A stretch of DNA of 64,000 bases from Pseudidiomarina gelatinasegens (GTDB taxonomy: Bacteria; Pseudomonadota; Gammaproteobacteria; Enterobacterales; Alteromonadaceae). Shown here piece by piece: positions 1 to 64,000 of the stretch; the first letter of the stretch is position 1; every line of letters starts with the position of its first letter. The position numbers were made by a program, and so were the translations under genes. Under the pieces are notes generated by a model. The model was not told where the DNA came from, did no database searches, and saw nothing but the letters and a program-made list of their open reading frames with translations. The DNA lies in NCBI RefSeq assembly GCF_004025325.1, contig NZ_RSFE01000005.1, forward strand, positions 62,001 to 126,000, read 5' to 3'.

Positions 1-225
1 GTCACTCGTAACTTGCCACGCAACATTTATCTGAACGCCGAAACCTAGCGCGACAATGGCTAGTGCAAGTAGCTTTTTAACCCAAACACTCGGCTGAATA
101 GACTGCGGCACCCAGCCCAAGCTTGCCATTAGAAATCCAAGTAAAAGCGCTATCGGCGCACTTATCCATGGAGAAAGCGTGATTGCGCCGATTATCCAAA
201 ACACTACCGGTCCAACTTTTATCAA
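1..225 (-). CDS. YeiH/UPF0324-type putative sulfate exporter family transporter (N-terminal part, cut by window edge)
   Basis: An open frame runs from a TTG codon at 225 off the left edge, giving about 75 residues. The peptide is strongly hydrophobic, with segments like VGPVVFWIIGAITLSPWI and APIALLLGFLMASLGWVP, followed by VKKLLALAIVALGFGVQI. The last part resembles the conserved 'LLRLGIVLLGFRL' region of the YeiH (Cons_hypoth698) family of inner-membrane proteins annotated as putative sulfate exporters. It starts about 30 bases after the metallo-beta-lactamase gene stops, on the same strand, so it is probably the last gene of the RegB/RegA operon. The TTG start is inferred from frame and an upstream GAG; no ATG is available. 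Family assignment rests on a short N-terminal piece. Confidence 0.55.
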   Translation of the reverse strand, partial: MIKVGPVVFWIIGAITLSPWISAPIALLLGFLMASLGWVPQSIQPSVWVKKLLALAIVALGFGVQINVAWQVTSD

Positions 226-255
226 AATGCACTCGTGTGGTTTATTGCGACCAAG

Positions 256-1131
256 TTAAAGTTGATCGATAGGTAATTTTAAATACACCTTACCGTTTTC
301 GTCGGCTGGCGGCATGTGTCCAGCACGAATGTTCACCTGTATCGACGGCAAAATTAACCGCGGCATTTCAAGGCCCGCATCGCGCTCTTCGCGCATCTTA
401 ACAAATTCCGCCTCACTTACGCCATCATGTACATGCTTACTGTGTTTGCGCTGCGCTCCCACTGTCGTTTTATACTCATGCCCACGCCCAGCTGGCGGAT
501 AATCATGACAAATATATATTTCGGTAGCTTCTGGCAGCGCTAATATCTTCTTAATCGATTGGAACAACGTAGCTGCACTTCCCCCCGGGAAGTCACACCG
601 CGCTGTGCCAACATCCGGCATAAACAAGGTATCGCCAACGAATATCATTTGCTCGTTAACGATGTAACACAAGTCAGCCGGCGTATGGCCTGGCGTGTGC
701 AATACGCGAAAATTCATGGCGCCGACATTAAAGGTTTCGCCATCTTTAAACAGGTGGTCGAATTGATGGCCGTTCGGTAGAAACTCTTTTTCAAGATCAA
801 ATACGTCTTTAAAGATTTTTTGCACGTCTTTGATGTGTTCACCAATGCCGATATGCCCACCAACTTGTTCTTTTACAAACGGAGCCGCTGAGAGGTGATC
901 TGCATGAGCATGCGTTTCAAGCACCCATGCAACATGTAAACCTTCGGAATTAACGAAATCAACTATCCGTTGAGCTCCTTTAGTATTTGTGCGCCCTGAT
1001 TTGTAATCAAAATCTAAAACAGGGTCGATAACCACGGCCTGTTTCTCGTCTTGGTGGTACAACACATAGCTAAACGTTTCACTGTCCTCGTCAAGAAATG
1101 CTTTTACTTTCACTGCGTTATCTATCATCAA
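256..1131 (-). CDS. Persulfide-dioxygenase-like metallo-beta-lactamase-fold hydrolase (Blh/ETHE1-like)
   Basis: A 291-residue cytoplasmic metallo-beta-lactamase-fold protein. The metal motif THAHADH is at residues 73-79 (H74, H76, D78, H79), followed by HTPGH (H149), VGDTLF (D167) and ICHDYPP near residue 210. The string GDTLFMPDVGTARCDFPGG is typical of Blh/ETHE1-like persulfide dioxygenases, which oxidise glutathione persulfide or related sulfane sulfur. The ATG at 1131 has a good AGGAGC ribosome site lying over the end of the upstream regulator gene, 5 bases away, so the two are probably co-translated. Its context with a RegB/RegA-like pair and a putative sulfate exporter supports a sulfur-detoxification role; substrate is inferred. 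Confidence 0.85.
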   Translation of the reverse strand: MMIDNAVKVKAFLDEDSETFSYVLYHQDEKQAVVIDPVLDFDYKSGRTNTKGAQRIVDFVNSEGLHVAWVLETHAHADHLSAAPFVKEQVGGHIGIGEHIKDVQKIFKDVFDLEKEFLPNGHQFDHLFKDGETFNVGAMNFRVLHTPGHTPADLCYIVNEQMIFVGDTLFMPDVGTARCDFPGGSAATLFQSIKKILALPEATEIYICHDYPPAGRGHEYKTTVGAQRKHSKHVHDGVSEAEFVKMREERDAGLEMPRLILPSIQVNIRAGHMPPADENGKVYLKLPIDQL

Positions 1132-1136
1132 TGCTC

Positions 1137-1664
1137 CTAATTCTTGATTGGGGAATATTTACTCAATTTGCGTTGAAGAGTGCGACGGTGCATTCCCAAA
1201 GCTCGTGCTGTCGCGGATATATTGCCTTGATGTTCGTGCATCACGCGTTGGATGTGCTCCCATTCCAACTGAGCGGGTGTCATTGGCTGCGCACTGGGTA
1301 GTGGCATCAATTCTGATTCGGGTGTTAAACAATTCAGCAACACGGCAGTTTGTATTGGTTTTGCCAGATAATCCGTGGCACCCGCTTTGATAGCGGCTAC
1401 CGACGTTGCGATGCTGGCGTAACCCGTCAGGACAACAAGGTTTTCTGGCTTGAACCGGCGCTGCAAGGGCTCGATGAGTTCTAATCCATTGGTTTCACCA
1501 AATTTTAAGTCGAGCAGTATATGCTCCACATTGGGGAGATTAACCTGGTCAAGTTCAGTTTTCGTTGCTGCCGTGCGGACTTTATAGCCAGCCCGCTCAA
1601 GACGGCTTGTAAGTGCCTGCAATAAATTAATGTCATCGTCAATGATCAGAACCGTTTCAACCAT
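1137..1664 (-). CDS. regA: RegA/PrrA/ActR-family response regulator
   Basis: A 175-residue two-domain regulator. Residues 1-120 form a receiver domain: acidic pocket DDD at 9-11, phospho-acceptor D52 in HILLDLKF, conserved T in LTGYAS and K in YLAKP. The C-terminus is a Fis-type helix-turn-helix, GNISATARALGMHRRTLQRK, nearly the RegA/PrrA/ActR signature. RegA-type proteins control redox-responsive genes when phosphorylated by RegB. The start overlaps the stop of the kinase gene by 8 bases, showing translational coupling, and the persulfide-dioxygenase-like gene follows 5 bases after its stop. Length and domain order match the family; the target genes here are unknown. Confidence 0.88.
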   Translation of the reverse strand: MVETVLIIDDDINLLQALTSRLERAGYKVRTAATKTELDQVNLPNVEHILLDLKFGETNGLELIEPLQRRFKPENLVVLTGYASIATSVAAIKAGATDYLAKPIQTAVLLNCLTPESELMPLPSAQPMTPAQLEWEHIQRVMHEHQGNISATARALGMHRRTLQRKLSKYSPIKN

Positions 1665-2676
1665 GAATCACCTCAATTGGCATGCGTATTTCGGTGACCG
1701 TATAACCTTGCTCAGCACGCCAAGTCACAATGCCACCAAAACGCTCAAACGTTGCATAACTCAACAAAGCACCTGCACCCACACCGCGGCTGCTCGGCAG
1801 CAATTCACGGCCTAATCCTTGCTTACGAAAAGCATCAAGCGGCTCACCCTGATTGCGAATCGTCATGCGCCAGCTCTGTTCAGAAACTTCAGTTCGCACT
1901 TCGATTTTCGAATCTACCGGTGCAGCATCGGCAGCATTATGAAGTAAACTCAAAATAGCCGGAATTAGTGTTCGGTCAGCTCGAACAACGCAACCCGGTT
2001 GTTCATCATCGCGCCACATAACCCGAATATCTGGGCGCACTATTAAGAGCGCGTCTTTGACCTGTTGCACCAATTCATTTACTTGAAGCTCCAGTATCCG
2101 ATTGGTTCTGACATCTTCCGCAACTTGCCGCCAGTCTAGCAAGAGATTGTGAATACGCCGTATCTGCTGCTCAGCACGTTGTAAATCTTCGTCATTCGGA
2201 TAGCGTTGGCGCACGTCTTCGAGCATAAATTGAATGGTCTGAATCGGCGTAGCAACTTCGTGACTGAACTGTGCCGCTGCGGTGCCGATAGTTACGAGCT
2301 GTTCATCTCGATGCTGACGCTGGTGCAGCGCGCGAATCGCTTGCTGCTGGCGAACTATACGAATTCGCAACAGATGTAACGTAATTCCTAGCAACAGCGC
2401 GGCGAATACTTGCCCATATACCATCGCCCTATAGTGGGTATCCATTTGATGATGAGTAGGTAGTGGTGCTTGCAACTGCAGCAACTGCCCCAGCACCCCT
2501 ACCACAATGACCAACCATGCCAATCGAAATGGTAGCAGGAGCATAGCAGCTGCCATAGGTACCAGTATCAGCACGGCATAGGGGTTCGTTGCTGCACCGT
2601 TTAGCCAGATAAAACTATTGGCAATAACGGTAATCAGCAATAGCACCAGTGCTGTCAAAATATCCCGTATGGTCAC
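1657..2676 (-). CDS. regB: RegB/PrrB-like redox sensor histidine kinase
   Basis: A 339-residue membrane kinase. The first ~110 residues hold four or more hydrophobic segments. NGAATNPYAVLILVP (residues 26-40) resembles the GGxxNPF quinone-sensing motif of RegB. The H-box is FSHEVATPIQTIQ with phospho-acceptor H139, matching the RegB 'HELGTPLATI' arrangement; the N-box is LHNAADAAP near 245-253. The C-terminal ATP-binding region is divergent: G1 reads RNQGEP rather than DxGxG and G2 reads GVGAG. The only cysteine is C229, so the redox-active cysteine of RegB is not clearly conserved. It is first in its operon and divergent from the OprC-like receptor. Confidence 0.82.
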   Translation of the reverse strand: MTIRDILTALVLLLITVIANSFIWLNGAATNPYAVLILVPMAAAMLLLPFRLAWLVIVVGVLGQLLQLQAPLPTHHQMDTHYRAMVYGQVFAALLLGITLHLLRIRIVRQQQAIRALHQRQHRDEQLVTIGTAAAQFSHEVATPIQTIQFMLEDVRQRYPNDEDLQRAEQQIRRIHNLLLDWRQVAEDVRTNRILELQVNELVQQVKDALLIVRPDIRVMWRDDEQPGCVVRADRTLIPAILSLLHNAADAAPVDSKIEVRTEVSEQSWRMTIRNQGEPLDAFRKQGLGRELLPSSRGVGAGALLSYATFERFGGIVTWRAEQGYTVTEIRMPIEVIHG

Positions 2677-2779
2677 GTGTTTTAGCTCCTTTCGAAGTAC
2701 CTCTTAAGTATGCATGAGTTTGACCAGAATTCCAGCTGCGACACTTTGCCACATCCCTTTTGAAATCAAGCCGTTGATA

Positions 2780-4393
2780 ATGCGCTCATCTGCTTACTAC
2801 TGGAGTAAAATCATGCTGGCAATGTATTCAATGGCGCTATTAATAAGTCAATCTCAACCCCCTCAATTGGAATTGGAACGTATCGTCGTTACCGGCGCAC
2901 GTCCTTTAAGCACTATAGAGGTGGTGAAAGATCCCAAAGCGCCGCAGCAACCTTTACCCGCTCACGACGGGGCTGATGAAGCTATTAATAGTGCCTACCA
3001 GCGCTGGGGCATTGACACGCAAATGGGTTGGACACCCGATGATGATACCGTGGTATTGCTAACCGTCGGGCAAAGCGGTGCAGAAGCTGCTTATGCCGAT
3101 CGGATGATGGATGGCGCGTTGTTTGACCGCACCAGCGCAAGCCTGCGTTGGCGGGAAAGCTATCTGACTGATTGGTTGGCCGAATTAGACACGCAAGTCT
3201 ATTTTGGTTACGTCGACCATGTCATGGACAATTACAGTCTGCGCGAATTTACCCCATCGATGCAGATGCCAAACCCTGCGGTAAAAAATCCTGACCGCTA
3301 TAGCCGCGGTGGTCGCATCGTTGCAACACTCGACACAAAGCTTTGGTCGAAATTTCAACTTGGCTTAGACCACCAATACCACAGTCACCGCGAACGGGTC
3401 AGCATGAATCAGTTCGTGATGCCTTACCAAGCGAAAGCACGCATTGCTGATGCTACCATTGAACAAACGGGTGTATTTGTTGAAACCAACTTTGCGCTTA
3501 CGAATAACAGTGCGTTACTAAGTGGCATGCGTGTTGATTTTTGGCAGGCGCTTGATCAACGGCAGCAGCTTGGCAGTATGGCAATGTCCCAACCAAATCC
3601 AACAGCAGATGAATCCCGTAGCGATGAATTGACCAGCGGCTTCTTGCGTTTTGAACGCACTGAAGGCGCACATCAGTTTTACGTTGGTTTGGGTCGCGGC
3701 GAACGTTTCCCAGATTTTTGGGAACTCATCGGCAATCAAAACCAAAGTGAAACGACCATTAGTGCGTTTAATATAGCTCCGGAGCTTACCCACCAATTGG
3801 ATATAGGACACCACGTGCGTAGCAATAACCTCGAGGTATTGATAAACGCTTTTTACAATCGTGTGGATAATTTTATTCTGATTGAAAGTGGCCAGATGAT
3901 GAATCCAAATACCGTGCGTTCTATTAAAGCCGAGAGTTGGGGCGGCGAAGCAGCCATTAGCTATAGACCAAGCCCAAACTGGTTGGTTGATGCCAGTGTG
4001 GCCTATACCCACGGTAGCAACTTAACCGATCGACGCGCTCTGGCGCAGCAGCCTCCGCTTGAACTAAAGCTGGGCGCAGAATATAAAATTCACGATTGGA
4101 CCCTTGCCGGGCTTTGGCGCGTTGTTGATAACCAGCACCGAGTGGCTATTGGGCAAGGCAACATTGCTGGGAGTGACTTCAAAGAAACCAGTGGATTTAG
4201 CACACTGGCAGTGAATGGTCATCGGCGCATTGACCGTAATTGGCGCCTAAGCATTGGCGTGGATAACTTAATGGACAAGCGCTACGCAGAGCATTTAAGT
4301 ACAGCTGGTGCTGCGGTTTCTGGGTTTGAACAAACCACACAGGTCAACGAACCTGGCCGTACTTTCTGGTTTAAGCTGGATTATCACCTGTAA
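2780..4393 (+). CDS. OprC-type TonB-dependent copper receptor lacking the plug domain (in-frame internal deletion)
   Basis: The sequence matches TonB-dependent copper receptors of the OprC family through its whole barrel: GWTPDDDTVVLLTVGQSG, EAAYADRMMDGALFDR, YVDHVMDNYSLREF, VSMNQFVMPY and a C-terminal RTFWFKLDYHL. The N-terminus keeps ERIVVTGA (TonB-box-like) and KAPQQPLPAHDGAD, which in full-length relatives leads into the plug. Here DGAD (codons 2966-2977) is followed at once by EAINSAYQRWGIDTQMGWTP, which in relatives lies after the plug, so roughly 160 residues are missing without a frame break. The HxM motif (HVM) remains but the plug CxxxM copper ligands are gone. The start is uncertain: GTG/ATG choices at 2714, 2780 and 2813 exist; 2780 gives a charged signal-peptide start, 2813 has the best ribosome site (GGAG). 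Confidence 0.8.
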   Translation: MRSSAYYWSKIMLAMYSMALLISQSQPPQLELERIVVTGARPLSTIEVVKDPKAPQQPLPAHDGADEAINSAYQRWGIDTQMGWTPDDDTVVLLTVGQSGAEAAYADRMMDGALFDRTSASLRWRESYLTDWLAELDTQVYFGYVDHVMDNYSLREFTPSMQMPNPAVKNPDRYSRGGRIVATLDTKLWSKFQLGLDHQYHSHRERVSMNQFVMPYQAKARIADATIEQTGVFVETNFALTNNSALLSGMRVDFWQALDQRQQLGSMAMSQPNPTADESRSDELTSGFLRFERTEGAHQFYVGLGRGERFPDFWELIGNQNQSETTISAFNIAPELTHQLDIGHHVRSNNLEVLINAFYNRVDNFILIESGQMMNPNTVRSIKAESWGGEAAISYRPSPNWLVDASVAYTHGSNLTDRRALAQQPPLELKLGAEYKIHDWTLAGLWRVVDNQHRVAIGQGNIAGSDFKETSGFSTLAVNGHRRIDRNWRLSIGVDNLMDKRYAEHLSTAGAAVSGFEQTTQVNEPGRTFWFKLDYHL

Positions 4394-4447
4394 CTGGGTA
4401 TAAAATTGCCACCTTTGTCATTAACCAGCAACAAACGAGAGCAATTT

Positions 4448-5170
4448 ATGGGTCGCGCGTATCAAAACCGAAAAGAGTCGATAGCAAAAACCGCTGCTGC
4501 AAAAAGCAAGGTCTATAGCAAGTACGGCCGCCAGATTTACGTGGTCGCCAAACAAGGCGGTGTCGACCCAGACGCGAACTTGCAACTGCGCAGTCTGATT
4601 GATAATGCGAAAAAAGACCAAGTACCCGCCCATGTTATCGATAAAGCACTTGATAAAGCGAAGGGTGGAGCGGGTGAAGATTACTCACCAGCAATGTACG
4701 AAGGTTTTGGCCCAGGCAATTGCATGGTGATGGTTGATGCTTTAACTGACAACCCAAACCGCACCATTGGTGAAGTTCGTAATTGCTTCACCAAAACCAA
4801 ATGCAAGCTTGGCGCGCCCGGCAGTGTTTCGCACATGTTTGATCATTGCGCAATATTGCGCTTTGTCGGCGACGACGAAGAGGCCGTTTTAGAAGCCCTG
4901 ATGATGGCTGATGTGGATGTTACCGACATGGAAGCCGACGACGGATTCATAACGGTATTTGCACCGCATACAGAGTCACACAAGGCTAAACAAGCGTTGC
5001 AAGACGCCTTCGAGGGCCTGGAGTTTGAAGTTGATGAGGTTCAGTACCTACCGCAAATGATGACAACGCTAAGCAGCGAAGAAGACATTGCCCAAATGGA
5101 AAAGCTTCTGGAAATGCTTAATGATTGTGATGATGTACAAAATATCTATCACAGCGCTGAGTGGGAATAA
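4448..5170 (+). CDS. YebC/PmpR-family protein, YeeN subtype
   Basis: 240 residues. The opening [20 protein letters not shown] and [18 protein letters not shown], followed by [22 protein letters not shown] and [15 protein letters not shown], identify the YebC/TACO1 family; the basic N-terminus is closer to E. coli YeeN than to YebC. Members were described as DNA-binding regulators and, more recently, as ribosome-associated factors that help translation of proline-rich stretches; which applies here is not shown. I chose the ATG at 4448 because homologues begin MGR and a GAGAG-type site sits just upstream; an earlier in-frame start at 4406 would add 14 unrelated residues. It ends just before a palindromic repeat. 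Confidence 0.85.
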
Positions 5171-5178
5171 CGAAAAGC

Positions 5179-5220
5179 GTTGTTCGTTGTTCGTTGTTCG
5201 TTGTTCGTTGTTCGTTGTTC
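5179..5220. repeat. Tandem repeat, six copies of GTTGTTC
   Basis: Six perfect copies of the 7-base unit GTTGTTC lie head to tail between the convergent yebC-like and oligopeptidase B genes. The array is the left part of a larger palindromic element (5213-5288). A 7-base unit with no variation between copies suggests recent slippage expansion. Confidence 0.9.
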
Positions 5221-5288
5221 GTCCGCTTCGCTATTCGAATAGTGCGAAGCACGTACGAACAGCGAACAAAGTGAGCGGACGAACGACG
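5213..5288. repeat. GTTCGT-rich palindromic intergenic repeat, copy 1
   Basis: The arms CGTTGTTCGTCCGCT and AGCGGACGAACGACG pair over 15 bases with one G-T mismatch and enclose smaller hairpins (TATTCGAATA at 5232-5241; GTGC-GAA-GCAC). The element fills the gap between two convergent genes, so it may also stop transcription from both sides. Related words (TTCGAATAGT, GGACGAAC, CGAATAACG) recur at 47329-47453 and in part near 47712-47743. Confidence 0.7.
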
Positions 5289-5298
5289 AATAACGCTC

Positions 5299-7443
5299 TT
5301 AGTCTTGAACTAGGTCCAGGATAAACGCGTATTCTTCCGCAATTTCTTTCATGCGTGCGAAGCGGCCGCTGCTGCCACCGTGACCTGCGGTCATAATAGT
5401 CTTGTACATTAATGGGTTTGCATCCGTTTTATGGGTACGTAATTTTGCCACCCACTTTGCCGGCTCAAAATATTGAACTTGTGAGTCATGCAAACCCGTT
5501 GTAACCAACATAGCTGGGTAATCCTGCTTTTTCACTTGATCATAAGGTGAATAAGACAGCATGTAGTCATAGTACGGTTGATTTTTGGGGTTGCCCCACT
5601 CGTCAAACTCATTGGTCGTTAACGGGATACTTTCATCCAACATGGTGGTCACAACATCGACAAAAGGCACATGCGCGACTAATCCACGATAATGTTCCGG
5701 AGCCATATTGGCCACAGCCCCCATCAACAATCCACCAGCGCTACCGCCCATACCAAACACTTTGTCCGGGTGTGCATATTTTTCTGCAACCAAGTGTTCG
5801 GTTACGTCAATATAGTCGGTAAACGTATTAATTTTTTTGAGTAACTTTCCATCTTCATACCACTGACGGCCCATTTCCTGTCCACCACGAATGTGTGCAA
5901 TGGCATACACGAAACCGCGGTCAACTAAGCTGAAAATGGTTGAGCGAAAATACGGATCAGAGCTTGAGCCATACGACCCATACGCATATTGATAAAGCGG
6001 TGCTGAACCGTCTTGCTTAAAGCCTTTTTTGTACAGCAACGACACTGGTATTTTTGTGCCATCGTTCGCGGTAGCCCATGTACGAGCAGTTTCATAAAGG
6101 CTGGCATCAAAGTTCGGAACCTCTGTTTGCTTCAACAACTCTTGCTCACCCGTCGCCATATTATAGGCATAGACAGTGGATGGTGTGGTTAGCGAACTAT
6201 AGGTATAGCGCAATACATCGGTATTTTGCTGAACGTTACGCTCAAATACGGTGACATAAGCTTCTTCATCAGATGCGATAAACTGAGCTTGATCGGCGTT
6301 CTCCCACGGCACTATACGAATTCGACGCAAACCGTCGCTACGCTCGTTAATTGCAAGGTAGTTCGTGAACACCGTGAAGTCTTGAATAAACACGTCGTTA
6401 CGATGTTCAATCAGTGGCGTCCACTTTGACTTGTCACCAATGTCACTGTGGGCAACAGTCATAATTTGGAAATTAGGCGCATTTAAATCGGTACGAATTA
6501 TCCAACGATCATCAAGATGGTCAGCGCTGTATTGAAAATCACGTTCACGCGGTGCCAAAACCTGGAACTCACCGTCAGGTGAATCCGCATCCAATACATG
6601 CACTTCGGTTGATACCGTTTGGTCGAGGTTGATTTGGATGTACTCGCCGTCTGTAGTGTTGTTTACCCACATATAAAACGTATTATCGGTTTCTTCGTAA
6701 ACAAGTTCGGCGCTTTCGGCTGGCTCACCTATGCGGTATTTCATAACGCGCGTTGAAAGCAGTGTTTGCGGGTCGTTTTCAATCACAAACACGGTTTTAT
6801 TATCTTTTGCCCACGCAATTGCTGGCGACAAACCCGTTAATGTTTGTGCGTAATCTTCACCGGTTTCCAAATTGCGAATACGCAATTCATATTGACGCCG
6901 CCCGGTATTGTCGACCATATAGGCCATTAAGTTTTGATTCGGGCTAACCTCTAAATTGCCCACGTTCATGTAACTCTGACCTTCAGCCAATACGTTCACG
7001 TCAAGCATCAACTGATCATTGCCATCTTTGTCGGTACGCACATGAATGGGGTACTCTTTACCTGCTTCATATTTTACCGAATAAAGATAATCACCTTTCT
7101 GGTAAGGCACTGAGCTGTCGTCCTGTTTAATGCGTCCAATAATTTCCTGCTCAACTTGCGCGGTTAGTTCGGCATAATCTGCTCTGTAACTATCGTAATA
7201 AGCATTCTCTGCTTCTAAATATGCGAGCATTTCAGGATCAGTGCGCGAGTCATCACGTAACCAGTAGTATGGGTCTTGTCGGTTGCCGTGCGGCGATTCG
7301 ACGACATAGGGCCGTTGCTCAGCGACAGGTGGATTGCTTGCAGCGGTTTGCCCGTTTTGCGCTGGAGTTATTGGCCCACAAGCAGTTAACCATAAAGCCG
7401 TTAACGCTAAGCCACTTAGTTGAAAGCGATTTTTAAATGCCAT
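5299..7443 (-). CDS. ptrB: Oligopeptidase B-like S9 serine peptidase lipoprotein
   Basis: 714 residues. The N-terminus MAFKNRFQLSGLALTALWLTACGP is a lipoprotein signal peptide with lipobox LTAC, so the enzyme should be membrane-anchored on the periplasmic side. A seven-bladed propeller region precedes the C-terminal alpha/beta hydrolase domain. The catalytic triad is visible: S568 in GGSAGG, D653 in TTGLHDSQV and H688 in AGHGGSSGR. YGSYGSSSDPYF and RGGQEMGRQWYEDGK are oligopeptidase B signatures; the family cleaves after basic residues in short peptides. Cytoplasmic E. coli PtrB lacks the lipobox, while this export form is common in marine Gammaproteobacteria. It is convergent with the YebC-like gene and divergent from the TPR-GGDEF gene. 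Confidence 0.88.
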   Translation of the reverse strand: MAFKNRFQLSGLALTALWLTACGPITPAQNGQTAASNPPVAEQRPYVVESPHGNRQDPYYWLRDDSRTDPEMLAYLEAENAYYDSYRADYAELTAQVEQEIIGRIKQDDSSVPYQKGDYLYSVKYEAGKEYPIHVRTDKDGNDQLMLDVNVLAEGQSYMNVGNLEVSPNQNLMAYMVDNTGRRQYELRIRNLETGEDYAQTLTGLSPAIAWAKDNKTVFVIENDPQTLLSTRVMKYRIGEPAESAELVYEETDNTFYMWVNNTTDGEYIQINLDQTVSTEVHVLDADSPDGEFQVLAPRERDFQYSADHLDDRWIIRTDLNAPNFQIMTVAHSDIGDKSKWTPLIEHRNDVFIQDFTVFTNYLAINERSDGLRRIRIVPWENADQAQFIASDEEAYVTVFERNVQQNTDVLRYTYSSLTTPSTVYAYNMATGEQELLKQTEVPNFDASLYETARTWATANDGTKIPVSLLYKKGFKQDGSAPLYQYAYGSYGSSSDPYFRSTIFSLVDRGFVYAIAHIRGGQEMGRQWYEDGKLLKKINTFTDYIDVTEHLVAEKYAHPDKVFGMGGSAGGLLMGAVANMAPEHYRGLVAHVPFVDVVTTMLDESIPLTTNEFDEWGNPKNQPYYDYMLSYSPYDQVKKQDYPAMLVTTGLHDSQVQYFEPAKWVAKLRTHKTDANPLMYKTIMTAGHGGSSGRFARMKEIAEEYAFILDLVQD

Positions 7444-7690
7444 GTTCGAGTTCCCAAATTGGTGGAAATTTAACTATACGATGCATCAAATTTTAAGCAA
7501 AAAATCTATGTTACAAGTTGTTACACTTACATCTTAAATGAGTTATCATCGAGATAACTACACATTAGGTTAACATTTCGTCATACGAACGTTCATAGCG
7601 CGCAACTTAACGCAATTCGGAATACATGTCCGACCAGTTATGTCAAAGTGATGAAGTCTTAAATTAAGTTAGCATATTCTGGGAGGGCGG
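7444..7690. promoter_or_regulatory. Divergent intergenic region with an inverted repeat
   Basis: About 250 AT-rich bases separate the oligopeptidase B gene from the TPR-GGDEF gene and should hold both promoters. AGTTATC-ATCGA-GATAACT (7541-7559) is a perfect 7-base inverted repeat that could be an operator. No clear -35/-10 pair could be assigned. A strong ribosome site (GGGAGGGC) precedes the ATG at 7691. Confidence 0.35.
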
Positions 7691-9727
7691 ATGCCGAAGA
7701 TTACGTTTCTAATTGCGCTCGTACTGAGTGTTTTTTTCGTCAGTGCACACGCACAAGAAACGACAGCGCCAGCTGTTGATCAAAGCATCGAAGGTAGCCT
7801 TGATGATGTGCTGAACGCCGCCAATACTGAAACTTCAATGCAGCAACTGCAAGACATTTACGCATCACTGACGCCAGACACGCCAGTGATGAGCCGCGTG
7901 CGAACGCTAAGCTATATTGCCCTTGATCACGCCTACCTTGGCAATTACGAAGATGCACAACAGACCATTGCTGAAGTTCGGATGATAGCCAATCAAAGTC
8001 GGTTGGCTGATGCAAAAGCGGAAGTAGAAGCTACCGCGCTTTTAATTTCTGCGATGCAAGGCAAAATATCGCAGGCAATGGCGAACTTAAACGATGCCCT
8101 CATACCGTTAGAACAGGCCCAATTGCCCCGCGTTAAGTACTATGTGCACAATTTAGCTGCTTATTTATATGGGCAACGTAGTCAGTTTGATCGCTCGCTC
8201 GAGCACTTGATTTATGCCGCCGATGCGGTGGCAGAAACGAATGATGGCCGTACGTTGATTCGGCTGCTGTCAACCAAAACGCAAATTGCCAATTTATACG
8301 GGCGCCAAAAAAATTACGATTTAGCTATAGAGCAACTCGACGATGCGCAACGCATTGCTGAAGAAAATGGCTTGCTAGAAGACTTTCAGCAAGATTTTAT
8401 GTTTGAGCGCGCCTACATTGAAAGCCAACGCAATAATTACGATGCCGCTTTGGGGCTTTATCAACGCCTGCGCAACATGCTGAAAGATAACCCAGATGAA
8501 ATTACGAGCTACCTAACTGTATTGAACAACATGGGTGATGTGGATATTCGCATTGGCCGGTATGAAGATGCCCGTACTGTACTCAATGAGGCCTACAATA
8601 TTGCCCAGCTCAACCAGCAGCAATTTAATCCAGAAATCATTTTATTTAATCTTGGCTATGTTGATGTGTTTTTAGGTGATGTCGAAAACGGTTTGATCGC
8701 GATGCGCAAAGTCATAGATGACGCGCGAGAGACTTGGTCACCAGCGGAACTCGAACAGTTATTAGGCGAATACGCCGAAGCGTTGATACACTTGCAACGC
8801 AACGACGAAGCTATTCAGGTGCTACTCGAACAGCGTGATTTACGCGATGAAGCCTATAAAGGCGACCAGCAAAAGAGCATTGCTGAACTGCAGAATTTAT
8901 ATGACAGCAAAGACAAAGCCATGCAAATTGAACTGCTGTCGCAAAAGAACGAACTAAATCAGCAGCTGATCGAAAATGAAAGTCAAAAGCGCACTATTTT
9001 GCTGCTGTTTGTCATCGTTGCAGTGTTTGCGATGGTCTTGGTGGCATTGCTCTATCGCGCTGCACGTCGCAGCAATCTTGAGCTGAAAGTAGCCAATAGC
9101 AAGTTGGCTGAGCAGTCAATGCGTGACCCGTTAACCGGCCTATTAAACCGCCGCGCGCTGCAGGACAAGCTGAAAAGCCCACATCCCGCCAGCCAAGACG
9201 CCATGCTGTTGTTAGATATCGACCATTTCAAACGGATTAATGACAATTTAGGACACGCCGTTGGGGATGATGTACTGGTTGAAGTTTCGAAGCGTTTATT
9301 GCAAGTTTCGCGGGAGTCCGATTTGGTTGTGCGCTGGGGTGGCGAAGAATTTTTGATTTACATCAGTAACACCGAAAAAGCGAAACTACCGATCATGGCC
9401 AAACGCATGCTTGATGTGATTGGCGCAACGCCAATCAAAGGTGGCGACCGAGAAATATCAGTCACCGCAACCGCTGGATTCATTAGCTACCCGTTTGCTG
9501 ATTTGCATGAAAATCAAATGGACTGGGAAGAGACTCTGCAGCTCGCTGACATGGTTCTTTATGCAGGTAAAGTTCACGGCCGAAACCAGGCTTGGGGTGT
9601 AATGGCACTTAATAAACCGTTTGCGGAAGTACAAACCTTACTCGAAACTGACTTACCTGGTGCAATTGAACAAGACGCCATTTCGGTCGAAATCATTCAC
9701 GGCCCCGAGCAGCAAAAACACAAATAA
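7691..9727 (+). CDS. TPR-repeat sensor diguanylate cyclase (GGDEF)
   Basis: 678 residues: cleaved signal peptide (ending near AHAQ at 19-22), a helical periplasmic region with tetratricopeptide-like repeats (about 30-390), a coiled stretch, one transmembrane helix at about 436-457 (LLLFVIVAVFAMVLVALLY), then a cytoplasmic GGDEF domain starting at RDPLTGLLNRRAL. The active-site loop is GGEEF at 550-554 and the inhibitory RxxD site is present (R541-D544), so it should make c-di-GMP and be feedback-inhibited. The periplasmic TPR part presumably binds a protein or peptide signal. It lies between two exported S9 peptidases. The coding sequence ends at a strong terminator. Confidence 0.9.
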   Translation: MPKITFLIALVLSVFFVSAHAQETTAPAVDQSIEGSLDDVLNAANTETSMQQLQDIYASLTPDTPVMSRVRTLSYIALDHAYLGNYEDAQQTIAEVRMIANQSRLADAKAEVEATALLISAMQGKISQAMANLNDALIPLEQAQLPRVKYYVHNLAAYLYGQRSQFDRSLEHLIYAADAVAETNDGRTLIRLLSTKTQIANLYGRQKNYDLAIEQLDDAQRIAEENGLLEDFQQDFMFERAYIESQRNNYDAALGLYQRLRNMLKDNPDEITSYLTVLNNMGDVDIRIGRYEDARTVLNEAYNIAQLNQQQFNPEIILFNLGYVDVFLGDVENGLIAMRKVIDDARETWSPAELEQLLGEYAEALIHLQRNDEAIQVLLEQRDLRDEAYKGDQQKSIAELQNLYDSKDKAMQIELLSQKNELNQQLIENESQKRTILLLFVIVAVFAMVLVALLYRAARRSNLELKVANSKLAEQSMRDPLTGLLNRRALQDKLKSPHPASQDAMLLLDIDHFKRINDNLGHAVGDDVLVEVSKRLLQVSRESDLVVRWGGEEFLIYISNTEKAKLPIMAKRMLDVIGATPIKGGDREISVTATAGFISYPFADLHENQMDWEETLQLADMVLYAGKVHGRNQAWGVMALNKPFAEVQTLLETDLPGAIEQDAISVEIIHGPEQQKHK

Positions 9728-9730
9728 AAA

Positions 9731-9765
9731 ATCCCGATGAAGCACATGCTGCATCGGGATTTTTA
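9731..9765. terminator. Rho-independent terminator (bidirectional)
   Basis: ATCCCGATG (9731-9739) pairs perfectly with CATCGGGAT (9752-9760) around a 12-base loop, with a T-run after it and an A-run before it. It sits between the convergent TPR-GGDEF and prolyl oligopeptidase genes and can serve both. Confidence 0.85.
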
Positions 9766-9801
9766 TCTTAGTACGGCTTAACTTAACGTGTAACTCAACG
9801 C

Positions 9802-11940
9802 TTATTTAAGCTCTTTAATGCCCATATTCCAAAGCGTAAATCCGTAGATATCCGCATATTGTTCAATAGTTTTTGATACCGGCGTACCGGCCCCATGACC
9901 CGCATTGGTCTCAATACGAATCAATTGTGGATTCGCGCCAGCGTCCTTGGCTTGCAGTTCAGCAGCAAACTTAAATGAATGCGCGGGAACCACACGGTCA
10001 TCGTGATCGCCTGTTGTAATCATGGTAGCCGGATAGTGTGTACCCTGCTTCACATTATGAACCGGCGAATACCCTTTGAGATATTCAAACATTTCTTCAC
10101 TGTCTTCGGCAGTACCGTAGTCGTATGCCCAACCCGCGCCAGCCGTAAACGTGTGATACCGCAGCATGTCCAAGACGCCCACAGCAGGCAATGCTACTTG
10201 CATTAAGTCAGGGCGTTGTGTCATCACTGCACCAACCAGCAAGCCACCGTTTGAGCCACCGCGTAAAGCCAGTTTGTCATTCGACGTATAGCCTTCACCA
10301 ACTAAATACTCGGCTGCAGCAATAAAGTCATCAAACACATTTTGCTTTTGCATTTTGGTGCCTGCAATGTGCCAGTCTTTACCGTATTCGCCGCCACCAC
10401 GTAAATTAGCAACAGCATAAACACCGCCCAGTTCAAGCCACATGGCGTTGGTAACGCTGAATGACGGGGTTAGGCTAACGTTGAAGCCACCGTAGCCATA
10501 TAGAATGGTTGGGTTGCTACCGTCCAGCTCAGTCCCTTTTTTGTACGTGATGATCATTGGTACTTCGGTACCGTCTTTTGAGGTATAAAATACCTGCTTT
10601 GACTCATATGCTGAACTATCAAACTCAGCTTTTGACTCGGCATATACGCTTGATTCACCCGCATCAGGTTCGAACGCGTAAATGGTGCCCGGCGTGTTGT
10701 AGTTGGTAAACGTGTAGTAAACAACATCTGCCTCACGTTTTGCACTAAAGCCGCCGACACTGCCAACGCCTGGCAATTCAATGTTGCGCACCCGCTCGCC
10801 TTCGTAGTTGTATTGCTCAACTTTCGCAATCGCATCAACCATGTACTCGGCAAAGATATACCCGGCACCCGTTGATGGGCTTAACACGTGCTCAGTTTCA
10901 GCAATAAAGTCCTGCCAGTTTTCCGCTGTCGGATTCTTGGCATCAACAGTAACAACGCGTTTGTTCGGCGCATCTAAATCAGTAACCAAGTAAAGTTTTG
11001 AATCAACGTTGTCCAGCACATAGGTGTCAGAATCTGTGTGATCAAGTACTGTGACAAGTTCACTATCAGCCTGGCTTAGGTCTTTAATAAACAGCTTATT
11101 GCCCGAGGTTGATACTGCCGCAGTAATCACCAAGTAGCGATCATCTTCGGTGACTTGGCCGCCAACATAACGATGTTTTTCAGCATCTGTACCGCCAAAA
11201 ACAACGGTATCTTCGGCTTGAGTCGTACCTAACTTATGATAATACAGTTTGTGTTGATCAGTTTTAGCAGAAAGCTCACTGCCTTCAGGCTTGTCATAGC
11301 TTGAATAGTAGAAACCTTCGTTGCCATACCATGAGATGCCGCTAAATTTCACGTCAACTAATGTCGGCTCAAGCTGCTCTTTGGTTTCGACATCAATCAC
11401 AATGATTTTCCGCCAGTCACTGCCGCCTTCAGAAATTGCGTAGGCTGCTAACGAGCCATCTTTTGAGAAGCTCAACGTTGCCAGTGACGTTGTACCATCT
11501 TCGCTAAAAGTATTTGGGTCTAAAAATACTTCTGTATTGCCGTCAGCGTCGGTACGGTAAACCACGTATTGGTTCTGCAGCCCATCATTCTTATAGAAAT
11601 AGGTGTAATCCCCCTCTTTGAATGGGGCTCCCACCTTCTCGTAATTCCAAAGTTGTGCAAGGCGGTCTTTGATCTGATCGCGATATGGGATTTGCTCAAG
11701 GTATTCGAATGTCACCTCGTTCTGCGCTTTCACCCACGCCTCAGTTTCTTCTGAACGGTCGTCTTCTAACCAGCGGTATGGGTCAGCAACAACATTCCCG
11801 AAGTACTCATCGGTTACGTTACCGCGCACTGTCATTGGATAACTTATTCTCGCATCCACGGCTGTCTCCGTGTGAGTGTCTTGTTGCGGCGAACACGCGC
11901 TTAATAACGCGACGCCTGCCACTGCGGCTATGTATTTCAT
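9802..11940 (-). CDS. Prolyl oligopeptidase family serine peptidase lipoprotein
   Basis: 712 residues with a lipoprotein signal ([16 protein letters not shown], lipobox LSAC). The N-terminal [20 protein letters not shown] motif and the propeller lead into a hydrolase domain with S563 in RGGSNGGLL, the Asp within DHDDRVVP (645-651) and H682 in [24 protein letters not shown] is a prolyl endopeptidase signature; the family cuts after proline in short peptides. The signal sequence places it in the periplasm or on the cell envelope, where it could feed peptide uptake together with the oligopeptidase B-like enzyme two genes away. It is 28 bases upstream of the GST-like gene stop, same strand, possibly co-transcribed with it. 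Confidence 0.9.
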
Positions 11941-11968
11941 GTAGGTATAACTCCCCTGCTATTTTTAT

Positions 11969-12529
11969 TTAGGTTAATGCTGGATGTGTATTCGCAAACC
12001 AAGGCTGACTGTTGAGCGCCAGCAAAAATTGCTGCAAGTTCGGATAGTTTTGAATGTTAATACACTCTCGAAACTGTGCCCAACTTAAGAAGCACGCCAA
12101 GCGCAACTGCCCATCACTGTATGGCGCTTGCGTTGGCCATTCTTGTTCATTCAACAACGCCAATATAGAGTTCACTCTGCTCTGTTGGCGAGTTAGATAC
12201 TGACTTTGTTCACCGGTAATACTATCACGCTGCAGCAAAAATAAATTCACCGTGGTATCAAGCGCTGTATTCGCAAGACAAAACAAATCAAAGTCTTGCA
12301 CGTTGTCACAAAACGCTTGTTGATTGCGCTCGCGCAGATGCCGCACAATTGAAGCAGAGTCGTATAGCATCACGTCGCCGTCTTGCAGAAATGGTACCCG
12401 CTGCGTCGGCGATTGCTGCGCGCTCTGGCCATAATCTGTCGGAATAAAATCAAAGGTTTCATTATTTTGTGCCAATACAATGCGGCAGTGGCGCACGTAC
12501 GGCGAGGTGTAACTACCAAATAACTTCAT
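11969..12529 (-). CDS. Glutathione S-transferase-like protein
   Basis: 186 residues. The N-terminal thioredoxin-like fold starts MKLFGSYTSPYVRHCRIVLA and includes RVPFLQDGDVMLYDSASIVRHL, the glutathione-binding VPxL and (D/E)S motifs of GSTs; a helical C-terminal domain follows. The protein is a little shorter than typical GSTs (about 200-210). Substrate cannot be told. It is upstream of the prolyl oligopeptidase on the same strand and divergent from the DUF502 gene. Confidence 0.78.
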   Translation of the reverse strand: MKLFGSYTSPYVRHCRIVLAQNNETFDFIPTDYGQSAQQSPTQRVPFLQDGDVMLYDSASIVRHLRERNQQAFCDNVQDFDLFCLANTALDTTVNLFLLQRDSITGEQSQYLTRQQSRVNSILALLNEQEWPTQAPYSDGQLRLACFLSWAQFRECINIQNYPNLQQFLLALNSQPWFANTHPALT

Positions 12530-12583
12530 AATATCCCCTAAAAGACGTTAAGCTATGCACACATTGTGCTTGAGATTACCAAA

Positions 12584-13192
12584 ATGAAACGCGTAATACA
12601 TTATTTACTAAAGGGCTTAACAATATTACTGCCTCTTGTGATGACCATCGCATTAGTGCATTGGTTTCTAGTAACTATAGAAACCTGGCTGCGCCCTATC
12701 TGGGAGTCGATTCTGGGCACCCAATATTATTTCCCTGGCCTGGCGTTCTTCAGCTTTGTAGTGATTGCACTGATTGTTGGTTATAGCGCCCGCTGGCGTT
12801 TCGTCAATAAAATTTGGCAACTACCCGGCAGTATCATGGAAAAAATGCCTTTACTGCGCAGCCTATACGGCACCATTAATGATGTATTCGACTTAATGTC
12901 TGGCAAAAGCTTTTCCGATGAGTCGGTAGTTTTAGTTACCCTTCCCGGCGCTGATGTAAAACTTATTGGAATTGTGACCAAAAGGTCTGGCGAAAAGAAT
13001 GATCGGCTTTCAGCCATGCTTGATGACGACCACATTGCCGTATTTTTGCCAATGAGTTACAACGTTGGCGGCTATATGATGATTGTGCCACGAACCAGTG
13101 TGGAAACCCTTGATATGTCACCTGCTGATGCTATGCAACTGACGATTAGCGGTGGTTTAGGTAAAAATCGTAATAATGTTGAAGATGATTAA
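12584..13192 (+). CDS. DUF502 family inner-membrane protein
   Basis: About 202 residues. Two transmembrane helices are clear: HYLLKGLTILLPLVMTIALV near the start and YFPGLAFFSFVVIALIVGYS at about 45-70. A soluble domain follows with the DUF502 pattern PLLRSLYGTINDVFDL and GYMMIVPRTSVETLDMSPADAM. Function is unknown; a plant relative (COV) affects vascular patterning but says little here. I prefer the ATG at 12584 over the upstream GTG at 12566, since the basic MKRVIHYLLK start fits a membrane protein. The next gene starts 11 bases later, so the two may be an operon. Confidence 0.8.
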   Translation: MKRVIHYLLKGLTILLPLVMTIALVHWFLVTIETWLRPIWESILGTQYYFPGLAFFSFVVIALIVGYSARWRFVNKIWQLPGSIMEKMPLLRSLYGTINDVFDLMSGKSFSDESVVLVTLPGADVKLIGIVTKRSGEKNDRLSAMLDDDHIAVFLPMSYNVGGYMMIVPRTSVETLDMSPADAMQLTISGGLGKNRNNVEDD

Positions 13193-13203
13193 ACGGAGTA
13201 TTC

Positions 13204-13860
13204 ATGTCGTATCTTCCCTGTGTAGAAATAGAACCGAAACAACCGGCCACGCACGCTATCATTTGGTTGCATGGCCTTGGTGCCGACGGCAATGACTTCG
13301 CGCCATTAGTGCCACATTTAACACCGCCGGTTGCGGTTCGTTTTGTATTTCCACACGCCCCTCAAATTCCAGTTACCATTAACGGCGGCGTGCGTATGCC
13401 CGCGTGGTATGACATTTTGAGTATGTCTATTGAGCGTGAAGTTGATGAACAGCAACTGCGCGCCTCTGCAGCAGAAGTACACAAATTAATTGAGCGCGAA
13501 ATAGCGCGTGGCATTCCGGCCGAGAATATTGTGTTAGCTGGATTTTCGCAAGGTGGTGCGGTGGCGTATGAAGCGGCACTGACGTATACGAAAAAGCTTC
13601 GCGGATTGTTAGCGCTGTCCACTTACTTGGCAACACACGCAAGTATTCAGCCAAACCAGATAAACCAGCAGCTGCCCATTTTAGTCCAGCATGGCACGCA
13701 AGACCCTGTGGTTGCGGAGGTACTCGGTAAACAGGCGTATCAATGGCTGCAGCAGCACGGATATAAGGCGGACTATCAGAGCTTCCCCATGCAACATCAG
13801 GTGTGCGCAGAACAAGTGCAGGCGATTAATCTTTGGTTGCAGAAGGTTCTGGCTAACTAA
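13204..13860 (+). CDS. Phospholipase/carboxylesterase family alpha/beta hydrolase
   Basis: 218 residues. The family opening THAIIWLHGLGADGNDF is followed by the nucleophile elbow GFSQGG (S115), D167 in HGTQDPVV and H198 in FPMQHQV, a full Ser-Asp-His triad. It resembles Pseudomonas carboxylesterase EstB and eukaryotic acyl-protein thioesterases, which hydrolyse short to medium chain esters. It follows the DUF502 gene with an 11-base gap and overlaps the stop of purK, on the other strand, by 4 bases. No signal peptide, so cytoplasmic. The physiological substrate is unknown. Confidence 0.88.
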   Translation: MSYLPCVEIEPKQPATHAIIWLHGLGADGNDFAPLVPHLTPPVAVRFVFPHAPQIPVTINGGVRMPAWYDILSMSIEREVDEQQLRASAAEVHKLIEREIARGIPAENIVLAGFSQGGAVAYEAALTYTKKLRGLLALSTYLATHASIQPNQINQQLPILVQHGTQDPVVAEVLGKQAYQWLQQHGYKADYQSFPMQHQVCAEQVQAINLWLQKVLAN

Positions 13861-14942
13861 GCCAGAACCTGCAGCTTTTCCGCCCACTGGGCAACCCAGG
13901 TAAGTGCAGTATCACGATTCGCAGTGCGAATATTTACGTGCCCTACTTTGCGCCCAGGGCGAGGCTCTTTATTGTACCAGTGACAATCGGTGTCGGCGTG
14001 ATGCCAAAGGCCGGCTGGAATTTGCTCGGCACCGATAACATTGATCATTACGGTAGGCTCTAATCGTAATAACGGTAGTGGCATACCCGTTAAAGCGCGA
14101 ATGTGCAGGTCAAACTGGCTCGTGTTCGCACCCGTCATGGTCCAGTGCCCCGAGTTATGCACACGCGGTGCAATTTCGTTGACCAGCAGCGTTGCTTCAT
14201 TGTCTGTGCCAACTACAAAGAACTCAATGGCTAACACGCCCACATAATGCAGTGCGTCGGTTAAGCGGCGGAAACATTCTTCAGCTTGCTGTTGCAATGC
14301 AGGGTCAACTGGGTCAATAGCGCCAAGGCTATAACTCAAAATACCACGGTCATGCACGTTCGTAATTAATGGGTAACAGCATATGCTGCCGTCTTTACTG
14401 CGCGCGCCTACCAGTGACACCTCGCGCTCAAACGGAATCATATGCTCCGCGATACCTGGCGCCTGTCCAGCTTGTTGCGCGAGCTCCTGCGGACTATCGG
14501 CCATGCTAAAACGCCATTGACCTTTGCCGTCATAGCCGCCACGCGCAGCTTTTAACACCAGCGGTTGTTCGGCGTTGTCGAGAATCTTTTTCAGTTCATC
14601 GGCGGTGCGGTAGGTTTGCCAAGGTGACGTTGGCACACGGCAGTCATCAAATAACTTTTTCTCGGCACGCCGATCAGTCAGGCTCTTAATCCGCGCTGGG
14701 TCCATTAGAAACTTGTCGTGGGCGGCGGCTAAAATGTCTGCGGGAATATCTTCATGCTCCCAACTAACCGTGTCAGCCCACGCTATCGCCTCAGCAAGTG
14801 TGATGCTCAAATCAATTTGCGCAGACAGCGGTTTAACGGTGTTGGTGCGCGTGCTAAATAGCAAGCACTCATGGCCGTGACTGATGGCGCTAGCGCCCAA
14901 CATCTGACCTAGCTGCCCATCACCGATAAACAAAATCTTCAT
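13857..14942 (-). CDS. purK: 5-(carboxyamino)imidazole ribonucleotide synthase PurK
   Basis: 361 residues. ATP-grasp enzyme that carboxylates AIR with bicarbonate and ATP to N5-CAIR in purine synthesis. Seen: N-terminal [27 protein letters not shown], the ATP-grasp lysine loop [13 protein letters not shown], and [13 protein letters not shown] near the C-terminus, a PurK hallmark. It overlaps purE by 4 bases (ATGA), so the two are translationally coupled; PurE uses its product. The length fits E. coli PurK (355). Confidence 0.96.
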
Positions 14943-15433
14943 GACTCCGGTAACTCCAACTTTGGACCACTCATAACTTTGTCTCGCTGTTGCTCACGGA
15001 AGGCATGCACACGCTGGCGCACATCAGCATCGAATGAACCGATAATTTGTGCGGCTAACAACCCTGCATTGGCAGCACCTGCGGCGCCAACAGCAAGTGT
15101 ACCCACCGCGACACCTTTCGGCATTTGTACGATAGATAACAAACTATCAAGGCCCTTCAGTTGTTTGCTTGGTACCGGCACGCCCAGTACTGGAATTGCT
15201 GTAAACGCTGCGAGCATGCCCGGTAAATGCGCAGCACCACCTGCACCAGCAATCACAACTGGCACACCATCGCGCTCGGCTTGTTCCATCGTGGTTTTAA
15301 GCAAATCTGGTGTGCGATGCGCCGAAACAACTTCCGCGCGCCATTCAACACCGAGGTCTTTTAGCATTTGTGCTGCATTTTGCATGACGGGCCAATCAGA
15401 TTGTGACCCCATTAAAATCAAGACAGGTGCCAT
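14939..15433 (-). CDS. purE: N5-CAIR mutase PurE
   Basis: 164 residues. Rearranges N5-CAIR to CAIR, the step after PurK. The phosphate/substrate loop [20 protein letters not shown] and the [12 protein letters not shown] loop identify class I PurE. It is first in the purEK operon. Its ribosome site GGGAG is part of a hairpin just before the ATG (15439-15458), which might limit translation. Confidence 0.96.
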
Positions 15434-15438
15434 TGGAT

Positions 15439-15458
15439 GCTCCCTTTTTCAAAGGAGC
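15439..15458 (-). promoter_or_regulatory. Hairpin enclosing the purE ribosome-binding site
   Basis: On the minus strand GCTCCTTT-GAA-AAAGGGAGC folds into an eight-pair stem with a single bulged G. The 3' arm contains the GGGAG ribosome site five bases before the purE ATG. It is a plausible translation brake, though it could also be chance. Confidence 0.4.
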
Positions 15459-15491
15459 GAATTGTAGCTAGCTGGGGCTCTAGGTGCAAAT

Positions 15492-16508
15492 TTATTGCGC
15501 AATTCTCAGCCGATTGCGACCTTGGCTTTTGGCTTTATCCTTCGCTGCATCAGCGTTCTCGAGCCATTGCCCCCAGGTTTGATTCGCCCGCCACTGGGCC
15601 ACACCTGCACTGGCGGTTACTGTGGTCATCATACTTTTTACTGCAAAGGGCTCATGGCGCAAGTTATCGAGCATTTGCCCAGTTAGCTCCGCAGCCTCTT
15701 TGACAGATGTGTTTGGAAAGACTACTAAGAATTCAGCGCCACCATAGCGCACCATAACATCGTTTTTACGACACACACGGGCGATTCTACTTGCTGTTTC
15801 GCGCAACACTTCGTCGCCAAACATATAGCCGAACTTGTCATTCACATTTTTAAATGAGTCGAGGTCAAGCAACATTGCACTCACCGGGTGCTGCTGCCGC
15901 TGCGCACGGTCTAGCTCACGCTGCATCATGTCAGCCACGTACTCGCGGCGATAAAATCCAGTAAGCGGGTCAGTCGCGTAAAGTTTCGATAAGTTACGTT
16001 GCATGTAACTCATCATGATAAGAAATACGGCACCGACACCAATCAATACCAACATGGAGAGCGCTATACGCCACGCGTAGTCAAACGGTAAAAAGTTATA
16101 CATAACCGCTGCAAACAACGCGTAAATTAACATGATAACTAACACAAAAATGGTGCGGTCAAACATAAAGAAGACCATTGCCAGCACTGGGTACATCCAA
16201 TAGACGCCCATCATGCCGCTGGTTTTCATAGACACACTAACAAGGGTTCCCAAGGCGCATATAAAGAGAAAGTTTATCCACTGTGGCGCAAGCTCATTGC
16301 GGTAGACAACACCAGTTAAAATGAACGCTAGAGCGACACTGACCAAGGCCCCTGTTTCGAGCCACTGCCCTTCTATGGCTACTATGCCCGCTAACACAAA
16401 TATCACCACGCCGACACCAAAATAGATGGTGCGCATAGCAACAAGACGGAACTGCTGCCAAAGGTTCAATGGAAGGGTAGACGTCACTGATGCACTTGCT
16501 GTATTCAT
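15492..16508 (-). CDS. Membrane GGDEF protein with degenerate GGAEF active site
   Basis: 338 residues: about six transmembrane helices over residues 20-185, then a GGDEF domain beginning TDPLTGFYRREYV. The signature loop is GGAEF (256-260); the third residue, normally the metal-binding, catalytic D/E, is Ala258 (codon GCT). The RxxD inhibitory site (RKND) upstream is intact. Known behaviour of such substitutions suggests it may be inactive as a cyclase and act as a c-di-GMP receptor; this is inference. It is a paralogue of the next gene upstream (same length and layout), which keeps GGEEF, and the two lie 21 bases apart as a likely operon. Confidence 0.88.
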   Translation of the reverse strand: MNTASASVTSTLPLNLWQQFRLVAMRTIYFGVGVVIFVLAGIVAIEGQWLETGALVSVALAFILTGVVYRNELAPQWINFLFICALGTLVSVSMKTSGMMGVYWMYPVLAMVFFMFDRTIFVLVIMLIYALFAAVMYNFLPFDYAWRIALSMLVLIGVGAVFLIMMSYMQRNLSKLYATDPLTGFYRREYVADMMQRELDRAQRQQHPVSAMLLDLDSFKNVNDKFGYMFGDEVLRETASRIARVCRKNDVMVRYGGAEFLVVFPNTSVKEAAELTGQMLDNLRHEPFAVKSMMTTVTASAGVAQWRANQTWGQWLENADAAKDKAKSQGRNRLRIAQ

Positions 16509-16529
16509 ATTGATTGGTTTCTCGCTATG

Positions 16530-17540
16530 CTATTCGGCTGAGTAGTGTTCTGCGGCGCATACTTGGTCGCGCCCTTTGCGCTTTGCCTCAAGTAAAGCAG
16601 TATCTGCGGTATTTATCCATTCTGCCCAGGTTTGCTCGGCTCGCAGTTGGGCAACGCCGACACTAACCGTTAACCGCACCTGTGCATCTTTGCCATCAAA
16701 CGGTGCATTCGACACTATTTGTCTAATTTTTTCAGCTACCTTTACGGCCTCTTTAATGTCTGTTTCCGGTAACACGATTAAAAATTCTTCGCCGCCAACG
16801 CGAAATAACTGGTCATTAACGCGCAAACTCAATTTCAGCCGTCGTCCCAGTTGTTTCAACATTTGATCGCCAAACAAGTGTCCATATTTGTCATTGATGA
16901 GTTTGAAGTGGTCAAGATCTAACATAATAAGGCTGGCAGCTCGATGATACCTGCGGAAATTATTAATTAAGTCGCTAAGTACGCTATTGACTCGGTGGCG
17001 ATTCTGCAAACCGGTTAAAGTATCGGTTACAACCAACTGGTGTAGTAGCTTTTGCATACGCCCGAGCATCACCACAAAAACGCTACCAAGTGCCAAAATA
17101 ACCGACAATGTGGCAGCTATGCGCCAACCATCATTAAGTGGCATGTACGCTAGTGCGGCTATGCTAAAGAACACGGTAATGGCAGCAGCGAGTGCGATGG
17201 CGTAGCCGTCGCGAAACATAAAGAAGCTTGCGACGAGTAAGGGGTAAGACCAATAAACACCAATGGTGCCGTTCTCGCGAATAGACATGACACAAATCAC
17301 GCTGAGCAACACCATAAATACAAGGCGCCAGTAATTGGGAATGCGCCCATGGCGAAATGTGTAGGCAATAGCGGCAAACACGACACCCGCCGTAAATATA
17401 ATCGCCGACTGCATATAATTGCCAAGCCACAACTGTGCCCCTGCGAGCAGCAATTCAGTGATTGCTCCAGCCCACACCATATTGCGCGTAACTTTGTTGC
17501 GAAAGCTTTGCAGTAAGGTATCTGCAGAGTTATTTGGCAT
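16530..17540 (-). CDS. Membrane diguanylate cyclase (GGDEF, intact GGEEF site)
   Basis: 336 residues from the ATG at 17540, preferred over the start at 17618 because GAAGGAAG precedes it at good spacing and it matches the paralogue's length. Five to six transmembrane helices fill residues 20-170; TDTLTGLQNRHRVNSVL opens the GGDEF domain. The active loop is GGEEF (249-253) and RVND gives the RxxD inhibitory site, so it should be an active, feedback-controlled c-di-GMP synthase. The hydrophobic sensor domain resembles its downstream paralogue; the input signal is unknown. Confidence 0.9.
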   Translation of the reverse strand: MPNNSADTLLQSFRNKVTRNMVWAGAITELLLAGAQLWLGNYMQSAIIFTAGVVFAAIAYTFRHGRIPNYWRLVFMVLLSVICVMSIRENGTIGVYWSYPLLVASFFMFRDGYAIALAAAITVFFSIAALAYMPLNDGWRIAATLSVILALGSVFVVMLGRMQKLLHQLVVTDTLTGLQNRHRVNSVLSDLINNFRRYHRAASLIMLDLDHFKLINDKYGHLFGDQMLKQLGRRLKLSLRVNDQLFRVGGEEFLIVLPETDIKEAVKVAEKIRQIVSNAPFDGKDAQVRLTVSVGVAQLRAEQTWAEWINTADTALLEAKRKGRDQVCAAEHYSAE

Positions 17541-17681
17541 GGCCAGCTTCCTTCTGACGTACCTGACGAAAGGTGAAGTTATTCTGCTCAAAATATAGTC
17601 TAGCATTGGGAATAGCAAATGCTTTACGGCATAATCACGTTAATACACTGTTTAAGTCAATGTCCCGAAGGAGTTGTTGCC

Positions 17682-18230
17682 ATGCTTATGCAAGCCGACC
17701 AAAGTGTGCTGGTTATTGTCGATGCCCAAGAAAAGCTCGCGCCTGTTATCCATCAGCGTGATCAACTTATTGCACGTATGCGTTGGCTTGGCGAAATTGC
17801 CAACGAATTAGACGTACCGGTATTGGTTACCGAACAGTACCCCAAAGGCCTTGGCCTGAGTGTTGATGCACTATCTGGCGTGATTGAAAACGCACAGGTT
17901 ATTGAAAAAATGCACTTCAGTGCGATGCAAGAGCCCAATTTCACGAGTGCATTAAGTGAACAGAACCGCTCACAAGTTATCTTGATGGGTATGGAAACGC
18001 ATGTTTGCATTCTGCAAACCGCATTGGATTTAATAGCTGATGATTATCAAGTTTTTGTGGTTGAAGACGCCGTCGGCTCACGCCGCGATAGCGACAAACA
18101 AACCGCATTAAACCGCCTTCGACAAGAGGGGGTCGTTATTATTTCATCTGAAATGGCCGCTTATGAATGGTTGCATCGTTCGGGGACGGACCAGTTTCGC
18201 CATATCACCAAAAATTGGATTCGTGGCTAA
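17682..18230 (+). CDS. Isochorismatase-family cysteine hydrolase
   Basis: 182 residues. The Asp-Lys-Cys triad of the family is visible: D14 in VIVDAQEKL, K76 in IEKMHFSA and C109 in GMETHVCILQTALDL. Such enzymes cleave amide or ether bonds in small molecules (nicotinamidase, isochorismatase and YcaC-like proteins); the substrate here is not evident. I chose the ATG at 17682, which has a GAAGGAG ribosome site 8 bases upstream; an earlier in-frame start at 17619 lacks one and adds 21 residues absent from the family. Single-gene unit, divergent from the cyclase pair. Confidence 0.87.
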   Translation: MLMQADQSVLVIVDAQEKLAPVIHQRDQLIARMRWLGEIANELDVPVLVTEQYPKGLGLSVDALSGVIENAQVIEKMHFSAMQEPNFTSALSEQNRSQVILMGMETHVCILQTALDLIADDYQVFVVEDAVGSRRDSDKQTALNRLRQEGVVIISSEMAAYEWLHRSGTDQFRHITKNWIRG

Positions 18231-18259
18231 GACTTAAGCAACAGTTAATAAATCTTTAA

Positions 18260-18287
18260 TTGACAGGGGTTAAGATAAGCGTATACT
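18260..18287 (+). promoter_or_regulatory. Promoter of the cold-shock gene
   Basis: TTGACA (18260-18265) and TATACT (18282-18287) with a 16-base spacer form a near-consensus sigma-70 promoter. Transcription would begin near 18294, leaving an untranslated leader of about 140 bases before the ATG at 18433, as is usual for cold-inducible csp mRNAs whose leader folds differently at low temperature. Confidence 0.75.
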
Positions 18288-18432
18288 CATCGTCGCTAGA
18301 AAAATTCGGCTGTCTAATTGTGGCCTGTTACGAAGTCAATTGCTGTACCTCGTTTTGTAAGTCCCCAAGTAATACACGTAATTTTTATTAGCAATACCCT
18401 AGATTTTCACATGCAATACGAGGAATCACAGC

Positions 18433-18639
18433 ATGTCTACAGTAACTGGTAAAGTAAAATTCTTTAACGAAGCTAAAGGTTTCGGTTTCATTGAACAAGA
18501 ACAAGGCGCAGATGTATTCGTACATTTCTCTGCTATCCAATCAGACGGTTTCAAAACCTTAGCTGAAGGCCAAACTGTTCAGTTCACTATCGAACAAGGT
18601 CCTAAAGGCCCACAAGCTTCAAACGTAGTACCTATGTAA
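18433..18639 (+). CDS. Cold-shock protein (CspA family)
   Basis: 68 residues, a single cold-shock domain. RNP1 is KGFGFI (15-20) and RNP2 VFVHF (28-32); aromatic residues needed for single-stranded nucleic acid binding are present. It acts as an RNA chaperone that prevents mRNA secondary structure. Ribosome site GAGGAA lies upstream. The gene has its own near-consensus promoter, a long leader, and a terminator 40 bases after the stop, so it is monocistronic. Which CspA paralogue it is cannot be decided. Confidence 0.95.
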
Positions 18640-18680
18640 GACGTTGCCTTCGCAACGCTATTAGCGAAAAGATTTCAAAA

Positions 18681-18706
18681 AGCCGCTCTGTTGAGCGGCT
18701 TTTTTT
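18681..18706. terminator. Rho-independent terminator after the cold-shock gene
   Basis: AGCCGCTC-TGTT-GAGCGGCT followed by seven Ts, with an A-run on the left side. It serves the plus-strand csp gene and, in the other direction, the TPR lipoprotein gene whose stop codon overlaps its T-run. Confidence 0.92.
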
Positions 18707-19889
18707 ATGGCTCCACGCCTTGGTAACTGTACCAACCCGCTTTGTAAGTGCGCTTGGTCGCCGAGAGGCGCGCCTCTTTTAAACCTCGCTCCAACACCCT
18801 TTTAGCGCGCACAGTATCCCCCCTCGCAGCATGCACTCTAGCCTGACCCCAATACGCTTCATGTACATAGGGCGCAGATTCTGCAGCCTTGCTATACATT
18901 GCTAACGCAGTATCCAACTCGCCTTTTTCAAATGCTCGTTCCGCGAGTGTTATCCACGTATACGGATTGCTATCCGGTATCGCCTGAATACGTTGCGTTA
19001 ACTCGTCCACCAATACGTTACGTTGCTGGCGCTTCGCCAAGGTTTGGTAGTTGTGTAATACATTTAAATTGTGTGGGTTTTGCTGTAAAGCATACTGGTA
19101 AAGCGCTTCAGCGGTTTGATCATCGCCAGCGCGACGGTGCAGCAACCCAATAATGTTCAACGTGTCCGCATCGTTCGGCATGTAACGTAGGGCTTCTTGT
19201 GCATAAGCGAAGGCTTCATCAATTTGCCCCACCATCATTAACTCTGCAGCACGATTCCGATAGTAGAGTGCAAGAAATTCGTCAGTACTGATTAAGCCTG
19301 AGTTACGGGTGTCTTTTGACGGGAAATAATCAACCACAACCCATGAGCGCTGAAAAATGAACATTTTACTCTCACTTCCAGCTTCAGGTTCGGGCTTGTA
19401 GAGCCGCGCGCGAACATGGTCAGAAACCATAACCACATCATTGTTGCGGTCGTATACAGGCGCATTCGTTAGACGTTGAAATTTAATCTCTACGCCAACA
19501 AAGTCCGCAAGCCCTTTGGTCAATATTGCTAACGCCATGCAGTTGCCCGCACTCAGCGCAAAGGCCTCGCTTGCCGTGTAGGTTTGCTCTTTGTAATTAA
19601 AGCCGTAGGTCAAATCTTGCAGGTATTCACTAATTCGCTGATTCTCGGGAAGGTGAGCTAACCGACCATTAAAATCAAATAAAAAGTCCTGTTGCTGCTC
19701 AGTCGTTAGGGCAAACAGTTGTTCTGGTGTCACCAAGGAGTTTCTTGGTTCAAATAGCGCTGTATTAAACTGGGGTTGGCCAAGTTCTAATGACGTGTCA
19801 GCACTAGCTTGCTGGCTCGCATCAGGAGCACTTGCGCAAGCTGTTAGGGTTGTCAGTAGGGTTATAAAAATAAGTCGTGATGCTAGCAT
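18705..19889 (-). CDS. TPR lipoprotein with transglutaminase-like N-terminal domain
   Basis: 394 residues. Lipoprotein signal MLASRLIFITLLTTLTAC (lipobox LTAC, C18). Residues ~85-165 look like a transglutaminase/papain-like core: ALSAGNCMALAIL (C117) and VMVSDHVRARLY (H158). From about 215, three or more TPR units follow (EALRYMPNDADTLNIIGLLHRRAGDD and further). The arrangement suggests an envelope protein that binds partners through TPRs and may have, or have lost, cysteine-protease or amidase activity. Family function is not known to me. Its stop codon lies in the csp terminator. Confidence 0.7.
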   Translation of the reverse strand: MLASRLIFITLLTTLTACASAPDASQQASADTSLELGQPQFNTALFEPRNSLVTPEQLFALTTEQQQDFLFDFNGRLAHLPENQRISEYLQDLTYGFNYKEQTYTASEAFALSAGNCMALAILTKGLADFVGVEIKFQRLTNAPVYDRNNDVVMVSDHVRARLYKPEPEAGSESKMFIFQRSWVVVDYFPSKDTRNSGLISTDEFLALYYRNRAAELMMVGQIDEAFAYAQEALRYMPNDADTLNIIGLLHRRAGDDQTAEALYQYALQQNPHNLNVLHNYQTLAKRQQRNVLVDELTQRIQAIPDSNPYTWITLAERAFEKGELDTALAMYSKAAESAPYVHEAYWGQARVHAARGDTVRAKRVLERGLKEARLSATKRTYKAGWYSYQGVEP

Positions 19890-19926
19890 CTTTAATTACC
19901 TCCGCTAGCAACTGTCCAATCGTCAA

Positions 19927-20748
19927 CTAATGATCGCTCTCACCTTGCGGCTTCTTTTGTTGGTCTTTTTGGCGACGTTCAGCTGCTTCCTGTTCTGCAG
20001 TGAGGAAGTCCATATCGTCTAATTCAACTTCCGGTATTTCTTCACATACATTACCGCCAAGTTTATTTACTGCGCAACATAAATCGCTTACTTTTTGGTC
20101 AAGCAGGTGTACGTGATCCAGCATACGACCAATAGCAGTGGCGACAGGATCTGGGTTGTCCGCCGAAATTGCATAGGCGTCAAAGCCGTACTGTTTCGCT
20201 ATTTCTTCGCGGCGTTTTGTCACTTCTTTATTCTCTGTCGTGCTGGCTACACGCGCCGGAATACCAACCACAGTCGCTTCGCTCGGTACATCTTTAACTA
20301 CCACAGCGTTGGAACCAATACGGGCATTCTCGCCCACTTCAATAGGGCCCAGCACTTTAGCGCCAGCACCAATAACCACGCCATTGCGTAGCGTCGGGTG
20401 GCGTTTGCCCTGACTCCAGCTGGTTCCACCCAAAGTTACCCCGTGATAAATGGTTACATCATCACCAATTTCCGCTGTTTCACCAATCACGACACCCATA
20501 CCGTGATCGATAAAGAAGCGGCGGCCAATTTTAGCGCCCGGATGAATTTCTACGCCTGTGAACCAGCGCGATAAGGTAGAAGTAAATCGAGCAAGCCAAA
20601 ACCAGCGCCAACTCCAGAGCTTGTGACTGATACGATGCCACCAAATGGCATGCAGGCCTGGATACGTGGTTAACACTTCAAAAGCGTTGCGCGCCGCAGG
20701 GTCGCGGGCGAATACGCTTTGGATGTCTTCTCGAATACCTTTAAACAT
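19927..20748 (-). CDS. cysE: Serine O-acetyltransferase CysE (EpsC-type)
   Basis: 273 residues. Makes O-acetylserine from serine and acetyl-CoA, the first step of cysteine synthesis. Left-handed beta-helix hexapeptides are seen from about residue 65: [41 protein letters not shown]. Catalytic H82 (DHGMG) and substrate H117 (KRHPTL) are present. The short N-terminus is the EpsC/NifP type rather than the E. coli type. A charged C-terminal tail of about 50 residues, rich in E, Q and K, extends past the family core and contains the cysteine-feedback region. It stands alone, divergent from the amidohydrolase. Confidence 0.93.
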
Positions 20749-20824
20749 GAAACTTGAAGCCTATAGGTGTAAAAGATGCTTAGTATACCAAGAACTCGCA
20801 GTTCTTGCGTTAATTCACTCATTA

Positions 20825-20861
20825 TAAGCGGTTAAAAGCCAGAAGCTTCATTGACCGCTTA
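20825..20861. promoter_or_regulatory. Inverted repeat between cysE and the amidohydrolase gene
   Basis: TAAGCGGT (20825-20832) and ACCGCTTA (20854-20861) are perfect 8-base inverted arms 21 bases apart in a divergent promoter region. This could be an operator or a leader hairpin of the amidohydrolase mRNA. No known regulator motif is recognised. Confidence 0.3.
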
Positions 20862-20914
20862 GGACTTTGCTCTGTAATGTGGTCACTATAACAAAAAACA
20901 GAGAGGTGCTTGTT

Positions 20915-22189
20915 ATGCGAAAGTTTCTTACATTATCTATAGCGCTAGGCTTAGCGTTTACTGCGCAAGCCGATACGCTCATTCACGCAGGAACCCTGAT
21001 TGATGGCACTCAGGCTAATCCAAAATCGGAAATGACTGTGGTTATTGACGGTAATACCATTAAAGCCATCGAAAGTGGTTATCGCGAGCCACAACAAGGT
21101 GATGTGGTAATTGACCGTCGCAATGGCACCGTAATGCCTGGCTTTATTGATATGCACACGCACTTGACGTCGCAGCTTGGCCCTGGCAGCTATATGCATA
21201 AATTCACCAACAGCGCTGCTGATGTGACCCTAAACGCCGTCAACTACGCCAATAAAACCTTAATGGCTGGTTTTACGACTGTACGTGACCTTGGCGATTC
21301 CTATAACGCCAGCATTGCACTGCGTAATGCCATTAATGCCGGCAAGGTGATTGGCCCACGCGTTTATACTGCCGGTAAATCACTTGCTACAACGGGCGGA
21401 CACGCTGACCCTACGAATGGCGCACATAGCGACTTGTTCGCGCCACCAACGCCTTATGAGGGCGTATTAAATGGCCCATACGAAGCGCGTCAAGCAGTTC
21501 GCGCGCGTTATCAAGATGGTTCAGACCTGATTAAGCTAACTGTCACTGGCGGTGTTTTGAGCGTCGCTAAGAGCGGCCATAATCCGCAGTTTATGAAAGA
21601 CGAGCTTGATGCTGTTGTGGCCACCGCGAAAGACTACGAGATGAAAGTTACAGTTCACGCGCATGGTAAAGAAGGTATGTTGCGGGCGATAGAGGCTGGC
21701 GTAGACTCCATTGAGCATGGCACTTACATGGACGATGAAGTGATGCGCGCCATGAAGAAGAAAGGTGTGTATTACGTACCTACAATTACCGCCGGCCGCT
21801 CAGTTGCTGATCGCGCTAAAATTGACGGCTTCTTCCCTGAATTAGTGCGCCCGAAAGCTGCTGCTATTGGTCCTAAAATTCAAAGTACCTTTGCTGCAGC
21901 CTATAAAGCTGGTGTGAAGATTGCCTTTGGAACCGATGCTGGCGTGTATGACCACGGCGAAAACTACCGTGAATTCATTTATATGGTTGAAGCGGGTATG
22001 CCGCCGTTGGTAGCTATTCGTAGCGCAACCGCCGAAGCCTCGAAGCTGCTTGGCGTAACCGACATTGGCACGCTCGAGGTAGGTAAGCGTGCAGATGTGG
22101 TTGCTGTACAAGGTAATCCGTTAGATAACATTGAGTTACTAAGTGATATTAACTTGGTAATCAAAGACGGTAATATCTATAAACAATAA
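20915..22189 (+). CDS. Secreted metal-dependent amidohydrolase (Xaa-Pro dipeptidase/imidazolonepropionase-like)
   Basis: 424 residues from the ATG at 20915, which has a GAGAGG ribosome site and begins a clear signal peptide (MRKFLTLSIALGLAFTAQA). The amidohydrolase barrel shows HxH at H81/H83 in PGFIDMHTHL, the presumed carboxylated lysine in DLIKLTVTGG, VHAHGKEG, SIEHGTYM and the metal Asp in GTDAG. Relatives include periplasmic enzymes that split dipeptides with C-terminal basic residues or proline, so a peptide-scavenging role next to the other exported peptidases is likely; the exact substrate is unknown. It stops 3 bases before the convergent DUF2489 gene. Confidence 0.88.
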   Translation: MRKFLTLSIALGLAFTAQADTLIHAGTLIDGTQANPKSEMTVVIDGNTIKAIESGYREPQQGDVVIDRRNGTVMPGFIDMHTHLTSQLGPGSYMHKFTNSAADVTLNAVNYANKTLMAGFTTVRDLGDSYNASIALRNAINAGKVIGPRVYTAGKSLATTGGHADPTNGAHSDLFAPPTPYEGVLNGPYEARQAVRARYQDGSDLIKLTVTGGVLSVAKSGHNPQFMKDELDAVVATAKDYEMKVTVHAHGKEGMLRAIEAGVDSIEHGTYMDDEVMRAMKKKGVYYVPTITAGRSVADRAKIDGFFPELVRPKAAAIGPKIQSTFAAAYKAGVKIAFGTDAGVYDHGENYREFIYMVEAGMPPLVAIRSATAEASKLLGVTDIGTLEVGKRADVVAVQGNPLDNIELLSDINLVIKDGNIYKQ

Positions 22190-22192
22190 GGC

Positions 22193-22657
22193 TTAACCGA
22201 AGTCTTTCAAAAGCTGGCGGATGTCCTTTAAAATGACATCTTCCAGCTCTTGTTCATACCCTTCTCGTTCAAGATCCATCTTGCGAATTTCACCTTTCGG
22301 ATACTGCTTGCGCGCTTCATGAGTTGGCATGTGCTTAATACGTTCGTACATATCGTGCAATGCCGGATAGCGTTTGGCGTAGGCCGCTTGCTGCGACTCC
22401 ACCCGCAAATCAAGTAACACAACCAACCGTAACGCACCTTCAGACAGTGGGCACTGCCCTTGGTCCATAGCTTTGGCGATAGTGACAATGCTTTCATAGA
22501 GGTTTTCATTGCGCTTTTCGAGGGCTTTATCACGACGTTGATTTTGTTGTTTCAACCGCCCCAGTAAACGACCTGCATAAAAAGCCAAGCCAAGCACTAC
22601 GACTAAACCAAGTACTACTACTATCCAACCCAAAGTTGACAAATTAATCTCTAGCAT
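22193..22657 (-). CDS. DUF2489 family membrane-anchored protein
   Basis: 154 residues. One N-terminal transmembrane helix (GWIVVVLGLVVVLGLAFYAG) leads into a charged helical cytoplasmic domain with SEGALRLVVLLDL and QELEDVILKDIRQLLKDF, matching DUF2489, a family found next to yihI in many Gammaproteobacteria. Function unknown. I chose the ATG at 22657, which has GAGG six bases upstream; it overlaps the yihI coding end. Earlier ATGs in the ATGATGATG run are possible. Confidence 0.8.
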   Translation of the reverse strand: MLEINLSTLGWIVVVLGLVVVLGLAFYAGRLLGRLKQQNQRRDKALEKRNENLYESIVTIAKAMDQGQCPLSEGALRLVVLLDLRVESQQAAYAKRYPALHDMYERIKHMPTHEARKQYPKGEIRKMDLEREGYEQELEDVILKDIRQLLKDFG

Positions 22658-23147
22658 CATCATCCTCGTCGTCAAAGTCATCATCATCGTCTAGGTCTAT
22701 GCCCAGCAAATCGGCAAGCTGCGCAAATCGCTCGGTGCGTTCTTCAACATATGCAGCTTCGGCTTTGCTCAATGTCTCGCCTGCGTCAACGCGGTCTAAC
22801 AACTGCTCTAGACGCTGATCATTTTCGAGTGCTGATAATTCAGCCAAAGCAGCTTTACGGTCGAAAGCAGGTTGCTTAACTTGTTGTACGTGTTGTTGAG
22901 CTGGATCGATTAATGTGATTGGCTTTTTACTGCCATGACGCGGATCGTTTAACGCGTTAGCTTCAGTTTTAGCTGAGCCTTTTGGACTACCTGTAACCGG
23001 ATTTGACCGACTACCCGGCTTATGTCCTTTGGTTTTTTGCGTCGTTTTCGGTGGTACCGTTTTGCCTTTCGGCTTTTCCCAATCATTTTGGGGCTGCTTC
23101 GCGGGCGCTAGCGGTCCAGTTTTGCGGGTCTTCTTAACGCGGGTCAT
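22644..23147 (-). CDS. yihI: Der GTPase-activating protein YihI
   Basis: 167 residues. YihI stimulates the GTPase Der, which is needed for 50S ribosome assembly. The basic, proline-rich N-terminal half (MTRVKKTRKTGPLAP, KGHKPGSRSN, DPRHGSKKPI) and the C-terminal LSALENDQRLEQLLDRVDAGETLSKAE... pattern with a poly-Asp tail match E. coli YihI. Start at 23147 is preferred over 23192 because homologues begin here and it has a TGGAAA-type site. It overlaps the DUF2489 gene. engB (yihA) and polA lie nearby, as in E. coli. Confidence 0.88.
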   Translation of the reverse strand: MTRVKKTRKTGPLAPAKQPQNDWEKPKGKTVPPKTTQKTKGHKPGSRSNPVTGSPKGSAKTEANALNDPRHGSKKPITLIDPAQQHVQQVKQPAFDRKAALAELSALENDQRLEQLLDRVDAGETLSKAEAAYVEERTERFAQLADLLGIDLDDDDDFDDEDDDARD

Positions 23148-23244
23148 GTGTGTTTCCAGAACAGGTGAATGTGAAACTTTCGCTACTTCCAATACTGAAG
23201 TGATGCGTAAAGTATCGCATAGTTTACCTTATCTAGCGGGCAAT

Positions 23245-23268
23245 AAAAAAGGCGATGTTTCCATCGCC
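23245..23268 (-). terminator. Rho-independent terminator facing left, no upstream gene assigned
   Basis: On the minus strand GGCGATG-GAAA-CATCGCC is followed by TTTTTTATTG, a strong terminator with a GNRA loop. The cytochrome c4 transcript already has its own terminator near 23656, so this one implies either read-through or a separate transcript between 23276 and 23650. Confidence 0.8.
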
Positions 23269-23655
23269 TGATTTATTCTCAATTTTTCACACAGCGCACG
23301 TGCGATTTCGAGAACGGTTGTCATTATCTTCCATGTTTTTAATTATAACGTCCGTGAGCTTTTTTATTATTATTGTTATTAGTTAAGCGTTTTAGCCGAG
23401 CTCTATTGTTTTTATTTTGCTTGACTAAAAGGTGGCCTCCTGGCCGTATTTTTATTCCCTGGATTTTATCTTTCAACTCTGCAAAGCCTTATATTATCTG
23501 GCTTTGCGAAAACCTAATGGCATTCAGAGTACTCATCCGTGCCGAATTATCAATGATTTTTATCTTCTAAAAATGAATTTTCTTATAACTTTTTTGTCAA
23601 ACCCGCGTTTTTATAGGGCTTTTTTTGTGTTTTTTTTTCAACAAATAAAACAAAA

Positions 23656-23680
23656 AAGGCAGCTGATGCTGCCTTTTTTA
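23656..23680. terminator. Rho-independent terminator after the cytochrome c4 gene
   Basis: AAGGCAGC-TGAT-GCTGCCTT with A-run and T-run on the two sides, so it works in both directions. It lies just beyond the cytochrome c4 stop. Confidence 0.9.
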
Positions 23681-23686
23681 TGGGTC

Positions 23687-24316
23687 TTAGTACAACCCTT
23701 GAACGTATTGCGACAAGATTTCGATATCCTTGTCAGTCAATTTGCTCGCTAAATCGCGCATCATATTATTCATATCATTCGCGCGCTCACCGCTGCGGAA
23801 CAGCTCGAGTTGCTGCTTAGTGTAGGCTGCATGCTGCCCCGAAATATCTGGGAAGTTTGCCAAGCCCATACCGTCACCGCGAGGTCCATGACATGCTGCA
23901 CACGCTGCAATTCCGCGCGCTTCATCGCCTGCCACAAATAATTTTTTACCGGCCGCAATGACATCTTCTGGTGCAGACCCACCTTCCATTTCTTGCGAAG
24001 CGTAGAATGCTGCTAAATCCGCCATGTCTTGTTCGCTCAACATAGCCACTTGCCCTTGCATGATCGCGTTAGCACGACCCTGCTCGCCACCTGTTTCATG
24101 GGCTAATTTATAGTCTGTTAGCTGTTTCAATAGGTAACCTTCGTGCTGACCAGCAATCTTCGGATACATATCAGATGGTGCATTTCCATCTTGTCCGTGA
24201 CATGCAGCACAGACAGCGGCTTTTTGTTGTCCTGCTTCAGCATCACCGGTCGCTGCCATAGCAACACCTGTTAAGCCAAGGTACAGGCCTACGAACATTG
24301 CGATTTTTTTCATCAT
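23687..24316 (-). CDS. Di-haem cytochrome c4
   Basis: 209 residues. Signal peptide MMKKIAMFVGLYLGLTGVAMA exports it to the periplasm. Two c-type haem sites CAACH are at 36-40 and 139-143, each with a downstream region supplying Met ligands (NAPSDMYPKIAGQ, MGLANFPDISGQ), the two-domain repeat of cytochrome c4. It carries electrons to terminal oxidases. Alone in its transcript; divergent from engB, as in many Gammaproteobacteria. Confidence 0.93.
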   Translation of the reverse strand: MMKKIAMFVGLYLGLTGVAMAATGDAEAGQQKAAVCAACHGQDGNAPSDMYPKIAGQHEGYLLKQLTDYKLAHETGGEQGRANAIMQGQVAMLSEQDMADLAAFYASQEMEGGSAPEDVIAAGKKLFVAGDEARGIAACAACHGPRGDGMGLANFPDISGQHAAYTKQQLELFRSGERANDMNNMMRDLASKLTDKDIEILSQYVQGLY

Positions 24317-24428
24317 CGATATCTCTGCTCTGGGTAGTTGTAACAGACGCTATTTTACACAAAAGTTGTAAGGATTAAACGTCTAATCATGATACTATGT
24401 CGTTTCAATTGAGGTCCAAAACACGTCT

Positions 24429-25067
24429 ATGAACACCACGTTGAATTTTCAACCCACAAAATTTATCACGAGCGCGGCAAATATTCGACAGTTGCCTGAC
24501 GATACCGGCGTCGAAATTGCGTTCGCTGGCCGCTCAAATGCGGGCAAATCAAGTGCACTCAACACGATAACGCGACAAAAAGCGTTAGCACGTACGAGTA
24601 AAACACCTGGCCGTACGCAACTCATAAATGTATTTGAGGTGCAACCTGGTAAGCGTCTTATCGATCTACCCGGTTATGGATATGCCAAGGTTCCGATTTC
24701 TGTAAAAGAAAAATGGCAGCAAGCCCTCAGCGAATACTTGCAACAACGTGAGTCGCTTCGTGGCCTCGTATTATTGATGGATATTCGCCATCCCTACCGT
24801 GATACCGATCAGGATTTATTGCATTGGGCAACGGAATGCGAAATTCCAATCTTGGTTTTACTTACCAAAGCAGACAAATTGAAACCAAGCCAACGCAAAA
24901 GTACGCTACTTCAAGCACGTGAGGCTGCGCTTGTGTTCGGTGACGGCGTTCAAGTTGAAATGTTTTCGTCGCTGAACAAAATCGGCCTGCCTGAAGTTGA
25001 AGTTATCTTATCCGAATGGCTAAATAGCGAGCCCAAGACAACGGTTAACGCCGATGCAGCAGACTGA
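24429..25067 (+). CDS. engB: Ribosome biogenesis GTP-binding protein EngB (YsxC/YihA)
   Basis: 212 residues. GTPase needed for late 50S subunit assembly. G1 is GRSNAGKS (34-41), switch region [13 protein letters not shown]3 [11 protein letters not shown]4 TKAD. The divergent neighbour is cytochrome c4, and polA lies beyond the next gene. It overlaps the DMT transporter gene by 14 bases. Length fits E. coli YihA (210). Confidence 0.96.
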
Positions 25068-25965
25068 GGCCCCACCACTAAAGGCTTGGTTGCTGTTATT
25101 GCTGCTCGCATTAATCTGGGGCAGTTCATTTATTTTAATCAAGAAAGGGCTTATTGCCTTTCGGCCTGATCAGCTGGCTGCGATTCGCATCGCCTCTGCA
25201 GGTTTTTTTCTACTTCCATTTCTCATGCAACGTTTCAAAACGGTGCGTCGCCATCACTGGCCTAAATTAATTTCGGTTGGCTTAGTTGGTAGTTTTATTC
25301 CTGCATTTTTGTTTGCATTTGCACAAACACAATTAGCCAGTGGCGTTACCGGTGTACTTAATACCTTCACACCTTTGGCAACGTTAATTATCGGCGTTTT
25401 GGTATTTCGGCAAATGGTTGCTATGCAACAATGGGTGGGGGTTTTGATTGGCTTGGCCGGCACTTTTGTATTAATAACAGCCAGTGCCAGCGGTGAGCTA
25501 CAGTTTAATTCATTTGCACTTCTGATTATTGTCGCAACCATCTGTTACGGCATTAACTTGAACCTGATTAAGCACCATATACCTGACCTTGGCGCGTTAA
25601 CCATAACCGGGGTTAGCTTATTCCTTGTGGCGCCACCAGCTTTAATCTACTTGCTTGTCGCAACGCCTTTCATTGAGCAGCTTGGAACGCAACCTGACGT
25701 AGTGTTTTCGCTTGGGGCAATTCTAGTATTAGGTATTGTCGGCACTGCTATGGCGCTGGTTATTTTCAATACGGTGGTGAAAATGACAGACACTACCTTT
25801 ACCAGTTCTGTTACCTATCTGATTCCTATCGTTGCGCTAATTCTTGGCGTAATAGACGGCGAACCGTTCTTGATAGAGCATGCAATTGGTATGGCGGCTA
25901 TATTGGTCGGTGTATTTATTGCGAATCGCCGCGCTCGCAAGCCGCGCGTCGCTCCCACTGTTTGA
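25054..25965 (+). CDS. DMT-superfamily (EamA) transporter
   Basis: 303 residues with ten predicted transmembrane helices in two EamA repeats; [17 protein letters not shown] near the start and [38 protein letters not shown] in the second repeat are typical. These transporters export or import metabolites such as amino acids; the substrate is unknown. It starts 14 bases inside engB, so the two genes are likely co-transcribed. A poly-basic tail RRARKPRV ends the protein. Confidence 0.88.
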
Positions 25966-25970
25966 ATTCC

Positions 25971-26001
25971 AGAAAAGAAAAAGCCCGGCATAAAGCCGGG
26001 C
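25971..26001 (-). terminator. Rho-independent terminator, mainly for polA
   Basis: GCCCGGC (25983-25989) and GCCGGGC (25995-26001) pair around a 5-base loop. On the minus strand a T-rich run follows, so it fits the end of the polA transcript, about 140 bases past its stop. A second AT-rich inverted repeat (AAAAATTAG/CTAATTTTT, 26101-26140) lies in between. Confidence 0.8.
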
Positions 26002-26142
26002 AAAAGTTCTTACAATCCAGGGAGAGAACATCTCAGAAAGGTAATGACAAACGAACTCGAATCGTTTAATGCGCCTTTCACAGATTCTGACTGACCCTTT
26101 AAAAATTAGTTCAAAAAAAATTTTAATTTATCTAATTTTTTT

Positions 26143-28947
26143 TTAGTGTGCCTCGTCCCAGTTATTCCCAACGCCAGCTTCTGCAATAAGCGGCACCTTT
26201 AATTCTGCGGCTTGCTCCATGATTTCCACTAGCTTCTGCTGGTACTCAGCCACTTTATCTTCACGCACTTCAAAAACTAATTCATCGTGAACCTGCATGA
26301 TCATCCACACTTCTTCATCGTGTACATTTTCGTTGAGATATTTTGCAACCGCTATCATTGCGCGCTTAATAATATCAGCCGCAGTACCTTGCATTGGTGC
26401 GTTGATCGCGGCCCGTTCGGCGCCTTTGCGGCGCATGCCGTTTTGCGATTTGATTTCAGGTAATTGTAAACGACGCCCATAAATTGTTTCGACATACCCG
26501 TCGCGTTTTGCCTGCGTACGCGTGTCTTCCATATATTTTAATACGCCTGGGAAGCGGTCGAAATATTTATCCATGTAATCTTGTGCTTCGTGGCGTGGAA
26601 TATCCAATTGCCGCGCCAGGCCAAATGCCGACATGCCATAAATAAGTCCAAAGTTAACTGCTTTTGCCCGACGGCGTTGTTCACTCGAAACTTGATCAAG
26701 TGGTACGCCGAACACTTCGGACGCCGTCGCTTTGTGAATATCCCGGCCCTTAGAAAAGGCCTCTACCAGCGCGGGGTCCTGCGACAGGTGCGCCATGATT
26801 CTCAATTCAATTTGGCTATAGTCGATGGCTAATATTTTATAGCCAGCAGGTGCTGTGAAGGCCTGACGAACTCGGCGCCCTGCTTCTGTTCTTATCGGAA
26901 TATTCTGTAAATTCGGGTCACTCGAAGACAATCGGCCAGTCGCTGTAACTGCCTGGTGGTAAGAGGTATGGATACGATTCGTTCGAGGATTCACCATTTT
27001 TGGCAGTTTATCTGTATAAGTCGATTTAAGCTTGCTCAAACCACGGTGCCGCATGATGACGTCCGGCAATGGGTAGTCGAGGGCTAGCTCTTGAAGAACC
27101 TCTTCAGCGGTTGATGGCGCGCCTTTAGGTGTCTTTTTTCGAATCGGTAACTGAAGCTTTTCAAATAAAATGGTTTGCAGTTGCTTTGGTGAGCCTAAAT
27201 TAAACTCTTCACCTGCAATGTCATAAGCCGCCTTCTCCAGCTGTTGCAATTCTTTTGCTATCTCATGACTTTGTCGCGCCAATAATGGGGCATCAATCTG
27301 TACGCCGTGCTGCTCCATATCGACAAGTACTGGCAGCAAGGGTAGCTCAATTTTTGTTAATACATCCAACAGGGCTTGCTCTTCGCTTACTACTTTCCAT
27401 AACTTGTTATGCAAACGCAGGGTTACGTCAGCGTCTTCGGCAGCATATGGCGCCGCTTGCTCTAGACCAACCTGATTAAACGTTAGTTGCTTCGCGCCTT
27501 TACCCGCAACTTCTTCAAAACCTATCGGCTTATGCCCTAAGTACTGCAGACTTAAACTGTCCATATCATGGCGTGAACCAACGCTGTTATATACGTACGA
27601 AGCCAACATCGTATCGTTATGAATGGCACCTAAGCGAATGCCATAACGACGCAGAATATGGCTATCGTATTTCAGGTTTTGGCCAATCACTTTTGCAGAG
27701 GTCGATTCCAACAGCGGCTTAAGCTGCGCCAATACCCAATCTCTATCGAGCTGCTCCGGAGCACCCGGATAGTCATGTCCAACAGGGATGTAACACGCAT
27801 GCCCCGGCTCAATGGCAAACGATAAGCCGACTAATTCAGCCTCCATGTAATTGAGGCTGGTGGTTTCTGTATCAAAGGCATATGAGCTGGCTTTTTTTAA
27901 GGCACCTAACCAGGTTTCGAAGCTCTTTTTGTCGGTTACCGTTTCGTAGTGTTCGTGGCTTACCGGCGTGTCCTCGATTTGCTGGCTCGCTGTGTTAGCA
28001 TTGCCCAGAGCTTGATCAGTTGCGGGCCCTTCCTCTAAAACTTCGCCTAGCCAGCGACGAAATTCACATTGCTTATACAATTCAATCAGCTCATCACGAT
28101 TCGCAGGTTGAATCGTCAATTCGTCCGGCTTGGTTGTCAACTCAACATCCAGTTTTATGGTAGCTAACTCGCGCGACATCAACAGGATGTCTTTATGCTC
28201 GCGCAATTTAGCGGGCATTGTTTTTGCACCACGAAAATCCAACTCTGCAAGCGCATCTGGATTAGCCAACATTGCATCAATGGAGTCGATACCTTGTAAC
28301 ATTGCCAACGCGGTTTTTTCACCCACTTTTGGCATGCCAGGAATACCATCGGAGCTATCCCCCATCAGCGACAGAAAATCGATAATTTGTTCTGGCTTCA
28401 CACCATACTTTTCAATCACGCCATCATAGTCGAGCAAAGTGTCGGTCATGGTGTTTATTAACATGACATGGTCATTTACCAGCTGCGCCATGTCTTTATC
28501 ACCCGTACTAATGAGTGTGAAGCGGCCTTCGTCGCCGGCCTGCTGAGCCAAAGTACCAATGACATCGTCAGCCTCAACGTTGTCGATACACAAAAGCGGC
28601 AGCCCCAACGCTTTTACAATCTTATGTAATGGCTCAATCTGTTGCCGCAGATCGTCCGGCATCGGTGGCCGGTGCGCTTTATATTCGTCATAGATTTCGT
28701 TGCGAAACGTCTTACCTTTCGCATCAAACACAACCGCCATATGAGACGGCTTATATTTTTTCAGTAAACTACGCAGCATATTAACCACGCCGTAGATTGC
28801 GCCGGTTGGCTCACCTGACGAATTGGTAAGGTGAGGCGGTGCATAAAACGCACGAAATAAATACGACGAGCCGTCCACTAAAATAAACGGATTTTCAGGT
28901 ACTTGGGGTGGTGTTTTTCGTGGTGATGTTGATGACGAATCGGCCAT
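26143..28947 (-). CDS. polA: DNA polymerase I
   Basis: 934 residues. Three domains: 5'-3' exonuclease ([38 protein letters not shown]), 3'-5' proofreading exonuclease with DTE intact ([10 protein letters not shown]), and the family A polymerase ([37 protein letters not shown]). It removes RNA primers and fills gaps. I chose the ATG at 28947 ([11 protein letters not shown]) rather than 29004, since the added 19 residues do not resemble homologues. Transcribed toward engB, as in many Gammaproteobacteria. A perfect DnaA box (29047-29055) lies about 100 bases upstream. Confidence 0.98.
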
Positions 28948-29491
28948 GGCTGAGATCTCGAATTTTGGCTGCTTTAAATTGCCTTGTAGCATGCCACAGC
29001 TCACGTATATTCGCTACTCGATAAGCTGCGTAACCTGTGCATACGTTGTGGATAAGTCTGTTGAAAACGAGAAATCTTGCCAGTTCAAGATCAGAGATCT
29101 CTGGCGATGAATTGCTTTATAATGTCTTGAATAACAAGGGTTTCGTAGTAATACTGAAGCCCTGACAGCGTCTTATTCTTATTTTTTTTCAGTTGTGGAA
29201 ACTGATTTTAAACACACACGCGGGAGTCACATTGTGTTTCGCCAATTCTTATCAGAATCGAACTAGAAGACTAACACATTACTAATGGATTGCCAGCCAC
29301 AAATGCAAATTTCTTTAGAACAATTTTTACGCGATATTAAAAATCATTATGCGTAAAAGGAATCAACATCGTCTTACTTTTTCTATATACTGCTTGTCAT
29401 AGTTCTTGCAAATGTAATCTGAACTAGTGTTGAATAGGCAATGTGCTTTGCGCTAAAACAATGGATGATCCCTTTAACCTAACGTGGTCCT
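28948..29491. other. Intergenic region upstream of polA with DnaA box and stem-loop
   Basis: About 540 bases with no recognised gene. A perfect 9-mer DnaA box in reverse orientation, TGTGGATAA, is at 29047-29055. TATAAT at 29118-29123 is followed by AGGGTTTC/GAAGCCCT (29137-29163) and a T8 run at 29182-29189, which could mark a short untranslated RNA. A 23-codon frame at 29285-29356 has no ribosome site and is not supported. The promoters of polA and of the 92-codon gene should be here. Confidence 0.5.
29047..29055 (-). promoter_or_regulatory. DnaA box upstream of polA
   Basis: TGTGGATAA is an exact reverse complement of the consensus DnaA box TTATCCACA. Isolated boxes can be chance, but its location before polA could allow DnaA-linked control. 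Confidence 0.45.
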
Positions 29492-29770
29492 ATGGAAACA
29501 GAATCGATGAAGCTGACAAAAGATGAGCTGCGCCAACTCGAAGAGTTCGAGCGCCGACGCATCGCTCTAAATCATTCTGAATGGTGGGACAGACTGTCGA
29601 TGGATCAGAAGTTTGGCGTGTACCAATTGCAGAAATTTGGTTTTGACCTCGCATTTATTCGCAACACGGAAGACGGCCCATTGGCTGTGGTTCGTCGTGG
29701 TAGTGAATTCGCAACCGTTAATCACGAAGGTGATGTCGATTTAAGCCCAGATATTGTTTTACGCGACTAA
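29492..29770 (+). CDS. Small conserved-looking hypothetical protein
   Basis: 92 residues, not recognised. Charged N-terminal helix (TKDELRQLEEFERRR), then WWDRLSMDQKFGVYQLQKFGFDLAFIRN and a short C-terminal beta-like part ending SPDIVLRD. No signal peptide or transmembrane segment, so probably cytoplasmic. Codon use resembles the neighbours. A second in-frame ATG at 29507 (MKLTKDEL) is a possible start. Its stop overlaps the aroE stop, on the other strand, by 4 bases. Confidence 0.7.
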   Translation: METESMKLTKDELRQLEEFERRRIALNHSEWWDRLSMDQKFGVYQLQKFGFDLAFIRNTEDGPLAVVRRGSEFATVNHEGDVDLSPDIVLRD

Positions 29771-30594
29771 CGAGCTTTCTGCTGCGCTCGCAATTCGCCC
29801 AGCACGGCTTGAGTATTGAGTTCAGCACCTTCATGCCACAACCTAAACGCAACCCCTGCTTGTTCAACCAACATACCTAACCCGTCAGAAATTTTAGCCA
29901 CACCCGCTTGACGCGCCTGTTGCATAAATACTGTTGGCTCAGCGCCATACATCATGTCGTAAACGGCGCCTGCTTGACCGAGTTGTTCGGCCGCAACGGC
30001 GACAGTTTGATGGGCTAACGATGCGCTGGTTGCATTGATGACCAAAGCTCCCGACGGAATCACAACCTCGTTTAACCGCGCTGCAACGAGCGTCCTATGA
30101 TTAAAAACCTCAACAATAGCATTCGCTTTTTCGAGCGTCCGGTTAGCAATAATAAGCTGTCTGGGCCCCTCTGCGAGCAAAGGTCCTACAACGCCTCGTG
30201 CTGCACCTCCGGCACCGAGTAAGACAATGTCACGCTGCGCAATGGCTTGCTTCAGGTTCTGTGTCAGATCACGCACCAAGCCAATGCCGTCGGTATTATC
30301 ACCCAGCAACTGTCCGTACCCAAGCGGTACAAGTGTATTCACCGCGCCAGCTTGTTTCGCCCGTGCTGTGACATGCGTCACCAGCTCATAAGCTTCCTCT
30401 TTAAAAGGCACTGTGACATTTGCGCCAGCCCCACCTTCACGAAAAAACTGGGCAACCGCTCGGCGAAACCGGCTAACCGATGTTAAACTGCGCGTATAGT
30501 TCAGCTCCACTCCCACTTGCTTAGCAAAAGCTAAATGTATTTGCGGAGACAAGCTGTGAGATATTGGATTACCAAAGACAGTAAATAACGCCAT
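29767..30594 (-). CDS. aroE: Shikimate dehydrogenase
   Basis: 275 residues. Reduces 3-dehydroshikimate with NADPH in aromatic amino acid synthesis. Substrate loop NPISHSLSPQIH, catalytic K65 in NVTVPFKEEA and D102 in DNTDGIG; nucleotide fold GAGGAARG. The start at 30594 is fixed by a good AAGGAA site upstream and by homology ([10 protein letters not shown]); the longer frame from 30618 is not needed. Its start codon overlaps the divergent globin start (shared CATG). In E. coli aroE also sits beside tsaC. Confidence 0.95.
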   Translation of the reverse strand: MALFTVFGNPISHSLSPQIHLAFAKQVGVELNYTRSLTSVSRFRRAVAQFFREGGAGANVTVPFKEEAYELVTHVTARAKQAGAVNTLVPLGYGQLLGDNTDGIGLVRDLTQNLKQAIAQRDIVLLGAGGAARGVVGPLLAEGPRQLIIANRTLEKANAIVEVFNHRTLVAARLNEVVIPSGALVINATSASLAHQTVAVAAEQLGQAGAVYDMMYGAEPTVFMQQARQAGVAKISDGLGMLVEQAGVAFRLWHEGAELNTQAVLGELRAQQKAR

Positions 30595-31009
30595 GTTAAA
30601 TTTCCTTCGCTCGAGCAAAAAAGCTAACGGCCCACAATCAATCTACGATCAACTCGGTGGTGAAGTCGCTGTGCGTGCCATTGCAGAACGTTTTTATGAT
30701 GTCATGGAGAGCGACCCACGCGCAAAGGATTTGTTGGCCATTCACCCGCAGCCAATGCATGGCATCCGACAAAAATTCTTTGAATTTTTAAGTGGTTGGT
30801 TTGGTGGTCCCGCGTTGTTTGAAAGGAAATATGGGCATCCACGGCTACGGGCCAGACACCTGCCCTTTACCATTGATGTAAAATTGCGCGATCAGTGGTT
30901 ACTTTGTATGTACCAAGTGCTCGATGAACAAGTCTCGGACCCATTGCTGAAAATGCAATTGCGCAGCCAGTTCACGCAACTTGCTCACCATATGATCAAT
31001 ACCGGCTAA
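30593..31009 (+). CDS. Group II truncated haemoglobin
   Basis: 138 residues. Two-over-two globin fold: [22 protein letters not shown] (A-B helices, Tyr35), the EF region, proximal H89 in RARHLPFTI and Trp102 (G8) in [11 protein letters not shown], which mark group II (trHbO). These haem proteins bind O2, NO or sulfide; physiological role unknown here. The ATG shares bases with the divergent aroE start and has no clear ribosome site, so expression may be low. Its stop overlaps the hemF stop by 4 bases. Confidence 0.88.
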
Positions 31010-31923
31010 AGCTCCTGGAGCCAATCCCGAGGCCGCAAATAGTCAGAATACAACTTCGCCTCAGCACTATTTGGTTCTGGCTGATAACCGTATTCCCAGC
31101 GTGCCAGCGGTGGCATCGACATAAGAATGGATTCGGTGCGCCCGCCGGTTTGTAATCCAAACAATGTGCCGCGGTCCCACACCAAGTTAAATTCCACGTA
31201 GCGCCCACGACGATATAACTGAAAGTCACGCTCGCGTTGGCCAAATTCGGTGTGCTTGCGCCGCGCAATAATTGGTAGGTACGCGTCTAGGTAGGCGTCA
31301 CCCACCGCGCGCATAATTGCAAAGCTCTCTTCAAAACCGCGCTCATTCAGATCATCAAAGAATAAACCGCCAACGCCGCGCGTTTCATCGCGGTGTTTTA
31401 GCCAAAAATAATCATCGCACCATTTTTTGAACTTCGGGTACAGGTCATCACCAAAGGGTTTTAGTGCATCATAGGCCACCTGGTGCCAATGTTTTATATC
31501 ATCGTCAAACGGATAAAACGGGGTAAGGTCGAAACCGCCACCAAACCACCAAACTGGCTCCGCACCTTCTTTTTCCGCAATAAAAAACCGCACGTTGGCA
31601 TGGCTTGTCGGCACATATGGGTTGTTCGGATGCATCACCAGTGACACACCGCAGGCATTAAAATTTCGTCCCGCTAGTTCCGGCCGGTGTGCCGTAGCCG
31701 AGGCTGGCATTTGTTCACCAAATACATGTGAATAGCCGACCCCGCCTTGCTCAAGTACCGCTCCATCACGCAACACGCGCGAACGACCACCGCCACCACC
31801 AGGACGTTGCCATACTTCTTCTTTGAATGTGCCAACACCGTCAGCTTTCTCAAGCGCCAAGCAAATACGATCTTGCAAATCTTTTAGGTAATGATTGACC
31901 TGATCAAGCATGTTTTCTTGCAT
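31006..31923 (-). CDS. hemF: Oxygen-dependent coproporphyrinogen III oxidase
   Basis: 305 residues. Converts coproporphyrinogen III to protoporphyrinogen IX using O2 in haem synthesis. Signatures: [82 protein letters not shown]. Two bases after tsaC ends, same strand. It is adjacent to a globin gene, so haem synthesis and a haem protein are neighbours. Confidence 0.97.
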
Positions 31924-31925
31924 AG

Positions 31926-32492
31926 CTAGTCTCTAAAAATTTCTTGGGTTAACGGGTCGATAATTCGTGACGGCTTCGTTGCGCCGCCCGTTGGGGCATC
32001 CATCACCCACGCAATACTTTCACCAAAGGTTTCACGTACGTCTGCTGCAGTAGTAAGCGCTGGCTGCCCCGATAAGTTCGCACTGGTCGAAACGATGGCA
32101 CTACCAAGTGCTTTACATAACTGCCGAGCTGGCTCATGCGCAGTGACACGAACTGCAATTTTGTCATGAGTTCCACGTAACCATTCGGGCACATTATCCG
32201 ACGCAGGTAATAATAATGTCACAGCGCCTGGCCAATTAGAAAACACACTAAAGCGCTTATCTTGAGGTATTTTTGCGTCTGCGACAAAACCCACTAACTG
32301 ACTGTAGTCGGCCGCAAGTAAAATGAGGCCTTTTTCCTGAGGGCGTTGCTTCGCCTGCAGTAATTTCTGCACCGCGCTCTCGTTGCGCGGGTCACACCCT
32401 AATCCAAATACCGCTTCGGTTGGATAGGCGAGAAGTTCGCCTTGCGCAAACGCTTGCTTTGCCGGCAACCACGGGTCGGTCTGCTCAGTCAT
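31926..32492 (-). CDS. tsaC: Threonylcarbamoyl-AMP synthase TsaC (YrdC)
   Basis: 188 residues. Makes threonylcarbamoyl-AMP from threonine, bicarbonate and ATP for t6A modification of t[40 protein letters not shown] and the final KPSRIIDP motif are the TsaC family signature; the single-domain length is that of the short TsaC type. Follows yrdD in the minus-strand run and ends 2 bases before hemF. Confidence 0.96.
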
Positions 32493-32537
32493 GAATTCAT
32501 CTCTTTTACAAATATTGGTTAAGTTGACTAATGCGCG

Positions 32538-32933
32538 CTATTTTATCGAAGATTTATAGTCACAGGAATCATCTGCGCAAATCCAACGCTCACCGGCGGC
32601 GGTTTTCTTCTTCAGTAATAAAGGAAAGTCACATTTCGGGCAGCTTTCCGGCACCGGTGGCAGGTTAACTGAGTATTTGCATTTGGGGTAATGGTCGCAG
32701 GCATAAAACGAATTACCAAAGCGGCTCGTCTTTTGTACAAGCTTACCTTGTTTACAGATTGGGCATTGAGCATCTGTACCGGGGTCAAAATCAGCAGCCG
32801 TCATATAGTCACAGTCAGGATGGCCGCTACAACCAACATAAAGACCATATCGGCCTTTTTTTAGTTGCAGATCGCGCTGACACCGGGGGCATGGTACGCC
32901 CAGTGACTGAGGCTCCAAAAAGTTATCGGTCAT
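32538..32933 (-). CDS. yrdD: YrdD-like protein with three topoisomerase I-type zinc fingers
   Basis: 131 residues made of three Cys4 zinc-ribbon repeats: CPRCQRDLQLKKGRYGLYVGCSGHPDC, CPICKQGKLVQKTSRFGNSFYACDHYPKC and CPKCDFPLLLKKKTAAGERWICADDSC. Such repeats occur at the C-terminus of DNA topoisomerase I and bind single-stranded DNA. Standalone YrdD proteins have no firmly established role. It starts immediately after the smg stop codon and belongs to the dprA-smg-yrdD-tsaC cluster. Confidence 0.9.
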   Translation of the reverse strand: MTDNFLEPQSLGVPCPRCQRDLQLKKGRYGLYVGCSGHPDCDYMTAADFDPGTDAQCPICKQGKLVQKTSRFGNSFYACDHYPKCKYSVNLPPVPESCPKCDFPLLLKKKTAAGERWICADDSCDYKSSIK

Positions 32934-33407
32934 TTAATGCAATAAACCCTCGGGTTCCTCAAACAGCAAGCCTTCCATTTGATCGTAGGCTTCTTCATGG
33001 CCCGGTACATTAAATAGCACCATCAGCACCACCCACTTCAAATCGTCCAGCGTAAACTGTGGCATGTCGAGTTCCATCACGCGATCAATAACCATTTCAC
33101 GCGTTGAAAAATCAAGCACACCAAGGTTTTCGAGATACATTAAAAACCCACGACTGGAACAATCCAGACGTGCAACTTCTTCGGCCGTAAAGACCCGTGT
33201 ACTGCTGCTCGGAGACTTATTCAAGTATGGTTTCAGCTGACTGTCCTGCAAGTCAGCCAGTCGCTCTAACCAAGCGAGTGCCTTATGAATCTCTTGGCGA
33301 TGGAAACCAGCGCGCGTAAGTTCATCAGTCAGCTCATCATGGTTAACTACAACCTCCATGTCCGAATGAATATAGTTTTCGAACAAGTACATGAGGATAT
33401 CAAACAT
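32934..33407 (-). CDS. smg: Smg/DUF494 family protein
   Basis: 157 residues. [42 protein letters not shown] and [24 protein letters not shown] match the Smg family, found next to dprA in Gammaproteobacteria. Function unknown. It starts 2 bases after dprA stops. Confidence 0.92.
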
Positions 33408-33409
33408 CG

Positions 33410-34456
33410 TTAGCGCCTCCCCATTTTTATATAACCGCCTGCAATTGAGGTCACGCTCCCCTCCAACTCAAGTAACACCAACTGCTCTGTAACAATGGCA
33501 ACCGGCAGCCCGCTGCGCGCTACAATGGTATCGATTGATGTGACCTCTGATCCCACATTAGCCAACAATTGGCGGTTTGCCAAGCTTCGGCTTGAATTAA
33601 TTTGCCCTTGCCCTTGTTCATCATTAGATGGGGGTAAATCAGGTAAATTCAACTCATGCAGAATGTCGCTTACCGAAACAGCCAACCCTGCGCCTTCACT
33701 GAGTAACTTGAAACACCCACTGTGAGCTGGATCCCAAATCGAACCGGGTACCGCCATAACAATTCGCTGCTGCGCTTGCGCAAGGCTAGCGGTAACCAAG
33801 GTACCGCTGCGAAGCTTTGCTTCAACCACCAAAACGAGCTGTGCGAGTCCACTAAGAATACGATTCCGCCGTGGAAAGTGATCACGTTTACCCGGCATGC
33901 CTGGGGGAAATTCACTGATCACGAGTCCAGCCTGCATAATTTGTTGTTGCAGTTGTTGATTGCGTGGTGGGTAGTAAATATCAGGCCCAGTTCCCAGCAC
34001 TGCCAAGGTGCGCCCCTCAGCAAGCGCGGCGCGATGCGCAGCAGCGTCAATGCCAGCTGCTAATCCGCTACTAACAATAACACCGGAACGCGCCAAACCT
34101 CGCGCAAAATAGTCGGCTGAGTGTTGCCCTACCGGTGAAGCGTTGCGACTGCCAACAATAGCAACGCAGGTGCCTTGCAAGCAGCCAAGGTCGCCCCGTG
34201 CAAACAACACGAGAGGCGGGTCGTGAATGTGTTGGAGTCGCTCTGGATAACGCGAATCACGTATCGGAATAAGATGGCATTCCGGTTGAGCGAGCCAACG
34301 CAATAATCGGTCTACGTGGGCGGGTACAATGTTGCTGTCGGGAAGTCGGGCATGATGAAGCATCTGCTCGAGGGAACTTAAGCTGCGTAAAAACTTCCGA
34401 TGTTTGCTCGGCGCGCTGGCAAGCGCCAGCATCGCTGTTGCGGTTTCAGCGTCCAT
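33410..34456 (-). CDS. dprA: DNA-processing protein DprA (Smf)
   Basis: 348 residues. Binds incoming single-stranded DNA and loads RecA during natural transformation. The Rossmann-type domain shows [61 protein letters not shown] and AVPGSI; the C-terminal winged-helix region ([20 protein letters not shown]) is present. Full length, in the usual dprA-smg-yrdD order. No other competence gene in the window. Confidence 0.93.
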
Positions 34457-34490
34457 GCTGAAAACCTCCGAATAGTTAGTGAGGTAATAG

Positions 34491-35579
34491 TTAGAATTGC
34501 TTCGGTATGAAGTAGTCGCCTACTGATAGCCATTCTCGCGAACGCAGTACCATGGCAAAGCTCGTTGTTTCTTGCACTTCTAACACCATCATTTCAGCGG
34601 TTGCAGAAACCGGTAATTGCACCGTATTGCGCCACAACCGGGAAAGATCGTCCGCCGGTTTATAAAAATTAACCAACTTGATTTCTTCACCTTCAACGAA
34701 AACCGTCGAACCTGGGCGTATCGCTTGGTACATCTGCCCCACTTCAACGCCGTCCGCACGACCTTTATCAATCATAACCACATCATATTTGCCTTGTTCT
34801 TTGCGGCTGTTCAATGACGCGATAACTTGACCATCTATTGCGTTACCTGGCATCGGCGTAATAATTTCAGGTATGTTTAACGGACGCGCATCCATCAGAT
34901 AATCGCCACGGCGAATCTCGCGCTGAATGCGACTCAACTCTCCCTCGGCCAACTCACCGCTGTTGAAGGTCACATCAACGTCACCAACATAGCGCAGTAA
35001 CTCGCCTTGCGGCAGCTTTTCAATGGGCGTAAATACGCTATAAGTCGTTTTCTCAACATGACCTTTGATAAACACCGGTAACATGCCATTGACTCGCGGT
35101 GCGCCGCGGTTATCGCCAAGCACCTGTGGCAACTTCGTCTTCTCCGAGGTCGTAATCAGGCGGTGCTCTGTAAGCAGGGGGGCCAGCATTTCGCGCGAAA
35201 ATGTCGGAATCGGTTCACCTTTATCCTTCACTTCACCTTGCGGCAATAGCGCAACATATTCTTTGCGTGTAAGTTGCGGTTTACCATCAATCCAGACCAA
35301 GGTGAGTTTGTCACCCGGGTAAATCAAATGCGGGTTGGCTACGTCTTCATTAATTCGCCACAACTCAGGCCAATACCATGGGTCATTGAGATACATTTCG
35401 GAGATATCCCAAAGCGTATCCCCTTTCTTCACCACATACTCTTGCGGTGCATCGTCACGCAAAGTAAGCACATCGCCTGAGGTTTGCTGTTCCGTGTTCG
35501 ATTGCGCCACGGCTACATGCTGTGGTGATACCAACAGAAAACCGATTAGCGCAATCGCCGGTAGTTGCCATTTGGTCAT
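34491..35579 (-). CDS. Periplasmic LysM-domain protein
   Basis: 362 residues from the ATG at 35579, which has GGAG eight bases upstream. Signal peptide MTKWQLPAIALIGFLLVSPQHVAVA. A LysM domain follows: YVVKKGDTLWDISEMYLNDPWYWPELWRI then YPGDKLTL, with the rest a beta-rich region of unknown fold. LysM binds peptidoglycan, so it probably sits at the cell wall. This gene lies beside dprA and def in many Gammaproteobacteria, including as the first gene of this minus-strand run. Divergent from def. Confidence 0.85.
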   Translation of the reverse strand: MTKWQLPAIALIGFLLVSPQHVAVAQSNTEQQTSGDVLTLRDDAPQEYVVKKGDTLWDISEMYLNDPWYWPELWRINEDVANPHLIYPGDKLTLVWIDGKPQLTRKEYVALLPQGEVKDKGEPIPTFSREMLAPLLTEHRLITTSEKTKLPQVLGDNRGAPRVNGMLPVFIKGHVEKTTYSVFTPIEKLPQGELLRYVGDVDVTFNSGELAEGELSRIQREIRRGDYLMDARPLNIPEIITPMPGNAIDGQVIASLNSRKEQGKYDVVMIDKGRADGVEVGQMYQAIRPGSTVFVEGEEIKLVNFYKPADDLSRLWRNTVQLPVSATAEMMVLEVQETTSFAMVLRSREWLSVGDYFIPKQF

Positions 35580-35660
35580 CGTAAGCTCCATTGTAAAACC
35601 GTGTGTTCATCCCCAAATTACGTTAAAATCACGCAAGATGAAACTAGCGAATGATAGGTT

Positions 35661-36170
35661 ATGAGTAAATTAACAATTTTAAAATATCCCGACGAACGAT
35701 TACGCACCATCGCACAACCAATTAAGCAGGTTGATGATGCCTTGCGTGCCGACATCGATAACATGTTCGAAACCATGTACGAATCCAATGGCGTAGGCTT
35801 GGCTGCGACGCAAGTCGATATCCATCGCCGCCTATTCGTTGCTGACTGCAGTGAAGATCAGAACGAAGCACTGGTATTTATTAACCCAGAGATTACAGCA
35901 CAAGAAGGTCACTTCACCAATGAAGAGGGCTGCTTGTCTTTTCCTGGAGTCTACGCCAAAGTTGAACGAGCTGGCAAAGTTACCGTCACGGCACTTGACC
36001 GAAACGGTGAGCAGTTTTCTTTGACCGCCGAAGGATTGCTGGCCATTTGCATTCAGCATGAAATCGATCACCTCAATGGTAAGCTGTTCGTTGACTACTT
36101 GTCGCCGCTTAAACGCGACCGAATTCGTAAAAAACTCGAAAAAGAAGCGCGTGTAAATGCAGAATCCTAA
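35661..36170 (+). CDS. def: Peptide deformylase
   Basis: 169 residues. Removes the formyl group from nascent proteins. The three metal motifs are [16 protein letters not shown] and QHEIDHLNG (HExxH). First gene of def-fmt-rsmB-trkA; each next gene overlaps the previous one by 4 to 14 bases, so the four are an operon. Length matches E. coli Def (169). Confidence 0.97.
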
Positions 36171-37119
36171 AAAGGTGGTGTTCGCGGGCACACCAGAGTT
36201 TGCCGCCGAACACCTTGCTGCATTGATCGATGATGAGCAAACCGAAGTGCTTGCCGTTTACACCCAACCGGACCGCCCAGCGGGGCGCGGTAAGAAACTT
36301 CAGGCCAGTCCGGTTAAGCAACTTGCATTGCAACACCATTTGCCAATACATCAACCACAATCGTTGAAAAACGCAGACGCTCAGGCAGAACTTGCCGCTT
36401 ATCAAGCCGACGTTATGGTTGTGGTGGCGTACGGAATATTACTGCCACAAGCTGTACTTGATGTGCCGCGTTATGGTTGCATTAACGTGCATGGCTCGCT
36501 ACTACCTCGTTGGCGTGGCGCCGCGCCAATTCAACGTGCATTGTGGGCGGGAGATGCCGAAACTGGCGTGGCGATTATGCAAATGGAAGCAGGCTTAGAT
36601 ACAGGGCCTGTGCTTCTTGAAGCGCGCTTGCCCATTACTGCCGAAGACACCTCCGCTACGTTATATGACAAGCTGGCGAAATTAGGCCCAGCTGCATTAC
36701 TCGAAACACTGCACAATCTTGAAGCTCTGCAACCTCATGCTAAAACGCAAGATGATGCCGCAGCCACCTATGCAAAAAAACTGAGTAAAGAAGAAGCACA
36801 GCTAGACTGGCAGCAGCCTGCAGCTGCGCTGGAACGCTGGGTGCGGGCGTTTAATCCGTGGCCCATTTGCTGGCTAGTAGCTGGGCAAGGCGATATTGTT
36901 AAAGTATGGCGGGCCGATGTGGTGCCGGGCAGCAACACGCCCCCAGGTACCGTATTGCAAGCAGATAAACATGGAATTGTCATACAAACCGCTGATCAAG
37001 CATTACGTTTGCTTGAATTGCAACCCGCTGGCAAAAAGCCAATGCCAGTTGCCGACTTTTTAAATGGTCGCAGTGACGGGTTCGTGGTTGGCAGCAAGCT
37101 GCCTTTAGGTATTTTATGA
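36157..37119 (+). CDS. fmt: Methionyl-tRNA formyltransferase
   Basis: 320 residues. Formylates initiator Met-tRNA using formyl-tetrahydrofolate. [31 protein letters not shown], the catalytic [17 protein letters not shown] (H and following region) and [11 protein letters not shown] match Fmt; a C-terminal OB-like domain follows. It starts inside the def gene (14-base overlap) and shares ATGA with rsmB. Confidence 0.97.
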
Positions 37120-38426
37120 CGCAAAATAACCTACGCCCGGGCGCCGAAAGTCGTGCTGTAGCTGCACAAGCAGTGTTTCAGGTGATTGAGCAAGGCCGTT
37201 CATTAAGTCAGGCATTACCTGAATTAAACCGCAAGCTTTCAGTACGTGACCGTGGCATGGCACAAGCGCTGGCATATGGTGTTTTGCGCCACCTACCCCA
37301 ATTGAATTTTTTTATCGGCGCACTGGTCGCGAAACCGTTAAAAGGCGAGTTGAAGATTTTACATTCGCTGCTTCTGGTTGGCGCGTATCAACTAACCTAC
37401 ATGGGTTCAGCTGAACACGCGGCGGTTTCAGCAACCGTAGATGCAGCAGTACTACTAAAACGCAGTAAACAAAAAGGTTTAGTTAACGGTGTACTGCGCA
37501 GCTTGCAGCGTCAATTGCCGCAATTGCAAACTCAACTGCAACAAAAGCCGGCCCTTACGCACGGGCATCCGCGCTGGCTAGCTGATCGTATTCAAAGCCA
37601 GTATGCAGATAAAGCAACAACGATTATGGCTGCCAACAATGCACAAGCGCCCATGTGGCTGCGTATCAATTTGCAGCACACCAATCGTGACAGCTATTTG
37701 GCCCTACTCGATGAGGCTGGCATTGCCGCGCATGCCGACTCACCACTTGCCAGCGCTATTTGCTTAGAACAAGCCGTGGATGTGCAAAGCCTGCCGCACT
37801 TTAACGATGGCTGGGTTTCGGTGCAGGATATTGCAGCGCAACATGCAGCCTGGTTACTTGATGCCCAAGCGGGTGAATCGGTGCTCGATTGTTGTGCGGC
37901 ACCGGGCGGAAAAACCGCTCACATTCTCGAACAACAGCCGACTATAAAGATGCTTGCGATTGACTCTGACCCGCAGCGCCTGCAACGTGTACACGACAAC
38001 TTAACCCGATTACAGCTGAACGCCGATGTCAAAGCCGCTGATGCGAGCAATGTGAATGCATGGTGGCATGGTGAGTTGTTTGATCGCATATTACTTGATG
38101 CGCCGTGCTCGGCTACTGGCGTGATTCGTCGCCATCCAGACATTAAATGGCTACGCCGTGACAGCGACATTGCGGATTTAGCGCGCACGCAGCAAAAGAT
38201 ATTGGATGCCCTGTGGCCAACGTTAAAGCCAGGCGGTACCCTTCTTTATGCAACTTGTTCTATACTGGCGGAAGAAAATACACAGCAAATAGAAGCATTT
38301 AAAAAGCGCCATGCTGACGCTATTGCCGTTGCAACCAACCCCAATGGCGCAGTAGAGTGGCAATGGTTGCCTGGCGACTTTGACGGTGACGGTTTCTATT
38401 ACGCAAAACTGGAAAAACGCAGATGA
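37116..38426 (+). CDS. rsmB: 16S rRNA m5C967 methyltransferase RsmB (Sun)
   Basis: 436 residues. N-terminal NusB-like RNA-binding domain ([21 protein letters not shown]), then an AdoMet-dependent methyltransferase: [14 protein letters not shown] (motif I), [18 protein letters not shown] (catalytic cysteine region) and ATCSIL (second catalytic cysteine). Overlaps fmt and trkA by 4 bases each. The order fmt-rsmB-trkA is the classic gammaproteobacterial one. Confidence 0.96.
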
Positions 38427-39799
38427 AAATAGTGATTCTTGGTGGTGGACAAGTCGGCGGTACGTTAGCTGAAAACTTAGTTGGCGAAGACAACGATATT
38501 ACGGTTGTTGACACTGATTCGACACGCCTTGAGTCTCTGGCCGAGCTGCATGATATTCGCACTATTGAGGGGCACGCATCGCACCCGCGCGTATTGCGCC
38601 AAGCCGGCTGCGAAGACGCAGACATGCTGATTGCTGTAACCCCTAGCGATGAAACCAACATGTTGGCGTGTCAGATTGCCTACACCTTATATCGCACGCC
38701 GAAACGAATCGCCCGTATTCGCTCAGAAGAATACAGCGATTACAAAGATAAACTGTTCCACAAAGACGACATTCCTGTTGATCATCTGATTTCACCAGAG
38801 CAGCAGGTTACCGATTACATTAAACGGCTGGTTGATTATCCTGGCGCTCTACAGGTTATGGAATTTGCCGGCGGCCGCGCCAGCTTGGTTGCGGTACGAG
38901 CTTATTACGGCGGTAAGTTAGTTGGCCACGCGATTTCTACGCTTAAAAGCCACATGCCGAATGTTGAAACGCGCGTCGCAGCCATATTTCGTCAAGGACA
39001 AGCCATCAAGCCAATGGGCACAACCATTATTGAGGCTGGTGACGAAATTTTCTTCATTGCCGATACCCGCTATGTGCGCATGGTGATGGAAGAAATGCAA
39101 AAACTTGAACATCAGTACCGTCGAATTATGATTGCTGGCGGCGGTAATGTGGGGGCAGGCTTAGCCGCACGATTGGAAGAAAACCACCGCGTTAAGCTAA
39201 TTGAGCGCAATAAAGAACGTGCCGAAATGCTTAATGAGAGTTTGCAAAATACCACGATTCTCCACGGCGACGCCTCCGATGAGCGCTTGCTCACTGAAGA
39301 ACACATTGAAGACATGGATGTGTTTATTGCGGTAACCAACGACGATGAAGCCAACATTATGTCGGCGATGTTGGCTAAGAAACTCGGCGCTAAGAAAACC
39401 ATGGTGCTGATTCAGCGCCAAGCCTATGTTGATTTGGTGCAAGACAATGTTATAGATATTGCTATTTCGCCGCAACGCGCGACAGTCTCTGCGTTACTCT
39501 CCCTGATACGCAAAGGCGACATAGTGAATGCTTACTCACTGCGAAAAGGCGCTGCTGAAGCTATTGAAGCCATCGCTCACGGCGACGAAAAGACCTCAAA
39601 AGTAATTGGTAAAACCATTGATGAGATTAAACTTCCGCCGGGTACCACTATCGGTGCCATTGTGCGCGGTAATGAAGTTTTGATCGCGCATGACGATACC
39701 GTATTGCAGGCAGATGACCACGTTATTCTATTTTTAGTGGATAAAAAATACATTCGCGAAGTAGAACGTCTGTTCCAACCAAGCGCCCTGTTCTTCTAA
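38423..39799 (+). CDS. trkA: Trk K+ uptake regulatory protein TrkA
   Basis: 458 residues, peripheral membrane regulator of Trk potassium uptake. Two tandem RCK units: [18 protein letters not shown] at the start and [18 protein letters not shown] near residue 233 (Rossmann NAD-binding), each with a TrkA_C part. It is last in the def operon. Its partner TrkH is the convergent gene immediately downstream. Confidence 0.97.
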
Positions 39800-39805
39800 C
39801 AGGGC
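39785..39805. terminator. Hairpin at the trkA/trkH junction
   Basis: GCCCTGTT-CTTCT-AACAGGGC is a perfect eight-pair stem spanning the trkA stop codon, between convergent trkA and trkH. There is no real T-run on either side, so it may be a weak terminator or an mRNA 3' end stabiliser. Confidence 0.45.
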
Positions 39806-39807
39806 TG

Positions 39808-41259
39808 TTAACTGCGCCAAAATGTGGGCGTTAGCAGTACCAATATAGTGAATACTTCCAAGCGTCCAAATAACATCGCAACCACCAACAGCCACTTAGC
39901 TGTGTCGGAAATCTCAGCGTAATTTGCGGCCACTTCACCAAGACCTGGGCCAAGGTTGTTCAGGCACGCAGCCGTTGCGGAAAATGCCGTGATGTCATCC
40001 AACCCCGTCGCCAACAAGCCCAGCATAATCACCACGAAAACTAAGGCATAAGCCGCAAAAAAACCCCATACCGCTTCGACGACTCGCGGCGGTACAATGC
40101 GCTTGCCGAGCTTCACGGAATACATACCTTGCGGATGCACAAGTCGGTTCAGTTCGCGTACGCCCTGACGGAAAAGCAATAGCACGCGTACAACTTTGAG
40201 CCCCCCAGCCGTTGAGCTGGCACACCCGCCAATAAAGCTGGCGAAAATGAGTAAGATAGGCAGAAATAGTGGCCAAGACGCAAAGTCCGTGGTGGCAAAA
40301 CCTGCGGTGGTACTAATAGAAACCGATTGGAATAAGGCCTGATTGAACGCTATTTCGGTTGTATCGAACACTTTGTGCACCAATACCGTCATAAACACGA
40401 TAACAACCAAAACAGTTTGAATAAGTATAAACCCGCGAACCTCTGGATCTCGGAAATAGCTCCACAAAGAACGTCCAGTGATTGACGCGTAATGCACTGC
40501 GAAGTTAATTGATGACAGCAGCAAGAAAACCACACAAATCATATTAATGGTGGCGCTATCAAAGTAGCCCATACTGGCATCGTAGGTACTGAAACCGCCT
40601 ACCGCGATGGTCGAAAATGCATGACTAATGGCATCAAACCACCCCATGCCAGCAAGCTTATAGGCAAAGGTACACACCAGAGTTAACGCGACATAAATAT
40701 ACCAAAGGTGTTTCGCCGTATCGGCAATGCGGGGGGTCATTTTTGCGTCTTTTAGCGGCCCCGGAATTTCCGCGCGATAAAGCTGCATGCCACCGATGCC
40801 TAACATCGGCAGTATAGCTACAGCTAACACGATGATACCCATACCGCCGAGCCATTGCAGTTGCTGACGATAAAACAAAATACTATGCGGTAAATGCTCA
40901 ATGCCAGTTAATATTGTGGCGCCCGTGGTGGTTAAACCCGAAAATGATTCAAACGCGGCATCGGTAATCGACAGTGGCACTTCAGCGGTAAACCAAAAGG
41001 GTAAAATACCCACCGAGCCCAGTACCGTCCAGAAGAGCACCGTGAGCAAAAAGCCGTCGCGAACTTTTAGATCTGAACGCTCATTGCGGTTTGGATACCA
41101 AACCAAAAAGCCTACAGTAATACTCACTATGAACGACAACAGGAACGCAACACCGCCACCGTCTTCATAGATAAGTGCCACAATACCTGGCGGTATTAGG
41201 GTGGCACTAAACAAACATATTAATAGTCCAAGAATGCGAAGAATGCCGCGAAAGCGCAC
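39808..41259 (-). CDS. trkH: Trk K+ uptake channel TrkH
   Basis: 483 residues, GTG start. Integral-membrane K+ channel with four pore-loop repeats; SGLTTTGATIL, AFSTIAVGGFSTYDAS, VSISTTAGFATTDF and the last repeat near AACLNNLGPGLGEV carry the filter glycines. Works with TrkA, the convergent neighbour. GAGGA lies 7 bases before the GTG. The start overlaps the stop of the yigZ-like gene by one base, so the minus-strand genes slt-yigZ-trkH are coupled. Confidence 0.96.
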   Translation of the reverse strand: MRFRGILRILGLLICLFSATLIPPGIVALIYEDGGGVAFLLSFIVSITVGFLVWYPNRNERSDLKVRDGFLLTVLFWTVLGSVGILPFWFTAEVPLSITDAAFESFSGLTTTGATILTGIEHLPHSILFYRQQLQWLGGMGIIVLAVAILPMLGIGGMQLYRAEIPGPLKDAKMTPRIADTAKHLWYIYVALTLVCTFAYKLAGMGWFDAISHAFSTIAVGGFSTYDASMGYFDSATINMICVVFLLLSSINFAVHYASITGRSLWSYFRDPEVRGFILIQTVLVVIVFMTVLVHKVFDTTEIAFNQALFQSVSISTTAGFATTDFASWPLFLPILLIFASFIGGCASSTAGGLKVVRVLLLFRQGVRELNRLVHPQGMYSVKLGKRIVPPRVVEAVWGFFAAYALVFVVIMLGLLATGLDDITAFSATAACLNNLGPGLGEVAANYAEISDTAKWLLVVAMLFGRLEVFTILVLLTPTFWRS

Positions 41260-41879
41260 TAGGAGTCCTCATTTATAATTGTTAGTGCTACGCGCCCATG
41301 CGTAGCGTTTTTTATTTCGGTTTTGAGTTCTAAGGCTGTTTCCGCCACAACGGCGAGTTGTGCAGCAATGCGTTCTGCAAATTCCTGCTGTTCAATTTGG
41401 GCATGATAACGCTGCAACACATGTGAAATCACATTTTCATCTGCGTAATCGTAGTTTATCTGTGCCGCTTTGCGTAGTATTTTTTCTTGTGTTGGCAGAA
41501 CCTTAAGCACTTCAGCGGTAGCTTGGCTGTAAGCACGCTGTAAGCCGCCAGTGCCCAACTTGGTGCCACCAAAATATCGTATCACCACCGCCGAAACCTC
41601 ACCAATACCACTGCTTTGTAGCACATTAAACATTGGCTTCCCAGCTGTTCCCGATGGTTCGCCGTCATCACTCATCGCGTATTTCTGGCTATCATTCGGT
41701 GCGCCCCATAGTGCAGCCGAACAATAATGGCTTGCCGCAGGCCACTGCTGCTGACACGCTTGAATATGTTGTTGATGCTCTTGTGCGGAACAAACCTGCC
41801 GTACCGAGGCAATAAAACGGCTGTTTTTAACCACGATTTCTGTTTCTGCAACGCCAACTGGCACCAAGTATCCGCTCAT
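41259..41879 (-). CDS. yigZ: YigZ/IMPACT family protein
   Basis: 206 residues. The opening MSGYLVPVGVAETEIVVKNS, SDDGEPSGTAGKPMFNVLQ and IRYFGGTKLGTGGLQRAYSQA are the IMPACT family signature (YigZ in E. coli). Function in bacteria is not well settled. Start at 41879 has AGGAAAG upstream; an earlier frame from 41999 reaches into the lytic transglycosylase gene and is rejected. In E. coli yigZ is also next to trkH. Confidence 0.92.
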   Translation of the reverse strand: MSGYLVPVGVAETEIVVKNSRFIASVRQVCSAQEHQQHIQACQQQWPAASHYCSAALWGAPNDSQKYAMSDDGEPSGTAGKPMFNVLQSSGIGEVSAVVIRYFGGTKLGTGGLQRAYSQATAEVLKVLPTQEKILRKAAQINYDYADENVISHVLQRYHAQIEQQEFAERIAAQLAVVAETALELKTEIKNATHGRVALTIINEDS

Positions 41880-41886
41880 GACTTTC

Positions 41887-43860
41887 CTATTGTTTGGGCC
41901 CAGCAATACTAATCTGCATGGGCACCAGCTCGCCAAATACATCAGCTTGCTGGTTCTCATTACGCAAGGTGCGATAAATCTGTTGGTAAGCCAGCACATT
42001 TTTTACGTAATTCCGCGTTTCTGCGTAGGGTATAAGTTCCACCCATCGGTCAGCTTCAAGCGGTTGGGCTGGCAGCCAATCATAAACGCGATAAATACCT
42101 GCATTGTAAGCTGCTGTGGCTAACAACCAGTTGTTCCCTAAACGCCGCTGTAAATCAGCTAGGTAGCGCGTACCTAAGCGAATATTGTACGAGGCGTTAA
42201 ACAGCTCGTGGGTGCTTACGTCACGCCGCTCAACCAAATTCGCGGTAGCGGGCAGCAGTTGCATAAGCCCATAAGCTCCGGCATGAGAGCGCGCATCATC
42301 ACGAAAAGCACTTTCACGCCGAGACACGGCCAACGCCCAGTTTACATCTATTTCTGCTGCATCCGAAAAGCGCTGGTGATCGTCCATGTAGGCTTCTGGA
42401 AAGCGCTGAGCAATCGCGTCATATTCACCCAACTTACCGAGCGTATAAATGGCTTGATCATGCCAACCCCAGTCGCTGGCAATCATCGCTAATGCGCGCT
42501 GGTCGGCGAGCGGAACATGCTCAAGTAATGCATTCCATTCGCGTCGCGCATCAAGATCGCGATCTAATGCGCGTAGTTCGAAAGCTCGCTGAACTCCAGG
42601 CAACTGACTCACTCGGTTTAGGTGTTCCGGATCTATTACCATGGGCTCTTTAGTCAGCGTTAACGGTTGATCTAACTGAGCCGCTGCGAGAAATCCATAA
42701 TAGCTGCGCTCTTGCGCAACGCGCTGCCAAACCTGCTTGGCCACTTGCTCATGACCGAGAGCTTGCAAAGCGCGGGCGAACCAATACTGCCACTGGCCTG
42801 ATTCCCGCTGGGCATCTGGCAGCCGCGGAACAAGCCCCATGACTTGCACCCAAGCCCCCTGCCGCAACCATTCAGCCAACTGCCAATGCAAGGTTACATC
42901 TGTGTGTTCGGTCGGATCAAGCCGCGCCAACCAGCGGCCTGCTTGTTCATGCCCTTTTAAACTGAGTGCAACGGCAAATGTTTGGCGTAACTGCAGATAT
43001 TGCTCAGCAGAAAAATTGATATGGGTCGGCAAGGCGTCTATCACTCGAAGCGCTACGTCTGGGTCACGCCAAATCAAGCGCCCAAGGCCATACGCAACAA
43101 TTTGCGTTTCGTGCGCAGGATAATCGCCAGAAAGCCACTTCGTATCAGCAATTTGACTTGGGTCACGCCGCACGCGCCGGTAGTGCTCTGCCAAGTAATG
43201 CATTGGCTGCGGCAGCATTTTTTGCAAGTAAGGAATGAGCGTATGCTGGCCCCCTTCTGCAGCCAACGCAATCCGCTCCCAAACCATGTCATCGGTGCGC
43301 AATCCAGCGTTTTGCCACGCTTCAAGCACGGGGTCACAGGCATCGGGAAGTGACTCACCCGTAAGCCAAATATCATTAACCAAGCGCAGTATAGGCTTAG
43401 TCTCACCCTTTCCCGTTGCCAACTGTGCGTAGATTGCAAAACACTGATGGCGAGTTGACCCCGGCGCATCGTAGTCGCGTAAGAACTGTTCGTAATGATG
43501 CCCCGCCATCAATTTATCAAGCCACATAGCTCGCGTCTGCCACTCCAGTGGCGACTGCGGGTGGGCCTGCAAGAAACTTAGCACTTCAGCGTCTTGTTCG
43601 GGTTGCGCAAATTGACGCAAGTAAAAGGCATCTAGATAAGCGGCTAGCGGATAGTTTTCTAGTGCTTCGCGAAGACGCTGATAGTCGTCAAGCTGACGCC
43701 GCTTTAACGCAATTTCAGCTTCGAGGAAGAGTTCCCGTTGTTGCACGCGCACATCTATATCGGCATTTTCGGCTGAACGGGCTTGAATTACACCTGTCAT
43801 ACCAATTACCGCAACAATTCCGAGCGTTAGATACCGCAAACCATCATTTAACTTCGACAT
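41887..43860 (-). CDS. slt: Soluble lytic murein transglycosylase (Slt70-like)
   Basis: 657 residues. N-terminal signal anchor or signal peptide (LTLGIVAVIGMTGVIQA), a long superhelical region of short helices (the U and L rings), and a C-terminal SLT domain: catalytic E516 in RRESAFRDD, then AGAYGLMQLLPATA and ATAAYNAG. Cleaves peptidoglycan glycan strands to 1,6-anhydro products. Upstream of yigZ and trkH on the same strand with 7- and 1-base spacing. Length is close to E. coli Slt70 (645). Confidence 0.93.
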   Translation of the reverse strand: MSKLNDGLRYLTLGIVAVIGMTGVIQARSAENADIDVRVQQRELFLEAEIALKRRQLDDYQRLREALENYPLAAYLDAFYLRQFAQPEQDAEVLSFLQAHPQSPLEWQTRAMWLDKLMAGHHYEQFLRDYDAPGSTRHQCFAIYAQLATGKGETKPILRLVNDIWLTGESLPDACDPVLEAWQNAGLRTDDMVWERIALAAEGGQHTLIPYLQKMLPQPMHYLAEHYRRVRRDPSQIADTKWLSGDYPAHETQIVAYGLGRLIWRDPDVALRVIDALPTHINFSAEQYLQLRQTFAVALSLKGHEQAGRWLARLDPTEHTDVTLHWQLAEWLRQGAWVQVMGLVPRLPDAQRESGQWQYWFARALQALGHEQVAKQVWQRVAQERSYYGFLAAAQLDQPLTLTKEPMVIDPEHLNRVSQLPGVQRAFELRALDRDLDARREWNALLEHVPLADQRALAMIASDWGWHDQAIYTLGKLGEYDAIAQRFPEAYMDDHQRFSDAAEIDVNWALAVSRRESAFRDDARSHAGAYGLMQLLPATANLVERRDVSTHELFNASYNIRLGTRYLADLQRRLGNNWLLATAAYNAGIYRVYDWLPAQPLEADRWVELIPYAETRNYVKNVLAYQQIYRTLRNENQQADVFGELVPMQISIAGPKQ

Positions 43861-43862
43861 AA

Positions 43863-43880
43863 TTCAAACGCACGTTTAAA
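43863..43880. promoter_or_regulatory. PsrA-like operator upstream of fadBA
   Basis: TTCAAACGCACGTTTAAA fits the PsrA consensus (C/G)AAAC-N2-4-GTTT(G/C) with one mismatch at the end. PsrA, a TetR-type fatty-acid-responsive repressor, controls fad genes in many Gammaproteobacteria outside the enterics. The site lies about 105 bases before fadB. The psrA gene itself is not in the window. Confidence 0.55.
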
Positions 43881-43986
43881 AAACCATTGAAAAATTGCCC
43901 TAATAAGGCCAAACTCTAGGGCGACTATAAGAACCACTTTAACCGAAAGCAATCTGATTATCAGTAAACGCTTAAGGAGACCGAAT

Positions 43987-47321
<3,335 letters not shown>

Positions 47322-47328
47322 GTAAAAA

Positions 47329-47453
47329 ACGTTGTTCGTGCGCTCGCTAGAGCGAGCTGTTGGTCCGTGCTTCGCACTGTTCGTATTTCGAATAGTAAGC
47401 GAAGCTTACGGACGAACAGTGAACGAAGTGAACGTACGAATAACGAGTAACGC
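47329..47453. repeat. GTTCGT-rich palindromic intergenic repeat, copy 2
   Basis: Contains GCTCGCT-AG-AGCGAGC (47342-47357), GTGC-TTC-GCAC, GTAAGC-GAA-GCTTAC and paired GTTCGT/ACGAAC blocks, ending ACGAATAACGAGTAACGC. Shares TTCGAATAGT, GGACGAAC and ACGAATAACG with the copy at 5213-5288. It lies between fadA and the convergent tusA gene. Confidence 0.7.
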
Positions 47454-47461
47454 TTTTGGTT

Positions 47462-47698
47462 TTAAAGGCCTTTGCGGATTAGGTAGCGATAAGGCTTACT
47501 TTCTGTTTCTGCCAGCAATAATTCATGATCCATAAAACGGCAGAAGCTTGGAATGTCTCGTGTTGTTGCTGGATCATCAGCAATAACCTCAAGCGTGTCA
47601 CCAGGGTTTAGCTTGCGCATTGTTAAGCGCAGCAGCATCACCGGTTCTGGACACCGTAGCCCCAATGTATCGAGCTGAGAAGTCGCTTCACCTGTCAT
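47462..47698 (-). CDS. tusA: Sulfurtransferase TusA family protein
   Basis: 78 residues. TusA takes persulfide sulfur from IscS and passes it on for 2-thiouridine in tRNA. The sulfur-carrying Cys is C16 in [41 protein letters not shown] matches the family. Start at 47698 (GGGAAAC site) is preferred over 47734, which would extend into repeat-like sequence. Downstream of the acetyltransferase gene on the same strand. Confidence 0.9.
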
Positions 47699-47711
47699 GC
47701 TCTGTTTCCCG

Positions 47712-47743
47712 TTCCACGAATAACGAGTAACCAATAACGCCTA
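47712..47743. repeat. Partial palindromic repeat motif upstream of tusA
   Basis: CGTTCCACGAATAACGAGTA and CCAATAACGCC repeat the terminal words of the element at 47329-47453 (ACGAATAACGAGTAACGC). It looks like a fragment of the same repeat family in the tusA leader. Confidence 0.45.
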
Positions 47744-47750
47744 AGGTCGG

Positions 47751-48230
47751 TTACAGGTATTTCTGCCAAAACTCTGCGTTACCCATTTCCGCATCAAGTT
47801 GGTAAGGTTTAAAACCAAACTTTTCATAGGCGACTTTCGCCGGCTCGTTGCCTTGGATAACTTCCAGTGTCAATTTGCAGCAGCCACGGAATTGCGCCAA
47901 AGTTTCTACTTCCTGAAGTAGACGCTTGGCAATGCCTTGACCACGAAAATCTTTGATCACAGCAATATCGTGAATGTTCATCACCGGTTTTGCTGCGAAC
48001 GTCGAAAAACCTTCAACGCAATTAGCAAGACCAACGGGTTGGTCGTCAACAAAAGCCAAAATAGAAAACACATGGTCACGCTTAGCCATCTCGTCAATAA
48101 GATTAGCGCGAGTGCTTTCTGGTAGAGCTTCGCCACCGCCCATAGGGTCTTGTGCGTAATCGTCCAGCATATCTACTACCGCTTGGCGGTGTTTCGGGTT
48201 GGTATAATCGGCAAGCACAATTTCTAACAT
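47751..48230 (-). CDS. GNAT family N-acetyltransferase
   Basis: 159 residues, one GNAT domain. The acetyl-CoA loop is RGQGIAKRLL (R/QxxGxG/A), preceded by NIHDIAVIKDFRG; CKLTLEVIQGNEPAKVAYEKFGF follows, typical of the fold. Substrate unknown. Same strand as tusA and tag, with short gaps, so possibly one operon. Confidence 0.87.
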   Translation of the reverse strand: MLEIVLADYTNPKHRQAVVDMLDDYAQDPMGGGEALPESTRANLIDEMAKRDHVFSILAFVDDQPVGLANCVEGFSTFAAKPVMNIHDIAVIKDFRGQGIAKRLLQEVETLAQFRGCCKLTLEVIQGNEPAKVAYEKFGFKPYQLDAEMGNAEFWQKYL

Positions 48231-48242
48231 GACAAACTCATT

Positions 48243-48836
48243 TTAAAGTGAAAAACGACGCATAGCTTCGCTTGTTGGTTCATGGCAGTGGCAATTGACG
48301 ACATGGTCGTTCACCATGCCCACCGCCTGCATAAAGGCATAACAAATGGTTGTGCCAACAAAGTTAAAACCTGCTTTTTTTAAGGCTTTCGCCATATTAT
48401 CAGAAACTTTATCTGATGTGGGGATATCACCACCCTGCCGAGCGAATATTCGCGGCTGTCCGTCGCTAAATCCCCACAAGAATTCGTTAAATTCGATACC
48501 TTGCTCTCGCAGGTTCAGGTAGGCTCGCGCATTTTTGAATATTGACTCGATTTTTAATCGATTGCGAATAATTCCCGCGTTATGCATGAGCTCGGTTCTG
48601 TAGGTTTCAGGGAGTTGAACAATTTGCTCCGGATCGAATCCACAAAAGGCCTTTTCGTAATTGGCTTGCTTGCGTAATATCGTAATCCAACTTAAGCCCG
48701 CCTGTTGGCCATCCAAACACAACTTTGCGAACAGCTCTTGGCTGTCAGCAACCGGCCGCCCCCACACGGTATCATGGTAATGAATATAGTCTGGGCTTGA
48801 GCCGCACCAACTACAGCGGTTAATTGTTTCACTCAT
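48243..48836 (-). CDS. tag: DNA-3-methyladenine glycosylase I
   Basis: 197 residues. Removes 3-methyladenine from DNA. The zinc and damage-binding N-terminus RCSWCGSSPDYIHYHDTVWGRPV, LCLDGQQAGLSWITILRKQANYEKAF and the C-terminal VGTTICYAFMQAVGMVNDH are diagnostic. Start at 48836 fits E. coli Tag and has an AGGAT site; the longer frame from 48920 would overlap the glyQ start. Divergent from glyQ. Confidence 0.94.
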   Translation of the reverse strand: MSETINRCSWCGSSPDYIHYHDTVWGRPVADSQELFAKLCLDGQQAGLSWITILRKQANYEKAFCGFDPEQIVQLPETYRTELMHNAGIIRNRLKIESIFKNARAYLNLREQGIEFNEFLWGFSDGQPRIFARQGGDIPTSDKVSDNMAKALKKAGFNFVGTTICYAFMQAVGMVNDHVVNCHCHEPTSEAMRRFSL

Positions 48837-48873
48837 TTCGCACGGTATCCTGTAACCTCGCTTCAACACAGGG

Positions 48874-48879
48874 TATAAT
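48874..48879 (+). promoter_or_regulatory. Likely -10 box of glyQ promoter
   Basis: TATAAT in the short gap between divergent tag and glyQ, 40 bases before the glyQ ATG. The matching -35 (TGTAAC at 48851-48856, 17-base spacer) is weak. Confidence 0.4.
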
Positions 48880-48918
48880 TTACGCCAATTTGGTTTAGAA
48901 ATCAGCATGAGATGACGC

Positions 48919-49833
48919 ATGGCTAGCTACGACGTAAAAACGTTTCAAGGGCTCATTCTTGCCCTACAGGATTACTGGGCGCAACAAGGGTGCGCGGTTG
49001 TCCAACCGTTGGACATGGAGGTTGGTGCTGGCACCTTCCATCCTATGACATTCTTGCGCTCTATCGGTCCTGAGCCGGCAAGCTTTGCGTACGTTCAGCC
49101 ATGCCGACGCCCAACCGACGGTCGTTATGGTGAAAACCCGAACCGGCTGCAACATTATTATCAGTTCCAGGTGCTATTAAAGCCATCGCCTGACAATATT
49201 CAGGAGCTCTATCTTGGCTCGCTGGAAATGCTTGGCTTCGATCCGTTGGTGCATGACATTCGCTTTGTAGAGGATAACTGGGAATCGCCAACCCTCGGTG
49301 CATGGGGATTGGGCTGGGAAGTCTGGTTAAATGGCATGGAAGTGACACAGTTCACCTACTTTCAGCAAGTTGGCGGCATCGAATGCAAGCCAGTTGCTGG
49401 CGAAATCACGTACGGCCTTGAGCGCTTAGCCATGTACATTCAGGGCGTTGATAGCATTTATGATCTGGTTTGGACTGATGGTCCACGTGGAAAAATTCTG
49501 TATGGTGATGTGTTTCATCAAAACGAAGTTGAACAGTCTACCTATAATTTCGAGCATGCTGATGTGGATGTATTGTTTGGGCGTTTTGACTCCTGTGAAA
49601 AGGAATGTGAGCACTTACTATCGGTAAACTTACCTCTACCAGCTTATGAACAAGTTATGCGTGCTTCGCATGCATTTAACTTACTGGACGCTCGTCATGC
49701 AATTTCCGTGACCGAACGTCAACGCTATATTCTTCGCGTTCGCACCATGGCAAAGGGTTGTGCAGAAGCTTATTACGCTGCCCGCGAAGCGCTAGGTTTT
49801 CCGCTTGCGCAGTCCAATCAAGAAGTACAGTAA
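48919..49833 (+). CDS. glyQ: Glycyl-tRNA synthetase alpha subunit
   Basis: 304 residues. Catalytic subunit of the bacterial alpha2-beta2 GlyRS; charges tRNA-Gly. [62 protein letters not shown] and FTYFQQVGG are its class II signatures. glyS follows 11 bases after its stop. Confidence 0.98.
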
Positions 49834-49844
49834 GGAGCTTAACC

Positions 49845-51911
49845 GTGCAACATCAGACATTGTTGGTAGAAATTGGCACTGAAGAACTGCCACCCAAAGC
49901 ACTAGGCGCGTTAAGTCATGCATTCACAGAAGCCCTTAGTACGCTATTGCGCGAAAACGACTTTTCCTTTGAAGAAGTGAAGTCTTATGCAACGCCGCGT
50001 CGCCTCGCCGTTCAAGTTTCGGCGCTGGCCTCTCAGCAAGCCGATAAGATAGTTGAGAAGCGCGGCCCAGCGGTTAACGTCGCTTTTGACGACAACGGCA
50101 AAGCCACCAAAGCGGCCGAAGGTTGGGCGCGGGGTAACGGTATTACCGTCGACGAAGCCGAGCGTTTAGTTACCGATAAAGGTGAATGGCTGCTTTATAA
50201 AGCTGAGGTTAAAGGCCAAGCGCTTGGGGAAGTACTCCCTGACCTGGTTCAGTTAGCGCTTAAAAAATTACCTATTCCAAAGCCGATGCGCTGGGGTAAT
50301 GGGACCGCTCAGTTTATTCGCCCTGTAAAAACTGTCACCATGATGTATGGCAATACACTGATTCCTGGAGTCGTTCTTGATGTAGCATCAAACAACCACC
50401 TATTAGGGCATCGGTTTCATGCGCCTCAGGGTGCAACCTTATCCCATGCGGACGACTATGAAGCTGAGTTGGAAAAGGTGTGGGTGATCGCGGACTTTGC
50501 TAAGCGTCGCGAACTGATTGTTCACGGTATTTCACAGCTTGCATCGAAACTGGGTGGCCAAGTTATTGAAGACAATGACCTGGTTGATGAAGTGACGGCA
50601 CTAGTGGAATGGCCAATCGCATTATCAGCACATTTTGATGAGCAATTTCTAGCAGTACCGAAAGAGCCGCTTATTGTAACCATGAAAGACGACCAGCGGT
50701 ATTTCCCGTTAGAAGACGGGCAAGGCAATTTGCTGCCCGCATTTATATTTATTACTAATATTGAATCAAAAGACCCACAGCAGATTATATCGGGTAATGA
50801 GAAGGTTGTGCGCCCTCGCCTTGCCGATGCTCAATTCTTTTTCGAATCTGACAAAAAGATACGTTTGGCAGACCGAGTACCGGGGCTATCAAATATTCTG
50901 TTCCAGAAACAGCTAGGGTCCATCAAAGACAAGTCTGACCGGATTGCGCAGGTTGCGTCAGTAATTGCTGCTCAACTGGGCGCCGACTCGAATATTGCAG
51001 AGCGCGCCGGTTATTTGTGTAAGGCTGATTTAGCCTCACAAATGGTGCTTGAGTTTCCTGAAACTCAAGGCGTTATGGGTATGCACTATGCACGCAATGA
51101 CAATGAGCCTGAAGGCGTGCCTCAAGCAATATTTGAACACTACCTGCCTCGTTTTTCCGGTGATTCGCTTCCTGAATCAAAAGCTGGTGCTGCGGTCGCT
51201 ATAGCGGATAAGCTCGATACGCTGGTTGGTATATTCGGCATTGGCCAAGTACCTAAGGGCGACCGAGACCCATTCGCACTGCGTCGCTCGGCCATTGGCT
51301 TACTGCGCATTATGGTTGAAGGAAAGTACCCTCTTGACCTCAATGAAATCGTGGGGGAATCGGTTGCAAGCTTTGGCGATTTGCTTAGTGCGGAGAGTGT
51401 CAAAGACGACGTTGTTGATTTCTTACTAGGTCGATTCCGCGCATGGTATCAAGAACAAGGGATTGCCGTCGATGTGATTCAAGCGGTGTTAGCGCGCCGT
51501 CCAACCACGCCAACCGACTTTGACCAACGTGTTCACGCCGTAACCGCATTTCGATCATTGCCGGCCGCAGAGGCTCTTGCGGCTGCTAATAAGCGAGTTA
51601 GCAACATACTTGCCAAGGTTGATGGCGAGCTTCCTACTCAAGTTAACGCTGAACTGTTAAGCGAACCCGCTGAGCAGGAATTGGTAAGCGCCATTAAACA
51701 CGCGCAAGAGCTATCAACAACTGCACTTGCAGGTAATGATTACACTCAAGCCTTGAAAGCGTTGGCAAGCTTGCAGCAACCCGTGGATAGCTTTTTCGAA
51801 AGCGTGATGGTTAATGCAGAGGATGCTGAGGTAAGGAATAACCGCTTGGCAATGTTAAATACATTACGTCAGTTATTCTTACAAATTGCGGATATCTCGG
51901 TTTTAAATTAA
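49845..51911 (+). CDS. glyS: Glycyl-tRNA synthetase beta subunit
   Basis: 688 residues from a GTG at 49845 with AAGGAG seven bases before. Partner of GlyQ that recognises tRNA-Gly. [41 protein letters not shown] and [18 protein letters not shown] match GlyS; a C-terminal anticodon-binding region follows. A longer frame from 49758 would run into glyQ and is not used. Followed by a strong terminator. Confidence 0.97.
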
Positions 51912-51978
51912 ACTAAGGAACATAAGATTCAGGTTACTTGATAACTGGCCTTGTTTCTTTGTTTCCAAAAATAAGAAA

Positions 51979-52003
51979 GGGAGCCAATTGGCTCCCTTTT
52001 TTA
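51979..52003. terminator. Rho-independent terminator between glyS and gyrB
   Basis: GGGAGCC-AATT-GGCTCCC followed by TTTTTT and preceded by an A-rich run. It lies between the convergent glyS and gyrB genes and should stop both. Confidence 0.93.
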
Positions 52004-52028
52004 TTACTTGGCTTTTTTGTCAACGAGA

Positions 52029-55543
<3,515 letters not shown>

Positions 55544-55564
55544 ACGCGTTGCGGATACGCCCAA

Positions 55565-56665
55565 TTAAAGGCGCATCGGCATCACAACATACAATGACGA
55601 GTCATCGTCATTATCTTCAATAAGTCCACTCGCATCAGGTCCAGCTAGAGTTATCTTCACCTTGCTGCCCTGAATCGTGTTGAGCACATCAATGAGGTAG
55701 CTTACATTAAAACCAATTTCTAGCGACTCACCTTGATATTCAACTTCTAAAACTTCTTCAGCGGTTTCTTGCTCTGGGTTATTCGCAGTCAAACACATTT
55801 CGCCCGAGCTGAGATTTAACCGAACGCCACGATACTTTTCGTTCGACAAAATGGACGCTCGAGAACAGGCTTGCTTAAGCACATCTCTTTCTGCCACGAC
55901 AATTTTATCGCCACCACTCGGCAGTACGCGACGATAGTCAGGGAACCGACCATCTACTAGCTTACTCGTAAAGCCAATGCCATTTGTTTCAATGCGAATG
56001 TGGTTGTTGCCGATTAATACTTTTACTTCGTTATCGGCATCATCTAACAAGCGAAGTAATTCCATAACGCCCTTTCTCGGCACAATGACTTGGCGTGAAG
56101 CAAGATTCGGCTGCCCAATATCACAGCTACTCATTGCCAAGCGATGTCCGTCGGTTGCAACCGTTCGCAAAATACCGGCATCCGTTTCAAACAACATGCC
56201 ATTCAGGTAATAACGCACATCCTGATTAGCCATCGAGAAATGCGTGCGCTCCATGAGGTCTTTCAACACCGCTTGGCTGGTTATCAGCTGAATATCACTG
56301 TCCCAGTCATCGATATTTGGAAAGTCTTGAGCAGGCAAAGTGGCCAAAGTGAATTTACTGCGCCCTGAGCGAATCATCGCCTTATCAGCCGAGGCACTGA
56401 ATTCAACCGTCGCGCCTTCAGGTAAGCTACGCACGATGTCTACTAGCTTTTTGGCTGGAACAGTAACTTCGCCCGCGTCACCGCCTTCAATTGCGCAGGC
56501 AGAAACAAGCTCAACCTCGAGATCGGTGCCAGTAAGACGCACCTCATCCGTAGAAGCCTGGATAAGCACGTTAGATAAAATTGGAATCGTGTGGCGGCGT
56601 TCAACGGCCCCACTGACAACTTGAAGTGGCTTTAAAAAAGCATCTCGACTGATGGAAAATTTCAT
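55565..56665 (-). CDS. dnaN: DNA polymerase III beta sliding clamp
   Basis: 366 residues, same as E. coli DnaN. Three-fold repeat of the clamp domain; MKFSISRDAFLKPLQVVSGAVERRHTIPILSNVL at the start, VRYYLNGMLFETD in the middle and the C-terminal YVVMPMRL. Forms a dimeric ring for replication. I take the ATG at 56665, the second Met of the frame. Between recF and dnaA on the minus strand. Confidence 0.98.
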   Translation of the reverse strand: MKFSISRDAFLKPLQVVSGAVERRHTIPILSNVLIQASTDEVRLTGTDLEVELVSACAIEGGDAGEVTVPAKKLVDIVRSLPEGATVEFSASADKAMIRSGRSKFTLATLPAQDFPNIDDWDSDIQLITSQAVLKDLMERTHFSMANQDVRYYLNGMLFETDAGILRTVATDGHRLAMSSCDIGQPNLASRQVIVPRKGVMELLRLLDDADNEVKVLIGNNHIRIETNGIGFTSKLVDGRFPDYRRVLPSGGDKIVVAERDVLKQACSRASILSNEKYRGVRLNLSSGEMCLTANNPEQETAEEVLEVEYQGESLEIGFNVSYLIDVLNTIQGSKVKITLAGPDASGLIEDNDDDSSLYVVMPMRL

Positions 56666-56713
56666 GCCCACATTCCCCTGTTGTTTGGTCCTTGCCCGCT
56701 TACTATTTCGTGA

Positions 56714-58129
56714 CTATGCAGAAAGCGTACGGATTAAGTTTCTGTAATCTTCTTTCAAATCATTCTGCGCATCTTTTAATTTAGCTATAGTGCGACACGC
56801 ATGTAAAACTGTTGTGTGATCACGCCCGCCAAAAGCATCACCAATCTCCGGAAGGCTATGATTTGTAAGCTCTTTTGCTAGTGCCATCGCCATTTGACGA
56901 GGACGTGCAACCGAGCGACTACGACGCTTTGAAAGCATATCTGACATCTTAATGTTGTAGTACTCTGCAACGGTTTTCTGAATATTGTCAATTGTGACCA
57001 ACTTTTCCTGCGCCGCAATCAAGTCGCGTAGGGCCTCACGCACAAAATCAATTGTTATCTGACGGCCGGTCAGATTGACGTTCGCAACAAGGCGGTTCAA
57101 CGCACCCTCTAACTCTCGCACATTTGAGCGCAATCGTTTAGCAATAAAAAACGCAACTTCATGGGGAAGCGTAATACCGCGTTCCTGCGCTTTGCGAATT
57201 AATATTGCTACGCGCGTTTCCAATTCAGGTGGTTCAATCGCTATAGTTAAGCCCCAACCAAAGCGAGAACGTAAACGGTCTTCTAATCCTTCAATTTCTT
57301 TCGGGTAAAGATCGCTCGTGAGAATAATTTGCTGGTTTCCTTCAAGCAAGGCATTGAAGGTATGGAAAAACTCTTCCTGTGTGCCTTTCTTGTTAGAGAA
57401 GAAATGAATGTCATCTATTAGGAGTGCATCGACTGAACGATAGTAGCGTTTCATTTCGTCTATAGTACCGTTCTTGAGCGCGTTAACCATGTCTTGTACG
57501 AAACGCTCTGCACGCATATAAAAAACCTTAGCGTCTTTTTTATGAGTGCGAATCGCATTACCGACTGCATGCAATAAATGCGTTTTACCTAGGCCTGTTC
57601 CGCCATAAACAAATAACGGGTTATAAACACCGCCTGGGTTTTCAGCAACCTGGTGTGCTGCTGCTAGCGCAAGCTGATTCGATTTACCTTCGACAAAATT
57701 ATCAAACGTATACTCTTCATCAATATTACACTCAAATGCGGGTGCAGGCGCGTCATTCTGATTCCACGGTGTTGCCCGTGGCTGATTTCGTTGCGCTGGT
57801 GCGGCTGGCCGTGCCTGATGGTTGGAGCCTGATGAACCTGATGATACCTGCCCACCATTTCTTTCTGGAGCCTTCTCGATACCGCCAACACGAAACGAAA
57901 CGCGCGGACTCTTCTCGCCGCGGTCATTAGCAATTTCATTCAAGTAGTCATTTATGACATTCAGATACTTGTCTTTGATCCAGTCGACCACGTAGGAATT
58001 TGGTGCATAGAGTGTCAGCAGGTTGTCGTCTAACTCGGATTGCAGCGGGCGGATCCAGGTATTAAAATTCTGCGCGGTTAATTCGCTTTGCAGTCTATCT
58101 GCGCACAATTGCCAAAGCGATTTATTCAC
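56714..58129 (-). CDS. dnaA: Chromosomal replication initiator DnaA
   Basis: 471 residues, GTG start with GGGAGAC ribosome site. Domain I ([17 protein letters not shown]), a flexible linker (90-135, rich in Q, N, P, A), AAA+ domain with Walker A GGTGLGKT (176-183) and Walker [10 protein letters not shown], and the DNA-binding domain ending with the signature [15 protein letters not shown]. Binds DnaA boxes to open the origin. First gene of dnaA-dnaN-recF-gyrB, divergent from rpmH. Confidence 0.98.
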
Positions 58130-58293
58130 ACCTGTCTCCCGAATTTATCAGTTATAGTTATTGGTTAAGAATACTAATTGTAGATCTGTAGCGATCCTTT
58201 ATTTTTAGTATCTGCTAGACTGTTTTGATTGTACTAAAAGCACCTGCTGATCGCTAGCTTTTGCGGTAAATTAACTACACTAATTAAGTATGC

Positions 58294-58302
58294 TTATCCA
58301 CA
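58294..58302 (+). promoter_or_regulatory. DnaA box
   Basis: Exact consensus TTATCCACA in the dnaA-rpmH gap, with a near-perfect inverted partner at 58328-58336. Confidence 0.75.
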
Positions 58303-58345
58303 ATTGGAATCATTCTCATCTACACTTTGTGGATAGCTTTTTGCG

Positions 58346-58374
58346 TTGACTTTGATCCTTTTAACCGTTAGAAT
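58346..58374 (+). promoter_or_regulatory. rpmH promoter
   Basis: TTGACT (58346-58351) and TAGAAT (58369-58374) with a 17-base spacer, 45 bases before the rpmH ATG. It overlaps no DnaA box but lies 10 bases from the reverse one. Confidence 0.75.
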
Positions 58375-58397
58375 TCGCGCTCTAAATTTTTAGGTAA

Positions 58398-58553
<156 letters not shown>

Positions 58554-58555
58554 TA

Positions 58556-58948
58556 TTGAAGCAGAGCTACTGTTACGGGCGGGAGTTACGTCTTTTAACT
58601 CCCGCGCACTTTCAAAAAGTCTTCGATAATCCCCCGGTGAAAGCGGTTACGGCCGAACTCACCATGCTTGCTACCCCAAATAATCTCGGTATTCCTCGAA
58701 TTGGCGTAACGCTATCAAAAAAGCGAGCCAAACGCGCAGTTGATCGAAATCGAATAAAACGTAAGATCCGCGAGAGTTTTCGATTAAAACAGCATAAAAT
58801 ACCCGCATTCGATATTATCGTGATTGGAAAGAACGGGGTTGTTAATCTTTCTCAAGAAGAACTACAACAACGTTTGGATTACTTATGGCGAACCTTAAGC
58901 AAGCGTTGCGCGCAATACCTATCGGCATCATCCGACTCTACCAACTGA
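58556..58948 (+). CDS. rnpA: Ribonuclease P protein component
   Basis: 130 residues, TTG start directly after rpmH. Protein subunit of RNase P, which matures tRNA 5' ends. The RNR motif [17 protein letters not shown] identifies it. The C-terminus overlaps yidD by 64 bases in another frame. Slightly longer than E. coli RnpA (119). The catalytic RNA gene is not in the window. Confidence 0.94.
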
Positions 58949-59175
58949 CTATTAGTCCGTTGATTGGGCCGCGTTGTCGATTTACGCCAACATGCTCGCA
59001 ATACGCCATCGAAGCAATCAAAAAGCATGGTATGATGCGAGGCTTCTGGCTTGCCAGTAAGCGTATTCTGAAATGCCACCCGGGACATCCAGGCGGCTTC
59101 GACCCAGTTCCAGGCTCTGAGCCCTGTGAACCGGACACAACGAACCAAAATAAAACAGAAACGAAGGACTTATGA
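58885..59175 (+). CDS. yidD: Membrane protein insertion efficiency factor YidD
   Basis: 96 residues. [28 protein letters not shown] and [20 protein letters not shown] are the YidD signature with conserved cysteines. Helps YidC-dependent insertion. Overlaps rnpA by 64 bases and yidC by 4. Confidence 0.94.
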
Positions 59176-60848
59176 ATTCGCCACGTTCTATCTTGTTTAT
59201 TGCTTTCTTGGTAGTAACCTTTTTCCTCTACCAAAATTGGCTCATCGATACCGCGCCGGGCACGCAAAAAGCCGCCCCTGCACAACAGTCACAAACAACC
59301 ACCGACTCAGGTATACCTGAAGCGCGTATGGAGCCAACCGCAACCGAAAGCGCGGTTCCACAAGCCTCAAGCGGTGATGTTTCGAGTACGCCAGCTACTT
59401 CCGGCAGCCAACGTGTTCGTGTTAAAACCGACGTACTCGATGTTCTTATCGATACCAACGGTGGTGATGTCGTCAACGCACAGTTACTCCAGTTTGCACG
59501 CACCCAGAATTCAGAAGAACGCTTTGAGTTGTTGCACGCAAATCCAAACCAGCTTTACATCGCGCAATCTGGTTTAGTTGGCGCGGACGGTACCGATTCA
59601 GCGAACGGTCGCCCAATGTTCCACGTAGAACAAACGAACTACGAGATGAATGGCGGTGATACCCTTGAAGTGCCTTTGCACTACACGCTTGAAGACGGCA
59701 GCCAAGTAACTAAAACTTTTGTCTTCAAAAAGGGTTCATACGCAATCGACGTGGTCTACACCATCCGAAATGCAACGGCTTCGCACAAACAAATGCAGTT
59801 TTATGCGCAATTGAAGCAAGTGATGACCGAAGGTTCAGGCAACATGATGATGCCAACCTATAAAGGTGGCGCTTATTCATGGGACGAAGACCGCTACGAA
59901 AAATATGCTTTTGACGACATGCGTGATCAACGCTTAAACCGCGCAACCGAAGGCGGTTGGGTCGCAATGCTGGAACACTATTTCGTATCCGCATGGATTC
60001 CGCGCGGTGAAGGCAGTAAGCAATTATTTTCTCGTATACTTGGCGGTGACCAAGCGATTATGGGCATGATGTATCCGACTGCGACCGTCGCACCCGGTGC
60101 TGAAGCACAGATTCGCTCCACCCTATTTGTTGGTCCGAAAGACCAAGATGCGATGGCCGTTGTCGCTGAAGACCTTGAGCTGACCGTTGATTACGGTTTC
60201 TTGTGGTGGTTGGCGCAGCCGATATTCAAACTGCTTCAGTTAGTACAAAGCGTACTAATCAACTGGGGTCTTTCCATCATTGCAATTACCATCATCATTA
60301 AGGCGCTCTTGTACCCATTAACCAAGGCACAGTATGTGTCTATGGCGAAGATGCGTATGATTCAGCCTAAGATGACTGCTCTGCGTGAACGCTATGGTGA
60401 TGACCGTCAGAAGATGTCACAGGCAATGATGAAGATGTACAAAGAAGAAAAAGTAAACCCGCTTGGCGGCTGTTTACCTATGCTTCTGCAACTTCCTATT
60501 TTCCTTGCGCTGTATTGGGTATTGCTGGAAAGTGTTGAACTGCGCCATGCACCGCTATTCTTGTGGATCAACGACTTATCAGCAAAAGACCCATACTACA
60601 TACTGCCTGTGTTAATGGGTGCGTCTATGTTCATGATGCAGCGGTTGCAGCCAACGCCGGCAACTGACCCAATGCAGCAAAAACTGCTGCAGTACATGCC
60701 GGTAATCTTTACCGTATTCTTCCTGTGGTTCCCTGCAGGCTTGGTATTGTATTGGTTAAGCAGTAACTTGATTACCATTGGTCAAATGCAGTGGATCTAT
60801 CGTGGCCTTGAGAAAAAGGGCATGATGGAGCGCCGCAAAAAGAAGTAG
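59172..60848 (+). CDS. yidC: Membrane protein insertase YidC
   Basis: 558 residues. N-terminal transmembrane anchor ([18 protein letters not shown]), a Ser/Thr/Ala-rich linker, a large periplasmic P1 domain, then five-helix insertase core ([44 protein letters not shown]). Inserts and folds inner-membrane proteins. A parS-like site lies in its P1-coding part ([10 protein letters not shown]). Length fits E. coli YidC (548). Confidence 0.97.
59617..59632. promoter_or_regulatory. parS-like site (15/16) inside yidC
   Basis: TGTTCCACGTAGAACA differs from the two recF copies by one base. It encodes FHVEQ, again in frame with a protein sequence. Probably a weaker ParB site 4.5 kb from the recF copies. 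Confidence 0.7.
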
Positions 60849-60851
60849 ACC

Positions 60852-62225
60852 ATGGACTTTGAGCTAACGAATGACACTATTGTCGCGCAAGCCACGCCCC
60901 CAGGGCGTGGTGGCGTTGGCATAGTCCGAGTTAGCGGGCCGGCGGCAACCACTGTCGCCGAGCGTATGCTAGGCCACTGTCCAGCAGCACGAAAAGCAGA
61001 GTACCTCCCGTTTGTAGATCTTGATGGCAACCTTCTCGACGAAGGCATTGCGCTATTCTTTAAAGGTCCGAATTCATTTACTGGCGAAGACGTACTCGAA
61101 CTGCAAGGTCATGGCGGCCCTGTACTTATCGATATGATCATTAAAGCCATTCTCGATTTTCCTGAAATACGACCCGCCCGTCCGGGTGAATTTAGCGAAC
61201 GTGCCTTTTTAAACGATAAGCTTGATTTAACCCAAGCAGAGGCAATTGCTGACCTTATTGATACAACCTCAGAGCAAGCTGCAAAAGCGGCCTTACAGAG
61301 CCTGCAGGGCGGCTTCTCGCACGAGATTGACCAACTTGTCGACCAAGTGATTCATTTGCGCATGTATGTAGAAGCCGCAATTGACTTCCCTGACGAGGAA
61401 ATAGACTTTTTAAGTGACGGTAAAGTATCCGGCGATCTTGAAGCGATTCTCGACCGGCTACAACAGGTTATGGTGCAAGCCAAACAGGGCTCGTTACTTC
61501 GCGAAGGCATGAAAGTAGTCATTGCTGGACGCCCCAACGCCGGCAAATCCTCGTTGCTCAATGCGCTAGCAGGCCGCGAGTCAGCAATTGTAACGTCGAT
61601 AGCGGGTACCACACGCGATGTACTGCGCGAGCACATACAGATTGACGGTATGCCCCTGCATATCATCGATACAGCCGGACTACGTGACAGCCCTGATGAA
61701 GTAGAGCGTATTGGTATACAACGCGCTTGGGATGAGATTAGGGGCGCTGACCGCGTGTTATTTATGGTCGACGCCACAGAAACTAACGCTGTGCACCCTG
61801 CCGATATCTGGCCAGAGTTCTTTGAGCAGCTCGCTGACGACCTGCCGTTTACCGTCATTCGGAACAAAGTTGACCTCAATGAAGAGCCCGTAGCCATTGA
61901 AGACATTCACGGCATTCCAGTGCTGCACTTAAGTGCAAAAACTGGGCGTGGCGTTGAGCTACTCCGTGAGCATCTAAAACACTGCGTTGGCTATACAGCG
62001 ACCAGCGAAGGGAGCTTTATGGCGCGCCGCCGCCACCTCGACGCGCTTGAACGCGCCCAGCAACATTTGCTAACCGGTCAAGAACAGCTGGAACAAAACC
62101 TCGCTGGCGAACTGTTAGCGGAAGAGCTCAGGCTGACACAGCAACACCTGAATGAAATAACAGGTGAATTCACCTCTGACGATCTACTCGGCAAGATATT
62201 TAGCAGTTTCTGTATCGGGAAATAG
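60852..62225 (+). CDS. mnmE: tRNA modification GTPase MnmE (TrmE)
   Basis: 457 residues. With MnmG makes 5-carboxymethylaminomethyl uridine at the tRNA wobble position. N-terminal formyl-THF-binding domain ([44 protein letters not shown]), inserted G domain with GRPNAGKSS (226-234) and GTTRD, and the C-terminal FCIGK with the catalytic cysteine. Last of the rpmH run. mnmG, often next to it, is not found in the window; a symporter follows. Confidence 0.97.
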
Positions 62226-62254
62226 CCCACTTAAAACAACAAGAGAGAACATCC

Positions 62255-63403
62255 ATGGGTTTAATCATAAAACTAATTTTAGGTATCGTGCTCGGTACTC
62301 TTATTGGCTTGTATACGCCACATTGGGTCACGCAACTATTGCTGACTTTCAAAGAGCTATTTGGGCAATTATTATTTTTTACTATTCCGTTATTAATATT
62401 GTTTTTTATCACCAGCGGTATTGCTGGACTCCCTCAAAACTCTGGTAAGCTCCTCGGCAGAACCCTCGGTATTGCTTATTTATCAACCATCGTCGCCGGA
62501 ACGGTCGCTTATTTTGTGGCAAGCTTTATTGTCCCTATGCTAAACACTGCCGCCAAAAATCCACAAAGTGCAGAAGGTGCGTTACTAGAACCTTTCATTA
62601 CGTTAGATATGCCACCCGTTTTTGGTGTTATGACAGCGCTGGTATTAGCGTTTATTTTTGGTTTAGGTATTGCAGCAACTCGCGCTGAACAACTCAAACA
62701 ACTGTCTGATCAAGGTCGCGATATTATTGAGTTGTTGCTCAGCAAGGTTATCATTCCATTACTACCATTTTATATCGCTGGGGTTTTCGCCGAAATGGCA
62801 GCCGCCGGTACGGTGTTTGGCACCTTGAAAACCTTCGGCATTATTCTTGTGCTTGCGGTTGCTCTGCACTGGGTATACATCATTTCAATGTTCACCGTGG
62901 CAGGTGTGAAAGCGGGCATTAGCCCCATAACGCTCATCAAAAACATGTTACCGGCTTACTTTACTGCGCTAGGAACCATGTCGAGCGCCGCAACCATTCC
63001 GGTAACATTACGCAGTGTGAAAAATAATAAGGTGGATGAAGACGTTGCCAACTTCGCCGTGCCGCTTTGCGCAACCACGCACTTAGCCGGCTCTACCATT
63101 ACCATTGTTAGTTGCACGCTCGCAGTCATGTACCTGCACAGCTCGCTCGCTATACCGTCGTTTTTAACTATCCTGCCATTTATTCTGATGCTGGGTGTCG
63201 TCATGCTTGCAGCACCAGGTGTGCCTGGCGGCGCAGTCATGTCCGCGGTAGGTTTGCTCGGTTCCATGCTCGGTTTTGGCGAAACAGCCATTGCATTAAT
63301 GATTGCGCTATACATGGCACAAGACAGTTTTGGTACGGCGTGTAATGTAACCGGCGACGGCGCTATTGCTATCTTGGTTGATCAAGCCAATAAAGCGAAA
63401 TAG
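62255..63403 (+). CDS. Dicarboxylate/amino acid:cation symporter (DAACS family)
   Basis: 382 residues, integral membrane. Eight or so transmembrane helices with two re-entrant loops; the family motif is visible in DSFGTACNVTGDGAIAIL, and GTMSSAATIPVTLRSVKNN matches the serine-rich hairpin. Transports an acidic or small neutral amino acid or dicarboxylate with Na+ or H+. Shorter than GltP/SstT (about 410-440). GAGAG ribosome site upstream. Stops 1 base before the convergent last gene. Confidence 0.88.
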   Translation: MGLIIKLILGIVLGTLIGLYTPHWVTQLLLTFKELFGQLLFFTIPLLILFFITSGIAGLPQNSGKLLGRTLGIAYLSTIVAGTVAYFVASFIVPMLNTAAKNPQSAEGALLEPFITLDMPPVFGVMTALVLAFIFGLGIAATRAEQLKQLSDQGRDIIELLLSKVIIPLLPFYIAGVFAEMAAAGTVFGTLKTFGIILVLAVALHWVYIISMFTVAGVKAGISPITLIKNMLPAYFTALGTMSSAATIPVTLRSVKNNKVDEDVANFAVPLCATTHLAGSTITIVSCTLAVMYLHSSLAIPSFLTILPFILMLGVVMLAAPGVPGGAVMSAVGLLGSMLGFGETAIALMIALYMAQDSFGTACNVTGDGAIAILVDQANKAK

Positions 63404-63404
63404 G

Positions 63405-64000
63405 CTACTTCGTTGAGTTTTTGTCTGCGGCAGTTTCGGCTGCCGCAGCATCCACAAACGGAATGCGCATTAGCCCCCACAACGTGGTTGTTTGTTTCGC
63501 TTCGCGATAGTTGCTTAAACCAATATCCACACCATCAGACCCTGCTTCGGGCTTATCGGTATAGCTACCAAAAACGTGGTCCCACCAACTGACACTAAAG
63601 CCATAATTGCTGTTGGTTTCTCTTGGCACTGTACTGTGATGAATACGATGCAACTCCTGAGTTATCAATACTTTTCTAGTCCAGCGCTCAATCCCTTTCG
63701 GTAACGCAACATTGCCATGATTAAACAACGAGCAGGCATTTAGCACCACTTCAAAAATAATAATCGCCAATGCCGGTGCGCCTAAAGCGACCACAACAAC
63801 CGCTTTAATGCCCAAGCTAAGCACAATTTCTACTGGGTGGAACCGCAACCCTGTTGTGACATCAAAATCAGGGTCGGCATGATGCATGCGATGAATGCGC
63901 CACAATATCGGTACGCGGTGAAACAACCGATGTTGCCAATAAATGGCGATATCTAGTACCACCACAGCTATCACAACTGCCAGCCAAGCCGGTACTCCAA
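63405..64000 (-). CDS. Sterol desaturase/fatty acid hydroxylase family protein (5' part cut by window edge)
   Basis: The frame stays open to position 64000 without a start that is needed, so only the C-terminal ~198 residues are seen. Di-iron histidine clusters HRLFH, HRMHH and HRIHHS are present between membrane helices, the hallmark of this integral-membrane hydroxylase superfamily. Substrate unknown (lipid or sterol-like). An internal GTG at 63974 could be read as a start but homologues have further N-terminal helices. Confidence 0.85.
   Translation of the reverse strand, partial: GVPAWLAVVIAVVVLDIAIYWQHRLFHRVPILWRIHRMHHADPDFDVTTGLRFHPVEIVLSLGIKAVVVVALGAPALAIIIFEVVLNACSLFNHGNVALPKGIERWTRKVLITQELHRIHHSTVPRETNSNYGFSVSWWDHVFGSYTDKPEAGSDGVDIGLSNYREAKQTTTLWGLMRIPFVDAAAAETAADKNSTK

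Follow-up and report, generated by a model that had tools for sequence, protein, structure and literature searches.

An OprC-type TonB-dependent copper receptor gene that is probably a very young pseudogene, formed by an in-frame deletion, in Pseudidiomarina gelatinasegens

The window, a stretch of 64,000 nucleotides from the genome of Pseudidiomarina gelatinasegens (2.47 Mb, 99.98% complete, Pseudidiomarina/Idiomarina group), carries an oprC-type gene with an open reading frame and no plug domain. Does such a gene encode a plug-less pore, or is it the remnant of a receptor? The original prediction named both options, a decaying pseudogene with an in-frame deletion and a plug-less pore with a new role. 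The data described here favor the former with good confidence: the gene is best explained as an OprC-type TonB-dependent copper receptor turned pseudogene very recently by short-repeat deletion. The pore is weakened by the predicted loss of barrel strands 1-3, and the word "decaying" is premature because the rest of the gene gives no sign of decay yet, as judged from dN/dS, invariant positions, and the neutral tail of its branch.

The assignment to the OprC-type receptors, proposed from the sequence, is borne out by two matches. The window protein aligns with positions 157-636 of the NCBIfam profile TIGR01778 (TonB-copper) at 453.9 bits, which falls just short of the curated cut-off of 472.45 bits, and it also matches OprC of the PDB. 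Pfam detects the barrel and no Plug domain (PF07715) in the window protein and both domains in the intact orthologue at locus L031. Its identity to the intact OprC orthologues at loci L031-L036 (63-73%) and its neighbors show that the receptor shares descent and synteny with them. In all nine named loci, three of which hold broken copies, the five flanking genes are arranged and oriented alike about the receptor gene or what is left of it. One flank encodes an MBL-fold hydrolase together with a RegA/PrrA-like regulator and a RegB/PrrB-like kinase; the other encodes a YebC-family protein and, beyond it, what we take to be an S9 peptidase. In six named genomes, the close relatives carry a full plug at this same place, which speaks for a pseudogene in the window.

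The frame is intact, as originally described, with no stop before the one that ends at position 4393. Its best start gives 526 amino acids plus the stop, and starting from the earlier ATG at 2780, as first proposed, gives 537. That start is possible, but the ATG at 2813 is likelier, judging from the sequence, than the in-frame ATGs at 2780 and 2714, since a GGAG precedes it, as one does the corresponding ATG in three of four relatives (L032, L033, and L038; not L031). The features of the locus are collected in Table 1.

Table 1. Features of the receptor gene, in positions of the window.
Feature	Position	Strand	Basis
Internally deleted oprC-type copper receptor gene	2813..4393	+	Frame; NCBIfam TIGR01778 profile; PDB OprC match; GGAG at 2802-2805
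Ton-box-like segment ERIVVTG, kept	2876..2896	+	Alignment to relatives; OprC Ton box as given in excerpts of PMC8610252
Deletion junction GAC GGG GCT GAT (DGAD), apparently two in-frame DG words fused, 420 bp apart in relatives	2966..2977	+	Alignment; DNA match offsets
Remaining barrel, 471 codons, predicted strands 4-22 of the intact orthologue	2978..4390	+	Models and strand bookkeeping
HVM, barrel half of the CxxxM-HxM copper site, plug partners absent	3218..3226	+	Alignment; site as given in excerpts of PMC8610252

Two side observations concern possible regulation. The regulator and kinase genes (window 1140-2676, minus strand) score 151.8 of 250 and 85.2 of 350 bits against the NCBIfam cut-offs and, being well under these, may constitute a divergent redox two-component pair. 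The element GCGACACTTTGCCAC, located 5′ of the receptor gene at window 2738-2752, occurs unaltered in L031 and with a single change in L032, L033, and L038. We take it to resemble RegA/RegR-type operators; with this likeness and the divergent RegB/RegA-like neighbors, the receptor may be redox-regulated.

An alignment to ten full-length relatives shows the window protein to be short of 140 consecutive residues, or 420 bp by DNA match offsets, fewer than the roughly 160 residues first estimated. The join of DGAD to post-plug sequence is as had been described: EAINSAYQRWGID comes immediately after KAPQQPLPAHDGAD. Of the two DG words in the relatives, one opens the plug and the other lies just after strand 3. 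Their spacing is 420 bp, in frame, in all six intact orthologues (measured in L034-L036, taken from match offsets in L031 and L032, and given by 140 gap-free columns in L033). Because the words sit 420 bp apart in relatives, the idea of a deletion between short repeats, put forward in the original prediction, stands as the probable mechanism.

Of the 94 columns found invariant across 29 other family members, 31 fall among the deleted residues, and on this count parts essential to OprC family function appear to have been lost. These 29 sequences (alignment A1, to which A2 adds the window) are drawn from 36 loci, leaving out L038, L046, L050, L051, L052, L065, and L066, which are broken, over-extended, partial, mis-framed, or remnants. 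Among the losses is half of the copper site. The available text of PMC8610252 places this site at plug residues Cys143 and Met147 and barrel residues His323 and Met325, and the same excerpts report that the C143A mutant binds no Cu(II). Both the Cys and the Met of the CxxxM word are invariant in 29/29 sequences of A1; a regular-expression search caught the word in 24/34 loci. The window protein has lost CxxxM and kept HVM, in agreement with the original prediction.

Structural models indicate that the deletion reaches further than the plug. The AlphaFold2 model of the intact protein at L031 (P. tainanensis, 666 aa) has a pLDDT of 81.9 and a pTM of 0.84 and superposes on the OprC crystal chains with TM scores of 0.89-0.93. 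It contains 22 barrel strands, three of which (151-158, 162-173, and 176-187) fall within the deleted stretch, while strand 4 begins at 202. In the same numbering, the missing residues are 52-191 or 56-195, depending on where the cut is placed inside the DG word. The model of the window protein (pLDDT 77.8, pTM 0.76) shows 19 long strands, and its residues 18-69 fall under pLDDT 50; both strand counts were made by eye from DSSP lines. The models thus have the deletion taking the plug plus barrel strands 1-3 of 22. The in-frame loss of the plug stands as first described, and its confinement to the plug does not. Domain searches hide the loss of strands, and the barrel appears complete, because the Pfam match to PF00593 begins at residue 188 of the intact L031 protein, past strand 3. 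Removal of strands 1-3 would also place strand 4 parallel to strand 22.

Evolution of the retained barrel is evidence on the other side. The barrel is 73-74% identical to L031-L033, about as near to them as they are to one another (70% between L031 and L032). In the barrel tree, the branch lengths are 0.178 for the window and 0.131 for L031; in the neighbor-gene tree they are 0.093 and 0.076, giving barrel-to-neighbor ratios of 1.9 and 1.7. A codon model assigns the window branch a dN/dS of 0.070 versus 0.083 elsewhere (2dlnL 0.35) and rejects a value of 1 (2dlnL 42.7). On the same branch, four of the five neighbor genes (regA left out) show dN/dS values of 0.021-0.045. These codon models use a single topology, that of the concatenated neighbor genes, with rates uniform among sites and synonymous distances near saturation; the barrel's own protein tree groups L031 with L035/L036, unlike that topology. 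A neutral tail of 0.02 synonymous substitutions per codon costs a 2dlnL of 2.9 and one of 0.03 costs 5.4, with a branch total of about 0.9, so the neutral fraction of the window branch would be at most about 3%. The window keeps 63/63 of the retained family-invariant positions; when rows are left out one at a time, 24/30 keep all invariant columns and 6 depart.

Relaxed or accelerated barrel evolution was therefore not seen in the protein tree, the codon models, or the neutral tail. Accelerated evolution as proof of decay was rejected, and the lack of a rise counts against the pseudogene reading. The absence of relaxation in the retained barrel means that the gene, if dead, must have died very recently; given the conserved barrel and the low dN/dS, selection still acts on the barrel unless the deletion is very young. 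The frameshifted L038 was considered as a yardstick for young pseudogenes and set aside. Its branch dN/dS is 0.295, 0.091, and 0.090 under three topologies (2dlnL 4.2, 2.7, and 2.5), a rise so weak that it calibrates little.

The history of the locus in the genus bears on the same question. Among 26 genus genomes, that of the window included, oprC beside yebC is intact in 9, broken in 4, and absent in 13, one of which (G005) carries, on a different contig, a full-length relative with 48% identity. Besides the window, the broken copies belong to MAG P03SST1bin.20, P. marina, and MAG 34-48-12 (G018, G023, and G040). The first lacks 355 bp of the barrel, which shifts the frame, and keeps its plug intact (L038, 5058-6724). 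P. marina and MAG 34-48-12 have a common scar, with about 2,000 bp deleted and the last 26-31 codons left before yebC. This shared scar lies at about 4985-5075 of L066 and about 5005-5096 of L065 (MAG 34-48-12), within which L101 also lies. If the scar is a single event, the sequences would record three deletion events at one locus, including that of the window.

In wider samples, an OprC-like barrel is found at E <= 1e-40 in 24/369 class genomes and 40/394 order genomes, the window's own genome being counted in both. No other barrel without a plug-length frame or plug DNA was found in the class and order samples, aside from one contig-edge piece (the second match in G517, a 259 aa frame starting from base 9 of its contig). 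The shortest other frames (393 aa in G423 and 612 aa in G539) have plug DNA present, with a frameshift or stop; the remaining matches were taken to have a plug on the basis of frame length alone (at least 657 aa). G423 and G539 belong to one family, have about 2 Mb each, and hold broken oprC relatives with a frame change (L135, 484-2342) and an early in-frame stop (L136, 273-2132), respectively. Within these limits, the plug-less form was found in no other sampled genome, a statement that concerns these genomes and not what the literature holds on natural plug-less receptors.

The pseudogene would have arisen in one step. Slippage or recombination between similar short words (DGAD and DGx[D/G]) probably removed 420 bp, and the product stayed in frame because both words lie in one frame, 140 codons apart. 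The protein would thereby lose the plug, the Cys/Met copper ligands, and barrel strands 1-3, and its remaining 19 strands would be unable to close with an antiparallel pair. Assembly failure and degradation, or at best a copper-inactive product, are therefore expected, with failure to assemble as the likeliest outcome on the models. Lack of function and the youth of the lesion are both what we infer from these data. Most likely, the loss has been caught early, and relatives have lost the gene too. The points against a pseudogene are the low dN/dS, the 63 kept invariant positions, the open 526-codon frame, and the five flanking genes in order.

The same low dN/dS and kept positions, together with the retained Ton-box region and barrel HVM, would suit a selected plug-less outer-membrane pore, that is, a 19-strand or re-registered barrel serving as an unregulated diffusion channel or binding protein. 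This reading is nonetheless very unlikely. The engineered FhuA(delta 5-160) is recoverable from the outer membrane, although much less stable in detergent, but it retains its 22-strand barrel according to the excerpts of PMC9581862, whereas the window protein is predicted to be without strands 1-3. The portion of PMC7586230 drawn on here describes bacterial outer-membrane barrels as all even-stranded and reports odd-stranded ones, closed by a parallel pair, from mitochondria only. In the text available from PMC10994204, the FpvAI barrel on its own shows defects in both ligand binding and uptake. Furthermore, no second genome with the plug-less form was found in the genus, class, or order samples, and the clade has lost the gene repeatedly; it is this recurrent loss, with the loss of strands 1-3, that makes a plug-less pore less likely. 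The narrower claim that the truncated protein is made, assembled, and selected as a natural plug-less 19-strand barrel, one step from a 22-strand TonB-dependent receptor, is highly improbable.

A plug supplied in trans by another gene has an engineered precedent, as a soluble plug partly restores the plug-less FpvAI barrel (excerpts of PMC10994204). A separately encoded plug had also been named in the original prediction. When the window's own genome was searched with the intact orthologue, no lone plug was found at E <= 0.001, and a plug encoded elsewhere in that genome was rejected. The search returned four matches, two being parts of the receptor gene and two remote (30% and 21% identity, in frames of 752 and 753 aa). 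Barrel strands 1-3 would, on the models, still be missing, and this explanation has a vanishingly small chance of being right. It is also hardly probable that the gene is intact and that the assembler dropped 420 bp. The sequence does come from a single assembly, but imperfect words of 12 bp are presumably far too short to collapse it, the junction falls within a contig of 243,739 bp in a nearly complete genome, and no orphan plug sequence was found elsewhere in the assembly. The preferred explanation remains the very young pseudogene.

As a dead gene, the locus is ordinary, and its value is that of a worked example. A Pfam match from beyond strand 3 shows a seemingly complete barrel even though the fold would have lost three wall strands, and DG words that bracket the plug in frame at a fixed spacing let a deletion look like a designed variant. 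Should the protein fold, it would be a natural test of the bacterial assembly machinery closing an odd-stranded barrel.

Compared with OprC of Pseudomonas aeruginosa, the window protein has the same barrel strands 4-22 (as modeled), HxM barrel ligands, Ton-box-like N-terminus, and DGAD word that opens the plug; it differs in having no plug, no CxxxM, apparently no barrel strands 1-3, and a TIGR01778 score below the cut-off. The broken oprC copies of P. marina, MAG 34-48-12, and MAG P03SST1bin.20 belong to the same family and syntenic locus, and those of G423 and G539 to the same gene family; these were broken by near-total deletion, frameshift, or stop, whereas the window has an in-frame plug deletion. 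Engineered FhuA(delta 5-160) and the FpvAI barrel domain resemble the window protein in lacking the plug and keeping barrel sequence. However, the FhuA deletion ends at the plug (excerpts of PMC9581862) and that of the window extends beyond strand 3, while the FpvAI construct is described as the barrel domain alone (excerpts of PMC10994204). The 19-strand mitochondrial barrels VDAC and Tom40 share strand number alone with the window protein, no homology being claimed, and differ in their parallel-pair closure and mitochondrial location, as described in the available part of PMC7586230.
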